From Brachyspira pilosicoli (GTDB lineage Bacteria > Spirochaetota > Brachyspiria > Brachyspirales > Brachyspiraceae), in contig NZ_JAWLPU010000004.1 of assembly GCF_036997485.1 (NCBI RefSeq), positions 62,001 to 126,000 of the forward strand: a stretch of 64,000 nucleotides of DNA. The letters are read 5' to 3'. Positions 1 through 64,000 of the stretch are shown in pieces; the stretch's first letter is position 1; each line of letters begins with the position of its first letter. Below the pieces are notes generated by a model. That model saw only the letters and a list, made by a program, of their open reading frames with translations, had not been told where the DNA came from and did not search any database. Both the position numbers and the translations under genes were made by a program.

Positions 1-140
1 TATTAGCTGGAATTGTGTTAGCATTCAATCCTATACTTGGAGCTGTTTATGTTAGTGTAGTTATTGGAGTTGGTTTAATACTTTATGGTATTGTTACTTT
101 GCAGCTTTGGTTTGCTTATGGTAATTTTTTTAGAGATTAA
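1..140 (+). CDS. C-terminal end of HdeD/DUF308-like membrane protein (partial)
   Basis: Reading from base 3 gives 45 residues ending at a TAA at 138-140. The 5' part lies outside the window. The visible part is almost entirely hydrophobic: two membrane-spanning stretches separated by a short polar turn ('FNPILGAVYV'), ending in 'YGNFFRD'. The 'FNP..G' turn followed by a Gly-rich helix is typical of the last helices of HdeD/DUF308 small membrane proteins, linked to acid resistance in enterobacteria. The family call rests on a short fragment, so function is tentative. A hairpin with a U-run follows before the aconitase gene. Confidence 0.5.
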   Translation, partial: LAGIVLAFNPILGAVYVSVVIGVGLILYGIVTLQLWFAYGNFFRD

Positions 141-197
141 TAATCAAATTTAACAAAAATATAAATAAAAAAAATATTAATTTACTAATTGATAAAA

Positions 198-243
198 AAT
201 AATATTGTTGTATAGTATTACTAATAACAATATTATTTTTTTA
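198..243 (+). terminator. Perfect 12-bp hairpin plus U-run upstream of aconitase
   Basis: AATAATATTGTT (198-209) and its exact reverse complement (226-237) flank a 16-nt loop, followed by a run of T. This fits an intrinsic terminator for the preceding membrane-protein gene. The stem is entirely A/U apart from one G and one C, so it is thermodynamically weak. It ends about 15 nt before the aconitase start, so it could also act in that gene's leader. Confidence 0.55.
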
Positions 244-257
244 TTTTGAGGGAAAGT

Positions 258-2513
258 ATGCCTATATATGATATAGAAATGATAAGAAAGTTTTATTTAA
301 ACTATTCTAATAAAGTTAATAATGTAAAACAAAAATTAAATAGAGCATTAACATTATCAGAAAAGATATTATATGCTCATTTGTATGATGAAAAAACAAT
401 AAAAGATTTTAAGAGGGCAGAAGATTATGCAGATTTTCGTCCTGATAGAGTAGCAATGCAAGATGCTACAGCACAAATGGCATTACTTCAATTTATGAAT
501 GCTGGAAAAACTTCTTCTGCAGTACCTGCAACAATACACTGCGACCATTTAATAGAGGCTTGTAAGGGTGCTGAAGAAGATTTAAAAAATGCACTTAATG
601 TTAATAAAGAAGTTTATAATTTTTTGGAGAGTGTTGCTAAAAAGTACGGGCTTGGTTTTTGGGAGGCTGGTTCTGGTATTATTCACCAAATAGTTTTAGA
701 AAATTATGCTTTTCCGGGCGGCATGATGATTGGTACAGACTCTCATACACCTAATGCTGGAGGGCTTGGAATGCTTGCCATAGGTGTAGGCGGAGCTGAT
801 GCGGTTGATGTTATGACGGGAATGGAGTGGGAGCTAAAAATACCTAATATAATAGGGGTAAAATTAACAGGCTCTTTAAATGGCTGGGCGAGTGCAAAAG
901 ATGTGATATTAAAATTGGCAGGAATATTGACAGTTAAAGGCGGCACTAACTCCATTATAGAATATTTTGGAGATGGGGCTAATAGTTTATCGGCTGCTGG
1001 TAAAGCTTCCATTTGTAATATGGGTGCGGAAGTTGGAGCTACCACTTCAATATTTCCTTATGACAATAATATAAAAGAATATTTAATTGCTACAGGACGT
1101 GAAGAGATAGCTAAACTTGCTGATGAAAATATAAATAATCTAAAAGCAGATGAAGAAGTATATAAAAGTCCAGAGAAATATTATAATAAGATAATAGAGA
1201 TTAATTTGTCTGAATTAGAACCATATATAAACGGACCATTTACTCCAGATGCAGCTTGCACTATAAGTGAGTTTGCTAAAAAAGTGGAAGAAAATAAATA
1301 TCCTACAGCTATGGAAGTTGGTTTGATAGGCTCTTGTACTAATTCTTCTTATCATGATTTAAGTAAGGCAGCTTCAATTGCTCGTCAGGTAATAGAGAAA
1401 AAATTAAAAGTAAAATCAAAAATAATAATTAATCCAGGTTCTGAGGTTTCTTATAATGCAGCTTTAAGAGATGGTATAATTGATGATTTCAAAAAAATTG
1501 GTGCTGTTATAATGACTAATGCATGCGGACCTTGTATAGGGCAGTGGAACAGAGAAGAGAAAGACAACACAAGAGCTAATTCTATAGTAACATCTTTTAA
1601 CAGAAACTTCGCAAAACGTGCTGACGGTAACCCTAATACTCATGCATTCGTTGCTTCTCCTGAAACTGTAATGGCTTTAAGCATAGCAGGGGATTTGAGA
1701 TTTAATCCTTTAAAAGATATTTTAATTAATGAAGAAGGAAAAGAAGTAAAACTTGATGAACCTATTGGAATAGCTTTGCCAAAAAACGGACTTAGCACAG
1801 AAAACAAAAACAGACAAAATGCACCAGACAGTAGTGTAGAAATTATAATAGATAAAGATTCAAAACGTTTGCAATTATTGAAGCCTTTTGATAAGTTTAA
1901 TATAAAGGATTTTGAAAATATGCCTTTGCTTATAAAAGTTAAAGGTAAATGTACAACCGACCATATATCAATGGCAGGACCTTGGCTAAAATTCAGAGGA
2001 CATTTGGAAAATATTTCAGACAATATGCTAATGGGGGCTGTTAATTTCTTTAATGATAAAACAAACTCTGTATTTAATCAATTAAGCAACAATTATGAAG
2101 AGGTTTCAAAAACAGCAAAAGAATATAAGCAAAAAAATATTTCTTCTATAGTAGTGGCAGAAGAGAATTATGGAGAAGGATCAAGCAGAGAGCATGCTGC
2201 AATGGAGCCAAGATTTTTGAATGTTAAAGCAGTGCTTGCTAAAAGTTTTGCTAGAATACATGAAACTAATCTTAAAAAACAAGGTATGCTTGCTATAACA
2301 TTTAAAAATAAAGATGATTATAACAAGATAGAAGAAAAAGATAAAATAAGCATATTAGGTCTTGATGATTTTAGGCCTAAACAAAACTTAACTGTTAAAG
2401 TAATTCATCAAAATGGAAGTGAAGAGACTTTTGAAGCGGTTCACACATATAATGAAGCACAGATTGAATGGTTTAAAAACGGAGGAGCATTGAATAGTTT
2501 AATGAAAAATTAA
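258..2513 (+). CDS. acn: Aconitate hydratase
   Basis: [4Fe-4S] enzyme interconverting citrate and isocitrate in the cytoplasm. The 751-aa length and sequence fit the mitochondrial-type aconitase group. The three cluster ligands are visible: Cys360 in 'GSCTNSS' and Cys423/Cys426 in 'ACGPCIGQW'. The swivel-domain motif '[14 protein letters not shown]' lies near the C-terminus. A TTG at 246 could extend the frame by four codons, but GAGGG at 248-252 is correctly spaced for the ATG at 258, so I use that start. It is followed by icd and gltA on the same strand, together making 2-oxoglutarate. In an anaerobe this branch most likely serves glutamate synthesis. No other TCA genes are in the window. 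Confidence 0.95.
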
Positions 2514-2562
2514 TTTATATAAATTTAAATGTTTGATATTCTTTATAGTATCATAAATAAAA

Positions 2563-2630
2563 TACAGTTCTTTTGGTTCTTTTATACCAATAAAAGAACT
2601 GGGGGAGCGGGGGCTAGTCCCCGCAAATAA
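2563..2630 (+). repeat. Dispersed hairpin repeat, half copy (acn-icd gap)
   Basis: Contains the recurrent start CAGTTCTTTTGG, the matching arm AAAAGAACTGGGG, and a GC-rich hairpin GCGGGG/CCCCGC (2607-2624). The same architecture occurs at 9610 and 36832. The right half present in those copies is missing here. The GC-rich stem stands out against AT-rich flanks and lies inside the probable acn-icd-gltA transcription unit. It has no T-run, so it is not an obvious terminator. Confidence 0.75.
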
Positions 2631-2656
2631 AAAACAATCAATAATAGGATTTTAAT

Positions 2657-3916
2657 ATGAGTAAAATAGAAATGAAAAATGGTAAATTGATAGTACCAAA
2701 TAAAGTTACAATTCCTTTTATAGAGGGGGACGGAGTAGGGGCTGAAATTACGCCTGCTTCTCAAATGGTTGTAAATGCGGCTGTAAAAAAGGCCTACAAC
2801 GGAGAGAAGTCTATTGAATGGCTTGAAGTACTTGCAGGAGATAAAGCTCAAAAAGAGTTAGGTACTCCTTTGCCTGATGAGACTATAAACATTTTTAAAG
2901 AATATCTTATAGGCATAAAAGGACCTTTAACTACTCCTGTTGGTGAAGGTATACGTTCACTCAATGTGGCACTTCGTCAGACTTTAGACCTTTATGTTTG
3001 TTTGAGACCTGTAAGATGGTTTAAGGGTACTTCTTCGCCTGTAAAAGAGCCTAATAAAGTTAATATGGTGGTTTTTAGAGAAAATACTGAAGATATATAT
3101 GCTGGCATAGAATGGAAAACAGGCACTGAAGAAGCAAAGAAATTTTATAACTTCTTAAAAAATGAAATGGGTGTAACTAAAGTAAGATTTCCAGAAACAT
3201 CATCTTTTGGAGTTAAGCCTGTATCTGAAGAAGGCTCTAAAAGGCTCATACGCTCTGCAATAGAATATGCTTTGTTAAATAAACTTCCTTCTGTTACTTT
3301 GGTTCATAAGGGTAATATAATGAAGTTCACCGAGGGCGGATTTAAAAAATACGGATACGAACTTGCAAGAAAAGAGTTTGCTGATAAAACTTTTACTATG
3401 GAAGAATATGCCAAAATAAAAAAAGAGTTTGGTGAAGATAAAGCAAAAGAAAAGTTAAAAGAAGCAAAAGAACAAGGTAAACTCATAATAAAAGATAATA
3501 TATGCGATGCATTTTTACAAAACACATTATTAAAACCGGAAGATTATTCTGTAATAGCAACATTAAACTTAAACGGCGATTATGTATCAGACCAATTAGC
3601 TGCTATGGTTGGGGGAATAGGAATAGCACCTGGAGGAAACATTAATTATAAAACAGGTCATGCTATTTTTGAAGCTACTCACGGCACAGCCCCCGATATA
3701 GCAGGAAAAAATAAGGCTAATCCTTGTTCATTAATACTTTCTTCTGTGATGGCATTAGAATATTTGAATATGAATGAGGCTGCAAGTTTAATAATAAATG
3801 CATTAGAGAAATCTTTTGAAAGCGGATATGCTACTGAAGATTTGGCTTGCTTTATGGATAATGGAACTGCACTTGGCACAAAAGAGTTTGCAGAAAGAAT
3901 AGTTTCTATAATGTAA
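2657..3916 (+). CDS. icd: Isocitrate dehydrogenase (probably NADP-dependent)
   Basis: Oxidative decarboxylation of isocitrate to 2-oxoglutarate. At 419 aa it has the size of the bacterial homodimeric enzyme. Visible family motifs: the substrate-loop segment '[13 protein letters not shown]', the metal/isocitrate region '[19 protein letters not shown]', and the cofactor-binding '[17 protein letters not shown]'. TAGGAT at 2645-2650 serves as ribosome-binding site. The gene lies 143 nt after aconitase, a gap largely filled by a repeat half-copy, and 25 nt before citrate synthase. NADP specificity is inferred from similarity to the E. coli-type enzyme, not proven by a single residue. Confidence 0.93.
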
Positions 3917-3941
3917 TAAAAAATAATATAGGGGTATATTT

Positions 3942-5285
3942 ATGAAAAAAGAATATTTATTGTACAAACTTTATGACCATTCAAGCAAAAGAATAAAAAT
4001 AGATAGTGAGCTTTTTCAGAAATATAATGTAAAAAAAGGTTTAAGAAATGAAGATGGAACAGGAGTTCTTGTTGGGCTTACAAATATTGGAGATGTTGTA
4101 GGTTATGAAAGAGATAAAAACGGAAAAGTATGTCCTATAGACGGTAAACTTTATTATAGAGGATATGATTTAAATGATATTGCTAATGATATATTAACTA
4201 ATAAACGTTTTGGTTATGAGGAGGTTTGCTATCTTCTTCTTTCTGGTAAGCTTCCAGATATGGAGAGATTGCAGTCTTTTAAAGAGTTAATATCTGATAA
4301 TATGTATTTAGATAAAAAAACTATAATGAATATAATAGATTTGGAAGGGCAAAATATTATGAACATACTTTCAAGAAGTGTGCTTGAGATGTATATTCAT
4401 GACCCTAATCCTGAAGATTTATCATTAGAAAACTTAATGCTTCAATCTATACAATTAATAGCAAGATTTCCAGCTGTTATTGCTTATGCTTATAATATGT
4501 TTCAATATAGTGTTAATCAAAAATATTTAAACATTACATTGCCAAAGCCAAAATATTCTATAGCAGAGAATTTTTTATATATGCTTAAGCAGGAGTTTAG
4601 TGAATTAGAAGCAAGAATGCTTGATTTACTTTTAATACTTCATGCAGAACATGGTGGCGGTAACAACTCTACATTTACAGTGCGTGTTACAAGCTCTACA
4701 AGAACGGATACTTATTCAAGCATTTCTGCTGGTATTGGTTCTTTAAAAGGTGATTTACATGGTGGGGCTAATGCTAAAGTAATGGATATGTTTATTCATT
4801 TGAAAGAGGCTATAGATAATTGGGAGAGTAAAAAAGAGATAGATGAATATTTAATGAAAATGCTTAACAAAGAAGCTTATGACAAGAGCGGACTTATATA
4901 TGGAATGGGGCATGCTGTTTATACTTTATCAGACCCGCGTGCTGTTATATTAAAAGATTTGGCTCGTCAGCTTGCTAAAGAAAAGAAAAAGGAAAAAGAG
5001 CTTGCGTTTATGGAGCTAATAGAAGAGAGAGCTATAGAATGTTTTATAAAGGTAAAAGGAGATAAAAAAAGAGTTTGTGCCAATGTTGACCTTTATTCTG
5101 GATTTATATATGAAATGCTTGGCATATCTAAAGAACTTTATACTCCGCTTTTTGCTATGTCAAGAATTGTAGGCTGGTGTGCTCATAGAATAGAGGAACT
5201 TAATTTTGATGACAGAAGAATTATAAGACCTGCGTATAAAAATGTTTCTGACCCTCAAGAGTTTATTTCTATGGATAAAAGATAA
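3942..5285 (+). CDS. gltA: Citrate synthase
   Basis: Condenses oxaloacetate and acetyl-CoA to citrate. The 447-aa protein carries the catalytic regions 'LHAEHGGGNNSTF', 'GSLKGDLHGGAN' and 'GMGHAVYTLSDPRA', which supply the active-site histidines. About 60 N-terminal residues precede the usual 'DGKLYYRGYD' region, as in the longer citrate synthase forms found in clostridia and related anaerobes. It ends the acn-icd-gltA unit and is followed by an intrinsic terminator. With acn and icd it supplies 2-oxoglutarate. Confidence 0.94.
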   Translation: MKKEYLLYKLYDHSSKRIKIDSELFQKYNVKKGLRNEDGTGVLVGLTNIGDVVGYERDKNGKVCPIDGKLYYRGYDLNDIANDILTNKRFGYEEVCYLLLSGKLPDMERLQSFKELISDNMYLDKKTIMNIIDLEGQNIMNILSRSVLEMYIHDPNPEDLSLENLMLQSIQLIARFPAVIAYAYNMFQYSVNQKYLNITLPKPKYSIAENFLYMLKQEFSELEARMLDLLLILHAEHGGGNNSTFTVRVTSSTRTDTYSSISAGIGSLKGDLHGGANAKVMDMFIHLKEAIDNWESKKEIDEYLMKMLNKEAYDKSGLIYGMGHAVYTLSDPRAVILKDLARQLAKEKKKEKELAFMELIEERAIECFIKVKGDKKRVCANVDLYSGFIYEMLGISKELYTPLFAMSRIVGWCAHRIEELNFDDRRIIRPAYKNVSDPQEFISMDKR

Positions 5286-5308
5286 TTTTTTTATAGAGAT
5301 AATTTTTC

Positions 5309-5342
5309 AAGGAGTTTTATTTTGTATAAAGCTCCTTTTTTA
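5309..5342 (+). terminator. Intrinsic terminator after gltA
   Basis: AAGGAGTTTTA pairs with TAAAGCTCCTT (11 bp with one G-U), followed by TTTTTTA. It lies 24 nt after the gltA stop and closes the acn-icd-gltA unit. Confidence 0.85.
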
Positions 5343-5411
5343 TATTAGAGTTGTTTTAAAACATTAATAAATATTAATATATTTTAGCAATAATAAAATT
5401 GTATATAAATA

Positions 5412-5446
5412 AAAAAGGAAACAGTGTTATTTACTGCTTCCTTATT
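5412..5446 (-). terminator. Intrinsic terminator of the M23 peptidase gene
   Basis: On the minus strand GGAAGCAGT pairs with ACTGTTTCC around a 7-nt loop and continues into TTTTTTATT. It lies just downstream of the minus-strand LysM/M23 gene. A shorter T-run on the other side may allow bidirectional function. Confidence 0.75.
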
Positions 5447-5472
5447 TTTATTTTTTAGATTATTTATTTTAA

Positions 5473-6654
5473 TTATCTTCTTTTAATAAATTTGCCTATA
5501 GGTATAAAGTCTGCTGGGTTTAACGCCACTCCGTTTCTTCTAACTTCAAAATGTAAATGGCTTCCTGTAGAATTACCAGTGCTTCCCATTCTTCCTATCA
5601 TTACACCAACACCTACATTAGCACCAACTGTAGTAGTGATTTTATTTAAATGTCCGTAGTATGTAGTGTATCCTTTATCATGACGAACTATAACCAAATT
5701 TCCAAATCCGCCGCTGTATCCTGCAAAGATAACTTTTCCTTTTCTTGCTGCATATATAGGAGTATTTAACCCACCAGGTATATCTACACCTAAATGTTTT
5801 CTTCTTACCCCTGTGATTGGGTGTACTCTATACCCAAATACACTACTTATTCTTGTTACAACTGTAGGCAAACTAAACATTTGACCAAACTTATCTATTC
5901 TTTCATCTAATGTATATTTAGCGCCAGGTAAAAATATTTCATCGCCAGTATTGATGTTGTCTCTGTCTATTTTGTTAAAACTTAATACTCTGTTAAGTTC
6001 AACATCATATCTGTCGCTAATCTCTTCTAATGTTTCATTTTTCTTAACAACATAAAGTAATCCATTTCTATTTGGAATCATTATAGTCTGCCCTGGTCTT
6101 AATTTATTAGCATTGCTTATTTTATTAACACTTACTATAGTATCTAAATTAGCACCTATTTTTTTTGATATGCTGCTTAAATTATCGCCTTCTTCTATTA
6201 TATATTCATCATATTTAAGACTAATAGTACCGTCACTTACAAGCGAATTATCAGAAACTAAATAATCATAAAAAGCATCAGATGCCTTTTCTATAGAGGC
6301 AACAGGCGTAGAAGTAACTGCAGGTATATTTTCTATATCTTCTTCTACTGCAGCTATATTATTAGTTTCTATTTTCATCTCTTTAACTTCATCTACTATT
6401 TTATTATATAATTCAGAAGTATTTTTTGAATCATCTATATTTTGAGCATACAAATTATTATTAGAATTCCTTTTAGCCCCAAGTATCAAAAAATTAATTA
6501 GAACTATAAACATTATAAACGATATTGCTACTAATAATGATTTTTTTAGAAAGTATGGAAAGAGGTTTTTATCACTATCATCTATTAAATATTGTTTTAA
6601 TTTTTGTATGATATTTTGTTTTCTTCTCACTCTTGTGTATTTAAATTTTCTCAT
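5473..6654 (-). CDS. LysM/M23 (LytM-type) murein endopeptidase, membrane-anchored
   Basis: A 393-aa protein with a basic N-terminus and one membrane segment (about residues 34-57). Two LysM repeats follow (about 150-195 and 200-243), then an M23 zinc peptidase domain (about 270-385). The catalytic motif is complete: 'HLGVDI' supplies the first His/Asp pair and 'HLHFE' the HxH. It should therefore be an active peptidoglycan hydrolase in the periplasm rather than a degenerate LytM activator. The ATG has no strong ribosome-binding site. It is single-gene on the minus strand with its own terminator. Role in cell separation or wall growth is inferred from domain type. Confidence 0.9.
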   Translation of the reverse strand: MRKFKYTRVRRKQNIIQKLKQYLIDDSDKNLFPYFLKKSLLVAISFIMFIVLINFLILGAKRNSNNNLYAQNIDDSKNTSELYNKIVDEVKEMKIETNNIAAVEEDIENIPAVTSTPVASIEKASDAFYDYLVSDNSLVSDGTISLKYDEYIIEEGDNLSSISKKIGANLDTIVSVNKISNANKLRPGQTIMIPNRNGLLYVVKKNETLEEISDRYDVELNRVLSFNKIDRDNINTGDEIFLPGAKYTLDERIDKFGQMFSLPTVVTRISSVFGYRVHPITGVRRKHLGVDIPGGLNTPIYAARKGKVIFAGYSGGFGNLVIVRHDKGYTTYYGHLNKITTTVGANVGVGVMIGRMGSTGNSTGSHLHFEVRRNGVALNPADFIPIGKFIKRR

Positions 6655-6721
6655 GGTAATTAGTTCTTTTTATTTTGGATTATTAAATTATTAAAATTAT
6701 CAGTTAGTATAATACTAAATT

Positions 6722-6736
6722 TTGACATATTGTCAA
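6722..6736. promoter_or_regulatory. TTGACA-tat-TGTCAA palindrome between divergent genes
   Basis: A perfect inverted repeat that presents a consensus -35 (TTGACA) on each strand. On the minus strand -10-like hexamers (ATTATA, TATACT) follow at 17-19 nt, suitable for the M23 gene. On the plus strand TATAAT (6742-6747) follows after only 14 nt. It may be overlapping divergent promoters. Short palindromes are common in DNA this AT-rich. Confidence 0.35.
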
Positions 6737-6819
6737 GTACATATAATGTAAATATTATCTAACTTTATAATAACTCGGTAAAAAAGAAAAAACTTTTAAT
6801 ATAAATTGTAAACATAATA

Positions 6820-6847
6820 TTGAATTTATTTATTTTTATGCTAAAAT
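6820..6847 (+). promoter_or_regulatory. Promoter of the CapA-like gene, with almost no leader
   Basis: TTGAAT (6820-6825), 16-nt spacer, TAAAAT (6842-6847). Only 9 nt separate the -10 from the ATG at 6857, so transcription should begin within a few bases of the start codon. No Shine-Dalgarno sequence is visible. Confidence 0.55.
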
Positions 6848-6856
6848 CATATTATT

Positions 6857-7873
6857 ATGAGAAGTTTTGTTGTATTATTAATATTATTATTTCAATTTTC
6901 TTTATATTCTGAAATAACATTATCTTTTGTAGGCGATGTTATGACAGGAAGTGACCATCCAGATAAAAGTTATTTACCTCCTAATGAGGGGAAAGATGTT
7001 TTTAAAAGTGTATCGTCATTTTTAAAATCTACAGATATAAGTTTTGCCAATTTAGAAGGGGCCATAGCAAACTCAGAGACAAAATCTGCTAAAACAGGCA
7101 AACGTTCATATTCTTTTCGTATGCCTCCATATATGGCAGATAGAATATCTGAAGCTGGGTTTGATATAGTTGCTGTTGCTAATAATCATTCAAGGGACTT
7201 CGGTGCTAAAGGATATACTCAAACTCAAGAATATGTGAAAAAAGCTGGTATGGAAGTTGTTGGTAATGTTTTAAATCAGGCATCCTTTATGAATGTAAAG
7301 GGTAAAAAAATAGGCTTCTTGGCTTTCTATTATTTTTCTTATGCTAATAATTCCATACAAGATATTGCATCTGCTAAGGCTTTAGTTGAAAAGACAAAAA
7401 AAGAATGCGATTTTTTAATTGTAAGTTTTCATGGCGGAGCTGAAGGAAGCAGCATGTTTAGAGTACCTAAAACTACAGAGTATTTTTATAAAGAAAATAG
7501 AGGGGATGTTTATAAATTTGCAAGGTCTGTTAGTGATGCGGGGGCTGATTTAGTAATTGGTCATGGTCCGCATGTGCTTAGAGCTATGGAAATGTATAAT
7601 AATACTTTTATAGCTTATTCTCTGGGCAATTTCGTTGGATATAAACAGTTCTCTTTATCCGGAAATAATGGAATTAGTGCTATATTACAAATCACTTTAG
7701 ATGATGATTTAAAATTTTCTAAGGCCAAAGTGATACCTGTACGTTTAGTAAATGGAGGCGTACCAAGTATTGATTCATCTAACACTGCTATAAAAAAATT
7801 GAATGAATATGCTGATTTAGATTTTCCAAAGACAGGCGTGAAGTTTGACAGTAACGGTGAATATTCAAAATAA
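6857..7873 (+). CDS. CapA-family (PGA_cap) secreted metallophosphatase-fold protein
   Basis: A 338-aa protein with an N-terminal signal peptide (about residues 1-18) and the CapA/PgsA calcineurin-like fold. Motifs in order: 'FVGDVMTG', 'NLEGAI', 'VANNHSRDFG', 'HGGAE', 'GHGPHVLRAME' and 'YSLGNFVGY'. CapA is needed for poly-gamma-glutamate capsule export in Bacillus. No capB, capC or capE homologue lies nearby, so it is more likely a stand-alone envelope enzyme here. A promoter sits immediately upstream and the gene appears monocistronic. The substrate cannot be told from sequence. Confidence 0.85.
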   Translation: MRSFVVLLILLFQFSLYSEITLSFVGDVMTGSDHPDKSYLPPNEGKDVFKSVSSFLKSTDISFANLEGAIANSETKSAKTGKRSYSFRMPPYMADRISEAGFDIVAVANNHSRDFGAKGYTQTQEYVKKAGMEVVGNVLNQASFMNVKGKKIGFLAFYYFSYANNSIQDIASAKALVEKTKKECDFLIVSFHGGAEGSSMFRVPKTTEYFYKENRGDVYKFARSVSDAGADLVIGHGPHVLRAMEMYNNTFIAYSLGNFVGYKQFSLSGNNGISAILQITLDDDLKFSKAKVIPVRLVNGGVPSIDSSNTAIKKLNEYADLDFPKTGVKFDSNGEYSK

Positions 7874-8039
7874 TTATGTTTTGTTGAAATTAAAAAACTA
7901 TAAATACATTTCATCAATTCATAATTTATTTATTAACTTTTTTTTCGCTCCATTAATAAGATGCACTCCATTCGGTCACTCTGAAAAACTTCTTTATTAC
8001 AAATTTTGAAAATGGAAAGTTTTTTATTGAAGGAAAGAT

Positions 8040-8165
8040 ATAGAAACCCCTATTTATTTAGACAAAAAAATATTATCTGAATTAGAAATTTTATCCAACC
8101 AGTCAGAAACATCAATATCCGAAATAGCAAACGAAATACTTTCAAAATATCTAATGAGTAAATAA
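8040..8165 (+). pseudogene. Ribbon-helix-helix miniprotein with ATA in place of a start codon
   Basis: An open frame of 41 codons ends at TAA 8163-8165 and reads as a complete RHH/CopG core: a strand-like 'ETPIYLDKK', then two helices ending 'ANEILSKYLMSK'. The frame has an upstream stop at 8028-8030 and no ATG, GTG or TTG before the domain. Where the start is expected there is ATA (8040-8042), five bases after a good ribosome-binding site (AAGGA). Either the start codon mutated and the gene is dead, or initiation at AUA gives low expression. RHH proteins are often antitoxins, but no toxin gene follows; the next gene is convergent, 2 nt away. Confidence 0.45.
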
Positions 8166-8167
8166 CC

Positions 8168-9529
8168 TCAAGCCCCCTTAGAAAATTTCCTAAACGCACT
8201 AACAGTCTGCACCGAGCCGTACCAAAACAACACCTTTCCTAAAAAATAAACTAAAACGCCGAATATTTTTAATAATAAATTAAGATTAGATGCAGCATAT
8301 TTTGTTATAAGGATATAATCAGTAGGTATAAAGTATTTAACTAATTCAGAAAACCAATTTTGATAAGAACAGAAATATAATGAAATATAATTTTCTCTAT
8401 TAAAAATTTTATCTATATAAAAAACATCTGGCATATAAAAAACAGTAAAACAAAAAGCAGTTATAAATATAGTCATACCTAAAGCCCTAATCCAATTCTG
8501 CCCATTGTCGCTATATAGAGAACTTAATCCAATGGAAACTATATCTCCAAAAGTTTTGAAATCTTTATTATTCTGCCAATCTTTTATTAAATCATTTTTA
8601 TGGCATTCAATTTCTTTAGCCTTATATTGTAAAGCATCAATAGCATTGTTTCTGGCATAAGCCTGCTGTTTAAGAAATAAAGCACTTTCACGATTGGCGA
8701 ATTTATTCACTTTGAAATTAACAGGATTGATTAAACCACCATCAATAATAGAACCTTTAAAATCTGCTTCTTCAATCTCCATATTTCTCAACTCTATTTT
8801 TCCTTTTATATTAATGTTTTGGAATGACACTTTAAATGATTTTTTATAATCACCATTGTCTATATATAAATTTGAGTCATTATCTTTAAAAACTAAATTA
8901 TCAAAAACAATTTGCAATTTTTTATTTTCGATAACTTTTATTATTTCAATTTCTCCATTTTCATTTACATTTAAATAATCATCATTTTTTATTTCTTTTG
9001 TTTCTAAAAAATATGCTTTTTTAAATATTTCTATATTAGAAAAAATAACTTTTTTAGAAATAGTATTTGAAGCAAATTTAAAATTTTCTTTAAATATTGA
9101 ATTTGTAAAAGATACATTTCCATTAAAAGTACAATTTTCAAAATATACCTCATTATTAAAAGTTATATTTTCTAATACTAAATCTTTAGTAAAATATATA
9201 TTTTGAAAATACAATTTGAAATTAACAACTTCACAATTTGTATCATGTGCTTCTTTATTTAATTTATAAATTATACTTCTAATATCAAATTTAAAATTAA
9301 TTATAGTTTCACGATGTTGATGACCTATATGTAAAATATAGTCTTCTTCTGGTAAAATGGTAATTATATCATTATCTTTGTAATTCAAACAAATTCCTTG
9401 TCGTTTTGAGAGATATTGCTGATATAAATAAACAATAAATACTTTTATTAATTGTTCTTCTGAAGTATATTCAGTAAGTTTTAAAATATCTTGAGTAGCT
9501 CTTATATCTCTAATTTCAAATATTGCCAT
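8168..9529 (-). CDS. Pentapeptide-like repeat protein with C-terminal membrane anchor
   Basis: A 453-aa protein of unknown function. Residues about 85-285 have imperfect pentapeptide-like beta-helix periodicity ('FNNEVYFENCTFNGNVSF', 'EEADFKGSIIDGG'). A charged helical segment follows ('ALQYKAKEIECHKNDLIKDW'), then two or three membrane segments (about 350-370 and 415-440). It ends with 'GKVLFWYGSVQTVSAFRKF', a tail I recall from membrane proteins of epsilonproteobacteria. A cytoplasmic beta-helix tethered to the membrane is plausible. It is monocistronic, with its own promoter upstream and dispersed repeats beyond. Possible horizontal acquisition is an inference from the tail similarity. Confidence 0.6.
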   Translation of the reverse strand: MAIFEIRDIRATQDILKLTEYTSEEQLIKVFIVYLYQQYLSKRQGICLNYKDNDIITILPEEDYILHIGHQHRETIINFKFDIRSIIYKLNKEAHDTNCEVVNFKLYFQNIYFTKDLVLENITFNNEVYFENCTFNGNVSFTNSIFKENFKFASNTISKKVIFSNIEIFKKAYFLETKEIKNDDYLNVNENGEIEIIKVIENKKLQIVFDNLVFKDNDSNLYIDNGDYKKSFKVSFQNINIKGKIELRNMEIEEADFKGSIIDGGLINPVNFKVNKFANRESALFLKQQAYARNNAIDALQYKAKEIECHKNDLIKDWQNNKDFKTFGDIVSIGLSSLYSDNGQNWIRALGMTIFITAFCFTVFYMPDVFYIDKIFNRENYISLYFCSYQNWFSELVKYFIPTDYILITKYAASNLNLLLKIFGVLVYFLGKVLFWYGSVQTVSAFRKFSKGA

Positions 9530-9556
9530 AAAAAACTCTCAAAAAATCATACTTGA

Positions 9557-9584
9557 ATTATAACCCAAATATATAAATCATCAA
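9557..9584 (-). promoter_or_regulatory. Promoter for the pentapeptide-like gene
   Basis: Minus-strand TTGATG (9584-9579), 16-nt spacer, TATAAT (9562-9557). The perfect -10 lies 27 nt before the ATG at 9529. Confidence 0.6.
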
Positions 9585-9609
9585 CAATATATAAGATGAT
9601 AATAAGTGC

Positions 9610-9757
9610 TTGCAGTTCTTTTGGTTCTTTTATACCAATAAAAGAACTGGGGTGCGGGGCAAAGCCCTGCAAATAATAAAAAAGATAAAAATTTTATTGT
9701 TCTTTTTCCCGCAGCTCGCGGTGTGGACTTCGTCAAAAGAACCAAAAAGTGCAAATA
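9610..9757 (+). repeat. Dispersed hairpin repeat, full copy with terminal inverted repeats
   Basis: The left end TTGCAGTTCTTTTGGTTCTT matches the reverse complement of the right end (TTGCACTTTTTGGTTCTT), giving imperfect terminal inverted repeats of about 20 bp. Inside are CAGTTCTTTT/AAAAGAACTG, the hairpin TGCGGGGC-aaa-GCCCTGCA, and a right half beginning TTCTTTTTCCCGC and containing CTTCGTCAAAAGAACC. It resembles the copy at 36832 over its whole length. It carries no coding sequence. MITE-like mobility is an inference. Confidence 0.75.
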
Positions 9758-9836
9758 CTACAACTTTATATTTTTAGAATATATATTAAATATAGTATAA
9801 CATCTAAAATTAAACATAAATACAGATTTTGTTAAA

Positions 9837-9966
9837 TGCAGTTTTTCACGAAGCGTATACGAAGGATATAATGTTCTTTTATATAAATACCGAAAGATAC
9901 CTACTCGGTAAAAGAACTAGGGTGCTGCACGGTGTGTACTTCGTTAAGGGTAAAGCCATGCAAATA
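9837..9966 (+). repeat. Dispersed hairpin repeat, degenerate copy
   Basis: Shares with the other copies the start TGCAGTTTTTC, the arm pair GTTCTTTTATA...GTAAAAGAACTAGGG, the segment GTACTTCGTTAA, and a TGCAAAT end, but in rearranged and diverged form. An extra hairpin (CGAAGCGTATACGAAGG) lies near the left end. It sits between the full copy at 9610 and the Hsp20 terminator. The gene-free stretch 9530-10041 therefore consists of a promoter, two repeat copies and a terminator. Confidence 0.5.
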
Positions 9967-9990
9967 TTTTAAAAGTTAAATTATTTTAAA

Positions 9991-10023
9991 ATAAAAAATG
10001 CATGCATTTATAATGCATGCATT
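9991..10023 (-). terminator. Intrinsic terminator of the Hsp20 pair
   Basis: AATGCATGCAT and ATGCATGCATT form an 11-bp stem around a 5-nt loop; on the minus strand it runs into TTTTTTAT. It lies 19 nt past the stop of the second small heat-shock gene. Confidence 0.85.
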
Positions 10024-10041
10024 CATAAGGCAATATATTTT

Positions 10042-10434
10042 TTAAGCTATTTCTATTCTTTTCTCATACTTAACTTCTTCTTTCTTTGGAAGAGTAAGAA
10101 TCAATACGCCATTTTCAAAATTAGCAGCTATATTATCAACATCTATTGACTTATCGCTTATGTTAAAGCTCTGCTCATATTTTGAAACAACTTCTTCTTT
10201 ATCGCCCTCTTCACTTTTTATAACTTTCTTTCTCTCAGCATATATTGAAAGTATGTTCTCTTTTACTCCAATCTCTAAATCTGATTTTTTTACTCCAGGC
10301 ATATCCATCTCTATTGTATAGCCCTTATCATCTTCATATATTTTATAATTTCTTTGATACAAAGAATAATCTCTCATACAACTATCTCCTCTATGACATC
10401 TATTATTAAACATTGGGAAAAACATTCTTGACAT
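10042..10434 (-). CDS. Small heat-shock protein, Hsp20/alpha-crystallin family (copy 2)
   Basis: A 130-aa ATP-independent holdase chaperone. The alpha-crystallin domain covers about residues 30-130: 'YTIEMDMPGVKKSDLEIGV', 'LSIYAERKK', and the closing 'NFENGVLILTLPKKE' with the conserved G-V-L strand. The start ATG has AAAGGAGAT upstream. It shares most of its crystallin domain with the neighbour at 10467-10865, and the two differ mainly in the N-terminal arm (Met/Phe/Arg/Cys-rich here). Tandem duplication, with the two made from one transcript (32-nt gap). No CIRCE element is visible upstream. Confidence 0.92.
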   Translation of the reverse strand: MSRMFFPMFNNRCHRGDSCMRDYSLYQRNYKIYEDDKGYTIEMDMPGVKKSDLEIGVKENILSIYAERKKVIKSEEGDKEEVVSKYEQSFNISDKSIDVDNIAANFENGVLILTLPKKEEVKYEKRIEIA

Positions 10435-10466
10435 AATACTAATCTCCTTTATTATTTTATTTTTTA

Positions 10467-10865
10467 TTAAGCTATTTCTATTTTTTTCTCATACTTAACT
10501 TCTTCTTTTTTTGGAAGAGTAAGAGTTAAAACACCATTTTCAAAATTAGCAGAAATGTTTTCAATATCTATTCCTTTCACGCTAATATTAAAGCTTTGTT
10601 CATATTTTGAAACAACTTCTTCTTTATCACCATCTTCACTTTTCATTACTTTCTTTCTCTCAGCATATATTGAAAGCATATTCTCTTTTATACCAATATC
10701 TAAATCCTCTTTTCTTACACCAGGCATATCCATTTCTATAGTATAGCTATTATCATTCTCCTCTATCTTGTAATCGCTATATTTAGAAAGGCTATTTTCT
10801 TCATTATAAAAATTATCAAAATCATCCAATATAGAATGTAAAGCAGGTAAAAATATTCTTGACAT
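10467..10865 (-). CDS. Small heat-shock protein, Hsp20/alpha-crystallin family (copy 1)
   Basis: A 132-aa small heat-shock protein with the same domain layout as copy 2: 'YTIEMDMPGVRKEDLDIGIKEN', 'LSIYAERKKVMKSEDGDKEE' and 'ANFENGVLTLTLPKKEE'. A longer open frame begins at 10886, but AAGGAGA at 10873-10879 fits the ATG at 10865, so I start it there ('MSRIFLPALHS'). First gene of the pair. Paralogues with different N-terminal arms can form mixed oligomers; that is general knowledge of the family, not shown here. Confidence 0.92.
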   Translation of the reverse strand: MSRIFLPALHSILDDFDNFYNEENSLSKYSDYKIEENDNSYTIEMDMPGVRKEDLDIGIKENMLSIYAERKKVMKSEDGDKEEVVSKYEQSFNISVKGIDIENISANFENGVLTLTLPKKEEVKYEKKIEIA

Positions 10866-11101
10866 AATCAAATCTCCTTTTTTCAATCAATAATAGTAAG
10901 CAGCATTTTTTATTTTTGCTACACTATATATTATGCAAGAATTATGCCAAATATTATTTAACATGTTGTATATTTTTTATACATTTATTATATGTTTTTA
11001 TAAATAGAGTAAATACTTATTTTAATATATGTATTATTTATATACACAAATAAATACAGTATTGTAGACTTTTAATACTATAAATAAAACTCTTAAAAAT
11101 A

Positions 11102-11123
11102 ATTGTATCATAACCAATACAAT
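11102..11123. other. Inverted repeat ATTGTAT-N8-ATACAAT upstream of mscL
   Basis: The stretch 10866-11176 (311 bases, between divergent hsp20 and mscL) holds no gene that I can see. It contains this perfect 7-bp inverted repeat 54 nt before the mscL start. It could be an operator, but AT-rich repeats of this length arise by chance. Confidence 0.25.
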
Positions 11124-11176
11124 AATTTTAAATATATTATATAATTACATAACAGTAAAATTAAGGAGTATAATTT

Positions 11177-11635
11177 ATGCTCAAAGAGTTTAAAAATTTT
11201 ATAATGCGTGGAAATGTAATAGATATGTCTATTGGTATTATAATAGGTTCTGCTTTTAGTAAAATAGTAAACTCATTTGTAGAAGATATTTTAATGCCTC
11301 CAATAGGCTTAATGCTTAGCGGTATAGATTTTTCTAATATATTTATAGTTATAAAAAAAGGAATAGAAAATCAAGGTCCATACACTTCATTAGAGACAGC
11401 AAAAAATGCAGGTGCTGTTGTTATAAGTGTTGGAATGTTTTTTAATGCTATAATAAGTTTTATAATCACAGCAATTTCTATATTTATAATAATAAAAGCA
11501 GTAAGTAAAATACAAGAAAAAATGCCGAAAGAAAAGAAAGAAGATAAAAAAGAAATTAAAGTATGCCCTTATTGTTATTCTAATATAAACATTAAAGCTA
11601 TAAAATGTCCAAACTGCACATCCGATTTAAATTAA
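11177..11635 (+). CDS. mscL: Large-conductance mechanosensitive channel with C-terminal zinc ribbon
   Basis: Inner-membrane emergency-release valve opened by membrane tension under hypo-osmotic shock. The first membrane helix (about residues 14-40) is preceded by the family signature '[16 protein letters not shown]' and followed by 'MPPIG'. The second membrane helix is about 75-100. After a charged linker rich in Lys and Glu the protein ends with a Cys4 zinc ribbon, 'CPYC' and 'CPNC' 16 residues apart. This tail, seen in some bacterial MscL proteins, makes it 152 aa rather than the usual about 136 aa. AAGGAG precedes the ATG. Single gene. Confidence 0.95.
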
Positions 11636-11687
11636 TGTATTTATTTTATAATATAAAAAATTATTTAAAATATTACTAAACACAGTA

Positions 11688-11715
11688 TTGTAAAATATGT
11701 ATAAAGTAATATAAT
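11688..11715 (+). promoter_or_regulatory. Promoter of the serine operon
   Basis: TTGTAA (11688-11693), 16-nt spacer, perfect TATAAT (11710-11715), 43 nt before the ATG of the aminotransferase gene. The leader has an AGGAG ribosome-binding site. Confidence 0.6.
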
Positions 11716-11758
11716 ATCTAAATCTACCATAACAGAGTATTTTTTAGGAGATTATACT

Positions 11759-12904
11759 ATGAGAGACAAAACTTTTTTAATGATACCAGGACCTACACCA
11801 GTACCAGAATCTGCTTTAATCGAAATGGCAAAACACCCTATGGCACATAGAAGCAAAGAATTTTCAAATATATTAAAAGAAGTTTACGAAGATTTAAAAT
11901 ATGTGTTTCAAACTAAGAACGATGTATTTTTATTTACAGCAAGCGGAACAGGGGCAATGTGTGCTGCATTAGAAAATATTGTTAATGAGGGCGATAAAGT
12001 ACTATGCTTAGTGATTGGAAACTTTGGAGCAAGATGGGCAAAAATTGCAGAAAGTAGAGGAGCTGAAGTTATAAAAGTAGAAGTGCCTCTTGGTGAAGTA
12101 ATTAAGCCGCAAATACTTGAAGAAGCTTTAAATAAAAACAAAGACATAAAAATAGTAACACTCACTCATAGTGAAACTTCTACAGGTGCTGCTAATGATG
12201 TAAAAACATTATGTTCTATAATAAAAAAACATGGTGCATTATCTGTTGTTGATGGTATAACAAGCTTATGTGCTATGGAGTTTAAAACTGATGAATGGAA
12301 TATTGATGTTGCATTGTCAGGCTCTCAAAAAGGATTTATGATAGCTCCAGGGCTTTCATTTTTAACTGCAAGTGAAGATGCTTTGAAAATGCATGAACAA
12401 TGTAAATACCCAAGTTTTTACTTTAATTGGAAAGAGCATAAAAAATCTTTAGCTAAAGACACTACACCTTTTACACCTGCAGTAAGTCTTATAAGTTCAC
12501 TTCATACATCTTTGAAGATGATTAAAGAAGAGGGAATTGAAAATGTTAATAAAAGACATAAAAAACTTTCTCTTGCTTTAAGAGCTGCTATAAAAACTAT
12601 AGGATTAAAACTTTTTGTAGAAGATGATAATAATGCAAGCTATGCTATCACTTCAATACTTCCACCAGAAGGAATAACTGTTCCAGATATAAGAAAAACT
12701 TTGAAAGATGATTATGATATTATTGTAGCTAATGGACAGGGAAGTTTAGAGAATAAAATATTTAGAATAGGTACTTTAGGATTTGTATGCGAAAGAGATT
12801 TAATAATGGCTGTTGGAGCATTGGAAGCAAGTCTAATTAAATTAGGATATAAATTTGAAGTTGGAAGCGGAGTTAAAAAATTAATAGAAGAACTAAATAA
12901 ATAA
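11759..12904 (+). CDS. Class V aminotransferase (SGAT/AGAT-like), likely phosphoserine aminotransferase
   Basis: PLP enzyme of fold type I, 381 aa, of the serine-glyoxylate/alanine-glyoxylate aminotransferase group. It opens with 'IPGPTPVPESALIEMAKHPMAHRSKEF'-like features of that group; the PLP phosphate-binding region is 'TASGTGAMCAALEN'; the Schiff-base lysine is in 'SGSQKGFMIAPG'. It is the first gene of a cluster with serA and serB, and no classical serC lies here. The simplest reading is that it performs the missing 3-phosphohydroxypyruvate to phosphoserine step. Classical SerC belongs to the same class but differs in sequence. Function is inferred from context; glyoxylate transamination is the alternative. 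Confidence 0.8.
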   Translation: MRDKTFLMIPGPTPVPESALIEMAKHPMAHRSKEFSNILKEVYEDLKYVFQTKNDVFLFTASGTGAMCAALENIVNEGDKVLCLVIGNFGARWAKIAESRGAEVIKVEVPLGEVIKPQILEEALNKNKDIKIVTLTHSETSTGAANDVKTLCSIIKKHGALSVVDGITSLCAMEFKTDEWNIDVALSGSQKGFMIAPGLSFLTASEDALKMHEQCKYPSFYFNWKEHKKSLAKDTTPFTPAVSLISSLHTSLKMIKEEGIENVNKRHKKLSLALRAAIKTIGLKLFVEDDNNASYAITSILPPEGITVPDIRKTLKDDYDIIVANGQGSLENKIFRIGTLGFVCERDLIMAVGALEASLIKLGYKFEVGSGVKKLIEELNK

Positions 12905-13050
12905 TATTTTTATAATTCTTATATAACAAGAGTTGCTGCAGTATGCACTCGAAATAATAAACAAGAAGTAAAAAATTATTATAAAAAAATAATACTAAAA
13001 AAGTATAACATACTTAAATAAAATTAGATTAATTAAATGGAGATTACACA

Positions 13051-14655
13051 ATGAAAGTTTTGATAACTGATAAGATAAATGAATGCGTTAAGGATATAAT
13101 ATCAGATGTTTCTGAAGTAGTATTTCTTCCAACAATGAGCGAAGATGAGCTATCTAACATTATAGGAGAATATGATGCTCTAATGGTGAGAAGCCAGACA
13201 AAAGTAACAAGAAAAATCATAGAAGCTGGAAAAAACTTAAAAATTATAGGACGTGCTGGAGTTGGTGTTGATAATATAGATGTTGAAGCTGCTACAGAGA
13301 AAGGAATAATAGTAGTAAACTCTCCAGATGGAAACACTATTGCGGCATCAGAGCATACTGTTGCTTTAATGCTTGCCATATCAAGAAATATAGTTCCTGC
13401 TGTAGTTTCTACAAAAGAAGCTAAATGGAACAGAGATAAGTTTACAGGAAATGAACTTTTTGGAAAGACTCTAGGTGTTATGGGTTTTGGAAGAATTGGA
13501 AGAAAGGTTGTGCATATTGCTCTTTCTATTGGAATGAAAGTTATAGTATATGACCCATTTGCTACAGAAGAAATTGTACAAAAAGTTGGAGCTGTATACG
13601 AAACTTCTTTAGATGAGTTTTTACCTCAGCTTGATTATTTATCTCTTCATATACCAAAAACTCCAGAAACAAATAATATTATAAACAAAGATAATTTATG
13701 CAAGATGAAAAAGAACGCTATAATCATAAATTGTTCAAGGGGCGGACTTGTTAATGAAGAAGATTTAAAACAAGCATTAGAAAACGGCACTATAGCAGCT
13801 GCGGCAGTAGACGTTTTTGTTAATGAACCAAAGATAGAGACTTGCCCATTAGTTGAATATAAAAATGACAATTTAATACTTACTCCTCATCTTGGTGCTA
13901 GTACAAAAGAGGCTCAAATTAATGTTGCTTTAGATGTTGCTAAACAAATAAAACAAGTATTGTCTGGAGGATATACTGAATCTGCTGTTAATATACCTTC
14001 ACTTAATCCTGAAAAATTAGAGCCTGTAAAAGACTATATGAAGATAGCAGAAAATGCAGGTGAAATGATAATGCAAATATCTAACGGTAAAATTAAATCT
14101 TTTGAAATAACAGCACAGGGGGAATTAATTAATTTAGATATCCAGCCACTTGAAGTAGCAGTATTAAAAGGTGCATTATCTTCAATGCTTCAAGATGTAA
14201 ACTATGTTAATGCTCCTTATCTTGCAAAGCAAAGGGGAATAGAAGTAAAAACAATAAAATCTGAAACTCCTTCCACATTTACAGGCATATTAAAAGTAAA
14301 ACTAACTACAGACAAAGAGGTTAATAATGTATCTGTATCTTTAATAGCTAAAAACATAGCAAGAATAGTTAAGCTAAATGATTATGATGTTATAATAAAG
14401 CCTCAGCCTCATATATTAATAGTACCGCATATAAACCAGCCTGCTATGATAGCCAAAGTAGCAACTGTATTATCAAGTGACGGAATAAATATTGGATCAA
14501 TGAATGTATCAGAAAACATAAAAGGAAGTAATATGTCTATAATGGCTATAAACGTTGACAGAGTAATAGAAAACGACATGATAGAAAAAATCTCAAAAAT
14601 AGACGGAGTTCATCAACCAAAGTATGTTAAACTTACTTCAGGATATACACTATAA
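13051..14655 (+). CDS. serA: D-3-phosphoglycerate dehydrogenase
   Basis: First committed step of serine synthesis: 3-phosphoglycerate to 3-phosphohydroxypyruvate with NAD. The 534-aa length matches the long type with an intervening domain and a C-terminal ACT domain. Motifs: NAD-binding 'GVMGFGRIGRKV', 'NCSRGGLVNEEDL' with the catalytic Arg, and 'ILTPHLGASTKEAQ' with the catalytic His. The ACT domain ('ILIVPHINQPAMIAKVATVL') covers about residues 450-530 and usually mediates feedback by serine. GGAG lies 8 nt before the ATG. It is 146 nt after the aminotransferase and 12 nt before serB. Confidence 0.95.
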   Translation: MKVLITDKINECVKDIISDVSEVVFLPTMSEDELSNIIGEYDALMVRSQTKVTRKIIEAGKNLKIIGRAGVGVDNIDVEAATEKGIIVVNSPDGNTIAASEHTVALMLAISRNIVPAVVSTKEAKWNRDKFTGNELFGKTLGVMGFGRIGRKVVHIALSIGMKVIVYDPFATEEIVQKVGAVYETSLDEFLPQLDYLSLHIPKTPETNNIINKDNLCKMKKNAIIINCSRGGLVNEEDLKQALENGTIAAAAVDVFVNEPKIETCPLVEYKNDNLILTPHLGASTKEAQINVALDVAKQIKQVLSGGYTESAVNIPSLNPEKLEPVKDYMKIAENAGEMIMQISNGKIKSFEITAQGELINLDIQPLEVAVLKGALSSMLQDVNYVNAPYLAKQRGIEVKTIKSETPSTFTGILKVKLTTDKEVNNVSVSLIAKNIARIVKLNDYDVIIKPQPHILIVPHINQPAMIAKVATVLSSDGINIGSMNVSENIKGSNMSIMAINVDRVIENDMIEKISKIDGVHQPKYVKLTSGYTL

Positions 14656-14667
14656 GGATAAATATAG

Positions 14668-15288
14668 ATGAAATTAGCAGTTTTTGATTTTGACTCCACT
14701 TTGATGGACGGTGAAACTTTAGACATTATTGCAAGAGAAACTAATTTTGAAAAAGAGATTTCTGAAATTACTGCAAAAGGGATGAGAGGGGAGATTGATT
14801 TTTTTGAAAGTTTAGAAATGAGAGTTGCATTACTTAAGGGAATAAAATTAGAAACTGTTAATGAAATTTGTAATAGCCTTCCTGTGATGAATGGTGCAAA
14901 AGAAACTATTCACGAGCTTCACAAAAAAGGCTATAAATGTGTATGCTTTTCTGGAGGATTTAAAAATGCAACCACCCTATTTGCATATAAGCTTAATTTA
15001 GACGGAGAGTTTGCAAATATCTTTCACACAAAAAATAGCATACTTACAGGAAAAGTTGGAGGCGAGATGATGTTTTCAAACAGCAAAGGAGAAATGCTTG
15101 CAAGATTACAAAAGCTTCTTAATGTTTCCTATGATGATACTTTGGCTGTTGGTGATGGTGCTAATGATTTAAGTATGTTTAAATATGCCAAAAAAAAGGC
15201 AGCATTTTGTGCTAAAGAAGTTTTAAAAAAGGAAGCAAATATTATAATAGAAAAAAAAGATTTAACTCTTATATTAGATAAAGTTTAA
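14668..15288 (+). CDS. serB: Phosphoserine phosphatase (HAD superfamily)
   Basis: Last step of serine synthesis, hydrolysing phosphoserine. A compact 206-aa SerB without the N-terminal ACT domain of the E. coli form. HAD motif I is 'FDFDSTLMDGETLD' (two catalytic Asp), motif II 'CFSGGF', and motif III/IV 'AVGDGANDLSMFKYA'. AAGGA precedes the ATG and the gap to serA is 12 nt, so the two are co-transcribed. A terminator follows 22 nt after the stop. Placement after serA and an aminotransferase makes phosphoserine the strongly preferred substrate. Confidence 0.92.
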   Translation: MKLAVFDFDSTLMDGETLDIIARETNFEKEISEITAKGMRGEIDFFESLEMRVALLKGIKLETVNEICNSLPVMNGAKETIHELHKKGYKCVCFSGGFKNATTLFAYKLNLDGEFANIFHTKNSILTGKVGGEMMFSNSKGEMLARLQKLLNVSYDDTLAVGDGANDLSMFKYAKKKAAFCAKEVLKKEANIIIEKKDLTLILDKV

Positions 15289-15310
15289 ATATATTGTCAA
15301 CTTTTCTTAT

Positions 15311-15332
15311 AGTAAAAAGGTTTTACTTTTTT
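15311..15332 (+). terminator. Intrinsic terminator of the serine operon
   Basis: AGTAAAA-agg-TTTTACT hairpin (7 bp, 3-nt loop) followed at once by TTTTTG. Confidence 0.75.
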
Positions 15333-15441
15333 GTATACACTTCACAAAGAACTGCATTTTATAAAATCTACCTTTAGGTGTACATTAAATTTTAGATGTT
15401 ATATTACATTGAATATATGTTGTAAAACATAAAGTTGTAGT

Positions 15442-15472
15442 ATTTGCACTTTTTGCTGCGGGAAAAAGTTGA
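15442..15472 (-). repeat. Fragment of the dispersed hairpin repeat
   Basis: TTTGCACTTTTTGCTGCGGGAAAAAG corresponds to the right end of the repeat in reverse orientation with the middle deleted; a close relative lies at 58876. The gene-free stretch 15289-15590 otherwise contains only the serine-operon terminator. Confidence 0.55.
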
Positions 15473-15590
15473 GTAAAATAAAAAATATATAATATATTTA
15501 TAAAAATACAAAATTGATAATTGTTCAAGTATATATATTTTTTATAATTTAAATACAAAATTAGTAAGGATTTTTGAAACATTCTATTAA

Positions 15591-17444
15591 TTAAATAATA
15601 TAATCGTTAGCGATGCTTCTTAGTCTTTTAGCTCCAAGTACATGGAAATGTCTTAGTTTTCTTAATGTTTCACTAGAGAATGTATTTAATGGCACATAAA
15701 CTATCTCTACTTTTGTTGTCATTTTAGCAAACTCTTTTAATATGTTTGAAGGCGGAGTAGGGGCAACATAACCTAAATATTTATCCACAGAATAAACTAT
15801 AGCTGTATACAATAATAAATCAGCATAATTTCTCACTATACCATCTTTTTTAAGCTTAGCATATTCTCTCCATACATCATACGGAGCTTGAGGAGGCATT
15901 AAAGAAGCATATCCTCCAAAAAAGCATTTTGATATACCGGGACCAACCAAAGTGTTGCCTGGCTCTGTCGAATAAAGTATTAAATCACTGTCATCATGTG
16001 CTTCGCTATACCAAACTATATTCCAATCATAATTTTCATCATGTTCCTCATCAAATATCACAACCATATGCCCAATATTGCCTTTTATCTTTGGAATCTC
16101 TTTAACATATATCTCTTTTTTATAATAATTTCTTATAGTCTCACGCATGTCAATACCGTCTTTAATGCTCACCTTAAAAGGCTCTATTTTTGCCTTATCT
16201 TCTGTAAGCATGTTTCTAATTTTGTTTCTAAGTATATTCATATGCTTTTCCATAAGCACATCTTCAGGTATATGCGAAAGTAAATTAGTTCTCTTATTCC
16301 AAGTGTCAGCCCATTCACCATCATATTTTTCTTTCGGGCGAGTTGTAACATGAACTTTCTTAAAAGAAGTTTTCCATATATTGTCATATTGATGAAGTTT
16401 TATTTTTTTGTCTTTTAATAAACCCTCCATTCCGTTAGTAGCAGGGTCGCGGTTTAATTTTATTGTAGGATAATCTTCATCTTCATCTGTGTAGTAAGGA
16501 TAATATTCCATACCTTCCATTACTTCCAAAGCATAATCATTATTAATCATACACTTTGAAGCTGTAAGCATATCTATATAATCAGGAAGAATATAATTGT
16601 CTAATATGCATAAGTTTCTTAAATACTTCATCATATTCTTTTGCTGCAGCATAGATATAGGAAGCTTGTATCTTAATTTAGCCTCTCTAAAAATACTTTC
16701 TATAATTTCTATTTTATCAAACTTTTCTAATTCATTGTTTCTGTATTTCTCATACATATAAGAAGTAAATGGAAACTCTCCAAGTACTTTATTTATAGAG
16801 TTTTTATGTATATTAAATATTTTGTTGTTATCTTCGCTATATTCAATTTTTTCATTATCAGTTTCGTTTTTATCTTTTTTAAGTAAATTTAAAATATTAT
16901 CCCAATGCGACATTCCGCAAACAAATAATATTCTTTCATGCTTTTGAGAGATATTAGCTAATTCTCTAGCCATAAATAATTCTCTTTCTTCATCTGTTTT
17001 AGTTTTTACAAATGAATAATTGTTTTTAACTTCATTATAAAAACTTTCAAGCCCAATTTTATTTAATAAATAATCATCAGGCATAAGATAATGAGAGTTA
17101 GTGTTTATTGATGTAATATCTTTATCTATTGTATATAACGGAAGCTCTTCATCTATCGAAAGCCTTATAGCTTCTATAATAGAATCGCAAGGGTCAATAG
17201 GTATATAAACAGCTTCATCTTCTATTTCTCTTATAATTAGGCTGACAAATGGAAGTCTCGCAACAGCATTCTTTAGAGATTTATAAAAGTTCAAAGGCTG
17301 CTCTACCACTATAGCATCAGGCTTGAAATTGTAAAAAGCTTCCCTCACAGCTAGAGCAAAATATACTCTTGAATGTATAGATGGGATAGCTAAAATATTA
17401 TTATATCTTAAAACATTAGAATCAATATTAACAATTTTACTCAT
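15591..17444 (-). CDS. Large protein with TraB/TIKI-like N-terminal features, function unknown
   Basis: 617 aa, no signal peptide or membrane segment. The N-terminal 200 residues resemble the TraB/ChaN-type fold: 'IPSIHSRVYFALAVREAF' followed by 'KPDAIVVEQP' parallels the TraB opening (GTAHVS...PDAVVVEL), and 'RILFVCGMSHWDNILNLLKK' parallels its closing GxGH motif. The remaining about 400 residues are not recognised; they include a conserved-looking segment 'GPGISKCFFGGYASLMPPQ'. It starts 5 nt after the stop of the PBP1A gene and has no ribosome-binding site of its own, suggesting translational coupling and a shared function. TraB-like assignment is by eye. Confidence 0.45.
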   Translation of the reverse strand: MSKIVNIDSNVLRYNNILAIPSIHSRVYFALAVREAFYNFKPDAIVVEQPLNFYKSLKNAVARLPFVSLIIREIEDEAVYIPIDPCDSIIEAIRLSIDEELPLYTIDKDITSINTNSHYLMPDDYLLNKIGLESFYNEVKNNYSFVKTKTDEERELFMARELANISQKHERILFVCGMSHWDNILNLLKKDKNETDNEKIEYSEDNNKIFNIHKNSINKVLGEFPFTSYMYEKYRNNELEKFDKIEIIESIFREAKLRYKLPISMLQQKNMMKYLRNLCILDNYILPDYIDMLTASKCMINNDYALEVMEGMEYYPYYTDEDEDYPTIKLNRDPATNGMEGLLKDKKIKLHQYDNIWKTSFKKVHVTTRPKEKYDGEWADTWNKRTNLLSHIPEDVLMEKHMNILRNKIRNMLTEDKAKIEPFKVSIKDGIDMRETIRNYYKKEIYVKEIPKIKGNIGHMVVIFDEEHDENYDWNIVWYSEAHDDSDLILYSTEPGNTLVGPGISKCFFGGYASLMPPQAPYDVWREYAKLKKDGIVRNYADLLLYTAIVYSVDKYLGYVAPTPPSNILKEFAKMTTKVEIVYVPLNTFSSETLRKLRHFHVLGAKRLRSIANDYII

Positions 17445-17449
17445 AAAAA

Positions 17450-19867
17450 TTAATCAAAAAAAGAATCAATTATACTGTCAAGATTGCTAGTATCTTCTAA
17501 ATAGGTATCACAAACATCGCAAGTCTCTTGAGGTATTTTGTCTTTTATAAATAAATCTGTAGTAAGAGTAGGACAAGAAGAGCTAGGCAATTTTCCGCTT
17601 CTTGCACACACTTCTAATCTCACAACATTTTCAGGCTGAGAATACCAAGTAGGTTTTATATCTTTTAGTGCTTCAACCATATATTTACCCCAAATAGGAG
17701 CAGCAACTCTTCCTCCAACTTGGTGGTTGCCAAGAGAATATTTGAAAGAGTCAAAACCAATCCATATACCTGTAGTAAGTTCAGGAGTGTATCCAACAAA
17801 CCAAGCATCTTTCCAGTCATTTGAAGTACCAGTTTTACCAGCACCCCTTCTAGTAAATCCTGCCTCATACATAGCACTAGTAGCAGTACCTCCTCTAAGT
17901 ACGCCTGCTAATATGTCACTAATCATATATGCTACTTCTTCGCTCATTACCTGTTTAGCTCCACCCCTAAGACTAATTTCTCTTTTTAAATCCTCTTCAA
18001 AATTATCTATCATAACGCCGTATCTATCTGTAACATATCTTATAAGTATAGGTTCAACCTCTTTTCCTTTGTTTGCTATAGTGGCAAATCCTGTAGTAAG
18101 TTCTAATGGCGTAAATAAACCTGTACCAAGACCTAATGTTAAATCTGGATTAAACATTCTCTTTGATTTAGCATCATCAGGCTGTGCTTTAAATATAGGC
18201 TCTATATATCTTATTGCATTTGTAATACCTACATAATTTACAACATTAACAGTAGCAATGTTAAGCGAAACAGCCAGAGCATATCTTAGGCTAACATCTC
18301 CTTTAAAGTTTCCAGAATAATTTTTTGGTATCCAAACTTTTCCTTCTTCTCCTTCTTCAGGAACAAATCCAATAGGAGCATCGCTTACTATAGTTGCAGG
18401 ATTATAATTAGTGATGTCCATAGAAGCAGCATATACAAAAGGTTTGAATGCACTTCCTGCTTGTCTTCTTGCTTGGGTTGCTCTGTTAAATTGGTTTCTT
18501 GGAGTAAAGCCTGAACCTCCAACCATTGAAACTATATATCCATTTCTTGGGTCTATTGCAACTAATGCGCCTTCTATTTGACGAGATAATTCTGCCTCAT
18601 CAGCTTTCATTACCTCCATCATAATGTCATTAACTTCTTCCATACCAAACATATCTGAAATAAGTGCTAGTGAACTTGATGTGTCTTGGTTAAGAAGTGA
18701 ACGAACAGCTATAGAGAATTTATTTCTTGCCATATTTTCTGGAAGCTCAAAGAGTAAAGAAAGCATTTCCACTTTATCTATAAGCTCTCTGTCATAGATA
18801 GTGCTTATATCCATAGAGCCGCCTTCATATTTATCATTATATTCTTTTAAGGCTTCTGTTAATAATTTTTGTGCAGCTTCCTGTTTTTCTATATCTATAG
18901 TAGTGTATATTTTTAACCCGTCTTCTTTTAATGCTTTTTCTCCGTATTTGTCAATCAATTCTCTTCTAACATATTCTGTAATATATGGAGCTCTGTCTAT
19001 TGAAGCACTGTAAGCAGTAGAGCCTCTTCTTCCTATTTTTCCGCTATAAGAAGCCCAAAATTCCTTATAGGCATTATCTGCTTCATCTTGGCTTATAAAC
19101 TTCAAATCTGTCATTCTTTTTAATACAACTTTATGTCTGCTCATAGATATGTTTGGGTTATTGATAGGAGAATATGTGTTTGGAGAAGGCGGAAGTGTTG
19201 CAAGCATAGCACATTCAGCTAAATCTAAATCTTGTACGTCTTTATTAAAATAAAATCTGCTTGCTGCCTGTACACCATAAACAGAATGCCCAAAAAATAT
19301 TTGATTGAAATATAATGTTACTATTTCTTCTTTAGTTAGTCTTTTTTCTATTTGAAATGTTACCCATATCTCTTTTAATTTTCTTATAATAGTTCTTTCT
19401 CTGGATTTTAATACTATCCCTCTTGCCACCTGCTGGGTTAGGGTACTTGCTCCTCTCGGTCTTTTGCCAACTATCATATTACCAATAGTTCCTCTAAATA
19501 TACCTATTATATCTATACCGTCATGTTTCATAAAATTATTATCTTCCATAGATATAATTGCTTCTATAAGATGAGGGGGTAAATCTTTATATTCTACTAA
19601 TGCTCTTTGTTCTGAGAAAAATTCCGATATTACTTCGCCTTTTATATCATATATTTTTGTTGGTATTGTTGGTTTATATAATTCTACTGCTTGAACATCC
19701 GGCTGTCTTATGATATCTGCTATTAAAAAAGCAAATACTAAAGTTACTATAGAAAATATTACAACTAATACTGCTATATATATTTTTATAAATTTATTGA
19801 GATTCACTTTATTATATTTATTTTTTAAATTAGATAGTTTTGTTTTAAAAAAATCTTTTGCTTTCAA
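17450..19867 (-). CDS. mrcA: Penicillin-binding protein 1A (bifunctional glycosyltransferase/transpeptidase)
   Basis: Class A PBP, 805 aa, which polymerises glycan strands and cross-links peptides at the outer face of the inner membrane. Membrane anchor about residues 28-52. The GT51 domain has the catalytic Glu in 'MEDNNFMKHDGID', then 'RGASTLTQQVAR' and 'KLKEIWVTFQIEKRLTKEEI'. The transpeptidase domain has 'GSAFKP' (SxxK, about residue 471), 'SLN' and 'KTGTSNDWKDAWFVGYTP' (about 677). All key residues are present. The C-terminal tail carries two 'C' pairs ('CARSGKLPSSSC', 'CDVC'). Operonic with the TraB-like gene downstream. Confidence 0.95.
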   Translation of the reverse strand: MKAKDFFKTKLSNLKNKYNKVNLNKFIKIYIAVLVVIFSIVTLVFAFLIADIIRQPDVQAVELYKPTIPTKIYDIKGEVISEFFSEQRALVEYKDLPPHLIEAIISMEDNNFMKHDGIDIIGIFRGTIGNMIVGKRPRGASTLTQQVARGIVLKSRERTIIRKLKEIWVTFQIEKRLTKEEIVTLYFNQIFFGHSVYGVQAASRFYFNKDVQDLDLAECAMLATLPPSPNTYSPINNPNISMSRHKVVLKRMTDLKFISQDEADNAYKEFWASYSGKIGRRGSTAYSASIDRAPYITEYVRRELIDKYGEKALKEDGLKIYTTIDIEKQEAAQKLLTEALKEYNDKYEGGSMDISTIYDRELIDKVEMLSLLFELPENMARNKFSIAVRSLLNQDTSSSLALISDMFGMEEVNDIMMEVMKADEAELSRQIEGALVAIDPRNGYIVSMVGGSGFTPRNQFNRATQARRQAGSAFKPFVYAASMDITNYNPATIVSDAPIGFVPEEGEEGKVWIPKNYSGNFKGDVSLRYALAVSLNIATVNVVNYVGITNAIRYIEPIFKAQPDDAKSKRMFNPDLTLGLGTGLFTPLELTTGFATIANKGKEVEPILIRYVTDRYGVMIDNFEEDLKREISLRGGAKQVMSEEVAYMISDILAGVLRGGTATSAMYEAGFTRRGAGKTGTSNDWKDAWFVGYTPELTTGIWIGFDSFKYSLGNHQVGGRVAAPIWGKYMVEALKDIKPTWYSQPENVVRLEVCARSGKLPSSSCPTLTTDLFIKDKIPQETCDVCDTYLEDTSNLDSIIDSFFD

Positions 19868-19960
19868 TTTTTTATCCTAAATGTTTTAAAGTTATTCTTT
19901 ATATTATAAAATAATTATTCAATTAATCAAGCATATAAATTATAGTTGATTTTGAAATAA

Positions 19961-21733
19961 TTATAAAATTTTAGTTATTAATAGAGTAATATCATCGAAT
20001 TGAGCAACTTTATCTCTAAATGTAACAGTTTCTTCTACTATATCATCTAATAACTCTTTAGGATTATCATAATCATTTTTAAGGAGTTCCTTTAATCTGT
20101 CGTCGCCGTAAACTTCATCAAATTTGTTAAAAGTATCAGTTACCCCATCTGTAAATAATACTATAGTATCATCTGAGGAATATGATATTTTGTTGTTTAT
20201 ATATGTTTCATTTTTTATAAATCCTAATGGTTTGCCTTTTGTATGCATTTCTTCTAATATTTTTGTGTTTGAAGAGTTATCTTTTCTAACTAAATATTGA
20301 GGCAAATGTCCGGCATTAGAATATGTTAAAGTTTTGTTTTTGGTATCTATTACAACTAAAAAACAAGTAACAAACATACCGTTTTTAGAATCTTCAAAAA
20401 TATGCCTATTAGTATATTTTAATATGCTTGCAGGGTCATCTATTTGAGAGAAATAAACTCTTAATATAGACCTTGTCATGGTCATGAAGAAACCGGCGCC
20501 TAAACCTTTACCTGATACATCTGCTATTATAAGGGCATATTTACTGCTGCTTATTTTGATATAATCATAAAAGTCGCCGCCTACATTTTTGCTTGGTATG
20601 CTTATAGCGGCTATCTCAAATAAATTATCATTTGGGAAATGTGTTGGAAGTACGCTTTTTTGTAATTGTTCTGTATAGTTAATTTCTTCTGTGAGAGATT
20701 CTTTTATTTTTGATTCTTCAGATAAAAGTATATGCATGTAATTTTCACCTAATTGCTGTGCCAGCATTTCTAATAACATCAAATTACTTAAATTATATGG
20801 TTTATTAATGTTTCTCTCTGTAGCACATAAAAAGCCTATTATTTCATCTTTTATGATTATAGGGGCTGCTATAAAACTTTCTCTTTTATATCTTAAAGAC
20901 TTGTTTGGTTTAAATCTATGGTCTTTAGAAACATTTACAGAATAAACAGGCTTTTTAGTTTTTAATATTTCTGCAAGTACATTATCTTCAACAGTAACTA
21001 CGCCATATTGCAAAATATCTTCATCAATGCCTATAGCAGCTTTAAATTTAAATACGCCATTTTCTTTTAATATCACAGAAACCCTATGTGCTTCAAAAGC
21101 TTCACATACTATACTGATGTTGTTATTCAATATCTCATCAACAGTTTCGCATCTGTTAATAGATATAGACATTTCATATAAAGCAGCAACTTCATAAGCT
21201 CTTGACTGTGCTTTTTCATAATTAATTTTATTAACTAAAGATAAAGATACTAAATGAGCAAAAGATTTCATTAATATAGTATCTTTTTCTATAAAATTGC
21301 CGTTTTTTTTGTTTAAAAGAAATATTGCAGCTATATTTCTTTTTCTAATTTTTACAGGTACAAATAAAATATTTTTTAACTCATCTCCTATCATATCTTT
21401 CAAGGGGACGAAATTTGAATCTTCTTTAGGGTCATTAGAATATAATGAAGCTGATGTGGTATATGCTCTTACTGCTATTGGTTTATCATTATCTATAATA
21501 GATCCGAAACATTTATCGCCTAAGGGACCTATAGACATTTCAAAGTTTAAATTATTTAATTCTTGGTCTACTAAGTATAAAAGTATTGTGTTTGAATTCA
21601 TTACGGCTTTTATTTCAGATATAAGTGTTATTAAACTTTCTTCATAATCTGTTGAAGAATTCATTTTTTTTATTATATTGGAAAACACCTCAATTTGCTT
21701 TTCAGGGTTATCCATTATTTCGTTTATATTCAC
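19961..21733 (-). CDS. GAF-GAF-SpoIIE (RsbU-like) serine phosphatase
   Basis: 590 aa. Two GAF sensor domains (about 20-165 and 185-335), a helical linker, then a SpoIIE/PP2C phosphatase (about 375-590) with the metal-binding Asp in 'NVGGDFYDY', 'LIIADVSGKGLGAGFFM', 'NAGHLPQYLV' and 'LFTDGVTD'. Such proteins dephosphorylate anti-anti-sigma factors in partner-switching pathways. No STAS or anti-sigma gene is nearby, so targets are unknown. No membrane segment, so it senses cytoplasmic signals. The start is GTG with AGAGG upstream. A strong minus-strand promoter precedes it. Confidence 0.9.
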   Translation of the reverse strand: MNINEIMDNPEKQIEVFSNIIKKMNSSTDYEESLITLISEIKAVMNSNTILLYLVDQELNNLNFEMSIGPLGDKCFGSIIDNDKPIAVRAYTTSASLYSNDPKEDSNFVPLKDMIGDELKNILFVPVKIRKRNIAAIFLLNKKNGNFIEKDTILMKSFAHLVSLSLVNKINYEKAQSRAYEVAALYEMSISINRCETVDEILNNNISIVCEAFEAHRVSVILKENGVFKFKAAIGIDEDILQYGVVTVEDNVLAEILKTKKPVYSVNVSKDHRFKPNKSLRYKRESFIAAPIIIKDEIIGFLCATERNINKPYNLSNLMLLEMLAQQLGENYMHILLSEESKIKESLTEEINYTEQLQKSVLPTHFPNDNLFEIAAISIPSKNVGGDFYDYIKISSSKYALIIADVSGKGLGAGFFMTMTRSILRVYFSQIDDPASILKYTNRHIFEDSKNGMFVTCFLVVIDTKNKTLTYSNAGHLPQYLVRKDNSSNTKILEEMHTKGKPLGFIKNETYINNKISYSSDDTIVLFTDGVTDTFNKFDEVYGDDRLKELLKNDYDNPKELLDDIVEETVTFRDKVAQFDDITLLITKIL

Positions 21734-21765
21734 TAAAACCTCTACATATTAGCCGTTTGAAGTAG

Positions 21766-21793
21766 ATTATATCATAGTGTATTTTATAGTCAA
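21766..21793 (-). promoter_or_regulatory. Promoter of the GAF-SpoIIE gene
   Basis: Minus-strand TTGACT (21793-21788), 16-nt spacer, perfect TATAAT (21771-21766), 32 nt before the GTG start. Confidence 0.7.
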
Positions 21794-22017
21794 TACAAAT
21801 AAATATAATATATTGCTTATGGGAGTATGTTTTTTATAAGTTTTTTACATAAATATAAATTTTAGAATTAACAAAATTATCACAAGTAATTAATATATGT
21901 TGTAATATATTTAGTTTTATAATAATATATTATAATTTAAGATATAAAAAAATTGATTTTATTACAATTAAAGATTTTTTTAGTTATACAATGTATATTT
22001 TATGATGAGTTATATAA

Positions 22018-23493
22018 ATGCTGTTTAATTCTACGGACTTTTTGATATTTTTTCCTATAACGCTTATTTTGTATTGGATATTTCCAAAGAAATTAAGATA
22101 TATTTGTTTATTTATAGCAAGTTATATATTTTATATGTTTTGGAATCCTAAATATGCATTATTAATGGCTACTTCAACTGTTGTAACTTTTTTAAGCGGT
22201 ATATTAATAGAAAAATTAAAATATAAAAGAATAGTTGTAGCATTTAGTTTTATAATAAATATTGCAATACTTGTGTTTTTTAAGTATTTTGATTTTTTAC
22301 TTCAGAATATTAATATTGTATTATCATCATTAAATATAGAGTTAGTAGAAAAGCCTTTTGATATAGTGCTTCCTGTAGGCATATCATTTTACACTTTTCA
22401 GGCATTAAGCTATACTATAGATGTTTACAGAGGTGAAATAAAGTCAGAAAAAAACATTATTAAGTATGCATTGTTTGTATCATTCTTTCCGCAGTTAGTA
22501 GCAGGCCCTATAGAGCGTTCAAAACATTTACTCGGTCAAATACAGAATATGGATAAAATTAAAAGGTTTGATTATCAGAGAATAACAGAGGGTTTAATTT
22601 TAATGCTTTTTGGTTATTTTCAAAAGATGGTGATAGCGGATAGGGCTTCCATATTGGTGGACACTGTATTTAACAGATATTATATTTATAATACAAGTGA
22701 ATTAGTATTATCAGCACTACTTTTTGCGGTTCAGATATATTGCGATTTTGCAAGTTATTCACTCATAGCAATAGGAACTGCTAAAGTTATGGGGATAGAC
22801 TTAATGGAAAACTTTAATACTCCATATTTTGCAAGAAGCATAAAAGAGTTTTGGGGCAGGTGGCATATATCGTTGTCTACTTGGTTTAGGGATTATCTAT
22901 ATATACCTTTGGGCGGAAACAGATGTTCAAAGTTTAGAAGAAGCATAAATATATTAATAACATTTTTAGTGAGCGGTCTTTGGCATGGAGCTAATTTTAC
23001 TTTTATAGCTTGGGGTGCTATTCATGGTGTATGCTATTTAATAGAAGATATTACATCAAAATTTAAAAATAATGTTTTAAATAAATTTAATGTAAAAGTG
23101 AAAAGTTTTAGTTTTAAGCTTCTTGAAGTGATTATTACATTTATAATAGTAGATTTGGCTTGGATATTTTTCAGAGCAGAAACTATACATGATGCTTTTT
23201 ACTATATAGAGAGAATGTTTACTAAAATAGATTTATGGCGTATATTTGACGGTTCATTATATAAATTAGGATTAGACCGTTTTGAAATGAATATACTTAT
23301 AATATCTTTGGTTGTTTTGTTTTTAGTTGATTTAGTAAAATATATAAAGAAAGAAACTATTTATGTATTTTTGAAAAATCAATGTTTATATTTTAGATGG
23401 GCAGTAATATTTTTCTTGTTATTCTTCATTATAATATATGGAAAATATGGTGCAGGTTTTGACCCTAAACAATTTATATATTTCCAATTTTAG
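22018..23493 (+). CDS. MBOAT-family membrane-bound O-acyltransferase (AlgI/DltB/PatA-like)
   Basis: 491 aa with about ten membrane helices. It has the MBOAT signature: 'WGRWHISLSTWFRDYLYIPLGG' and the catalytic His in 'FLVSGLWHGANFTFIAWG'. The opening 'LFNSTDFLIFFPITLILYWI' is characteristic of AlgI-type proteins. These move acyl groups across the inner membrane to acylate extracellular polysaccharide, teichoic acid or peptidoglycan. An SGNH-fold partner (24923) lies three genes downstream, the usual pairing. First gene of the locus, with no clear ribosome-binding site. The acylated target is unknown. Confidence 0.9.
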   Translation: MLFNSTDFLIFFPITLILYWIFPKKLRYICLFIASYIFYMFWNPKYALLMATSTVVTFLSGILIEKLKYKRIVVAFSFIINIAILVFFKYFDFLLQNINIVLSSLNIELVEKPFDIVLPVGISFYTFQALSYTIDVYRGEIKSEKNIIKYALFVSFFPQLVAGPIERSKHLLGQIQNMDKIKRFDYQRITEGLILMLFGYFQKMVIADRASILVDTVFNRYYIYNTSELVLSALLFAVQIYCDFASYSLIAIGTAKVMGIDLMENFNTPYFARSIKEFWGRWHISLSTWFRDYLYIPLGGNRCSKFRRSINILITFLVSGLWHGANFTFIAWGAIHGVCYLIEDITSKFKNNVLNKFNVKVKSFSFKLLEVIITFIIVDLAWIFFRAETIHDAFYYIERMFTKIDLWRIFDGSLYKLGLDRFEMNILIISLVVLFLVDLVKYIKKETIYVFLKNQCLYFRWAVIFFLLFFIIIYGKYGAGFDPKQFIYFQF

Positions 23494-23504
23494 GAGCTAT
23501 AAAA

Positions 23505-24260
23505 ATGAGTGGAGTTAGAAAAAATTATTATGGCAGTCTTTGTACTGAAATGTATGAGATACTGCATGAAAAAGCACCTGAAGATGAATTAAACTTTTAT
23601 TTATCTTATGCTGAAAAAGGCAAAAAGATTTTAGAGCCTTTATGCGGAAGCGGACGATTTCTTATTCCATTTATAGAAAGAGGGTTTGACATAACAGGAA
23701 TAGATATGTCTAATGAAATGCTGCAAAAACTAAAATTAAAATTTTCTGATGCGAAAACAGTTCATACTGATATTATGAAATATTCTCCGAAAGAGAAATT
23801 TGATTATATATTTATTAGTTCAGGTTCAGTATCATTGTTTACAGATATTGATATTTGCAAACAAATTCTAACAAGAATAAAGAACTGGCTTTTAAAAGAT
23901 GGTAAATTTGTTTTTGCAGTTGATACAATAAAAAATAGATGTATAGATGATAATGATTATAATATTGCTGTATCCGTTAAAACAAAAGAGAATTTTGAAA
24001 TAGTGCTTAAATCAAAAAATTATTATGAAGAGAAGACTCAAACTCAGTTTTCGCCATCAATTTATGAAATGTATAATAATACTGAATTGCTTCAAAGTGA
24101 GTTTATGGATTTTCAGACGCACCTTTATAAATATGGTGAAATGGAGCAGTATTTAAAAGAAGTTGGATTTACTCAAGTTAAAACATTTTCTTCTTTTGAA
24201 AAGGAAATTGCAGTTAATGATAAATGTGATATGTTTTTATTTGAATGTAGTTTTTTATAA
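23505..24260 (+). CDS. Class I SAM-dependent methyltransferase
   Basis: 251 aa. The Rossmann-fold SAM-binding motif I is 'ILEPLCGSGRFLIPF', followed by acidic 'GIDMSNEM' (motif II) and 'DYIFISSGSVSLF' (motif III region). It resembles small-molecule methyltransferases of the UbiE/Methyltransf_25 type. It begins 11 nt after the MBOAT gene with AGGAG upstream, so it is co-transcribed with it. Substrate unknown; an envelope glycan or lipid precursor is possible from context only. Confidence 0.8.
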   Translation: MSGVRKNYYGSLCTEMYEILHEKAPEDELNFYLSYAEKGKKILEPLCGSGRFLIPFIERGFDITGIDMSNEMLQKLKLKFSDAKTVHTDIMKYSPKEKFDYIFISSGSVSLFTDIDICKQILTRIKNWLLKDGKFVFAVDTIKNRCIDDNDYNIAVSVKTKENFEIVLKSKNYYEEKTQTQFSPSIYEMYNNTELLQSEFMDFQTHLYKYGEMEQYLKEVGFTQVKTFSSFEKEIAVNDKCDMFLFECSFL

Positions 24261-24323
24261 TTATTATAATGTGGTTGATTACTTAATAAATAATAAAAAA
24301 AATTTTATAAAAAAATATTTTTT

Positions 24324-24896
24324 GTGAAGAAAATTATGAACTATAAAGGAACAATACAATTAGAAAGTGAAAGATTATTGCTTAGAAGATTTAAAATAGA
24401 AGATGCAGAAGACATGTACAATAATTGGGCTAGCGATGATGAGGTTACTAAATATTTAATTTGGAGAACTCATAAAAATGTTGAGGAAAGCAGAATAATT
24501 TTAACTGAATGGACTAGTCAATACTGTTATAAAGATTTTTATCAATGGGCTATTGTACTAAAAGAGAATAATTTCTTGATTGGAAGTATAGGCTCAGTTG
24601 ATGCAAATGATAATATAGATTGCATTAGAGTAGGATATTGCATATCAAGGAAATATTGGCATCAAGGCATTACATCAGAGGCTTTTTCTATGATTATTAA
24701 ATTCTTTTTTGAAGAAGTTAAAGCCAATAGAATAGAAGCGGCTCATAATGTTGATAATATAAATTCTGGTAAAGTAATGCTTAAATGCGGATTAAAAAAA
24801 GAAGGTGTATTAAGAAGCGTTTATAGGGATAATACAGGACTTGCTGATGCTGCAATTTATTCTATATTGAGTAAAGAATATTTTAATCAAGTTTAA
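24324..24896 (+). CDS. GNAT N-acetyltransferase, RimJ/RimL type
   Basis: 190 aa. The opening 'IQLESERLLLRRFKIEDAEDMYNNW' and the acetyl-CoA loop region 'RVGYCISRKYWHQGITSEA' are typical of the RimJ/RimL branch, whose known substrates include ribosomal protein N-termini and small amines. A GTG at 24324 or the ATG at 24336 could be the start; neither has a strong ribosome-binding site, and the ATG gives 'MNYKGTIQLESERL', closer to the family's usual start. It lies inside the MBOAT-SGNH locus; whether it is functionally related is unknown. Confidence 0.85.
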   Translation: MKKIMNYKGTIQLESERLLLRRFKIEDAEDMYNNWASDDEVTKYLIWRTHKNVEESRIILTEWTSQYCYKDFYQWAIVLKENNFLIGSIGSVDANDNIDCIRVGYCISRKYWHQGITSEAFSMIIKFFFEEVKANRIEAAHNVDNINSGKVMLKCGLKKEGVLRSVYRDNTGLADAAIYSILSKEYFNQV

Positions 24897-24922
24897 TAAT
24901 TTAATAATAGGCTGTTTATAAT

Positions 24923-26353
24923 ATGATAAGAAATACGATAAAAATTATTTGTTTTATAGTGATATTTATTACATTGCTTTGGTTTTCAAGCAGAGCGTTA
25001 AGATTTAAAAATGAAAATGGTATATATCAGGGTGATAGCTTTTATGAACAGAAGACCAATTCTATAGATGTAATATTTTTAGGAAGCAGCCATGTGCATT
25101 ATAATATTAATCCTGCTATTTTGTATAATGAATATGGTATAGCAGCTTATAATTTTACTTCAGGTAGTCAGCCTATTTGGAGCACTTATCATTATTTAAT
25201 AGAGGTTTTAAAATATCAAAAGCCTAAATTAATTGCATTAGAGTCTTATATTGTAGCAGCAAGCAGAACTAATGTTGTAGATTATCAGATAGTAGCTGCC
25301 ACTTATGCATTAAAATGGTCAGAAAATAGAATAAACTCTCTAAAAGTAACAGCAGCAGAAAGGTTTGATGAGTTTATTAATCCTATGTACAGATATCATA
25401 ACAGATACAAAGATTTAAAAGATGAAGATTTTATACCTTATGCAAATAATTATAATCATTATAAATATTTTAAGGGATATTCTTTTCATAATAAAACATT
25501 TCCTGTTAAAAGACCTGATATAGAAAATATTAAAGATACTTTGCCTTTGCTTGAAGAGCAGGAAACTTATTATAGAAAAATATTAGAGTTGGCAAAAACA
25601 AATAATATTCCTATTGTTGTAATAGCTTCTCCTTTCCCTATGACCGATGAAGAGGCAATGCATTTTAATAGGGTGGGTGAAATAGCAAAAGAGTATAATG
25701 TTCCTTTTATGAATTTCAATCATTATTATGATGATTATGATTTAGATTTTTGGAGAGATTATAATGATTCGGGGCATTTGAATTATAAAGGTGTTCAGAA
25801 ATACACTTCTTTTTTGGGTAAATATTTAAAAGATAATTTTGATTTGCCGGATAGAAGAGGTGATACAAACTATTATACTTGGGAGAGAAATGCTTTGTAT
25901 GAGTATAATAAAGTTTATGATATGGGTTTAAGGGATATAGATAATATTTACAATTATATAGAAAAAATCACTAATCTTAATGATTATACTATAGTTATAA
26001 ATATGCTTGGTGAGTATTCCACTAATGATAATGTGGTTAAAAGTTTGTATTCCAATTTTAATATAACCAATGAAATATATACTAATAATGTTTCTTATGT
26101 TATAGATAAAAACAAGCTTGTATTTTCTTCAATGGGTGAGACTAATTATATTTATCATAAAGAGCTTAATAAATATAATGATTTAGTGGTTGACAGCGGA
26201 AACAGAATATTTATAAGCAGGAGCAATTTAAGAGAGACAACTAATGGTGTTAACATAATAGTTTATGATAATATCACTTCAGAAGTAGTTGATTATTTTG
26301 ATTTGCCTTACACTAATGATTCTATATCAGAAACAATAGAAAGAGATTATTAA
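24923..26353 (+). CDS. Membrane-anchored SGNH-fold hydrolase/acyltransferase partner (DltD/AlgJ-like)
   Basis: 476 aa with one N-terminal membrane segment (about 6-25) and an extracytoplasmic domain. The SGNH nucleophile block is 'FLGSSHVHYNINP'; the C-terminal catalytic block with Asp and His is 'DSGHLNYKGVQKYT'. These are the layout and motifs of proteins that finish O-acetylation or D-alanylation after an MBOAT transporter. A second region (about 340-476), predicted as beta-rich, follows the SGNH domain and is not recognised. It lies 27 nt after the GNAT gene. Pairing with the MBOAT is inferred from co-location. Confidence 0.75.
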   Translation: MIRNTIKIICFIVIFITLLWFSSRALRFKNENGIYQGDSFYEQKTNSIDVIFLGSSHVHYNINPAILYNEYGIAAYNFTSGSQPIWSTYHYLIEVLKYQKPKLIALESYIVAASRTNVVDYQIVAATYALKWSENRINSLKVTAAERFDEFINPMYRYHNRYKDLKDEDFIPYANNYNHYKYFKGYSFHNKTFPVKRPDIENIKDTLPLLEEQETYYRKILELAKTNNIPIVVIASPFPMTDEEAMHFNRVGEIAKEYNVPFMNFNHYYDDYDLDFWRDYNDSGHLNYKGVQKYTSFLGKYLKDNFDLPDRRGDTNYYTWERNALYEYNKVYDMGLRDIDNIYNYIEKITNLNDYTIVINMLGEYSTNDNVVKSLYSNFNITNEIYTNNVSYVIDKNKLVFSSMGETNYIYHKELNKYNDLVVDSGNRIFISRSNLRETTNGVNIIVYDNITSEVVDYFDLPYTNDSISETIERDY

Positions 26354-26403
26354 ATTTTTCAAAAAAACTACAACATTTTAAAAAATATATTGTTATATTA
26401 TAT

Positions 26404-26428
26404 ATAATGTTATTCTAAGTAACATTAT
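26404..26428 (+). promoter_or_regulatory. Inverted repeat ATAATGTTA-N7-TAACATTAT before the lipoprotein array
   Basis: A perfect 9-bp inverted repeat 31 nt before the ATG of the first LRR lipoprotein. It overlaps a TATAAT (26403-26408), which has no matching -35 at 16-18 nt. It could be an operator over a promoter or a leader hairpin. Confidence 0.35.
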
Positions 26429-26459
26429 GTAAAGTTTGAGTAAATATGAGAGGTTATGC

Positions 26460-27488
26460 ATGTATAAAAAATTTATATTTGATAAAATAATATTAATATT
26501 AGGGTTGTTATTTATATTTTCATGTTCAAATCCAAACAATCCTAATAACGATAATAATGGCGATGGAGGTTTTACAGGCCCAACAGAAGAAGAATTAATA
26601 AAAAAATACGGTATAGATATAGGTCAGGACGATGCGACAATAAGTCAGCAAATAGAGGCGAATTTGAAAGCCTATCATGATGAAATGGGTTCGTATAGAG
26701 TAATATTGACAGGAACTCCTAAAGATTATAGTACTTATGAATCTTTATATACTTTAACTTTAAAAGCAGCATTAAAAGTTAGTTCTTCTATGAATATAGA
26801 GTTGGATATAAAAAATATTGATTTTCAGGATAATACTATAAAAACAGGTATGTTTAAAGGATATAGTGTTGATGGTACTGAAAATATAGTTATAAGTTTT
26901 ATATTTCCAGAAAATAAGATAACAACTATAGGAGTAAGGGCGTTTGATAGTTTATACAATACAAAAGAAATAACAATACCTGATTCTGTAACAACTATAG
27001 AGTCAGAAGCTTTTTATTCTTCTATCAGCATAGAAAAATTAACTTTAGGTAAAAATCTTAAAACTATAGGTGATCAGGCTTTTGTGTATGCTAATGGATT
27101 GAAAGAAGTAATAATACCAGACTCTGTGAAAACTATAGGAATTGGAGCATTCAGCGGACCAAAAATAGAAACATTAAAATTATCTTCTTCATTAGAATCA
27201 ATAGGAGATTACGCTTTTGATTCTACTAGTATTACAGAACTTACAATACCTGCTTCTGTAAAATCAATAGGAATGCAGGCATTTGCATTTTCTCAGCAAC
27301 TAACAACAGTTACTTATTTAGGAACAACTCCTAATGATATAACATCAGCAGGAATGGCTATATTTTACAAATGTGATATGCTTAGAACTTTAATAGTGCC
27401 TAATGCTCCTGAAACAACTACTGAAGCCCTTAAAAGTAAATGGCAAAACTTTTTGGGCGGCAACTTTACAGATGTAAGAAAAGAATAA
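26460..27488 (+). CDS. LRR (BspA-type) lipoprotein, array copy 1
   Basis: 342 aa. Signal peptide with lipobox ending 'LFIFSC' and an Asn/Pro-rich tether ('SNPNNPNNDNN'). An unrecognised N-terminal domain (about 45-140; 'KYGIDIGQDDATISQQIEANL') precedes BspA-type leucine-rich repeats (about 150-290; 'AFDSLYNTKEITIPDSVTTI'). A shared cap follows ('NFLGGNFTDVRK'). An upstream TTG frame exists, but GAGAGG at 26448-26453 and the 'MYKK' start of the four paralogues place the start at 26460. Surface exposure and ligand or host binding are inferred from the BspA type. Confidence 0.85.
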   Translation: MYKKFIFDKIILILGLLFIFSCSNPNNPNNDNNGDGGFTGPTEEELIKKYGIDIGQDDATISQQIEANLKAYHDEMGSYRVILTGTPKDYSTYESLYTLTLKAALKVSSSMNIELDIKNIDFQDNTIKTGMFKGYSVDGTENIVISFIFPENKITTIGVRAFDSLYNTKEITIPDSVTTIESEAFYSSISIEKLTLGKNLKTIGDQAFVYANGLKEVIIPDSVKTIGIGAFSGPKIETLKLSSSLESIGDYAFDSTSITELTIPASVKSIGMQAFAFSQQLTTVTYLGTTPNDITSAGMAIFYKCDMLRTLIVPNAPETTTEALKSKWQNFLGGNFTDVRKE

Positions 27489-27507
27489 TAATTTTTTTGG
27501 ATAGCTT

Positions 27508-28383
27508 ATGTATAAAAAAATTTTATTAATGATATTGTGTTTTTTAGCGGCAATGTCTTGTTCAAATCCAAATAGTCCAAATACAAATCAAATAGATGAT
27601 ACAAATAAAGTTGAAACTGTTACGCCTCCTGGTGAATTAGAAAAGTATGGAGTAGATATTTCTCAAGATGATGATGTTATAGTTAGTCAATTAGAATCAA
27701 ATTTAAAATTGTATTTTGATGAAAAGGGAAGTTATAAGGTAATATTAAAAGGTTCTCCGAAAGATTATGATTTTTATTTTACAAAAGCAAAATCGCTTGC
27801 ATATTTAATTTTTAATGCTGCTAATACAGTTGGTGCTAATTCTGTAGATGTAGATATTAGTAATATTGATTTTAAAAATAATGCTGTAAGCAGTTTTATG
27901 TTTTTAGGAGGAGAGCTTGTAAAAATACCACTTAATTTTATATTTCCTGTATACAAAATAAAAACTATAGATTCTTATGCATTTTATTTATTATATGCTA
28001 TAAAAGAAATAACTATACCCAATTCTGTAAAAACAATAGGTGCTTATGCTTTTCAAAGTTGTTTAAATTTAGAAAAAATGACATTAGGAAGCAATTTAGA
28101 GACTATAGAAGATGGGGCATTTATGTATTGTCAATCATTAAAAGAGTTAACTATACCGGCATCAGTAAAGTCTATTGGTAATAATGTATTTAATGGTGCA
28201 TTATCTTTAACTACTCTTACATATTTAGGTAAAACCCCAAATGATATAACAACTAAAGGAAGCGGTATATTTGATAATTGTGCTAATCTTAAAACTTTAA
28301 TAGTACCTAATGCTGAGAATATAAATGATCCTGCTTGGAAAACTTTTTTAGGCGGTAATTTTACTACAGTTAAACAGAAGTAA
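27508..28383 (+). CDS. LRR (BspA-type) lipoprotein, array copy 2
   Basis: 291 aa, the shortest of the five. Lipobox 'LAAMSC', tether 'SNPNSPNTN'. The N-terminal domain ('KYGVDISQDDDVIVSQLESNLKLYF') is closest to copy 4. About three to four LRR units, including 'IPNSVKTIGAYAFQSCLNLEK' and 'IPASVKSIGNNVFNGALSL', then the cap 'FLGGNFTTVKQK', shared with copy 4. It lies 19 nt after copy 1, so the array is one operon. Confidence 0.85.
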   Translation: MYKKILLMILCFLAAMSCSNPNSPNTNQIDDTNKVETVTPPGELEKYGVDISQDDDVIVSQLESNLKLYFDEKGSYKVILKGSPKDYDFYFTKAKSLAYLIFNAANTVGANSVDVDISNIDFKNNAVSSFMFLGGELVKIPLNFIFPVYKIKTIDSYAFYLLYAIKEITIPNSVKTIGAYAFQSCLNLEKMTLGSNLETIEDGAFMYCQSLKELTIPASVKSIGNNVFNGALSLTTLTYLGKTPNDITTKGSGIFDNCANLKTLIVPNAENINDPAWKTFLGGNFTTVKQK

Positions 28384-28400
28384 TTTATTTTGGAGAGTTT

Positions 28401-29375
28401 ATGTATAAAAAAATTGTATTATTATTATGTTTTTTATTTGCAGTGTCATGTTCTAGCCCAAGCAGTCCGAATAGCGGAAGTGATGGAGATATAGTAAATG
28501 GAGGAGGCTCTGGAAATGGTGGAGGTTCTGGAGGTGATTCTGGAAATACAGGTGGTGGAGGAGATATACCTTGGACTGAAATAGCTCCGCCTTTGCCTGT
28601 TTTAGATGATGAAGCAATAAAGTATGGTATAGATATTTCTCAAGAGGATACTGAAATATCTAAACAAATAGAAGAGAAATTGAAGGCATATTATACTGAT
28701 AAGCAATCATATAAAGTAATATTTACAGGAACACCAAAAGCTGAATATATGCAGAAAAATTCTCTTGCTAAGTTAGTAATAGAAGTTGCAGAAAGATTAT
28801 ATAAATATAAAAGTATAAATATAGAAATAGATGTTAGCAATATTTATTTTAATGAGAGGAAGATAAAGTCTTCAATGTTTAAAGGATATCCGAGTTCTGG
28901 TGATTATACTATAACTTTTAAATTTCCAGAAAATATTATAAGAGTTATAGAAGGGAATGCTTTTTCTCTTTATAGTGAATTTTTAAAAGAAATAACAATA
29001 CCAGATTCTGTTATTAATATTAATCCTTATGCTTTTCAGGCAGATTATAAGCTTGAAAAAGTAACATTTGGTGTTAATAGTAAACTTGAATATATAGGAG
29101 ATTTAGCTTTTACATATTCAGTATTAAAAGAAATAACTATACCTGCTTCAGTTAAATCAATAGGTAGCAGAGCATTTGGAAGTTCATCATCTTTAACTAC
29201 GGTTATCTATTTAGGAACAAGCCCTAATACTATACAACATAGCGGAAATATATTTGAAAATACAGTTAAAACTTTAATAGTTCCTAATGCACCTGAACAG
29301 ACTGACGAAGAGCTTAAAAGTAAATGGCAAAATTTTTTAGGATGTAATTTTACCACTATAAAAAAAACAAAATAA
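28401..29375 (+). CDS. LRR (BspA-type) lipoprotein, array copy 3
   Basis: 324 aa. Lipobox 'LFAVSC', then a distinctive Gly/Ser-rich tether of about 35 residues ('GGGSGNGGGSGGDSG') absent from the others. The N-terminal domain ('KYGIDISQEDTEISKQIEEKL') is nearest copy 5, while the C-terminal part ('KSKWQNFLGCNFT', 'NAPEQT') is nearest copy 1. This mosaic pattern suggests recombination within the array. GGAGAG precedes the ATG. Confidence 0.85.
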   Translation: MYKKIVLLLCFLFAVSCSSPSSPNSGSDGDIVNGGGSGNGGGSGGDSGNTGGGGDIPWTEIAPPLPVLDDEAIKYGIDISQEDTEISKQIEEKLKAYYTDKQSYKVIFTGTPKAEYMQKNSLAKLVIEVAERLYKYKSINIEIDVSNIYFNERKIKSSMFKGYPSSGDYTITFKFPENIIRVIEGNAFSLYSEFLKEITIPDSVININPYAFQADYKLEKVTFGVNSKLEYIGDLAFTYSVLKEITIPASVKSIGSRAFGSSSSLTTVIYLGTSPNTIQHSGNIFENTVKTLIVPNAPEQTDEELKSKWQNFLGCNFTTIKKTK

Positions 29376-29388
29376 TTAAGAGGAAATT

Positions 29389-30318
29389 ATGTATAAAAAA
29401 ATTATATTAATAATGATATTTTTAGCAATAATTTCTTGTTCTAACCCTACAACCCCTGAAAAACAAGAAGATAATAATCAAAATATTATCCCTCCTGCTA
29501 CAGAAGAAGAGCTAAGAAAATATGGTGTGGATATCTCTAAAGATGATGCGATTATAACTGAACAAATAGAAACAAATTTAAAATTATATTTTCAAGAAAA
29601 AGGCTTATATAAAGTGATATTGAAAGGAACACCAAAAAGCTCGTATTCTCATCAAAATTCTCTTTCATTTTTAATTTATACAGTGTCCAAAAAACTTTTA
29701 GTTAATAATATAATCATAGATATAAGCGGTATTAATTTCCAAAATAATGCTGTAAAAAGTTATATGTTTTCTGAAGGTATTAGTTCTCAAGAAGATGTGA
29801 TATTTACTTTTGTATTTCCATATAATAAAATTACTGCTATAGAATCTTATGCTTTTCATATGCTGTCTTCTTTGAAAGAGATATCAATACCAAATTCTAT
29901 AACAGCTATAGGAGAGGCTGCTTTTTTTGAATGTTATAAATTAGAAAAATTAATATTAGGAAATTCTCTCAAAACTATAGGCGATAGTGCATTTTTCACG
30001 GTTTCATCATTAACAGAACTAATAATACCAAACTCTGTAACTGCTATAGAAGCAGGTGCTTTTGCATATTCTGGATTAGTAAGTTTAACTCTTCCATCTT
30101 CTTTAGTTACTATAGGAGATATTGCATTTTCAGCATCCTCATCTTTAACCACACTTACTTATTTGGGAACAAGTCCTAATGATATAACACATAATGGAAA
30201 TGTTTTTGATGGATGTACAAAGCTTGCAACTTTAATATTGCCAAATGTTGAAAATCCAAATTACGATGAATGGAAAAACTTTTTAGGCGGTAATTTTACT
30301 ACAGTTAAACAAAAGTAA
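29389..30318 (+). CDS. LRR (BspA-type) lipoprotein, array copy 4
   Basis: 309 aa. Lipobox 'LAIISC', short tether 'SNPTTPEKQ'. N-terminal domain 'KYGVDISKDDAIITEQIETNLKLYF', then LRR units such as 'IPNSITAIGEAAFFECYKLEK' and 'IPNSVTAIEAGAFAYSGL', cap 'FLGGNFTTVKQK'. AGAGGAAA serves as ribosome-binding site, 13 nt after copy 3. Confidence 0.85.
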   Translation: MYKKIILIMIFLAIISCSNPTTPEKQEDNNQNIIPPATEEELRKYGVDISKDDAIITEQIETNLKLYFQEKGLYKVILKGTPKSSYSHQNSLSFLIYTVSKKLLVNNIIIDISGINFQNNAVKSYMFSEGISSQEDVIFTFVFPYNKITAIESYAFHMLSSLKEISIPNSITAIGEAAFFECYKLEKLILGNSLKTIGDSAFFTVSSLTELIIPNSVTAIEAGAFAYSGLVSLTLPSSLVTIGDIAFSASSSLTTLTYLGTSPNDITHNGNVFDGCTKLATLILPNVENPNYDEWKNFLGGNFTTVKQK

Positions 30319-30336
30319 TTTTATTATGGGGGTATT

Positions 30337-31287
30337 ATGTATAAAAAAATTGCATTAATAACAACATTATGTTTTTTAGTTGTAATTTCTTGTTCTAGTC
30401 CAAGCAGTCCAACTAACGAAAATAACGAAGACTCAGGACAAACCGGAGGTTCTACAGTAACGCCCCCTGTTTTAGATGAAGAAGCACAAAAGTATGGTAT
30501 AGATATTTCTCAAGATGATGCTGAAATATCTAAACAAATAGAAGCGAAATTACAAGAGTATTATGTTGAAAAATCTTTATATAAAGTAATATTTAAAGGT
30601 GTTCCTAAAAATTATATGCTAAAAGCAAACTCTTCTCTTGCTGCTTTAACTATAAAAGCAGCAGAAAAAATTAATGCTGATAATATAATAATAGACACTA
30701 AAAATATTAATTTTCAAAATTCTACTATAACCGAGGGAATGTTTTCAAGCGGAGGAATAAGCAAAAAAAGATTAAGCTTTGTATTTCCAGATGATAAAAT
30801 AACAACTATAGAACAATATTCTTTTTTAAATTTAGATAATATAGAGGTATTAACAATACCGAATTCTGTTGTATTAATAGGAGAGAGGGCTTTTCAAGCT
30901 ATTTATTCATTAAAAACTCTTGTATTAGGTAGCAAGTTAGAAGTTATAGGAGATTATGCTTTTTTGTATTTACAGTCATTGAGAGAAGTAGTAATACCAG
31001 ATTCTGTAATATCAATAGGCAAAAGTGCATTTGCTAATTCTCGCTTAGAAAAAGTAACTATTTCAGCATCTGTAAAAGAAATAAAAGACTCAGCTTTTAA
31101 TACTTCCCGTAATTTAAAAACTATTATTTATTTAGGAGTTTCTCCTGATTCTATAAACTGCCATAAAGATGCATTTTTATATTGCGATAAACTTACAACC
31201 TTGATAATTCCTAATGCTGTAAATCCTACTGATGAAGCTTGGAAAACTTTTTTAGGCTGCAACTTTACTGACATAAGAAAAAATTAA
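30337..31287 (+). CDS. LRR (BspA-type) lipoprotein, array copy 5
   Basis: 316 aa. Lipobox 'LVVISC', tether 'SSPSSPTNENN'. N-terminal domain 'KYGIDISQDDAEISKQIEAKL', LRRs including 'IPNSVVLIGERAFQAIYSLKT' and 'IPDSVISIGKSAFANSRLEK', cap 'FLGCNFTDIRKN'. GGGGG lies before the ATG. A long hairpin 11 nt past the stop probably ends the array transcript. Confidence 0.85.
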   Translation: MYKKIALITTLCFLVVISCSSPSSPTNENNEDSGQTGGSTVTPPVLDEEAQKYGIDISQDDAEISKQIEAKLQEYYVEKSLYKVIFKGVPKNYMLKANSSLAALTIKAAEKINADNIIIDTKNINFQNSTITEGMFSSGGISKKRLSFVFPDDKITTIEQYSFLNLDNIEVLTIPNSVVLIGERAFQAIYSLKTLVLGSKLEVIGDYAFLYLQSLREVVIPDSVISIGKSAFANSRLEKVTISASVKEIKDSAFNTSRNLKTIIYLGVSPDSINCHKDAFLYCDKLTTLIIPNAVNPTDEAWKTFLGCNFTDIRKN

Positions 31288-31297
31288 AAATAATTCT

Positions 31298-31345
31298 AAA
31301 ATTTATGTTATTTTATAATTTAAATAGCATAAGTTTTATTATTTA
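31298..31345 (+). terminator. Terminator of the lipoprotein array
   Basis: AAAATTTATGTTATTT (31298-31313) pairs over 16 bp, with two G-U pairs, with AAATAGCATAAGTTTT (31322-31337); the 3' side continues TTTTATTATTT. It pairs better on the plus strand than on the minus strand. Confidence 0.6.
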
Positions 31346-31356
31346 TAATTTAATAG

Positions 31357-31974
31357 TTAAAAAATATTGTCTTTTATGTTTGGAAGCAGATTATAGATTG
31401 AAGTGCCTATTGTCTTTTCAAAATACTCTTTTATTTCAAAAACTTTTTTCCATCTCAATGCACTTTGAGGAAATGTTCCATATCTTAATGCAGCATCAAC
31501 AAATCTTTTTTCTAATAAACAAAATCCGCTCGGCAAAGCAAGGCAGTCGCATAGTTGGATAAGTAAATCATAATCATCATATACTGCATTTGCAACAAAA
31601 TCTTTTATAAATTTATAATCATCTTTAGACATATCAAATACTCCTATTGCAGTGTTTACGTCTTGTATCATAAAAGCATGAGTTATGCATATCTGAGCCA
31701 TTTTCTCCCAGCCATAATTGATGCAGTATTTATAACCATCTATTAAATGCCTCTCTGCACTTATTCCTGTATATCTTCCAATATCATGCAAAAGGCCAAA
31801 TATATATGAATTGTCTTCGTCTAATTTTTTATCTGTTGATTTTTTATTATATTCGTAAGCTATTATTCTTGCAGCTTTGGCAACATATTTTGAATGAATG
31901 GCCCAAGGAGTAGGGTTTGATTTGTATGCTTTTTCTAATTCGTATTCTGCTCTTTCTAAATTTAGTGTTTCCAT
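31357..31974 (-). CDS. HD-domain phosphohydrolase
   Basis: 205 aa. The metal-binding HD doublet is in 'FGLLHDIGRYTG', preceded by a His in 'WAIHSKYVAKAARIIA', the standard HDIG-less HD layout. A later Asp in 'IQLCDCLALP' completes the usual ligand set. Such enzymes hydrolyse nucleotides or phosphate esters; the substrate cannot be told. Similar small HD proteins occur beside tRNA or nucleotide genes elsewhere, but here it stands alone, convergent with the lipoprotein array and divergent from the GH13 gene. Confidence 0.8.
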   Translation of the reverse strand: METLNLERAEYELEKAYKSNPTPWAIHSKYVAKAARIIAYEYNKKSTDKKLDEDNSYIFGLLHDIGRYTGISAERHLIDGYKYCINYGWEKMAQICITHAFMIQDVNTAIGVFDMSKDDYKFIKDFVANAVYDDYDLLIQLCDCLALPSGFCLLEKRFVDAALRYGTFPQSALRWKKVFEIKEYFEKTIGTSIYNLLPNIKDNIF

Positions 31975-32054
31975 AATTTTATATTATAATATAACTTTTT
32001 TATAAAAAATAGTATATCGCATATATATTTTTATTAAATAATAATTATTATTAG

Positions 32055-32082
32055 TTGTATTTTTATATTAATTTTATATAAT
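32055..32082 (+). promoter_or_regulatory. Promoter of the GH13 gene; predicted leaderless
   Basis: TTGTAT (32055-32060), 16-nt spacer, perfect TATAAT (32077-32082). The ATG begins at 32089, only 6 nt after the -10, which is where transcription itself would be expected to start. No Shine-Dalgarno sequence exists upstream. Confidence 0.6.
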
Positions 32083-32088
32083 ATATAC

Positions 32089-33456
32089 ATGAAGACTTCT
32101 ATTTACAATCTATTTCCTCCTCTTTTGGGACACATCTCGAATTGGTATAGTCATATTGATAGAATTAAAAATATGGGTTTTGAGTGGATTTATATAAACC
32201 CTATTACTTATCCTGGTTTTAGCGGAAGTTTGTACGCTGCGAAAGATTATTACAAATATAATGAGAATTTTTTTTCGAGTGCTGAGGCTAATATTGCTGA
32301 AAAAGAATTAAAAGATTTTTTGAATTATTGTAAAAAAAATAATATAAAGGTGATGATAGATTTAGTTATTAATCATTCTTCAAAGGACAGTGTTTTAGTT
32401 GATGAGCATTTTGATTGGTATTTATTAGATGATGAAGGTAAATTAAAATCTCCGGGTGCTTGGGACAATGGTGTGTGGATTGAATGGGGAGATTTAGCGA
32501 GTTTCAATAATGAGAAATCTGAAAAAGAAGAAAATCCTATTTGGGAGTATTGGAAAGATTTAATACTTCATAATTTGAGTTTAGGTTTTGATGGTTTTAG
32601 ATGTGATGCTGCCTACAAAGTTAATAAAGACTTATGGATATACCTTATTGACATTGCTAAAACTAATAAAAAAGATACAGTATTTTTTGCTGAGAGTTTG
32701 GGCTGTTCTATGGAAGATACATTATCTTTAATTGAAGCTGGTTTTGATTATGTGGCAAGCAGTGCAAAGTGGTGGGATTATGAGTCTGAGTGGTTTATAG
32801 AGCAGTATGATTTGGCAAGAGAAAAATCTAAACAAATAGCTTTCCCTAGTAATCATGATACTTTAAGACTTATTAATGAATATAATGGTAATATATGGGA
32901 AGTTATGCAGAGATTTTTATTTACTGCTATGGTTTGCGATATGTGGATGATAACATTGGGTGATGAATATGGTTTTTATAATAGATGTGATGTTGTTAAA
33001 GGAAATGAGTTTGAAAATATTAGCTATGATTTAAGTGAGTTTATAAAAGATATTAGTAATTATATAAAAAATAATGATATACTTTCTAATTGCGGTAAAA
33101 TAGTGTCTATTGATTTGCAGGAGAAGAAGCTAATTGAGGAGCTAAAAAAGAAATTAGAAAATTCATCAAATGAGAATAATGAAAATAATAATGAGAATAT
33201 AGAAGAGAAAGAAAAGAAAAAAAATCCTTTAAAGCGTTTTTATAAATATAGTTTAGATGAAAAAGATGTTGTTTTAATAGTAATTAACACAAGTGCAGAT
33301 AAAGAAACTTTAGAAATAGATAAATATAATATAATAGAAGATATATCATTTAATAATAGAGTAAATGATTTTAAAAACGGGATAGTGGAGTTTTTACCGT
33401 ATCAATTAAAAATATTTAAAGTGGTAAAGACTATTAGTTATAATTTAGAAGGTTAA
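32089..33456 (+). CDS. Alpha-amylase family (GH13) glycosidase
   Basis: 455 aa, cytoplasmic (no signal peptide). All four GH13 regions are visible: 'VMIDLVINHSSKDS' (I), 'FDGFRCDAAYKV' with the nucleophile Asp (II), 'FFAESLG' with the acid/base Glu (III), and 'PSNHDTLRL' (IV). A charged Asn/Glu-rich insert (about 350-385) interrupts the C-terminal beta domain. It probably acts on short alpha-glucans; transfer rather than hydrolysis is possible. It lies 7 nt before the histidine kinase gene, forming an operon. The start appears leaderless. Confidence 0.88.
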   Translation: MKTSIYNLFPPLLGHISNWYSHIDRIKNMGFEWIYINPITYPGFSGSLYAAKDYYKYNENFFSSAEANIAEKELKDFLNYCKKNNIKVMIDLVINHSSKDSVLVDEHFDWYLLDDEGKLKSPGAWDNGVWIEWGDLASFNNEKSEKEENPIWEYWKDLILHNLSLGFDGFRCDAAYKVNKDLWIYLIDIAKTNKKDTVFFAESLGCSMEDTLSLIEAGFDYVASSAKWWDYESEWFIEQYDLAREKSKQIAFPSNHDTLRLINEYNGNIWEVMQRFLFTAMVCDMWMITLGDEYGFYNRCDVVKGNEFENISYDLSEFIKDISNYIKNNDILSNCGKIVSIDLQEKKLIEELKKKLENSSNENNENNNENIEEKEKKKNPLKRFYKYSLDEKDVVLIVINTSADKETLEIDKYNIIEDISFNNRVNDFKNGIVEFLPYQLKIFKVVKTISYNLEG

Positions 33457-33463
33457 TTTTTTT

Positions 33464-35863
33464 ATGTCAGAAAATAAATCTATAGAAACTTTTTTTAGAG
33501 ACTTATCTATGGGGCTTCTTTATATGGAAAATACTTATGAGATAGATAGGGTTGTAGATTTATTTTTAGAGCAGATTTGTAATTTTTATGGATTTGATTG
33601 CGGAGAGGTGTATTTCCCAAAAGGAGATTATTTAATACTGAGGGGAGTATACGGCATTGATAGGTATTATGTTTGTAAGGTTGATTTCCCTATAGTAAAA
33701 AATAGAATAGAAGAAGTTTTATATAAGCAAAAGAGATATGTTGGAAATAATGAAAATATAAGTGATTATGATGTTTTTAATAATTATTCTTCGCTTATGG
33801 TTTTGCCTATTTATTTACATAATAATCCTATAGGTTTGGTAGCTTTTAGAAATAAAGAGGATAAGAGAGAATATTATAAAAATATATTAGAAGATTTGCT
33901 TAATATAATAGGTCATTTTGGGGTATATGCTAATAATGTTTTACAGAATGTTACATATAAAGAGAAAGATAAACAATTAAAATTGCTTAGAGAGCTTTAT
34001 ATAAAATTAAGTGATATAAATAAATTTGATTCCAACTTAAAAGGCATTTCAGAGGATATAGCGAATATATTTAGTTCTCGAAAAGCATTTATGATGTTTA
34101 GTCATGATAATAATACTAGGTTTGAGACTATATCGAGCTATGGTTTTGATGCGGACTTTGATTGCACTATTTTTGAGAAGGAAAATCATATATCTAATTG
34201 TATAAAAGACGGCAAAAGTTTTATCAATAATATAGCAAAAACTGAGTGTGCTGAAAGGTTTGCTGGCATTATTAATAGGTCTGTGTTATTCAATAAGGTT
34301 ATGATTAGAGAGGGAGTTGATGTTTATATTGTTGTGATAGATAGAATTCCTGATGCTGTTAATCCATTAGGTGATTTTGACAATGAAGATGCTGGGTTAT
34401 TAAAGCCTCTTTTATTAAACATTTCAAGTAGGGTATCAGAATATTTTAACATAGTAGAGTTAAGCAAAGCCAATGAAAAAAATATGCGCCACATGTCACG
34501 TTTAAATACGTTATATGATATGAGCAATATTTTGGTAGAGCGCTCAAAGACTGAAGATATATTGTTTTTGCTATTAACTATTACAACAATAGGAGATGTC
34601 TTTGCTTTTAATAGAGCATTTGCTTTTCTTTATGATGAGGGCTTTAATGTATTTAGAGGGCGTATGTGTATAGCTCCTAAAGATGGAGAAGAGGCTGCTT
34701 ATATATGGAATGATATGAAAAATATTGATAAGTATGCTTTAAGAGAAAAGATAATGCTTTCTTTTAATATGAATAGCATTAAGGCTTCTTGGGATTTGAA
34801 TCAGCAATTTATTAATACAGTTATACCTAACAATGAGAATTGCGAGTTGTTTTTTGAGGTTTTTAATACTCATGATACTATTAATATTACTAATATAGAT
34901 GAAGATTACAGAGTTGAGCAATTAAGGCAATATACAGATTTATTTGGTAATTATCCTTTTGCTATTATACCAATAATGAATGCGAGTAAATGTATAGGTA
35001 TGATATTAGTTGATAATCCTTTCAATAATAAGGCTATACCTAATGACGATTTAGATTATTTGAAGATGTTTGGAAGGCAGGCGGCAGTTGCTTTGGGGTA
35101 TTCATATCTTTATAATGAACTTGAAAAGAATAATAATGCTTTAAAAACAGCACAGAAGACTTTACTTGATATGAAGAGTTTGGCTATTATAGGAGAGATG
35201 AGCTCTTCTATGGCGCATAATTTGAGGAATTTTATTGTCCCTATTGCAGGGTTTGCTAATAGGCTTGTGAGGGTGAGCAGTGATGAGAATGTTAAGAAAT
35301 ATGCTCAGATTATAGCTGATGAGGTTGAGAATTTAGAGAATTATATTAGAAAGAATTTATCATTTGCTAAGAGTATTAATTTAGAAGCAGAAAAAATAAA
35401 AATAGAAGATATTATTAAATATATTACTATTATATCTAAAGAGTATATAAAAAAGAGCAATAAAGATATTAAATTCTATGCTTTTAATTTTAGTAAAAAA
35501 GATACTGTATATTGGGATTATGATAGAATGAATGAGGTTATATTTAATTTAGTTGTTAATGCAATAGATGCCATATCAAATGAACAATATGCTATAATAA
35601 GTGTTTTATTTAGTGATAATTTATATAATGATTCAATGATAGATATAATAGTAGAAAACACTAATTCTTATATTACAGATGAAGTTATGGAAAATATTTT
35701 TAAGCCGTTTTTTACTACAAAGAGCCATGGTGTTGGTATTGGTTTAGCTATATCAAAGAGAATAGTAGAGGCACATGGCGGAAGTATGAATATAAAAAGC
35801 ATTAATATTCCATTTGAGACTACTTCTTTTATTATCACAGTTCCTGAGATTTTAAATAATTAA
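33464..35863 (+). CDS. Multi-GAF sensor histidine kinase
   Basis: 799 aa, soluble. Two or three GAF-type sensor regions occupy about 10-560. The dimerisation/phospho-acceptor helix has His in 'SSSMAHNLRNFIVPIAGF' (about residue 585), in the variant HNLRN form common in GAF kinases. The ATPase domain has the N-box 'NEVIFNLVVNAIDAI' and G-box 'HGVGIGLAISKRIVEAHGG'. No response regulator is next to it, so its partner is elsewhere. Translated from the same transcript as the GH13 gene (7-nt gap), with a 35-nt gap to the next gene. Confidence 0.88.
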   Translation: MSENKSIETFFRDLSMGLLYMENTYEIDRVVDLFLEQICNFYGFDCGEVYFPKGDYLILRGVYGIDRYYVCKVDFPIVKNRIEEVLYKQKRYVGNNENISDYDVFNNYSSLMVLPIYLHNNPIGLVAFRNKEDKREYYKNILEDLLNIIGHFGVYANNVLQNVTYKEKDKQLKLLRELYIKLSDINKFDSNLKGISEDIANIFSSRKAFMMFSHDNNTRFETISSYGFDADFDCTIFEKENHISNCIKDGKSFINNIAKTECAERFAGIINRSVLFNKVMIREGVDVYIVVIDRIPDAVNPLGDFDNEDAGLLKPLLLNISSRVSEYFNIVELSKANEKNMRHMSRLNTLYDMSNILVERSKTEDILFLLLTITTIGDVFAFNRAFAFLYDEGFNVFRGRMCIAPKDGEEAAYIWNDMKNIDKYALREKIMLSFNMNSIKASWDLNQQFINTVIPNNENCELFFEVFNTHDTINITNIDEDYRVEQLRQYTDLFGNYPFAIIPIMNASKCIGMILVDNPFNNKAIPNDDLDYLKMFGRQAAVALGYSYLYNELEKNNNALKTAQKTLLDMKSLAIIGEMSSSMAHNLRNFIVPIAGFANRLVRVSSDENVKKYAQIIADEVENLENYIRKNLSFAKSINLEAEKIKIEDIIKYITIISKEYIKKSNKDIKFYAFNFSKKDTVYWDYDRMNEVIFNLVVNAIDAISNEQYAIISVLFSDNLYNDSMIDIIVENTNSYITDEVMENIFKPFFTTKSHGVGIGLAISKRIVEAHGGSMNIKSINIPFETTSFIITVPEILNN

Positions 35864-35898
35864 TAAACATATTCCGATAATATTATTGGAGTAATTTT

Positions 35899-36702
35899 AT
35901 GGCAAAAATAAGTGAAGTAGCTAAGGCTGAATGTGTTAGAAGACAAAACAAATATAAAGATTTACTTTCTGTTGTAGAATCTAAATTAAATAAATTAGAA
36001 AAAGAGATATCTTCCATAGATGATGAATTATTGGCATCATATAAAAAGATAGATTTGGCAGTTTTATATATCAATGCTTCATCATTAATAGCAACTTCCT
36101 GTTATGTGGCAATAGATTCTATAGATGTAAGATCAGAAAATCAGCTTAATGATGGAAGAAGATATATTAACAAGGCTATTATTTTGCTTGAAGAGGCTTT
36201 AGGAAATCATTCTGATGATTCGCTTTCATTAAATGAAAATATACATGAATATTTAAAAGATAAGCTTAATGATGAATGGAGATATAAGTTTATATGTTCA
36301 TTTGGGTATGTTATAGACTTTTTTAAATACTGTTATGGAGAAACTTCTAAATGGCTTCAAAATTTTTATGAGATAGAATGGCGTTTTGCCCTAATATCGA
36401 AAAATATAATAGATTTTAAAAATTATATAAAAGAGCTAAGCCCTGATGTGGAAGGCTATATTTATAGGGTTAAGCTTATGAGATTATCAAAATCTTTATT
36501 ATCAGCAGCTGCCGAACAGCAAAGAACAAAGTATGAATTAAAAGAAAGAAGATTAGATGATATGAAAATAGCTCTTAATTTAATAGCTGCTTTAAGAAGA
36601 ATAAATGTATATCTTAATGAAACAGAAGAGGCAGAATCACAGAAAAAGATTTATGACCTTTGGAAAAAGAAAATGGACGACGACATTAAAAAAATGTCTT
36701 GA
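35899..36702 (+). CDS. Coiled-coil protein of unknown function
   Basis: 267 aa, largely helical, no signal or membrane segment. A coiled coil is evident at about 10-50 ('LLSVVESKLNKLEKEISSIDDEL') and again near the C-terminus ('QQRTKYELKERRLDDMK'). An aromatic-rich middle ('FGYVIDFFKYCYGETSKWLQNFYEIEW') separates them. I do not recognise the family; it may be spirochaete-specific. GGAG precedes the ATG, and it follows the histidine kinase closely, so it may act in the same signalling path. Confidence 0.7.
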   Translation: MAKISEVAKAECVRRQNKYKDLLSVVESKLNKLEKEISSIDDELLASYKKIDLAVLYINASSLIATSCYVAIDSIDVRSENQLNDGRRYINKAIILLEEALGNHSDDSLSLNENIHEYLKDKLNDEWRYKFICSFGYVIDFFKYCYGETSKWLQNFYEIEWRFALISKNIIDFKNYIKELSPDVEGYIYRVKLMRLSKSLLSAAAEQQRTKYELKERRLDDMKIALNLIAALRRINVYLNETEEAESQKKIYDLWKKKMDDDIKKMS

Positions 36703-36831
36703 TAAGTTTTTTTATATTATACTTGTTTGAAATGTAATTGATAGAGTTAGTTATATAATTTTTAATATAAGTTTAGTTATAAGATAATGTTTTATATGTT
36801 GTATAATTAATTATTTTTTAGTATATAAAAA

Positions 36832-36990
36832 TGCAGTTCTTTTGGTTCTTTTATACCAATAAAAGAACTGGGGGTGTGGGGGCAAAGCCACCACAAATAA
36901 TAAAAACATAAAAATTTTTAAGTTTATAATAATTGTTCTTTTTCCCGCCGCTACGTTCTGCGGGCTTCGTCAAAGAACCCAAAAGTGTAA
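36832..36990 (+). repeat. Dispersed hairpin repeat, full copy
   Basis: Left end TGCAGTTCTTTTGGTTCTTT; right end, as reverse complement, TTACACTTTTGGGTTCTTTG, giving imperfect terminal inverted repeats. Internal CAGTTCTTTT/AAAAGAACTG pairing, hairpin GTGGGGGC-aaa-GCCACCAC, then TTGTTCTTTTTCCCGCCGC and GGGCTTCGTCAAAGAACC. It matches the 9610 copy along its length with base changes that keep most hairpin pairs. It fills most of the gene-free stretch 36703-37083. Confidence 0.75.
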
Positions 36991-37083
36991 GTTAAGAAAG
37001 TAATACTAATTATATTTTACATACTAAATATTAAACTAAAAACATATAAATATTTATTAATTTAGTTTTGAAACAAGTCTATT

Positions 37084-38331
37084 TTACTCTGCTATTATAA
37101 TATCATCTTCATATTTTAAAGATTTTACTGTTATAAGTTCTTTTTTATTTAGAGTTTTATCACTTTTGAACTTTACTTTTAAATATTCTCCGCTTGTACC
37201 TATATAATAATTATTTTCCAAAACCTCTTCAACGATAACATCTAATTTTCTACCTAAAGCATTATTATAATAATTATCTTTCATTTTGTTGTTTAATTCA
37301 TTTAAAAGTTTTGCTCTTTTTAATTTTCTTCTATATCCTATTTTATTCGGCATTTTTGATGATGGGGTATTTTCTCTATCTGAATACCTAAATACATGCA
37401 TTTTTATAAACTTTGACTTTTCGCATAAATTGTATGTATCATTAAAATCATCATTTTCTTCTTCTGGAAAACCCACCATTACATCAGTACTTATTGCCAT
37501 ATTTGGATTAACTTTATATAGCTTTTCTATGGAAGTTAAATATTCTTCTCTTGTATATCTTCTGTTCATTAGTTTTAATATTTTATTGCTTCCAGATTGT
37601 AATGGAATATGTGCATGAGGGGATAATACGTCTTTATTTTTAAAAAGGTTTATAAGCTCATCATCAAAATAAATTGGCTCAATAGATGAGAGTCTTATTC
37701 TAATGCCGTATTTAGAAGAATGCTCTAATATATTTTTTAGTATATCAGCAAATTTTATTTCGTTGTTATAGTTGTAAGAGCCTAAATTAAGACCTGTTAA
37801 TACTACTTCTTTATAATTGTAATCATTCGCAATTTTTATAGCCTCATATATTTTATTTGGCTCAAGGCTTTTATGTTTGCCTCTCACTCTTGAAACTATA
37901 CAATAACTGCAAAATACTTCGCATCCATCTTGTATTTTTAAATATGCTCTGCTTTGCTCCTGTGGGAAAAATATTGTGGATTTTATTTCTTTGTTTGTAT
38001 CTTTTTGTATAGTATTAAATATAATTTGTGCTGCTTCTTCTTTATGGTCATTATTAATTGTGATAATATTTTTATTTTCTGTAGTGAAGCCTTTCTTTGA
38101 AACATAACAGCCTATTAAAAATATTTTTTTTTGTTCTATATCTTCCAATTTTTCTAAGTAGGAAACTAATTTTTTATCACTGTCATTTGTTACGGTGCAT
38201 GTATTAATTGCTATTGCATCTGCTTCTTTTAGGGTTGTGATATTTGCTCCCATATTTTTTAATTCGTAGGCTATCTTTTCGCTTTCGTATTGATTAAGTC
38301 TGCATCCGAATGTGTGTATGTGTATATTCAT
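37084..38331 (-). CDS. mtaB: tRNA (N6-threonylcarbamoyladenosine-37) methylthiotransferase
   Basis: 415 aa radical SAM enzyme that makes ms2t6A at position 37 of ANN-decoding tRNAs. The N-terminal UPF0004 domain supplies three Cys for the auxiliary cluster ('FGCRLNQYE', 'NTCTVTNDSD', 'IGCYVS'). The radical SAM cluster is 'CEVFCSYCIVSRVRG' (CxxxCxxC). A short TRAM domain follows at about 345-415. The opening 'HTFGCRLNQYES' separates the MtaB/YqeV branch from MiaB and RimO. Single gene, divergent from ftsZ. Confidence 0.93.
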   Translation of the reverse strand: MNIHIHTFGCRLNQYESEKIAYELKNMGANITTLKEADAIAINTCTVTNDSDKKLVSYLEKLEDIEQKKIFLIGCYVSKKGFTTENKNIITINNDHKEEAAQIIFNTIQKDTNKEIKSTIFFPQEQSRAYLKIQDGCEVFCSYCIVSRVRGKHKSLEPNKIYEAIKIANDYNYKEVVLTGLNLGSYNYNNEIKFADILKNILEHSSKYGIRIRLSSIEPIYFDDELINLFKNKDVLSPHAHIPLQSGSNKILKLMNRRYTREEYLTSIEKLYKVNPNMAISTDVMVGFPEEENDDFNDTYNLCEKSKFIKMHVFRYSDRENTPSSKMPNKIGYRRKLKRAKLLNELNNKMKDNYYNNALGRKLDVIVEEVLENNYYIGTSGEYLKVKFKSDKTLNKKELITVKSLKYEDDIIIAE

Positions 38332-38515
38332 TTATTTCTCTCTTTGTATTAATAAAAAACTCTATTTATTTTTTGTTTATAAACAATAACAAATTATATA
38401 ATAACATATTTTTTTATTTTTACTACTTGCAGAAAATTTTAATTATGTTAATATAATTATGTTTAGTAAAATGCCGATAATATCTTTATATTAAATTATA
38501 TTCAGTGGAGTATAT

Positions 38516-40300
38516 ATGGATAGCAAGTATCGTATAGAATTAGATGAAAATTCCAAAGGGAGCATGGCAATGAATTCTTATAATAATCTCTCATCATTAG
38601 ACACAGTAATCAAAGTTATAGGTGTCGGTAACGGCGGATGTAATGCTATAAACAGAATGATAGCTGAAGGATTAGAGAATGTAGATTTTATAGCTATGAA
38701 TACCGATGCACAGGCGCTATCTCGTTCTAATGCTCCTACTAGAATAGTTTTAGGTGACAGAGTTACACAAGGTTTAGGCGCAGGTACAGACCCAGAGAAG
38801 GGTGCTGAGGCTGCAAGAGAAGATGTTGCTAAAATAGAAGAGATTGTAAGCGGTGCTAATTTAGTATTTATTGCGAGTAGTTTTGGAGGCGGTACTGGTA
38901 CAGGTGCTAGTCCTGTGGTGGCAGAGGCTGCTAAAAAGGCTGGTGCTTTAACTATTGGTGTTGTAACTAAGCCTTTTGAGTATGAAGGCAGACTTAAAAT
39001 GGAGCGCGCCGAGGCTGGTATAGAAAAAATGCTTACAGTAGTAGACTCTCTTATCATTATACCTAATGAAAACCTTTATGATATGGTTGATATGGATAAT
39101 TATAAATATGAAGAGGCTTTAGCGGTTGTTGATGATATATTACGTCAGGGTGTTCAGGGTATTTCTGATATAATTACACAGGTTGGATTTATAAATGTTG
39201 ACTTTGCCGATGTAAAAACTATGATTTCTCTTTCTAATGGAAGGGCTCATTTGGGTATTGGTGTTGGTAAAGGTGATGATAGGCTTCATAAGGCTATTAC
39301 TAATGCATTTGAAAATCCGCTTTTAGATGTTGCTAGTATTAAAAATGCGAGGGGAATACTTGCTAATATAGTTTGTCCTAAAGATTTTGGTATGAAAGAG
39401 TATAGAGAAGCAAGCAAGATTATTAATAACTATGCTAATGAAAATGCTAATATAAAAATTGGTGTTTGTACTAAAGAAGAAATTAAAGATGAAATTATTG
39501 TTACAATAGTTGCTACTGGTTTTGATAATAACTCAAATAATACTGAAGAAAAAAAAATAGAAGATAAAGAATCTAATACAATAAAAGATGATAAAGTAAA
39601 TGATGTTTCTAATGAAGTAAAAAACAATGGTGTAGAAAATAATTCTAATGATATTAAAGAAACTCAAAAAATCAATTTTGTTGTAGATGAAATTAATGCA
39701 AATGAAGCAAATATAGAAAATTCAAATGATATAGAAAGTAAAAAAATTGAAACTATTATAGGAAATCATATAAAAAGTATAAATAATATAGAGAATATAG
39801 AAAAAATAGAAAATAAAGTAATAGAAGAAGAAATAGAAAATCATGATGATATTTCAAATAATAAATATGTTATCAATTTTAAAAACAAGATAGAAGAGAT
39901 GAAAAAACCTGTAATATCTAAAAGCGGTTTTAGCAGATTAAATCTTGAAAATGAATTAAAGTCAAATAACTTAGATGTTAATTTATCTAGCGATAATATA
40001 TTAAATAGTAATAATGTTGCAGAAGAATATGAGGAAGAATTAGAGCATAATAAAATAAATAATAATATACAGGAAAGAAAAGAATATAAAGCAGCAGCGG
40101 AACTTTATAGTGTATTAGAAGAAGAAACTAATACAGAAAAAAGAACTATAGCTCCTTTTGAGATTATACCTGAAGATGAAATGCAAAAGCATAATAATTT
40201 AGGAGCTAAGCTGCCATTTGCAGATGAGAGTGTAGATACAGATTATGAAAAGCCAGCATTCCTTAGAAGACAATTACAGGTAAGAAATATTAATAGATAA
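38516..40300 (+). CDS. ftsZ: Cell division protein FtsZ with very long C-terminal linker
   Basis: Tubulin-like GTPase of the division ring, 594 aa against about 350-400 usual. The core covers about 25-335: 'GVGNGGCNAINRM', the GTP-binding signature 'FGGGTGTGASP', and the T7-region 'ALAVVDDILRQG'. The core ends at 'VTIVATGF'. A low-complexity Asn/Glu/Ile/Lys-rich linker of about 240 residues follows, then the conserved C-terminal peptide 'KPAFLRRQ', which normally binds FtsA and other partners. GTGGAG precedes the ATG. It heads a cluster with a TPR protein (11-nt gap), coaE and a SPOR protein. Confidence 0.96.
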   Translation: MDSKYRIELDENSKGSMAMNSYNNLSSLDTVIKVIGVGNGGCNAINRMIAEGLENVDFIAMNTDAQALSRSNAPTRIVLGDRVTQGLGAGTDPEKGAEAAREDVAKIEEIVSGANLVFIASSFGGGTGTGASPVVAEAAKKAGALTIGVVTKPFEYEGRLKMERAEAGIEKMLTVVDSLIIIPNENLYDMVDMDNYKYEEALAVVDDILRQGVQGISDIITQVGFINVDFADVKTMISLSNGRAHLGIGVGKGDDRLHKAITNAFENPLLDVASIKNARGILANIVCPKDFGMKEYREASKIINNYANENANIKIGVCTKEEIKDEIIVTIVATGFDNNSNNTEEKKIEDKESNTIKDDKVNDVSNEVKNNGVENNSNDIKETQKINFVVDEINANEANIENSNDIESKKIETIIGNHIKSINNIENIEKIENKVIEEEIENHDDISNNKYVINFKNKIEEMKKPVISKSGFSRLNLENELKSNNLDVNLSSDNILNSNNVAEEYEEELEHNKINNNIQERKEYKAAAELYSVLEEETNTEKRTIAPFEIIPEDEMQKHNNLGAKLPFADESVDTDYEKPAFLRRQLQVRNINR

Positions 40301-40311
40301 GGGTTATAGCG

Positions 40312-42207
40312 TTGAAGATATATAAAATTTTTTGTTTATTTGTTTTAACAGTATGCAGTGTTTTGGCACAGAGTTATGATGATGCTTTAAATCTCTATAA
40401 TAATAGAAATTATGAAGCATCTATCTCTGTGCTAAATTCATTAAATATTAAACCAAGTAATATCAATGAATATCTGCTGCTTATAGACAATTATATAAAA
40501 CTTCAAAATTATACTATGGCGCAAACTCTTATAGATGATGCTTATAGATATCATTCAAGAGATTATAGAGTTTTAGAGAAAAAATTAACTATAGAGCTTA
40601 TCAATAATAAGAATAATGAAGCAAGAGCTACAATTAACCAAATTAAAGCTTTAGACAGTAAAAATTATCTTGCCAACTATGCTGAGGGAGCATTAAGTGA
40701 GAGAGTGGGGTATTATAAAACTGCTATGAGCTTATATGAAAGGGCTATGATATTAAATAAAAATAGGAGTGAAGCTCCTGTGGCACTTGCATATTTAAAG
40801 CTTGCTAATGGAGATAAAAATACGGCTTTAGATTTATTTAATCTTAATATAAAAAATAATCCTAAAATGGCTGAATCTTATTATCATTTGGCTAATTATT
40901 ATTATATAACTGGTAATTATAATGCATCTTTAAATGAAATTAAAAATGCTTTTTATTATTATACAAATTATAATGATGCAAAAATATTACAGGCAAATGT
41001 TTATATGGCTTTAGATAGATACAATGATGCTATAGCTATATTAGAATATATTCCAGAGTCAAGTTTCAAAGATGATACTAAAAATTATTATATAGGCAAT
41101 GTTTATGAGAAGGCTAATAATTTTCCTAATGCTAAAAATGCCTATATAAATTATTTAAGAGTAAAACCAGAAGATGAACTTGGCAGATTAGCTTATGAGA
41201 GAGTTTTATTTAATACTAATCCTCAAGCTGATTATGAAAGAGACAGAGCTGCTTTATATTATGCTAATAAGGCTTCTTACTATACAAGACTTGCTGATAA
41301 AATTCGCTCTCAAGCATATTTAAAACACATGTTAAAATTAAATCCTGCTAATACTTATGCAAGACTTATGCTTTCAGATGTATATAAAAGAATGGGATTA
41401 GAAGAGAAAGCTTTAGAGGAATTAGAGATTGCTAAAAATGTTAATCCTAATAATAAATCTATTGTTTATAAATATGACAGCTATAAAAGACAATTGGATA
41501 AAAATATAATTTCAAGAACTTGGGGCATAGATAATCAGTATAATATAGATAAGCCAGGTTTTACAGTTGCTATAGCGGATACTATTAATATACAAAAAGA
41601 CAGTCCAATGTTTTTAAATACTGCATTATATCAAACATTATCTTACGTGCTTCCGCAGTATGGCAGATTTAATGTTGTAGATATTTATAATACTTATTAT
41701 TCTGAGAGAGATTTATATCAAGAATTAAAAAGAAGAAATGCTGATTATTATTTAAGAGGTTCTACATTTAGCGGATATGATAATATTACTTTAATGCTTG
41801 ACTTAGTAGATGTTAATACAGAGAGAGTTGTTACTAATTTTACTATCACTACAAGAGGCAGAGATAAAATGATGACTGCTGCTGTTATGGCTGGAAATGT
41901 TATCAATAATACAGTGCCTTTCTATTCTAAAATAATTAAAATACATAATGACAATATATATATTAATGCAGGCAAACTTCAAGGCTTAAGCAATAATATG
42001 AATATGATGATATATAATACAACTAAAGCAGAATTAAATATGACTAATGCCGAAACTATTGGTATGGCTAAAGTGATAACAGTTGATGAAAATGTATCTT
42101 TAATTAAACTTATAGATAATAGAGCTTTAAACAAACTTAATATAAATCAAATAACAGTTCCTTATATTACTAATACAGTAAATACAAATATTACTGCTGT
42201 TAATTAA
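40312..42207 (+). CDS. Secreted TPR protein with FlgT/CsgG-like C-terminal half
   Basis: 631 aa, starting at TTG (40312) with AAGGG eight bases upstream. Signal peptide about 1-19 ('CLFVLTVCSVLA'). Tetratricopeptide-like repeats fill about 20-390. The C-terminal half (about 405-630) looks like the CsgG/FlgT type of periplasmic domain: 'RFNVVDIYNTYYSERDLYQ' and 'DYYLRGSTFSGYDNITLMLDLVD' followed by 'IIKIHNDNIYINAGKLQGL', which recalls the FlgT C-terminal beta domain. Located between ftsZ and coaE; a role in the envelope at division or in flagellar assembly is a guess. Confidence 0.65.
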   Translation: MKIYKIFCLFVLTVCSVLAQSYDDALNLYNNRNYEASISVLNSLNIKPSNINEYLLLIDNYIKLQNYTMAQTLIDDAYRYHSRDYRVLEKKLTIELINNKNNEARATINQIKALDSKNYLANYAEGALSERVGYYKTAMSLYERAMILNKNRSEAPVALAYLKLANGDKNTALDLFNLNIKNNPKMAESYYHLANYYYITGNYNASLNEIKNAFYYYTNYNDAKILQANVYMALDRYNDAIAILEYIPESSFKDDTKNYYIGNVYEKANNFPNAKNAYINYLRVKPEDELGRLAYERVLFNTNPQADYERDRAALYYANKASYYTRLADKIRSQAYLKHMLKLNPANTYARLMLSDVYKRMGLEEKALEELEIAKNVNPNNKSIVYKYDSYKRQLDKNIISRTWGIDNQYNIDKPGFTVAIADTINIQKDSPMFLNTALYQTLSYVLPQYGRFNVVDIYNTYYSERDLYQELKRRNADYYLRGSTFSGYDNITLMLDLVDVNTERVVTNFTITTRGRDKMMTAAVMAGNVINNTVPFYSKIIKIHNDNIYINAGKLQGLSNNMNMMIYNTTKAELNMTNAETIGMAKVITVDENVSLIKLIDNRALNKLNINQITVPYITNTVNTNITAVN

Positions 42208-42216
42208 TAATTATTT

Positions 42217-42834
42217 ATGAGAAACATTATAGGTGTATATGGTCTTATCTGTTCTGGTAAGAGTTCTTTTTCTAAGCTTCTTGCAAAAGAGCTTGATGCT
42301 TTTTATATAGATGCTGATAAGCTTGGTCATGAGGCTTTAGAAAATAAAAAAGATATTATTTTAAAAGAGTTTTCTAATAGCATATTAGATTCAAACAATA
42401 ATATAGATAGAAAAAAGCTTGGAAGTATTGTATTTTCTAATAAAAAAAAGCTTAAAAAACTTCAAGATATTACTTATTCTTATATAGAAAAAAAAACAGA
42501 AGATTTAATAAACTCCACTGATAAAGATGTTGTTATAGAAGCTGCTTTAATTATGAGGAGCAATATATATAAACTTTGTAATAGTTTAGTTTTTGTTAAT
42601 GCCAAAACTTCCAATATATTAAAAAGAATGCAAAAAAGTAGAAATATATCAGAACATAATGCAAGAAAGATATTAAAAATGCAAAGAGATGTAAAAAATA
42701 AGAAACTCTATGCCGATATTATTATCAACAATATGAGAGATTATAATCATTTGGTAATTATATCTCGAAAATTAGGATGGCATTATGGAAATGAATCAAA
42801 AAGAAAACATGGAAGAAAGAGATTATTCTACTAA
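42217..42834 (+). CDS. coaE: Dephospho-CoA kinase
   Basis: Final step of coenzyme A synthesis, 205 aa. P-loop 'GLICSGKSSFSKLLA', substrate region 'FYIDADKLGHEAL', and lid segment 'RMQKSRNISEHNARKILKMQ'. The P-loop has the CoaE-typical G(x)SGKS arrangement. It starts 9 nt after the TPR gene and overlaps the following SPOR gene by 50 nt, indicating co-translation. The ATG has no clear ribosome-binding site, so it depends on the upstream gene. Confidence 0.9.
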   Translation: MRNIIGVYGLICSGKSSFSKLLAKELDAFYIDADKLGHEALENKKDIILKEFSNSILDSNNNIDRKKLGSIVFSNKKKLKKLQDITYSYIEKKTEDLINSTDKDVVIEAALIMRSNIYKLCNSLVFVNAKTSNILKRMQKSRNISEHNARKILKMQRDVKNKKLYADIIINNMRDYNHLVIISRKLGWHYGNESKRKHGRKRLFY

Positions 42835-43657
42835 ATTGAATAATAAGCAAACAAATAATAGAAGAACATTGTATATAGTTAATTTTACACCTATAAGACT
42901 ATTAGTATTTTCTGTAAGTGCTGCTAGTTTAGTATTGTTTATATTTGTTATAGGTTTTCATTTGGGTTCTTCTAAGGCAAGCTATGCTTCTAATAATAGT
43001 GCAGATGTATCAAGTGATATACTTATGAGAGAGAATAATAATGTTATTAATAATTTAGATACTACTGATACTTTAGCTATGGCTGATAATTTAAATAGTC
43101 AAGAAAATAACATGCAAGAATCTAACTTTGTTGATTCAAATATAGATAATATTGAGCCTTTAAATAATAATGCTTCAAGCGTAAGTAGCAGCAGTATTAT
43201 TAGAGAAGGTGTATCTTCAGAAGACAGATATAATGAATATACTAAAAATTTAGCTTCAGAACTTGATGCAATTAATGCAAATATTAAAGGAGAACAAACT
43301 CCAAATTCAACATATACACCTCCCGAGCAAATGATAGCTAGTGTTAAACCTATAGAGAAAAAAGAGGTAACTACAACTGTGCCATATACTAAATCATCTT
43401 CTCAAGATTCTATTTATTTTATACAAGTAGCAGTTGGTTTTGATAAAGATAATACTTATTCTGCAAGAGATACATTAAAAGTTAAATATCCAAAAACTTT
43501 TGTTAAAGAAGAAGTAGGCTCAGATGGAAAAACTATGTACAAATTAAAAATAGGCAGGTATGAAACCAGAGAAGATGCTCAGAAGGTTTTAGCTGAGATT
43601 AAAAAGAATCCTGTATATAAAGATAGTTATATTTATTCCGATAAGAAGATAAGTTAA
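42785..43657 (+). CDS. SPOR-domain membrane protein
   Basis: 290 aa, type II membrane topology: short cytoplasmic tail, membrane segment about 38-58 ('LLVFSVSAASLVLFIFVIGF'), a long Ser/Asn-rich periplasmic linker, then a C-terminal SPOR domain (about 205-285; 'SIYFIQVAVGFDKDNTYSARDTLK' and 'YKLKIGRYETREDAQKVLAEI'). SPOR domains bind denuded glycan at the division septum, as in FtsN and DedD. With ftsZ in the same cluster this is a likely divisome protein. The start overlaps coaE by 50 nt; AGGAT lies eight bases before it. Confidence 0.85.
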   Translation: MEMNQKENMEERDYSTKLNNKQTNNRRTLYIVNFTPIRLLVFSVSAASLVLFIFVIGFHLGSSKASYASNNSADVSSDILMRENNNVINNLDTTDTLAMADNLNSQENNMQESNFVDSNIDNIEPLNNNASSVSSSSIIREGVSSEDRYNEYTKNLASELDAINANIKGEQTPNSTYTPPEQMIASVKPIEKKEVTTTVPYTKSSSQDSIYFIQVAVGFDKDNTYSARDTLKVKYPKTFVKEEVGSDGKTMYKLKIGRYETREDAQKVLAEIKKNPVYKDSYIYSDKKIS

Positions 43658-43689
43658 TATTTTAAAGATATCCTAAAAGTTATTGTTAG

Positions 43690-43732
43690 TCCCCTTTTGA
43701 AGTTAAAGCTTTGAGAGGGGATTATATTTTTT
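43690..43732 (+). terminator. Terminator of the ftsZ-coaE-SPOR cluster
   Basis: TCCCCT (43690-43695) pairs with AGGGGA (43716-43721), extended by imperfect inner pairs, followed by TTATATTTTTT. It lies 32 nt after the SPOR gene. Confidence 0.7.
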
Positions 43733-44618
43733 AAAAGAGCAGCATCTCTTCTTTTTGCGCATTAATTTTTTCTTTATGTAAATCTTCTCTTGATTTGTAT
43801 GATATATTATATTTTTCTTCTAATACTTTTATTTTTTTATACATTTTATTTTTATAATCATCTTTAAGAATGCCGTTGCTTCCATAAATATATAAATATT
43901 TTTTATAATGATATGGAAATTTTTCTCTAACAAAGTTTAAAAATATCTTTCTGCATTCTCCGCAGAGTTTTAAAGCATCGTAAGCACAGTAATCTATATT
44001 ACATTCTTTTGCTGCTTTAAAAATATTTTCTAATTCATCTTCTGTGATGAAAGGCATTACAGGCATTGTATGAATTGCAACTGTTGCTTTTGTTTTTTTG
44101 AACTCTTTTAATATTTCTAATCTTCTTAATGGGCTTATTACATTAGGCTCTATGAGTGATGAGAGTTTTTCATTTAATGTTGTTATAGTAACAGCTATTC
44201 TAACAGGAACTATATTTGAAAGCTCATCTATCAAATCAAAATCTCTTAATATTAAATCACTTTTTGTTGATATACACATAGGAGTTTTATATCTTATAAG
44301 AAGTTTTAATATATCCCTCATAAGTTTATAGTCTTTTTCGCACTCTTGATAATTGTCTGTAACGCTTCCTAAGTTAATAATCTCTCTTTTCCAATTTCTT
44401 GATGATAACTCTTTTTCTAACATTTCTGCAATATTTTTCTTTACAAATATCTCACCAAAAAAATCTCTTGAGTTAATATATTTATGAGAATATACAGCAA
44501 AACAATAGTAACACTTATGAATACAGCCTCTATATATGTTTAAATCATAACAGAAACCGTATCTATTATTTATTTTATTTAGTGCTGATTTACAGTTAAT
44601 TTCTCTATATTTAATCAT
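43731..44618 (-). CDS. Radical SAM protein, SplB-like
   Basis: 295 aa. The [4Fe-4S] motif is 'RGCIHKCYYCFA' (CxxxCxxC). The layout follows the SPL/Rv2578c-type radical SAM family: 'VTDNYQECEKDYKLMRDILKLL', 'TKSDLILRDFDLIDEL', 'SLIEPNVISPLRRLEIL'. Additional Cys in 'DALKLCGECRKIF' may bind a second cluster or metal. A GTG two codons earlier (44624) is possible, but AAGGG (44624-44628) is spaced for the ATG at 44618. Spore photoproduct lyase proper is unlikely in a non-sporeformer. Substrate unknown. Confidence 0.82.
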   Translation of the reverse strand: MIKYREINCKSALNKINNRYGFCYDLNIYRGCIHKCYYCFAVYSHKYINSRDFFGEIFVKKNIAEMLEKELSSRNWKREIINLGSVTDNYQECEKDYKLMRDILKLLIRYKTPMCISTKSDLILRDFDLIDELSNIVPVRIAVTITTLNEKLSSLIEPNVISPLRRLEILKEFKKTKATVAIHTMPVMPFITEDELENIFKAAKECNIDYCAYDALKLCGECRKIFLNFVREKFPYHYKKYLYIYGSNGILKDDYKNKMYKKIKVLEEKYNISYKSREDLHKEKINAQKEEMLLF

Positions 44619-44756
44619 AAACACCCTTATATTTATATACTATATTAATATATATTATATATTTTTGCAAGTTAAGTTTTAATAAAATTCTTTAGTAAGT
44701 TTAATATATTTCGATATAGTTAATGGATTATTTTAAATAAAGGCAATTTTTTAATT

Positions 44757-46910
44757 ATGAAAGGTAAAAGAATTATCATAATAGGGGCTGGACTATTACA
44801 AGTGCCAGCGATACAAATAGCCAAAGATATGGGATTATATACAATAGTATTGGATTATAATAAAGATGCTCCTGGAATGAAGATAGCTGATTATCCTATA
44901 ATAGCATCTACAAGAGATGTTGATGGAAGTGTGAGAGTTGCGAGGGCTTTAAGCAAAGAGATGGAAATACATGGTGTTATTACAGTTGGAACTGATGCTT
45001 CGAGTACGGTTGCTGCTGTTGCTAATGCTTTGGGGCTTCCGGGTAATAGATTTGAAGATGCTTATGCTGCTTCAAACAAAATAAGAATGCGTGAGAGGTT
45101 TAAGAAAAACAATGTTCCTCAGCCTAATTTTTTTCCTGTGTGGAATTATGATGAGGCGGTTGAGGCTTATAGAAATTTAACTAAACCTGTTGTAATAAAG
45201 CCTGCTGACAATATGGGGGCTCGCGGTGTAATGAAGGTGTCTGATGAAAAGGATGTGCTTAATGCTTTTAATAGGGCTAAGAGTGCTTCGCCTTCGGGAG
45301 AGGTGATAATAGAAGAGTTTATGGAAGGACCTGAGCTTTCTATAGACATGCTTATTTATAATGATGAAATATATGTTACAGGTGTTGCTGACAGAATAAT
45401 AGAGTATCCTCCATTTTTTATAGAAACTGGTCATATACTTCCTTCTGCTTTGGAGCAAGAAAAGATAGATGATGCAATCAATGTAATGAAGGCTGGCATA
45501 AAAGCTTTGAATTTAAAAATTGGTGCCGCTAAGGGAGATATAAAAGTAACTAAAAACGGTGCCATGGTAGGGGAGATTGCTGCAAGACTTTCCGGCGGGT
45601 TTATGAGTGCTTATACTTATCCTTTTGCTACTGGTGTAAACCTCATTAAAAATGCAATAGAGATAGCTTTAGGTAATCCTCCAAGTGATTTAAAGCCTAA
45701 ATGGGATAGAGTTTCTGTTGAGAAAGCTTTTTTACCTGGTACGGGGATTATTGAATCTATAGAAGGTTTAGAGAATGCTAAAAATATAGACGGCGTAAAA
45801 GAGATATTTATTAAAACAAAGGTAGGCGATATATTAGTTTCTCCTACAAGCAATCTTGATAAGGCTGGAAACGTTATAGCTGTGGCAGATAATAGAGATA
45901 AGGCTATAGAAATTGCTAATAAAGCTATAAATGCTGTTCATTTTAAGCTAACCGATGAAAAATCTCTTACAATAGAAGAAATTAAAAAAGTATCAAAAGA
46001 GAAATTATCTTCAAAACATAATGTTGATTATTTGTTTGATGAAAATAAAGATACAGGTTTGGAAAATTATTCTTTTTTTCCAAGCATAATACATAATGAT
46101 GATAAAGATGTTAGCTTGCAAACAAGTATATTTAATATGCATCTATCTCAGCCTATTGTAATAGATACCATTCATAATCTTCCAGAAGCTTTAGATGGTA
46201 TAATGGATATAAAAGAATATTATAACATTACTATGGATATAGCTTCAAACTCTGAAATACTTGCTATACTCAATGATTTTAATAATGATGAAATATTTAA
46301 TTTAGCTATCCAATCTATCAAAGAACATAAGAGAGGAATTATTATGATTAGCGGTAATAATTCTCAAGATGTTATAATGAGAAAACTTAAAGAGGCTCAA
46401 AAGAATGGAGCTTGTGCTGTTGGAATAGATTTGTCTTATTATTATAATGGCTGTGAAAATAATATACATCTAAAAACTCATAAAGAAATAAATTATATTC
46501 AAAAACATTTAGATATACCTCTAATAATAAAAGGAATATCTAATGAAAAAGATATAATTAACAATAATTTAAATAACGTATATTTTTCTAATAATAATAA
46601 GTATTCATTAAAAGGTATGAAAAAAGTTTCCGATACTATTAGTAGTGTAGCTTTAAACTTGCATAAAAATAAAACACAAATTAATATTTTGGCAGAATCA
46701 CCTAAATATGGCGGAGAATTGTTTAAGTATTATGCTTTAGGTGCTAATGTTGTTTGCGTAACAGAAGAAAGTTTTATTTCTATTGTAAGTAAAGGCAGAA
46801 AAGGACTTGAATATATGATTTATTCTACTAAAGAAGAATTAGAAAGAATGATGAAAATATTCGGATTCAATAAATTAAAATATGATAATACCGTATGGTG
46901 CAAAAATTAG
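44757..46910 (+). CDS. ATP-grasp ligase fused to a degenerate FMN hydroxyacid-dehydrogenase-like barrel
   Basis: 717 aa. Residues 1-400 are an ATP-grasp enzyme of the PurK/PurT/carbamoyl-phosphate type: dinucleotide-like start 'IIIIGAGLLQVPAIQIAKDMG', 'PVVIKPADNMGARGVMKV', 'VIIEEFMEGPELSIDML', and 'GEIAARLSGGFMS' with the metal ligands. Residues about 430-717 align by eye with FMN-dependent alpha-hydroxyacid dehydrogenases: 'IPLIIKGISNEKDI', 'GGELFKYYALGANVVCV', and 'KEELERMMKIFGF' match the family's last strands and helix in order. The catalytic SNHGGRQ block is replaced by 'SNNNKYS', so the barrel is probably not an oxidase. First gene of a set with 46921 and 47949. Confidence 0.7.
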   Translation: MKGKRIIIIGAGLLQVPAIQIAKDMGLYTIVLDYNKDAPGMKIADYPIIASTRDVDGSVRVARALSKEMEIHGVITVGTDASSTVAAVANALGLPGNRFEDAYAASNKIRMRERFKKNNVPQPNFFPVWNYDEAVEAYRNLTKPVVIKPADNMGARGVMKVSDEKDVLNAFNRAKSASPSGEVIIEEFMEGPELSIDMLIYNDEIYVTGVADRIIEYPPFFIETGHILPSALEQEKIDDAINVMKAGIKALNLKIGAAKGDIKVTKNGAMVGEIAARLSGGFMSAYTYPFATGVNLIKNAIEIALGNPPSDLKPKWDRVSVEKAFLPGTGIIESIEGLENAKNIDGVKEIFIKTKVGDILVSPTSNLDKAGNVIAVADNRDKAIEIANKAINAVHFKLTDEKSLTIEEIKKVSKEKLSSKHNVDYLFDENKDTGLENYSFFPSIIHNDDKDVSLQTSIFNMHLSQPIVIDTIHNLPEALDGIMDIKEYYNITMDIASNSEILAILNDFNNDEIFNLAIQSIKEHKRGIIMISGNNSQDVIMRKLKEAQKNGACAVGIDLSYYYNGCENNIHLKTHKEINYIQKHLDIPLIIKGISNEKDIINNNLNNVYFSNNNKYSLKGMKKVSDTISSVALNLHKNKTQINILAESPKYGGELFKYYALGANVVCVTEESFISIVSKGRKGLEYMIYSTKEELERMMKIFGFNKLKYDNTVWCKN

Positions 46911-46920
46911 GTAGTTATTT

Positions 46921-47946
46921 ATGGAAGTAAAAGAAATTAGCTTATCAAAATCATATCTCTATGGTTTTTTTGCTGCTATGATAAGCACTTTAATATATAG
47001 TGCTATAGCAATACCTATTTATATATTGCTTATATCTTCAAACCCCAATAATTTTTTAGTTTATTTGCTTTATACTTTGGATATTTGGGTTTGGATATGG
47101 ATATCTATGTCTGTATTGTATGCTTTTGTTGTGGTTTTTATATTTTCTGCAAAAGAGCATGAGGCTAATTTAAGAAAAAGCATAGGTAATATTTTGTTTT
47201 TTGTAGTAACTTCTATAGTAATGCTTCTTTCTTTAAGCTATATACCAGAAATACAGAAAATCTTATATAGACAAGAATATACATTCTATAGCACAATATT
47301 ATCTTTATGTTTATTTTTTATTGCTATATTTCTATCTTATAATATAAAAAATATTATACTCTTTATGTATAATTTAATATTGTTTAACTTAGGATATGAA
47401 TCTAATAATTCTTCCAATAGTTCAATTAATGAAGCTGAAAAAACTAATACTTTAGAATATGAAATATTTAATAATACATTGAAAACAGTAATATCATTTT
47501 CACAAAGACATAATTATGCTATAGGTATAATGGCATTTAATATTTCTAATGCTAATGATATAATAGAGCATTATGACAGGCTTGGTTATTACAAAATAAG
47601 AAAAGATTTGGTTGCTTTTATTAAAAGAGAGGCAAGAGCAGGCGAGAGTCAATGTTTAATAGATGATGATGTTATATATATAATAGTATATGCTAATGAA
47701 GAAGAGGCTTTAAAGATTACAAAGAGATATTTAAAGATGCTTCAAAACTATAACTTTAGTTATAATGGCGATAGTATAGATGTAAAAGTGTCTATGGCGG
47801 TTAGCGGATTTGATTTTGCTGATAATAAGGCTAATAAAATATCAATTTTTACAGTTAAAGATAATTTAACTGATAAAATAAAAGAAGCTTTAAGGGAATC
47901 TAAAGAAACAGAAAGCCCTGTTATAGTTTATCAAAAAGGAATATAA
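46921..47946 (+). CDS. Membrane protein with degenerate GGDEF-like domain
   Basis: 341 aa. Four membrane helices (about 12-36, 48-75, 88-107, 120-155), then a cytoplasmic domain (about 185-335) whose pattern follows a diguanylate cyclase: 'NYAIGIMAFNISNANDIIEHYDRLG', 'KIRKDLVAFIKREAR', 'DVIYIIVYANEEEALKITKRYLKML', and the closing 'VKVSMAVSGFDF'. Where GG(D/E)EF should be there is 'CLIDDDVIY', so the active site is lost. It might bind a nucleotide or a partner without making c-di-GMP. It begins 10 nt after the ATP-grasp gene. Confidence 0.6.
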   Translation: MEVKEISLSKSYLYGFFAAMISTLIYSAIAIPIYILLISSNPNNFLVYLLYTLDIWVWIWISMSVLYAFVVVFIFSAKEHEANLRKSIGNILFFVVTSIVMLLSLSYIPEIQKILYRQEYTFYSTILSLCLFFIAIFLSYNIKNIILFMYNLILFNLGYESNNSSNSSINEAEKTNTLEYEIFNNTLKTVISFSQRHNYAIGIMAFNISNANDIIEHYDRLGYYKIRKDLVAFIKREARAGESQCLIDDDVIYIIVYANEEEALKITKRYLKMLQNYNFSYNGDSIDVKVSMAVSGFDFADNKANKISIFTVKDNLTDKIKEALRESKETESPVIVYQKGI

Positions 47947-47948
47947 TA

Positions 47949-49310
47949 GTGGAATTGTCAATTATACTTATAATGATGTTGATAGTTGCATTGGGAGTAG
48001 CGACTAATTTTATTGTGAAGAGCGGTTCTTATCCTGCTAAATTAAAACGTATTACTCAGTTTTATGAAGATGGTAATGTTGAACTTGCAATGAAAGAAAT
48101 TAATGAGCTTGACCCAAAGTTTAAAAAAGATCCAATTATATTATGGTATAGTGCTAATTTATATTATAAACAAAATCAGTATATATTGGCTATGGCATCA
48201 TTACAATCTATGTTAGATGGTGCTTATTTTACTAAAGATATTACCGAATTGAAAGTGCGTGAGTTTTTGGCTAATATTTATGAAGAGACAGGAAATGCTA
48301 AAAAGGCTTTAGATGAATATGATTATATAATAAAAATAAAAAATCAGGATTATGATTCTTTATATAAAGCAGGACTTATATCCTATCAAAGCGGCGAGTG
48401 GATATTGGCGCAAAAATATTTGTCATTGGCTGCTACTCGCAATGACAGCAATCCGGAATTATTGTATATGCTTGCTTATTCTTATTATAAAATGCGCAGT
48501 TATCATGCAGCGCAGCAGAATATTGAAAAGGCTATAGCTTTGGATTCTTCTAATTATAATTATCATTTACTTTATGGAAGAATATTATCCGCTTCGAGAG
48601 ATTTCCAAAACGCTGTAAAAGAATTAGAAATATCTTATGACAGCAGTTTTATAGATAATAAAGACAGCATATCATTAGATTTAGCTAACTCTTATTATGA
48701 ACTTGGAGATTATGATAAGGCTAATAAATATTACAGAGAGGTTCTTACTAAAGACAATATTGCAAATGAAAAAGTTGTAGATGAAAGATATAGATATGCT
48801 GAAACTTTAGTTAAACAAAAGCATTTTGAAGAAGCTGTTAAACAATGGGAGATAATAAAGTCTATAAGAAACATATATTTAGATGTTGAACAAAAGTTAA
48901 AAACTTATAGTTCTATTATAGCTAATAACGCATTTAGAACAGCATTAGAAATGGATGTTATTGATTATTTGGAAAAACATTTCTATAGAATATTAACTTT
49001 AAATGGATATATTGTAACGGATCATACTAAAAAATCTGATAGTTTGGTTTTCTTTGTTACTATTAAAAAATTCGGTTCTGAAGGACAATCATATAAAAGT
49101 ACTTTTGCTTTGGATACTTCTGGATACCCTATGAGACAAAATACTGTAGATGAGTTTATGGATTATGCTAGGGCATATAAGAGTGCTCACTCATTCTTAA
49201 TTAGTATAGGTGATTTTGCTCCTAATTTGAAAGTTGATGATACTGTGATGATTATAGAGCCTGAAAGATTTGAAGCTATTATTGAAGGCGTTATATCATT
49301 TAGCGATTAA
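47949..49310 (+). CDS. Membrane-anchored TPR protein
   Basis: 453 aa starting at GTG, with AAGGA inside the end of the previous gene and a 2-nt gap. N-terminal membrane segment (about 3-20). TPR units at about 60-280 ('LYYKQNQYILAMASLQSML', 'AYSYYKMRSYHAAQQNIEKAIALD', 'ANSYYELGDYDKANKYYREVL'). The C-terminal 130 residues form an unrecognised domain ('FYRILTLNGYIVTDHTKKSDSLVFFV') that resembles restriction-endonuclease-like sensor modules only weakly. It probably acts as a scaffold in the same pathway as the two upstream genes. Confidence 0.75.
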   Translation: MELSIILIMMLIVALGVATNFIVKSGSYPAKLKRITQFYEDGNVELAMKEINELDPKFKKDPIILWYSANLYYKQNQYILAMASLQSMLDGAYFTKDITELKVREFLANIYEETGNAKKALDEYDYIIKIKNQDYDSLYKAGLISYQSGEWILAQKYLSLAATRNDSNPELLYMLAYSYYKMRSYHAAQQNIEKAIALDSSNYNYHLLYGRILSASRDFQNAVKELEISYDSSFIDNKDSISLDLANSYYELGDYDKANKYYREVLTKDNIANEKVVDERYRYAETLVKQKHFEEAVKQWEIIKSIRNIYLDVEQKLKTYSSIIANNAFRTALEMDVIDYLEKHFYRILTLNGYIVTDHTKKSDSLVFFVTIKKFGSEGQSYKSTFALDTSGYPMRQNTVDEFMDYARAYKSAHSFLISIGDFAPNLKVDDTVMIIEPERFEAIIEGVISFSD

Positions 49311-49409
49311 TTATTTTTATAAGACTCTATATTGTAAAAAAATAAAAACTCTCACTTGCAAAAAAAGGAAAATATATTATTCTTTTTTTAAAAAATGTTT
49401 GGAGTTTTT

Positions 49410-50579
49410 ATGATTAAGAAAGTATTATTATTAGTTTTATTTTTATTTATTGCTTGTAATAATAAAGATAATTTAGATAAAAATCAGGAAAATACTGAAA
49501 ATTATATAGATACTAATCAAAACGCTTTACCTGAAACAACAACAACTACTACTACTGTTAAAAGTGATGGTGATTATAATGAATGGTTTTCGCCTTATAC
49601 TTTTATGAAAAATGATAATGGTTCTATGGCTCAATTAGCTTTAAATGATATGGTGTTGCCGGAATATAATATTGCTCAATTTAGATTTACTTATATAGAT
49701 GAAAATTTAATAAAGACTTATTTTTATTCTAATGCCGCTATTGATAATGATGGAGCTGATATGTATGCTCAGTCTGATGTAGGCGACACAATGAGAGGCG
49801 ATTATTATAATAAAAAGTTTACTATTACAACAAAAATAGATGAGGTGGATATTAGTGCTTCGGATTTTATTTCTGCTGTATCATACAATTATTTATACAC
49901 AAACTCATCTCAAAATGATTCTCTTGGAAATGGTTCTACTTTCTTTTATAAAGATTCTATATTTGTGCTTATTCCAAGTGATACAAATAATTTAGAAGTT
50001 TATGATAAAATAACTTTGGATATTAATAATAATATTGATAATATTACAAGAGATGAAACATTGTGGCTAAAAAATGAAACGCTTCCTTTATTTGAAAAAT
50101 CTATGAGTGATTTTTATAATGACTGGTATACAAACTCAGATTTTAATTATGAGTATATAGCAGGCAAAGATATATTATATTTTAATGATACAACAATATC
50201 TATAAATAGCTATTCTTCTATATATATGGGAGGTGCTCATGGTGTTTATAATAATACATCTTTAGTTTATTCTCTTAAAGATGGTGAAAAAATCTCAATT
50301 ACAAATCTAATAAAAGACTTTAAAGATAAAAAATTGCTTATAAGTATGAAATCTAAACTTCTTTCTATAAGTGATAGGTCAGAAGAAGATTATTTAGTTC
50401 CTTTAGATGAAATAACTTTAGAAGATACTAGTTTTTATGTATATAAAGATGGTATTCACTTTGTATGGCCTATTTATACTATTACGGCTTATGTTCAAGG
50501 CGAAACAGAAATAGTTTATTCTTTTGATGAAATAAGACCTTTTGTAAAAGAAGAGTATCTATATATATTAGAAGAATAA
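49410..50579 (+). CDS. Lipoprotein with RsiV-like DUF4163/DUF3298 domains
   Basis: 389 aa. Signal peptide with lipobox ending 'LFIAC', Thr-rich tether ('TTTTTT'). The C-terminal region (about 210-385) has the DUF3298 pattern 'SSIYMGGAHGVYNNTSLVYSLKDGEKISITNLI'. The ATG at 49395 is possible, but GGAG at 49401-49404 is correctly spaced for the ATG at 49410, which also begins a proper signal peptide. Proteins with these domains include lysozyme-binding RsiV and PdaC-type deacetylases. No sigma factor is nearby. Lysozyme binding is untested. Confidence 0.75.
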   Translation: MIKKVLLLVLFLFIACNNKDNLDKNQENTENYIDTNQNALPETTTTTTTVKSDGDYNEWFSPYTFMKNDNGSMAQLALNDMVLPEYNIAQFRFTYIDENLIKTYFYSNAAIDNDGADMYAQSDVGDTMRGDYYNKKFTITTKIDEVDISASDFISAVSYNYLYTNSSQNDSLGNGSTFFYKDSIFVLIPSDTNNLEVYDKITLDINNNIDNITRDETLWLKNETLPLFEKSMSDFYNDWYTNSDFNYEYIAGKDILYFNDTTISINSYSSIYMGGAHGVYNNTSLVYSLKDGEKISITNLIKDFKDKKLLISMKSKLLSISDRSEEDYLVPLDEITLEDTSFYVYKDGIHFVWPIYTITAYVQGETEIVYSFDEIRPFVKEEYLYILEE

Positions 50580-50603
50580 TAGTTCTGTATATAGTATATG
50601 AAC

Positions 50604-50632
50604 TTGACTTTTAATATTAAATTTGCTATACT
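50604..50632 (+). promoter_or_regulatory. Promoter of the Cys-rich/TPR/LptF-like/rsmA unit
   Basis: TTGACT (50604-50609), 17-nt spacer, TATACT (50627-50632), 40 nt before the ATG at 50673. All four following genes are separated by very short gaps or overlap. Confidence 0.7.
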
Positions 50633-50672
50633 GTAGTTATAAAACAATATAATTAATTTATGGTAAGTATTT

Positions 50673-50981
50673 ATGACTGAAGAACAAAATGAACAATCTC
50701 CAGAATGTGGAGGTATTTATTGTGCTAATTGCAGATATTGTGTTTTATTTAGAAAAGCTAGTGGAATAGACGGTTCACAGTATTTGCTAAGAGTAAAATG
50801 TACTCAGGAACAATGGCGTAAAAAACTTGGCGAAGAAAAAATGTACAAGTATTTTACAGTTGCCAGAAGAACTGTAGAGAAATGTGATGATTATAAGGAT
50901 ATGGGAGATTTGAGAAGTTTCCTAAAAATCCTACGCAAAAGTTTGCCAGTACGCGATGAAGTCTATTCTATAAAAAAATAG
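50673..50981 (+). CDS. Small Cys-rich conserved-looking protein
   Basis: 102 aa, no signal or membrane segment. The N-terminus carries four closely spaced Cys in 'ECGGIYCANCRYCVLF' (12, 17, 20, 23), with further Cys at about 43 and 71. The spacing suggests a bound zinc or iron-sulfur cluster. The rest is basic and helical ('WRKKLGEEKMYKYFTVARR'). I do not recognise a named family. First gene after a promoter, 12 nt before the TPR lipoprotein gene. Confidence 0.7.
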   Translation: MTEEQNEQSPECGGIYCANCRYCVLFRKASGIDGSQYLLRVKCTQEQWRKKLGEEKMYKYFTVARRTVEKCDDYKDMGDLRSFLKILRKSLPVRDEVYSIKK

Positions 50982-50993
50982 TGGATTTTGTTG

Positions 50994-51434
50994 GTGAAAA
51001 AAACTTATTATTTATTGCTTATTTTTGCTTTATTTTCCATCTCTTGTGCTACAACTGTCAAAGTTGATGCAGAAGAAAGATATCCTAAAATCATAGCAGA
51101 AAAGGCTTATACTGAATTTAATAATAAAAGATATAAAAATGCTATAGCATATTATCAGTATATTATAGATAATTTTGATAGAAATAATTTTGCTAAAGAT
51201 GTTTCTTGGGCTTATTATGAAATTGGTTTCTGTTATTATTATCAAAATAAATATGAGAAGGCTATAGATTATTTTAATATTGTTATCAATGACTTTGCCG
51301 TTTTACCTCCTAAGGTATTAGCTCAAAAAGTTATGCAAGATATTTATACTAAAAAGCCTAAATTAAAGCCTATTGAAACATTAGAAGAAGTGGAAGAAAT
51401 AGTAGATATTGAGCAAGAACTTGATATGGAATAA
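50994..51434 (+). CDS. Small TPR lipoprotein
   Basis: 146 aa. Lipobox 'LFSISC', then two or three TPR-like helices ('AEKAYTEFNNKRYKNAIAYYQYII' and 'AYYEIGFCYYYQNKYEKAIDYF'), Glu-rich tail. It resembles a shortened BamD/YbgF-type TPR lipoprotein. Start codons TTG 50988, TTG 50991 and GTG 50994 are all in frame; GTGGAT at 50981-50986 fits the GTG best, giving 'MKKTYYLLLIFALF'. It lies directly before the LptF/G-like gene, so an outer-membrane assembly role is possible. Confidence 0.75.
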   Translation: MKKTYYLLLIFALFSISCATTVKVDAEERYPKIIAEKAYTEFNNKRYKNAIAYYQYIIDNFDRNNFAKDVSWAYYEIGFCYYYQNKYEKAIDYFNIVINDFAVLPPKVLAQKVMQDIYTKKPKLKPIETLEEVEEIVDIEQELDME

Positions 51435-51436
51435 TA

Positions 51437-53155
51437 ATGAAAAAAATTGGCATAATCCCAAGATTGATACTAAGCTTTTCTATTATTAGTATTATTTCAA
51501 TATTTTTTATATTTCTGCTATATAACATATATACTAGAGGTGAGGGGAAAGTATATGATTTAATAATATATATTTTTTCATCACTTATTATATACAAAAA
51601 TTTTATTCCTTTTATAATAGCTTTAAGTGTATATTTGGCATTTTTTAGAGGTTATTATTTAGCTGGATTATCAATATCGAGGATTATTGCTATACCTATT
51701 GCTTTAATAGTTGTATTAACTGCATTTTTTACTTTTTATGATTATTTTTTAACAGACAAATTATTATATGAATTAAAAGATTATAATATTAATAAAGATT
51801 ATAAATATTTTAATCGATATAAATCTTCTTTAAAAGAAAGTGAATATCAAAGGGCAAAACAGGAGTTTGATGCCGGAAATTTAGATACTGCTGAGAGCTT
51901 TGCGAGAAATGCTTTAATATATGATAGAAATGACGGAAATATTTTATTATTATTAAAGGATATTGAAAATAAAAAGAATGAATTAGAAGAGATTCAAAAT
52001 ACGGATAGGAATGCTTATATAAATAATTTGCTTTCTCAAGGTTCCAGAGCATTTAGTCTTTCCAATTATTCTCTTGCTGGCCGATATTATACTGATGTGC
52101 TTAAAATGGATAGGTATAATCCTTTAGCCATTTATTATCTTAATAAAATTAGTATTATACAAAATAATAAGCCGCTTTATATTGGAAAAAATTTCTACGA
52201 ATCATTAGCTTATGGTAAGCTCGCAGATACTATAGAACTATATAGAAATGGAAATTTTTGGAGAGCATACAACAGCATATCTAATTTATATATTAATTAC
52301 CCAGATATTAATGAAATTAAAACTTATTATTCTTTGATAGTTGATAGTATTAATAGATATGATTTTTTTATAGATAGGGCAAAAGAGATTAGAAAATTTT
52401 TTATTGATGATTACTACTCTATAACCAATACAACTATGTTAGAAAATAATGGTATTACTTTAATGCTCAATAATAATACTACTATGCTTTCTGCTCTTTA
52501 TAGTATTTTTTTTGGTGAATCATTATATTTGTATGATGTATCTATAATTAATTTAGACAAAGATTTACAAATTACAAATCAAGTAATTTATAAATATGGA
52601 AAAATAACAGATTCATTTAATAATCAAGGTATAAAGAATATTATTTTAAAAGCTAAATTTAATGATAAGAATGAAACTTATGATAATAATAATACAAATG
52701 AATATATTATATCTGTCAATATATCTGACATAACAATAAAAAACATTAAAGATTATCCTTACAGAGTATTAGGTGATACAGGTATAAGAGACATTATAAG
52801 CTTAAGATCAGAGCTTCCTTTGTTTGGGTACTCTAATGAAAGAACTACAAATGTTTTGTTTAAAAAGATTTTATCTCCATTTTATTATTTGCTTTTATTT
52901 ATAGTAATAGCATACTTATCATTTAGGTATAATATTTATATTAGAAATACATCTGGGTTTATGGCTAATCTTATAGGTATTATAGGGAGTATATTGCTTG
53001 TTTTGCTTTATAATATAGTTCTTAATTATATATCTACACACATATTAATGATCTTAGGTTTTAATGTGAGTATTATAATAATGTTAGTTTTTGCTATTTT
53101 TATGATATTATTATTTTTATTACAGATGTCAAGAATAAATAAATATGTTAAATAA
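51437..53155 (+). CDS. Probable LptF/LptG-type permease with TPR-like insertion
   Basis: 572 aa. Three N-terminal membrane segments (about 8-30, 40-65, 78-105) and three C-terminal ones (about 478-500, 508-535, 540-565) give LptF/LptG topology. 'FIALSVYLAFFRGYYLAGLSISRIIAIPIALI' features resemble the family's cytoplasmic-loop region, and 'LYDVSIINLDKDLQITNQVIYKYGKI' (about 360-385) resembles its periplasmic beta-jellyroll. Between them lie about 200 residues with TPR-like helices ('AKQEFDAGNLDTAESFARNAL', 'GSRAFSLSNYSLAGRYYTDVL') not found in standard LptF/G. It may take part in lipooligosaccharide export; assignment by eye. It overlaps rsmA by 11 nt. Confidence 0.5.
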   Translation: MKKIGIIPRLILSFSIISIISIFFIFLLYNIYTRGEGKVYDLIIYIFSSLIIYKNFIPFIIALSVYLAFFRGYYLAGLSISRIIAIPIALIVVLTAFFTFYDYFLTDKLLYELKDYNINKDYKYFNRYKSSLKESEYQRAKQEFDAGNLDTAESFARNALIYDRNDGNILLLLKDIENKKNELEEIQNTDRNAYINNLLSQGSRAFSLSNYSLAGRYYTDVLKMDRYNPLAIYYLNKISIIQNNKPLYIGKNFYESLAYGKLADTIELYRNGNFWRAYNSISNLYINYPDINEIKTYYSLIVDSINRYDFFIDRAKEIRKFFIDDYYSITNTTMLENNGITLMLNNNTTMLSALYSIFFGESLYLYDVSIINLDKDLQITNQVIYKYGKITDSFNNQGIKNIILKAKFNDKNETYDNNNTNEYIISVNISDITIKNIKDYPYRVLGDTGIRDIISLRSELPLFGYSNERTTNVLFKKILSPFYYLLLFIVIAYLSFRYNIYIRNTSGFMANLIGIIGSILLVLLYNIVLNYISTHILMILGFNVSIIIMLVFAIFMILLFLLQMSRINKYVK

Positions 53156-53996
53156 TGTATATTCAAAATCAGAAATTACTGAATATTTAAAGAATAAGTC
53201 TATATTTCCAAACAAAAATAGAGGTCAGAATTTTTTATGCGACAGAAATATTGCTTATAATATAGCAAACACTGTACCTCATGGGATTTTAAGAGGAGAT
53301 TATGCTATAGAGATAGGAGGGGGATTAGGCTCTTTAAGTAATGTGCTTGTTGATATATATAAAAACAATCTTACTATAGTTGAATATGATAATGCTTTGT
53401 ATAATCATTTAAAAGAAACTTATAAAGATATAAATATTATTCATAACGATATATTAAAAGTTGATATTAATGATATAGATAAAAATAAAAACTTTGATGT
53501 ATATGGAAACATACCATACAATATAGCAAGCCCTATAATAGAGTGGCTTTTTTGTGACTGCTATAATAGGTGGAATTATGCTGTTTTTATGGTTCAAAGT
53601 GATTTTGCAAACAGGTTAATTGCTAAAGAGGGCAGTGAAGACTATTCTGCTTTAACATTGTTTGCAAGTTTTATGTCGGATATTAAATTAGAGTATAATG
53701 TATCAAAAGAAGTGTTTTATCCAATACCAAAAGTAACATCATCTATTATAAGTATTAAGCCTAAAGAAGTTGATTTGAGTATGCTTAATATTTTTAAATC
53801 TGTTTCAAAGACATTGTTTCACAACAGAAGAAAAACTATAAAAAACAATTTTCTGAAATCTCCATACATAGATATTGATAAAGATAAAATAGATGAAATA
53901 TTAGAAAAGGCAAATATTGATAAAGAGGTTAGAGGAGAATCTTTGAGTATAGAAAAAGTAAAAGAACTTTCTCTAATAATAAAAGATTATATTTAA
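53145..53996 (+). CDS. rsmA: 16S rRNA (adenine1518/1519-N6)-dimethyltransferase
   Basis: KsgA, 283 aa, dimethylates two adenines at the 3' end of 16S rRNA during 30S maturation. Family motifs are complete: 'NRGQNFLCDRNIAYNIA', SAM-binding 'AIEIGGGLGSLSNVL', catalytic 'YGNIPYNIASPII', and 'FHNRRKTIKNN'. The start overlaps the previous gene by 11 nt, implying translational coupling, and the stop overlaps the convergent lipoprotein gene by 4 nt. Confidence 0.95.
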   Translation: MLNNVYSKSEITEYLKNKSIFPNKNRGQNFLCDRNIAYNIANTVPHGILRGDYAIEIGGGLGSLSNVLVDIYKNNLTIVEYDNALYNHLKETYKDINIIHNDILKVDINDIDKNKNFDVYGNIPYNIASPIIEWLFCDCYNRWNYAVFMVQSDFANRLIAKEGSEDYSALTLFASFMSDIKLEYNVSKEVFYPIPKVTSSIISIKPKEVDLSMLNIFKSVSKTLFHNRRKTIKNNFLKSPYIDIDKDKIDEILEKANIDKEVRGESLSIEKVKELSLIIKDYI

Positions 53997-54532
53997 TTAT
54001 TATCTCTTTCTTTTATTGAGTTTATTATATCGTTTATAGTTTTATCATCTTTTTTGCTGTTGGCATTATATATAGCAGTTATTTGAATGATGTTGTTGCC
54101 GTTTATCATTATAAAGCTTCTTTGATATGTTTTGTTTGGTCCGTAATAATAGCTAATTAGCATATCGTAGGCATTAGTTTGTTCTTTGTAATATCCTTCT
54201 TTTTCTACTTTTACTTCTTTTAATACTTTATTATTGATAACGCCATTTATTATGCCTTCTTTTGAGGCTAAAATATCTATGGGGTAATTAGATTTTGTAT
54301 ATGAAACGTTGTATATAGAAGTTTTTGTTTCTATACCGTAGGAATCTACTATTTTGAAGTTTGGATTATATTCTACCATGTTGTTTATATAATTTTGCTG
54401 AAAGTTTTCTGGTATATCTATTGTTACATCATCAAATATAACTGTGATATTTTCTATTTTTTTACATGAGAATATGATTAGTGTAATAAGCAGTAAATAT
54501 AATAATTTTTTATTCATTTTATTATTATACAT
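53993..54532 (-). CDS. Putative lipoprotein of unknown function
   Basis: 179 aa from the first ATG; the ATG at 54517 ('MNKKLLYLLLITLIIFSC') would give a tidier signal peptide and 174 aa. Neither has a ribosome-binding site. Lipobox 'LIIFSC'. The mature part is beta-rich and contains 'YGPNKTYQRSFIMINGNNIIQITAIY', close in feel to the PsbP/DUF1795-type fold in which a membrane-attached protein ends with a strand-helix 'I..II.SI'. Single gene, tail-to-tail with rsmA. Confidence 0.7.
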   Translation of the reverse strand: MYNNKMNKKLLYLLLITLIIFSCKKIENITVIFDDVTIDIPENFQQNYINNMVEYNPNFKIVDSYGIETKTSIYNVSYTKSNYPIDILASKEGIINGVINNKVLKEVKVEKEGYYKEQTNAYDMLISYYYGPNKTYQRSFIMINGNNIIQITAIYNANSKKDDKTINDIINSIKERDNN

Positions 54533-54579
54533 TAATAGTATTTTTAAAGCAAAAAAATATTAATTTTTAATATAAAAAG

Positions 54580-54607
54580 TTGTAAAAATATTTCTATGTT
54601 TTATAAT
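54580..54607 (+). promoter_or_regulatory. Promoter of pyk
   Basis: TTGTAA (54580-54585), 16-nt spacer, perfect TATAAT (54602-54607), 27 nt before the ATG; AGAGGTGG follows as ribosome-binding site. Confidence 0.65.
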
Positions 54608-54634
54608 ATTTTTTATAAGAGGTGGTAAAATATT

Positions 54635-56068
54635 ATGAGGAAAACAAAAATAATAGCAACTTTAGGACCTAGATGGTCTAATGAAGAAATGGTAAAAAAG
54701 ATAATAGAGAATGGGGCAAATGTATGCAGGCTTAATTTTTCATTTGGAAGCTATGACGAGCATTTAGAGAGAATAAAGATAATAAGAAAAGTTTCTGATG
54801 AGTTGGGCAAACCTGTAGCAATATTAGCAGACTTACAAGGGCCTAAGATAAGAATAGGTAAGCTAAAAGAGAATATTACTGTAAAAGAGGGTGATATTGT
54901 AAAATTAAGCGGACATAAAGAAACTAATGATGAAAGCATAATACCTACTACGCATGAGAATATTGCCCATGATGTAAAGAGCGGTTCTTTGCTTTTGATA
55001 GCTGACGGCACTATACAGCTTATAGTAGAATCAAGTGATGAAGCTTCAAAACTTGTTGTATGTAAGGTTATAACTGGAGGTACTATATTAAGCAGTAAGG
55101 GTATTAATTTACCTGGTGCTCATGTAACAACAGAGGTTTTAACAGAGAAAGATGTTAATGATGCTTTATTTGCGGCTAAAAATGGTGCTAATTATTTGGG
55201 TATGAGTTTTGTAAGAAGAGCAGAGGACGTTATAAGGCTTAGAAAGATATTAGATGATAATGATTTTAAGCATGTTGGAATAGTATCAAAAATAGAAAAT
55301 ACAGAATCATTAGAGAATTTAGAGAGTATAATAAAAGTGTCTGATGGAGTAATGGTTGCAAGAGGAGACTTGGGAGTAGAAATACCATTTGGAGAGGTTC
55401 CTGTTTGGCAGAAGAAGATACTAAAAATGGCAAATGATATGGGTAAGATTACAATAATAGCTACCCAAATGCTTGAGAGTATGACAAAAAGCCCTGTTCC
55501 TTCAAGAGCAGAGGCTAGTGATGTTGCTAATGCTGTATTAGATGGTACTGATGTTGTTATGATGTCTGCAGAAACTGCTTCTGGAGATTATCCTATAGAG
55601 TCTGTTAAGGCTATGGTTTCTATAGTAGAGGCTGCTGAGAGGTCTATTAATAAAACTTCTCATGATAATATGACTTATTTAGACAGCGGCGTTAATGATG
55701 CTTTGGCTGATAGTGCTTCTTATTTATCATATAGTTTAGATAATAAGGCAATAATAGCTCTTTCAAGGTCTGGAAGAACTGTTAGGAATTTATCTAAGAA
55801 AAGACCAAAAACACCTATAGTATTTATGTCTGCTGATAATAATCTTTGTAATGGTCTTGCTATATGTCATAATGTTTATACTATACATATGCCTGAAGAT
55901 TTGAATTTTAGTGCTGGTATTAGCCATGGAGGAGAGATTAACATACTTGAAGATACTTTGGTAGAACATAAATTAGCAGAACATGGGGACAGAATAATTG
56001 TAGTGAGCGGAAGTAAATGGCAGGGTAGGTGGCAAGAGAATAGTGTTCGTATAGTAGTTATGCACTAA
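54635..56068 (+). CDS. pyk: Pyruvate kinase
   Basis: Last step of glycolysis, phosphoenolpyruvate and ADP to pyruvate and ATP. 477 aa, usual length without the extra C-terminal PEP-utiliser domain of some bacilli. Motifs: 'TLGPRWSNEEMVKKII' and 'CRLNFSFGSYDEH' near the N-terminus, 'LADLQGPKIRIG', the catalytic-region 'VARGDLGVEIPF', and 'MLESMTKSPVPSRAEASDVANAV'. The usual first-motif 'NFSHG' reads 'NFSFG' here, a small variation. Its own promoter is upstream and a weak hairpin downstream. Confidence 0.95.
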   Translation: MRKTKIIATLGPRWSNEEMVKKIIENGANVCRLNFSFGSYDEHLERIKIIRKVSDELGKPVAILADLQGPKIRIGKLKENITVKEGDIVKLSGHKETNDESIIPTTHENIAHDVKSGSLLLIADGTIQLIVESSDEASKLVVCKVITGGTILSSKGINLPGAHVTTEVLTEKDVNDALFAAKNGANYLGMSFVRRAEDVIRLRKILDDNDFKHVGIVSKIENTESLENLESIIKVSDGVMVARGDLGVEIPFGEVPVWQKKILKMANDMGKITIIATQMLESMTKSPVPSRAEASDVANAVLDGTDVVMMSAETASGDYPIESVKAMVSIVEAAERSINKTSHDNMTYLDSGVNDALADSASYLSYSLDNKAIIALSRSGRTVRNLSKKRPKTPIVFMSADNNLCNGLAICHNVYTIHMPEDLNFSAGISHGGEINILEDTLVEHKLAEHGDRIIVVSGSKWQGRWQENSVRIVVMH

Positions 56069-56104
56069 ATTTGTATATAAAATAATAGTTAATTCTTATC
56101 ATTT

Positions 56105-56138
56105 TTCGACCTTTTAAACAAAAAAGTCGGTAATTTTA
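56105..56138 (+). terminator. Weak hairpin after pyk
   Basis: CGAC-cTTTT...AAAAaa-GTCG stem (56107-56129) followed by TAATTTTAA. Short GC core and a modest U-tract, so termination may be partial. Confidence 0.4.
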
Positions 56139-56154
56139 AAGTTGCAAAATAGAC

Positions 56155-56183
56155 TTGACAAATTTAGTATATTTTGTTTTAAT
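56155..56183 (+). promoter_or_regulatory. Promoter of the fabG-acpP-fabF cluster
   Basis: Consensus TTGACA (56155-56160), 17-nt spacer, TTTAAT (56178-56183), 36 nt before the fabG ATG. No FapR-type or FabT-type operator could be recognised. Confidence 0.7.
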
Positions 56184-56219
56184 TAATATAAGCGTATTTA
56201 AATAATTTTAGGGATAATT

Positions 56220-56969
56220 ATGGATTTAAATCTTAAAAATAAAACAGCTTTAGTAACAGGCGGAAGTAGGGGAATAGGAAAAAAAATAGCAGAAGCTTTA
56301 GCTAATGAAGGAGCTAATGTTGTTGTTACAGCTACAAATATTAATAAGGCTCAAGAAGTTGCTGATGAATTAAAATCAAAATATAATGTAGAATCGCTTG
56401 CTTTAGTTCATGATGTAAAATCTAGCGAATCTTGTAAAGAGGTTGTTGCTAAGACTATAGAGAAATTTGGTTCTATAGATATATTAGTTAATAATGCTGG
56501 TATTACTAAAGATATGTTAGTTATACAAATGGACGACAGTGCTTGGAATGATGTTATAGATACTAATTTATCTGGAGCATTTTACACTTCAAGAGAAGCA
56601 GCTAAAAGTATGTTAAGAGCAAGAAAGGGTAAGATAATTAATATATCAAGCGTTATAGGAAAAATGGGCAATGCTGGTCAGGTGAATTATGCTGCAGCTA
56701 AGGCTGGTATTATAGGTATTACTAAATCTATGGCTAAAGAGTTTGCTCCTCGCGGAATATGCGTTAATGCTATAGCACCTGGTTTTATTCAAACAGATAT
56801 GACAGGTGTGCTTGCTGAAGATGCTGTAAAAAAGATAATGGATATTACGCCTTTAAAAAAATTAGGAAATGCTGAAGATGTTGCTAATATAGTTGTATTT
56901 CTTGCTTCAGATTTGAGCAATTATATAACAGGGGAAGTTATAGCAGTTGACGGCGGAATGTCTATGTAA
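56220..56969 (+). CDS. fabG: 3-oxoacyl-[acyl-carrier-protein] reductase
   Basis: NADPH-dependent reduction of beta-ketoacyl-ACP in fatty-acid elongation. 249 aa short-chain dehydrogenase. NADP-binding 'TGGSRGIGKKIAEAL', 'NNAGITKD', catalytic Ser in 'INISSVIGKMG', then 'YAAAKAG' supplying Tyr and Lys, and 'GEVIAVDGGMSM' at the end. AGGGAT precedes the ATG. The following acpP and fabF support a fatty-acid role rather than a generic reductase. Confidence 0.94.
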   Translation: MDLNLKNKTALVTGGSRGIGKKIAEALANEGANVVVTATNINKAQEVADELKSKYNVESLALVHDVKSSESCKEVVAKTIEKFGSIDILVNNAGITKDMLVIQMDDSAWNDVIDTNLSGAFYTSREAAKSMLRARKGKIINISSVIGKMGNAGQVNYAAAKAGIIGITKSMAKEFAPRGICVNAIAPGFIQTDMTGVLAEDAVKKIMDITPLKKLGNAEDVANIVVFLASDLSNYITGEVIAVDGGMSM

Positions 56970-57041
56970 TAGTTAATAAAGTTGCTTTGCACTTTATAAT
57001 AAATTAAAAATAATAATAAATTAATAAAAAGGAGATTCAAC

Positions 57042-57278
57042 ATGGCATTAATCGATGAAATTAAGGATGTTGTTGCTAATCAATTAAACATTTCAGACAA
57101 AAGTAAAATCACAGATACAGCTTCTTTCGTAGATGATTTGAACGCTGATTCACTTGATTTAGTAGAACTTATTATGGAATTAGAAAAACGTTATGACATT
57201 AAAATTCCTCAAGAAGAACAAGAAAAAATTAAAAATGTAGCTGATGCTGCTAAATATATTGAAGAGCATAAGAAATAA
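57042..57278 (+). CDS. acpP: Acyl carrier protein
   Basis: 78 aa, acidic. The phosphopantetheine attachment Ser is in 'NADSLDLVELIMELEKRYDI' (about residue 37). Carries growing acyl chains for FabG and FabF. Strong ribosome-binding site (AAGGAGA) and a strong terminator right after, consistent with the high expression typical of ACP and allowing it to be made in excess over fabF. Confidence 0.96.
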   Translation: MALIDEIKDVVANQLNISDKSKITDTASFVDDLNADSLDLVELIMELEKRYDIKIPQEEQEKIKNVADAAKYIEEHKK

Positions 57279-57299
57279 TTTTCTTTAAGAATATTAATT

Positions 57300-57328
57300 A
57301 TTCCCGTAATTTTTTGCGGGAATTTTTA
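57300..57328 (+). terminator. Intrinsic terminator between acpP and fabF
   Basis: ATTCCCGTAA pairs with TTGCGGGAAT (one G-U) around a short T loop, followed by TTTTATTT. Lies 21 nt after acpP and 22 nt before the fabF ATG, so fabF either relies on readthrough or has a weak promoter of its own inside this gap. Confidence 0.8.
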
Positions 57329-57350
57329 TTTATAACATATAGGAGTTATT

Positions 57351-58604
57351 ATGAGCGAACGCAGAGTTGTTATTACGGGTCTTGGCATTGTAAGTTGTCT
57401 TGGAAATGATGTTAAAAGTTTCTGGGATAATCTTCTTAATGGTGTTTCCGGCATCAAAACACTTAGTAAATATTTTGATCCAGAAAAAGAGCAATTAGCT
57501 ACTAAAATAGGCGGCGAAGTAGCTGCTTTAGAGGGTGATTATTATTCTGATAAGAAGATGTTGAGAAGACTTGACCCTTTTATAACTTATGGTGTATATG
57601 CTGCTTATCATGCTTTAAAACAAGCTGGTATAGAGCCTAAGACAGGTTTTGATCCTTTGAGAGCAGGCTGTGTACTTGGAAGCGGTATAGGCGGTATCAC
57701 TACTCTTTTAAATAATCATAATGTAATACTTGCTGACGGACCAAGCAGAGTTTCACCTTTCTTTGTTCCTATGCAGATTATTAATATGACACCTGGTTTA
57801 ATAGCTATGGAATATGGCATGAATGGTCCTAATTATAGCACAGTTACTGCTTGTGCTTCTTCAAACCATTCTATAGGTTTAGGATACAAGCATATTAAAG
57901 ATAATGAGGCTGATATTATGATAGTTGGCGGTTCTGAAGCTACTATCAATCCTCTTACTATAGCTGGATTTAATAATGCGAGGGCTTTATCTACTAAAAA
58001 TGATGAACCTACTAAAGCTTCAAGACCTTTTGATAAGGGAAGAGATGGTTTTGTTATAGCTGAGGGTGCTGGTATACTTGTACTTGAAGAGTATGAGCAT
58101 GCTAAGAAAAGAAATGCTAATATACTTGCTGAAGTTTGCGGATATGGCTTTACTGCTGATGCTAACCATATTACTGCACCTTTAGAAGATGGTGCTATGG
58201 GTGCTAGGGCTATGTCTTTGGCTATAGAGTCTGCTAAAATTTCTCCAGACAAGATTGACTATGTTAATACTCATGGTACTTCTACTCCTGTTGGAGATAT
58301 TGCGGAGATTAAAGCTGTTAAAAAGGCTTTAGGTGAAGACCATGCTAAAAAGATTAAAGTTAACTCTACTAAATCTATGACAGGTCATGCTTTGGGTGCT
58401 GCCGGCGGAATAGAGGCTATTGCTACTGTAATGAGTATAATAGATTCTAAAGTTCACCCTACTATTAATGTTGATGAGCAAGACCCTGAATGCGATTTAG
58501 ATGTTGTTGCTAATACAGCTCAAGACTACAAGATAGAATACGCTATAAGCAATTCTTTTGGTTTTGGCGGACATAATGCTTCTATAGTATTTAAAAGAGT
58601 ATAA
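57351..58604 (+). CDS. fabF: 3-oxoacyl-[acyl-carrier-protein] synthase II
   Basis: Condensing enzyme of fatty-acid elongation, 417 aa. Catalytic triad: Cys in 'TVTACASSNHSIG', His in 'NTHGTSTPVGD' and His in 'KSMTGHALGAAGG'. 'GFGGHNASIVFKR' closes the protein. AGGAG before the ATG. It follows acpP past a terminator. An intrinsic terminator follows the gene. Confidence 0.95.
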   Translation: MSERRVVITGLGIVSCLGNDVKSFWDNLLNGVSGIKTLSKYFDPEKEQLATKIGGEVAALEGDYYSDKKMLRRLDPFITYGVYAAYHALKQAGIEPKTGFDPLRAGCVLGSGIGGITTLLNNHNVILADGPSRVSPFFVPMQIINMTPGLIAMEYGMNGPNYSTVTACASSNHSIGLGYKHIKDNEADIMIVGGSEATINPLTIAGFNNARALSTKNDEPTKASRPFDKGRDGFVIAEGAGILVLEEYEHAKKRNANILAEVCGYGFTADANHITAPLEDGAMGARAMSLAIESAKISPDKIDYVNTHGTSTPVGDIAEIKAVKKALGEDHAKKIKVNSTKSMTGHALGAAGGIEAIATVMSIIDSKVHPTINVDEQDPECDLDVVANTAQDYKIEYAISNSFGFGGHNASIVFKRV

Positions 58605-58626
58605 TAAATAGTTTATATAATAATTT

Positions 58627-58668
58627 AAAAGTCATATTTAGTTTTAATACTAAGTATGACTTTTTTAT
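58627..58668 (+). terminator. Intrinsic terminator after fabF
   Basis: AAAAGTCATATTTAGT pairs with ACTAAGTATGACTTTT over 16 bp (one G-U), 6-nt loop, then TTTTTTATTT. Confidence 0.9.
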
Positions 58669-58735
58669 TTGCATAAATATTTTATAAATAATATATTAAA
58701 CGACTATATTTTGTTATATAAGTTTTTGTTTTCTT

Positions 58736-58777
58736 CAACTTTTTCCCGCCTACGCTCTGCGTACTTTGTCAAAGTTT
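58736..58777 (+). repeat. Fragment of the dispersed hairpin repeat (right half)
   Basis: CAACTTTTTCCCGCCTACGC followed by TCTGCGTACTTTGTCAAAGTT, equivalent to the right half of the full copies but with AACTTT/AAAGTT arms in place of GTTCTTT/AAAGAAC, a paired change that keeps the outer stem. Confidence 0.6.
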
Positions 58778-58875
58778 TACCATTCAGATACGCTTAATAA
58801 ATAGCTGCATTTTTAAAAAAATATAAGTATTATTTTATATTTTATACATATTTCAAATATATAAAGGTTAATAAC

Positions 58876-58914
58876 TTGCACTTTTTGCAACTTTTTGCGG
58901 CGGGAAAAAGTTGA
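58876..58914 (-). repeat. Fragment of the dispersed hairpin repeat (reverse)
   Basis: TTGCACTTTTTGCAACTTTT then TGCGGCGGGAAAAAGTTGA: the right end in reverse orientation with an internal deletion, closely like the fragment at 15442. Confidence 0.6.
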
Positions 58915-59009
58915 TAATATATTTATAAAAATATATAAATTAATAAAATATAGTTGTTTAGTTATATATTAAAAATTTTAAGTTTAATTAATGTTGAGTT
59001 TTTTATTAT

Positions 59010-59092
59010 TTGCGGGGACTAGCCACCGTACCCCAGTTCTTTTGCGACCGTAGGAAGTGCCTCTGGTATTGCCACAAAGAACCAAAAAGGCT
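59010..59092 (-). repeat. Dispersed hairpin repeat, left half in reverse orientation
   Basis: The reverse complement reads CCTTTTTGGTTCTTTGTGGC, an inner hairpin arm pair (GGCAATACC...), then GCAAAAGAACTGGGG and the GC-rich segment ending GGCTAGTCCCCGCAAATAA, matching the half copy at 2563. With the fragments at 58736 and 58876 it forms a composite cluster. The gene-free stretch 58605-59290 holds the fabF terminator, these three repeat pieces and a terminator for the cyclophilin gene; no coding sequence was found. Confidence 0.65.
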
Positions 59093-59227
59093 ATTTTTAG
59101 CTAAAATATGTACTTTATTTTTATGTACTTAAAACAAAACTTAATAAGATTCAATAATATTTTATAGTATTGATAAATACATCATTGTATTGATAAAAAT
59201 AAAATTTATAAAATGATTGTTTCAATA

Positions 59228-59267
59228 TATAAAAAAGCGATAGGGCTTATTATAACTCTATCGCTTT
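59228..59267 (-). terminator. Intrinsic terminator of the cyclophilin genes
   Basis: AAAGCGATAG and CTATCGCTTT form a perfect 10-bp stem; on the minus strand it continues into TTTTTTATAT. It lies 24 nt past the stop of the first cyclophilin. Confidence 0.85.
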
Positions 59268-59290
59268 AATATTTTTACTTTATTAATTAT

Positions 59291-59776
59291 TTATACTTCT
59301 TTGATATATACTTTGTTCATAGTTGAGTTTACAATAGGGTTGTCGTTGTGGTCTCTTTGTAAAGCAACTATTTTATCAGCAACGTCCATTCCATTAACAA
59401 CATTCCCCCAAACAGTGTATTGTCCGTCTAAGAAAGGGCTGTCTGCTACACAAATAAAAAACTGTGAGCCAGCACTGTCTGGATGCTGACTTCTTGCCAT
59501 AGAGCATATTCCTCTTTTGTGTGATACATCATTAAACTCAGCTTCTATATTAAAACCAGGGCCTCCTGTACCATGTAAATGCCTTTTAGTAGGGTCTTTA
59601 CTTGTAGGGTCGCCGCCTTGTATCATAAAGTTAGGTATTACTCTATGAAATCTAATTCCATCATAAAAGCCTTCATTTGCTAATTTTTTGATAGCTTCCA
59701 CATGTTTAGGAGCTTTATCAGGATAGAATTCTATTTCTATAGTGCCATAATCTGTTTCTATAAATAAATGTTCCAT
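59291..59776 (-). CDS. Peptidyl-prolyl cis-trans isomerase, cyclophilin type (cytoplasmic)
   Basis: 161 aa. Catalytic region 'FHRVIPNFMIQGGDP' with the active-site Arg, 'MARSQHPDSAGSQFFICV' and 'LDGQYTVWGNVVNGMDV'. It accelerates proline isomerisation during folding. No signal peptide. It follows the paralogue at 59794, 17 nt upstream on the same strand; the pair shares most of its sequence and probably arose by duplication, one form staying in the cytoplasm and the other exported. Confidence 0.93.
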   Translation of the reverse strand: MEHLFIETDYGTIEIEFYPDKAPKHVEAIKKLANEGFYDGIRFHRVIPNFMIQGGDPTSKDPTKRHLHGTGGPGFNIEAEFNDVSHKRGICSMARSQHPDSAGSQFFICVADSPFLDGQYTVWGNVVNGMDVADKIVALQRDHNDNPIVNSTMNKVYIKEV

Positions 59777-59793
59777 TATTTTTCCTTTATTTA

Positions 59794-60360
59794 TTATTTT
59801 ACATATACTTTATTCATCTTAGCAGGTGTAAGAGGGTTATCATTTGCATCTCTTTTAAGATTAACTATCTTGTCTACAGCGTCCATTCCTTTAATAACCT
59901 CACCCCAAACAGTATATTGTCCATCTAAAAAAGGACTGTCAGCTACACAAATAAAAAATTGTGAACCAGCACTATTAATATTCTGACTTCTTGCCATAGA
60001 ACATATTCCTCTTTTGTGTGATACATCATTAAACTCAGCAGGTATTACAAAGTCAGGGCCTCCTGTACCATGTAAAGCTCTGTTAGGCTGTTTGCTTAAT
60101 GGGTCGCCTCCTTGTATCATGAAACCAGGTATTACTCTATGAAAAAGTGTGCCGTCATAAAAACCTTGATTTGCTAATTTTTTAATAGCTTCTACATGTT
60201 TAGGAGCTTTTTCAGGATAGAATGCTATTTCTATAGTACCATAATCTGTTTCTATAAATAAATGTTCTTTAGATGTTTTAGGCTTTTGTGCCAATAATAC
60301 TGCTGTAAATGCTATCACAGCTAATAATGATAGTAAAATAACTTTTGTCTTTTTCAACAT
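59794..60360 (-). CDS. Peptidyl-prolyl cis-trans isomerase, cyclophilin type (exported or membrane-tethered)
   Basis: 188 aa. Adds an N-terminal signal/anchor ('VILLSLLAVIAFTAVLLAQ', about 7-25) to the same cyclophilin core: 'FHRVIPGFMIQGGDP', 'MARSQNINSAGSQFFICV', 'LDGQYTVWGEVIKGMD'. The 'LLAQK' end may be a signal peptidase I site, so it would act in the periplasm. It lies 26 nt after the LysM protein gene. Confidence 0.9.
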   Translation of the reverse strand: MLKKTKVILLSLLAVIAFTAVLLAQKPKTSKEHLFIETDYGTIEIAFYPEKAPKHVEAIKKLANQGFYDGTLFHRVIPGFMIQGGDPLSKQPNRALHGTGGPDFVIPAEFNDVSHKRGICSMARSQNINSAGSQFFICVADSPFLDGQYTVWGEVIKGMDAVDKIVNLKRDANDNPLTPAKMNKVYVK

Positions 60361-60386
60361 TAAACTTTATTTCCTCTCTTAATAAT

Positions 60387-61520
60387 TTATTTTATATCTT
60401 TTATATTACCATACTGCTTATTAGAGTCATAAGTGCCGTCTCTTGATTCTCCTTTAAGACTAGGTATTAATAATATTTGCCCGCCTATTATAATGTTAGG
60501 GTCTTTTATTTTGTCTTTATTAGCTTCGTATATCTTTCTCCACAAATTACCATCACCATATATAAAGTCATAAGAAGCTATTTTCCATAATGAATCAGTA
60601 TCAACTTTTCTATATTGTACTTTATAATATTTAGGGAATAATACTCCTGTTGTTTCTACTATAGTAGTTTCTTGATTATAATCAGTACCGTTATACATAG
60701 CATTAACCATCTCTATTACGAGTTTTGAATTAAATAGTGAATTAGAAAAATCTTCATTATCTAATGCTTGTTTAGCAAATGTTAATGTAGTTGATGCTTG
60801 ATTATAATTAGTCATTTTTGTTTCATTATATCCATCTTCTTTAGCTTTGTTTAGAGATTCTTGTGCTTTTGCATAAGCTATAGGAGCTTCAAGCATATCT
60901 AATATATTAATTGCTTCATTGGCATTTGAAGCAGAGTTGTTATAGTCTTTTGCTTTTGAAAGCATTACAGCGTTATATCTTAAATTTAATATTTGATTAT
61001 CATTGCTGTCGGCATTAGTGATAGCACCTTCATTAATGAGATAATCTCTTCTTAAACCTATTGATACCAAATCATAGCCTAATTTAGATTTTAAAGAAGA
61101 ATCAGTATATTTTGTTATAGAGTTACTATAATCTGTATCATTAGTAGCAGCATCAAATATAGTGTTTCCTGCCTCATAGTCCATTACAGAGTCTTCATAA
61201 AGATTCATAGAAGATTCATTAGTATCTCCTCCAACTCCTTTAAGTAAAGCTAAGTTTCTTTCAGCATATCTTTGTGCATTTAAAACTAATCCATACACTC
61301 CAAATTTAGCTATAACTTTGTCTGAATATTCTTTACTTTGTTTAGAAAACTCAATGCTTTGATTATAATCACCTGCATTATGAGCCTCTATAGCTAATTC
61401 TCTATATCTTTGCGCTAATTGATAATCTTCACTGTCTTTTATATTTTCATTTGTTATATTAGTCTCTTGTCCATATATTAAATAACAAGCTGCAAAAAGA
61501 ATTAATAATACTTTTTTCAT
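60387..61520 (-). CDS. Periplasmic helical protein with C-terminal LysM-like domain
   Basis: 377 aa. Signal peptide ('LLILFAACYLIYGQ', about 4-17), a long helical region with TPR-like periodicity ('ELAIEAHNAGDYNQSIEFSKQSKEYSDK', 'AVMLSKAKDYNNSASNANEAINIL'), and a C-terminal LysM-like motif (about 310-355: 'SLWKIASYDFIYGDGNLWRKIYEANKDKI...GQILLIPSLK'). The architecture and length recall Borrelia BB0323, a LysM protein needed for cell fission and envelope integrity; homology has not been tested. Operon with the lipoprotein upstream (14-nt gap). Confidence 0.75.
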   Translation of the reverse strand: MKKVLLILFAACYLIYGQETNITNENIKDSEDYQLAQRYRELAIEAHNAGDYNQSIEFSKQSKEYSDKVIAKFGVYGLVLNAQRYAERNLALLKGVGGDTNESSMNLYEDSVMDYEAGNTIFDAATNDTDYSNSITKYTDSSLKSKLGYDLVSIGLRRDYLINEGAITNADSNDNQILNLRYNAVMLSKAKDYNNSASNANEAINILDMLEAPIAYAKAQESLNKAKEDGYNETKMTNYNQASTTLTFAKQALDNEDFSNSLFNSKLVIEMVNAMYNGTDYNQETTIVETTGVLFPKYYKVQYRKVDTDSLWKIASYDFIYGDGNLWRKIYEANKDKIKDPNIIIGGQILLIPSLKGESRDGTYDSNKQYGNIKDIK

Positions 61521-61534
61521 AATAAAACTCCGTA

Positions 61535-62122
61535 TTAATTATTAGTAGAATTTTCTAAAACTTCTATTTGTTTAATTTTATCATCAGCCTCTTGAATACC
61601 TTTAAGGCTATTATCATATTGTTCTTTTGTATTAAAGAAAGCTTTACTGTGATAATCTCTTGTTTTAAGGAAAGAATCTACAGCAAGTTCATAATTATTT
61701 GTGCTTAAAGCAGATAAAGCATTAATATAGTTTAATTCAGCAAGTTCATAATTTTCTTTATCAACTATATATGCTTTAATATCTTTAGAATATACTCTGT
61801 TTCTTGAAGTTTCTGTTTTTAATTCTTCAGCATATACAGGCAAACCCTCATTTAAAACAACTAAATATGCATTTGAAGCAGTAGTAAGTAATTCTTTTAC
61901 AGTGTCTGGTTCTTTATTTTCATCTATAAGTATGGTAGCTTCTGCAAAGCTTGATTCAGCTATATCGAATTGTTCTTTAGAATAGTTTTGAAGCTCATAT
62001 TTAATCGTTTTATCTCTTAAAGTTGAAGCATCTTTATACTCTTTAAGCGGCATAGATGCTCCGCAAGATATAATAACAGATAAAATAGAAGTAAGTATTG
62101 TTATGTGTTTGATTGCTTTCAT
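61535..62122 (-). CDS. Helical lipoprotein, partner of the LysM protein
   Basis: 195 aa. Lipobox 'LSVIISC', mature part almost wholly helical with TPR-like units ('AESSFAEATILIDENKEPDTVKELL', 'AELNYINALSALSTNNYELAVDSFLKTRDY'). Probably attached to the inner or outer membrane by lipid. First gene of the lipoprotein-LysM-cyclophilin-cyclophilin unit. The function is not recognisable beyond a scaffold role. Confidence 0.75.
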   Translation of the reverse strand: MKAIKHITILTSILSVIISCGASMPLKEYKDASTLRDKTIKYELQNYSKEQFDIAESSFAEATILIDENKEPDTVKELLTTASNAYLVVLNEGLPVYAEELKTETSRNRVYSKDIKAYIVDKENYELAELNYINALSALSTNNYELAVDSFLKTRDYHSKAFFNTKEQYDNSLKGIQEADDKIKQIEVLENSTNN

Positions 62123-62222
62123 AATATTATACTCCGAAAAAACTACAATATTTTATTGTTCTAATATAATATTACAGAAGATAAAAGTCAATAGTTTAAT
62201 ACAAATAATATAATTTTACAAT

Positions 62223-62258
62223 AAAAAAAGCACTGATAATAAAAACTATCAATGCTTT
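62223..62258 (-). terminator. Intrinsic terminator of rpsU
   Basis: On the minus strand AAAGCATTGATA pairs with TATCAGTGCTTT (12 bp, one G-U) and continues into TTTTTTTA. Lies 24 nt past the rpsU stop. Confidence 0.85.
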
Positions 62259-62281
62259 AATATTTATCAGATTAGATAAGT

Positions 62282-62491
62282 TTATAGTAAACCTAATCTG
62301 CGTTCTTTTTTGATTTTTCTTTTCATTCTTTTAAGAGCTTTTTCTCTTTGAAGTTTTTTCTCAAGAGAAGGTTTTTTGTAGAACTGTTTTTCTTTTAATT
62401 CTTGTAAAATACCTTCGTTTTCACAAGCTCTTCTAAATCTTTTAATAACGCTTTCAACTGGTTCACCTTCATTAGCGAAAATACGTACCAA
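62282..62491 (-). CDS. rpsU: 30S ribosomal protein S21
   Basis: 69 aa, highly basic; binds the 3' domain of 16S rRNA in the 30S platform and helps initiation. 'EPVESVIKRFRRACENEGIL' and 'EKQFYKKPSLEKKLQREKALKR' are typical. The start is TTG at 62491 with AGGTGA upstream; no ATG lies before 'VRIFANEGEP', and a TTG start may limit its synthesis. The two tRNA genes lie just upstream on the same strand and are probably on the same transcript. Confidence 0.94.
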   Translation of the reverse strand: MVRIFANEGEPVESVIKRFRRACENEGILQELKEKQFYKKPSLEKKLQREKALKRMKRKIKKERRLGLL

Positions 62492-62521
62492 TTAACTCAC
62501 CTGCCTTTTGATTAAAGTTAT

Positions 62522-62595
62522 TAGCGGCGAAGGGACTTGAACCCCTGACACTGCGGATATGAGCCGCATGCTCTAACCACCTGAGCCACGCCGCC
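62522..62595 (-). tRNA. tRNA with CAU anticodon (elongator Met, or Ile2)
   Basis: A 74-nt cloverleaf on the minus strand. Acceptor GGCGGCG/CGCCGCU (first pair G-U), D arm 'GCTCAGGTGGTTAGAGC', anticodon stem TGCGG/CCGCA with loop CTCATAT, T arm AGGGG-TTCAAGT-CCCTT, discriminator A. CCA is not encoded. CAU reads Met, or AUA Ile if lysidinylated; sequence alone does not settle it, but the elongator Met is likelier. Confidence 0.88.
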
Positions 62596-62628
62596 AAATA
62601 AAAAGTTTAAGCCTTTATTACTGGCTAT

Positions 62629-62701
62629 TAGCGGGGGCAGGACTTGAACCTACGGCCTTTGGGTTATGAGCCCAACGAGCTACCAACTGCTCCACCCCGC
62701 G
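62629..62701 (-). tRNA. Initiator tRNA-fMet (CAU)
   Basis: A 73-nt cloverleaf on the minus strand. Initiator hallmarks: three G-C pairs at the bottom of the anticodon stem (TTGGG/CCCAA around CTCATAA), and an unpaired first position (C1 opposite U72, where most bacteria have C1-A72). T arm GTAGG-TTCAAGT-CCTGC. Discriminator A, no encoded CCA. It lies 33 nt upstream of the CAU tRNA and 137 nt upstream of rpsU. Confidence 0.92.
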
Positions 62702-62723
62702 ATGTATAAATATTGATATGCAT

Positions 62724-62749
62724 ATTATACTATTTATTAAAAAAGTCAA
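62724..62749 (-). promoter_or_regulatory. Promoter of the tRNA-rpsU unit (short spacer)
   Basis: Minus-strand TTGACT (62749-62744) and TATAAT (62729-62724). The hexamers are near-consensus, but the spacer is only 14 nt, below the usual 16-18. It is 22 nt before the fMet tRNA 5' end, which fits a transcription start just before the tRNA. Confidence 0.5.
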
Positions 62750-62758
62750 GTATTTTTT

Positions 62759-62800
62759 ATAGCGAAATCGAGTTAAAATGTTTCATTTTAGTGCCGCTAT
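62759..62800. other. Nested inverted repeat between tRNA-rpsU and frr
   Basis: Outer arms ATAGCG/CGCTAT (62759-62764, 62795-62800) enclose a perfect inner hairpin TAAAATG-ttt-CATTTTA (62774-62790). It lies between the two divergent promoters and no gene ends here, so it is not an ordinary terminator. Role unknown. Confidence 0.35.
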
Positions 62801-62844
62801 TAAGATATTAATTGTTTAGAAAAACTTGCTTATCTAATAATAAC

Positions 62845-62873
62845 TTGACAATACTTATATCTTAAATTATAAT
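62845..62873 (+). promoter_or_regulatory. Consensus sigma-70 promoter of frr-uppS
   Basis: Perfect TTGACA (62845-62850), ideal 17-nt spacer, perfect TATAAT (62868-62873), 31 nt before the frr ATG. This is the best-matching promoter in the window. Confidence 0.85.
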
Positions 62874-62904
62874 TAATTCAAATAATTTTAAGAGGTTTTA
62901 ATCT

Positions 62905-63453
62905 ATGTCAAAAGAATCCTATAAAGATAGAATGGAAAAGGCTATTAATAGTTTACAAAATGATTTGAAAGGTATTAGAACAGGAAGAGCAAATGCTTCT
63001 ATATTAGATGGTGTAAAAGTAGAGGCTTATGGCAGCAGTATGCCGCTTAAACAAGTAGGCAACGTTTCTACCCCTGATGCTAAAACTATAATGATACAGC
63101 CTTTTGATAAAGCATTGGTAGGAGACATAGAAAAGGCTATATTAAAAGCTGATTTGGGTTTTAATCCTTTTAATGACGGCGGTAATATTAGAATCATGGT
63201 GCCTGAGCTTACTAAAGAAAGAAGAGAAGAATTAAAAAAAGGTGTTAGACATAGAGGTGAAGAGGCTAAAATTGCTATTCGTAATATAAGAAGAGATGAA
63301 AATGATATTATAAAAAAGGATTTAAAAGAAAAAACTATTACTGAAGATGAATCTAAAAATCTTGAGAAAAAAATACAAAATGATACAGACAGCTATATAA
63401 AAAAAGTAGATGAATTAATTACTTCAAAAGAAAAAGAATTAGATAAAATATAA
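62905..63453 (+). CDS. frr: Ribosome recycling factor
   Basis: 182 aa; with EF-G splits post-termination ribosomes. Family features: 'LKGIRTGRANASILDGVKVEAYG', 'QVGNVSTPDAKTIMIQPFDK', 'NDGGNIRIMVPELTKERREEL', and the helical hairpin end 'IQNDTDSYIKKVDELITSKEKEL'. AAGAGG precedes the ATG. It starts a unit with uppS, 2 nt later; the upstream neighbours pyrH and tsf found in many bacteria are absent here. Confidence 0.95.
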   Translation: MSKESYKDRMEKAINSLQNDLKGIRTGRANASILDGVKVEAYGSSMPLKQVGNVSTPDAKTIMIQPFDKALVGDIEKAILKADLGFNPFNDGGNIRIMVPELTKERREELKKGVRHRGEEAKIAIRNIRRDENDIIKKDLKEKTITEDESKNLEKKIQNDTDSYIKKVDELITSKEKELDKI

Positions 63454-63455
63454 TT

Positions 63456-64000
63456 ATGATGACAGAAAAGGATAATAAAGTTCCTTCACATGTTGCTATA
63501 ATTATGGACGGTAACGGCAGATGGGCTAAAGCTCGTAACAAATCCAGAAGTTTTGGACATAGAGCTGGAAGTGAAAATGTTATTAATATAGTAGAAGCTT
63601 GTTGTGAACTTAATATTAAATATTTAACACTCTATGCTTTTTCTACAGAGAATTGGAAAAGACCTGAAGAAGAAAAAAAAGCATTATTTAAACTTCTAAA
63701 AGAATTCTACAAAAAAGAAATTAAAAGACTCATTTCAAATAATATTTTAGTAAAGCATATAGGCGATATTTCTAAATTTCCAAAAGACACTATAAAAACT
63801 ATAGAAGAAACAGAAAAAGAAACTTTAGAAAAATGTAAAAATCCAATACTTACTGTAGTATTAGCATTAAATTATGGCTTTAGAGACGAACTTAAAACTG
63901 CTATAAAAAATATGTATTTTGATGTATTAACAAATAAAATTAATATAGAAGATATTGATGAAAACTCTATAGTAAATTATTTATATACAAAAGACATACC
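63456..64000 (+). CDS. uppS: Isoprenyl (undecaprenyl) diphosphate synthase, 3' end outside window
   Basis: cis-Prenyltransferase that makes the undecaprenyl carrier lipid for peptidoglycan and O-antigen synthesis. The 181 visible residues include the signature 'IIMDGNGRWAKARNKSRSFGHRAG' (catalytic Asp, substrate-binding Arg/His) and 'LTLYAFSTENWKRP'. The protein is cut by the window edge; about 60 residues are missing. Two adjacent ATG codons (63456, 63459) can start it; either is 2-5 nt after frr, so translation is coupled. Confidence 0.94.
   Translation, partial: MMTEKDNKVPSHVAIIMDGNGRWAKARNKSRSFGHRAGSENVINIVEACCELNIKYLTLYAFSTENWKRPEEEKKALFKLLKEFYKKEIKRLISNNILVKHIGDISKFPKDTIKTIEETEKETLEKCKNPILTVVLALNYGFRDELKTAIKNMYFDVLTNKINIEDIDENSIVNYLYTKDI

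Follow-up and report, generated by a model that had tools for sequence, protein, structure and literature searches.

The window, a 64,000-nucleotide stretch of the 2.7-Mb genome of Brachyspira pilosicoli, encodes a 572-residue protein (51437..53155, + strand) that joins the topology of an LptF/LptG permease to an insert of TPR type, which raises the question of whether it works in LPS export or in some other part of the cell envelope. The first-pass annotation had suggested that it could be part of a variant LPS-export complex in which the TPRs replace a missing bridge component. Its description of the locus held up well: the reading frame was recovered exactly, the AlphaFold2 model showed the membrane topology described, Pfam and structure searches agreed with the LptF/LptG resemblance, and the gene directly upstream does encode a TPR lipoprotein. 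Its explanation of the locus fared worse, as set out below.

We modeled the protein with AlphaFold2, using an alignment of 17 rows that comprised it and relatives from named contigs (pLDDT 77.8, pTM 0.65). The model places TM1 at residues 6–35 (51452..51541) and TM2 at 42–71 (51560..51649), followed by a loop of about 8 residues (72–79, 51650..51673) at the site where ordinary LptF/G carry the LptB coupling helix, and then TM3 with a helical continuation (80–146, 51674..51874), the sidedness of which is presumed. TPR-type helices occupy residues 149–324 of the model, and we assigned residues 132–324 (51830..52408) to the TPR part from the model, VIA-align superpositions and the TPR_19 matches of relatives. 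The result is an insert of about 190 residues between TM3 and the beta domain, much as the first-pass annotation had proposed. Six strands at residues 340–427 (52454..52717) form the predicted counterpart of the LptF/G periplasmic beta domain, according to the model, VIA-align and PF03739, and TM4–TM6 (467–570, 52835..53146; helices 467–502, 508–540 and 542–570) close the chain, in agreement with profile comparison. All of these features lie on the + strand. The sequence of the window protein alone gives little TPR signal (Pfam TPR_19, E 0.099), but 8/20 aligned relatives matched TPR_19 at E ≤ 0.01 (best, 1.2e-5) and one passed the TPR_14 cut-off (26.6 versus 23.5 bits); stacked TPR helix pairs are thus supported by Pfam matches of relatives as well as by structural matches of the model.

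Structure searches pointed consistently to LptG. Foldseek returned seven PDB matches to the window model at E ≤ 0.001, every one an LptG chain, and the top ten VIA-align superpositions were LptG chains of LptB2FG complexes (Z 16.4–20.4, 286–326 residues aligned), including LptG of Acinetobacter baylyi (PDB 8frl; Z 20.4, 315/338 residues, rmsd 5.7). Two LptF chains came next (Z 14.1 and 13.8), and the remaining proteins, nearly all TPR, scored Z 10.0 or less, with TPR chains superposing on residues 132–184 and 253–311 at Z about 8–10. Whole-chain TM-scores for the seven Foldseek matches were low (0.22–0.27 by query length), probably because the insert displaces the two halves. A second model, of the 40%-identical relative at locus L045 (pLDDT 71.2, pTM 0.49), had the same topology, and 6/6 of its PDB matches at E ≤ 0.001 were LptG chains. 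Both models are of moderate confidence, and both were built from alignments of relatives of the window protein only, with no ordinary LptF/G among them; each shows the LptF/LptG arrangement of three membrane helices, a beta domain and three more helices. Because LptG chains outranked everything else in the searches of both models, we regard the LptF/LptG-like fold that they predict as real.

In the order of the window, which we call Brachyspirales (coded families f1 and f2; this name and 'Treponema-type', for coded family f19, are presumed), the gene order is kept wherever the contig reaches. It runs from a 102-residue, cysteine-containing protein without a Pfam match (50673..50981, +) through the 148-residue TPR lipoprotein (50988..51434, +), identified by a lipobox-like FSISC and TPR matches in Pfam, to the long gene itself and ksgA (rRNA adenine dimethylase; 53145..53996, +), which overlaps the 3′ end of the long gene. 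Of 22 Brachyspirales loci, two of which (L045 and L104) are seemingly one and the same site, 21 contained the lipoprotein and 21 contained ksgA; the locus without the lipoprotein begins within the long gene, and the one without ksgA ends within it. Across 13–14 loci, the long protein was the fastest-evolving of the cluster (median identity to the window's own copy, 42.9%, compared with 74.2% for KsgA and 70.8% for the lipoprotein), and the 102-residue protein was the most conserved (89.2%). Farther upstream, a membrane protein with a very weak GGDEF-like domain (46921..47946, +) and a TPR protein (47949..49310, +) form a pair that recurs in close relatives (L034 and L048) and is not at that place in more distant Brachyspira. 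The window also encodes a 717-residue protein with ATP-grasp/L-amino acid ligase domains and an FMN-dependent dehydrogenase-like C terminus (44757..46910, +) and two adjacent cyclophilin-type isomerases (59291..59776 and 59794..60360, −), one with a signal-like N terminus.

Within the genus-level group to which the window belongs, 24/25 genomes carried the protein; the exception (G006) is 88% complete and lies in 990 contigs. With a query from the Treponema-type family, a long relative was found in 114/118 genomes of that family, and the four genomes without it include one of 1.1 Mb. At the level of the phylum, a full-length profile matched 142/296 genomes but was rejected as a distribution because TPR cross-matches dominated, among them many unrelated proteins of 640–690 residues for which at most one membrane helix is predicted. 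The TPR-free C-terminal profile that replaced it matched 94/292 genomes, or 87/227 among the better ones; its weakest matches (E 4e-4 to 9e-4) are partly doubtful and many matches are the profile's own rows. A scan of all genomes with Brachyspira-type peptides yielded 16 loci, all labeled Brachyspira or, once, a spirochaete bin.

Outside Brachyspirales, we compared 20 loci from 20 genomes, picked to cover families rather than at random and differing in stretch length. All 20 carried a gene for 280–351 residues with 4–6 predicted helices directly upstream of the long gene on the same strand, at a spacing of −135 to +51 bases. Neighbor identities were obtained by clustering and then Pfam searches of one or two members per cluster, with some of the clusters scanned; on this basis, a STAS-domain gene occurred in 12/20 loci, PspA in nine and CesT_Tir/YbjN in six. 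A further neighbor, which we take from its sequence to be murA-like, was found in 14/20. Short–long pairs near STAS, CesT/YbjN and PspA genes occurred at L180, L181, L188, L189, L190, L191 and L192, among others, and at L191 the short gene overlaps the end of the PspA gene. A Trans_reg_C-type regulator gene also lies beside the pair in several spirochaete families. The short-partner profile matched 47/292 genomes and none in the window's order, and no second permease-like partner was found in Brachyspira by this profile; short partners of other families were recognized by position and helices only. Compared with LptF/G, the profile scored 23.6 (reversed controls, 18.0 and 18.2), which is no firm tie, and PF03739 was matched by 1/29 short partners (2.2e-5). 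Topology and gene pairing nonetheless suggest that the short partner may itself be of LptF/G nature.

The clearest departure from ordinary permeases concerns LptB. In the published consensus, the TM2–TM3 loop carries a hydrophobic-x4-E-hydrophobic-x-hydrophobic-hydrophobic-x3-G motif, the Glu of which is strictly conserved and required for LptB affinity (Simpson et al., PMC5082905). The Glu column was Glu in 38/38 ordinary spirochaete LptF/G, 28 of which had the full consensus, as opposed to 0/69 relatives of the window protein; the window protein lacks it too. Even the reduced pattern E-x7-G, found in 37/38 ordinary LptF/G, occurred in only 5/69 relatives, anywhere in the scanned stretch. Three ORFs without family features, one each from L153, L161 and L162, had been collected by length and helix count and were dropped before these counts of 38; two retained rows (L144_2349_3674 and L155_1183_2592) have N-terminally extended starts. 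The TM2–TM3 loop of the relatives contains no mostly acidic column; their first 175 residues have just one, located close to where the TPR part starts. The full consensus was found in 0/30 short partners of the Treponema type and in 2/20 taken by position, at sites unchecked against the loop. Judged from sequence, the window protein probably does not engage LptB, with motif loss being evidence rather than proof.

These counts also weigh on the idea of a second, specialized Lpt-type ABC exporter that would use the single LptB via changed contacts, together with the short partner or an ordinary LptF/G, for another lipid or glycolipid. Such an exporter would fit the LptG-like fold throughout, the likeness of short–long pairs elsewhere in spirochaetes to lptF–lptG gene pairs and the PF03739 match of one short partner, yet we consider it unlikely given that the coupling consensus is absent from every long relative and that the TM2–TM3 loop has no mostly acidic column. 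Moreover, LptB passed the cut-off at a single place in 14/14 genomes (in G190, as two fragments of one reading frame), with no second LptB, and no ABC ATPase appeared among the neighbor clusters that were scanned.

Kinship with LptF/LptG is also visible in sequence, mainly in the C-terminal region. PF03739 (LptF_LptG) matched residues 346–555 of the window protein at E 8.9e-5 and 22.1 bits, which does not reach the Pfam cut-off of 27.9, and matched 13/35 C-terminal regions of relatives at E ≤ 0.01, with one other family matched once. In profile comparisons, Treponema-type relatives matched ordinary LptF/G at 88.1% and a score of 57.2 (reversed controls, 25.7 and 25.4). The whole Brachyspira profile scored 23.5, below its reversed controls (29.9 and 29.3), and the C-terminal profile was the only one from Brachyspirales to beat its reversed control (38.8 versus 15.6). 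Long proteins of Brachyspira and the Treponema type were firmly linked to each other (98.9%, 382 columns, score 139.9; reversed controls, 23.7 and 24.9) across the TPR and beta regions and some of the membrane region. Searching PHROGs gave no match, nor did the C-terminal profile match any PDB sequence. An unrelated six-helix protein with periplasmic TPR and beta domains that came to resemble LptG by convergence would account for the sub-threshold Pfam score, the weak full-length profile match and the moderate model confidence; we judge this improbable, since PF03739 is almost the only family that the C-terminal regions matched and LptG led the structural matches of both models, by a wide margin over other folds in the case of the window model.

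Finally, we surveyed the ordinary Lpt machinery. A PF03739 search of the window genome found two ordinary LptF/G (260.1 and 194.2 bits), with the window protein third (21.7); across 20 chosen spirochaete genomes, PF03739 exceeded its cut-off in all 20, usually at two strong places. The window genome also encodes one LptB, an LptA-like protein in which two domains match (PF03968) above cut-off and, adjoining this LptA-type gene on contig C2, an LptC (PF06835) above cut-off. An 820-residue open frame of this genome with a weak match to the LptC model was set aside, its start being presumably that of a penicillin-binding protein. The genome search proposed in the first-pass annotation therefore recovered lptA, lptB, lptC and both ordinary permeases; only lptD gave no information, because its Pfam model matched 0/10 spirochaete genomes. 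With these parts in place, no bridge component is missing, and a variant LPS exporter whose TPRs stand in for one is very improbable, even though both the TPR domain and the TPR lipoprotein next to it are real; two ordinary permeases elsewhere in the genome are what the first-pass annotation itself had named as refuting its idea. By this gene inventory, the window protein is present in addition to the parts of the exporter and does not stand in for an absent one.

We therefore favor, with reasonable though far from complete confidence, an LptF/G-fold paralogue that is probably uncoupled from LptB and serves another envelope complex. A divergent LptF/LptG paralogue would have kept the fold of three helices, periplasmic beta domain and three helices, while a TPR domain was inserted after TM3, ahead of the beta domain, and the LptB-holding coupling helix disappeared. 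It would then act outside the LPS exporter as an inner-membrane subunit, with a periplasmic protein docked on the TPR domain (for Brachyspirales, the upstream lipoprotein is a plausible candidate), lipid or a partner bound by the beta domain, and any cytoplasmic-side work coming from something other than LptB. The likeliest role would be that of a scaffold or lipid-handling subunit in the inner membrane that recruits a periplasmic partner through its TPRs and takes no force from LptB. Gene context (PspA, CesT/YbjN and STAS) suggests envelope maintenance or a stress role, a matter that context alone cannot decide. Possible but doubtful is a more ambitious proposal, namely an undescribed, LptB-free, Lpt-like inner-membrane apparatus of spirochaetes, in which the short and TPR-bearing LptF/G-fold proteins would connect the periplasm with cytosolic proteins of membrane stress (STAS, CesT/YbjN and PspA) and act as an envelope-stress sensor or a passive conduit for lipid, with the TPR lipoprotein replacing the short partner in Brachyspirales. 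If the paralogue reading is true, such a widespread LptF/G-fold family would demonstrate that the fold is usable without LptB as its motor, and an unstudied component would be added to the poorly understood spirochaete envelope.

Within the literature covered by our searches, we found no paper on an LptF/G-like TPR protein, and a spirochaete family that combines the LptF/G fold with a TPR insert but lacks the coupling motif is seemingly undescribed. One known context is that of CesT/Tir–PspA operons (PMC11237479), as CesT/YbjN and PspA also adjoin the short–long pair in some loci outside Brachyspirales; the main text of that survey contains no occurrence of Lpt or STAS, and the searched text of a survey of PspA partners (PMC9239133) none of Lpt. 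Among spirochaetes, the Lpt system of Borrelia burgdorferi has been described (BB0464–BB0466, BB0807/BB0808 and BB0838; PMC10353723), in a text from which the words TPR and Brachyspira are absent. Its LptF and LptG carry small beta-taco domains and are described there as an ordinary pair. With LptF/LptG permeases in general (PF03739), the window protein shares topology and C-terminal sequence similarity, but it has an insert of about 190 residues of TPR type, lacks the coupling-helix consensus, falls below the Pfam cut-off, coexists with two ordinary LptF/G and has other gene neighbors.
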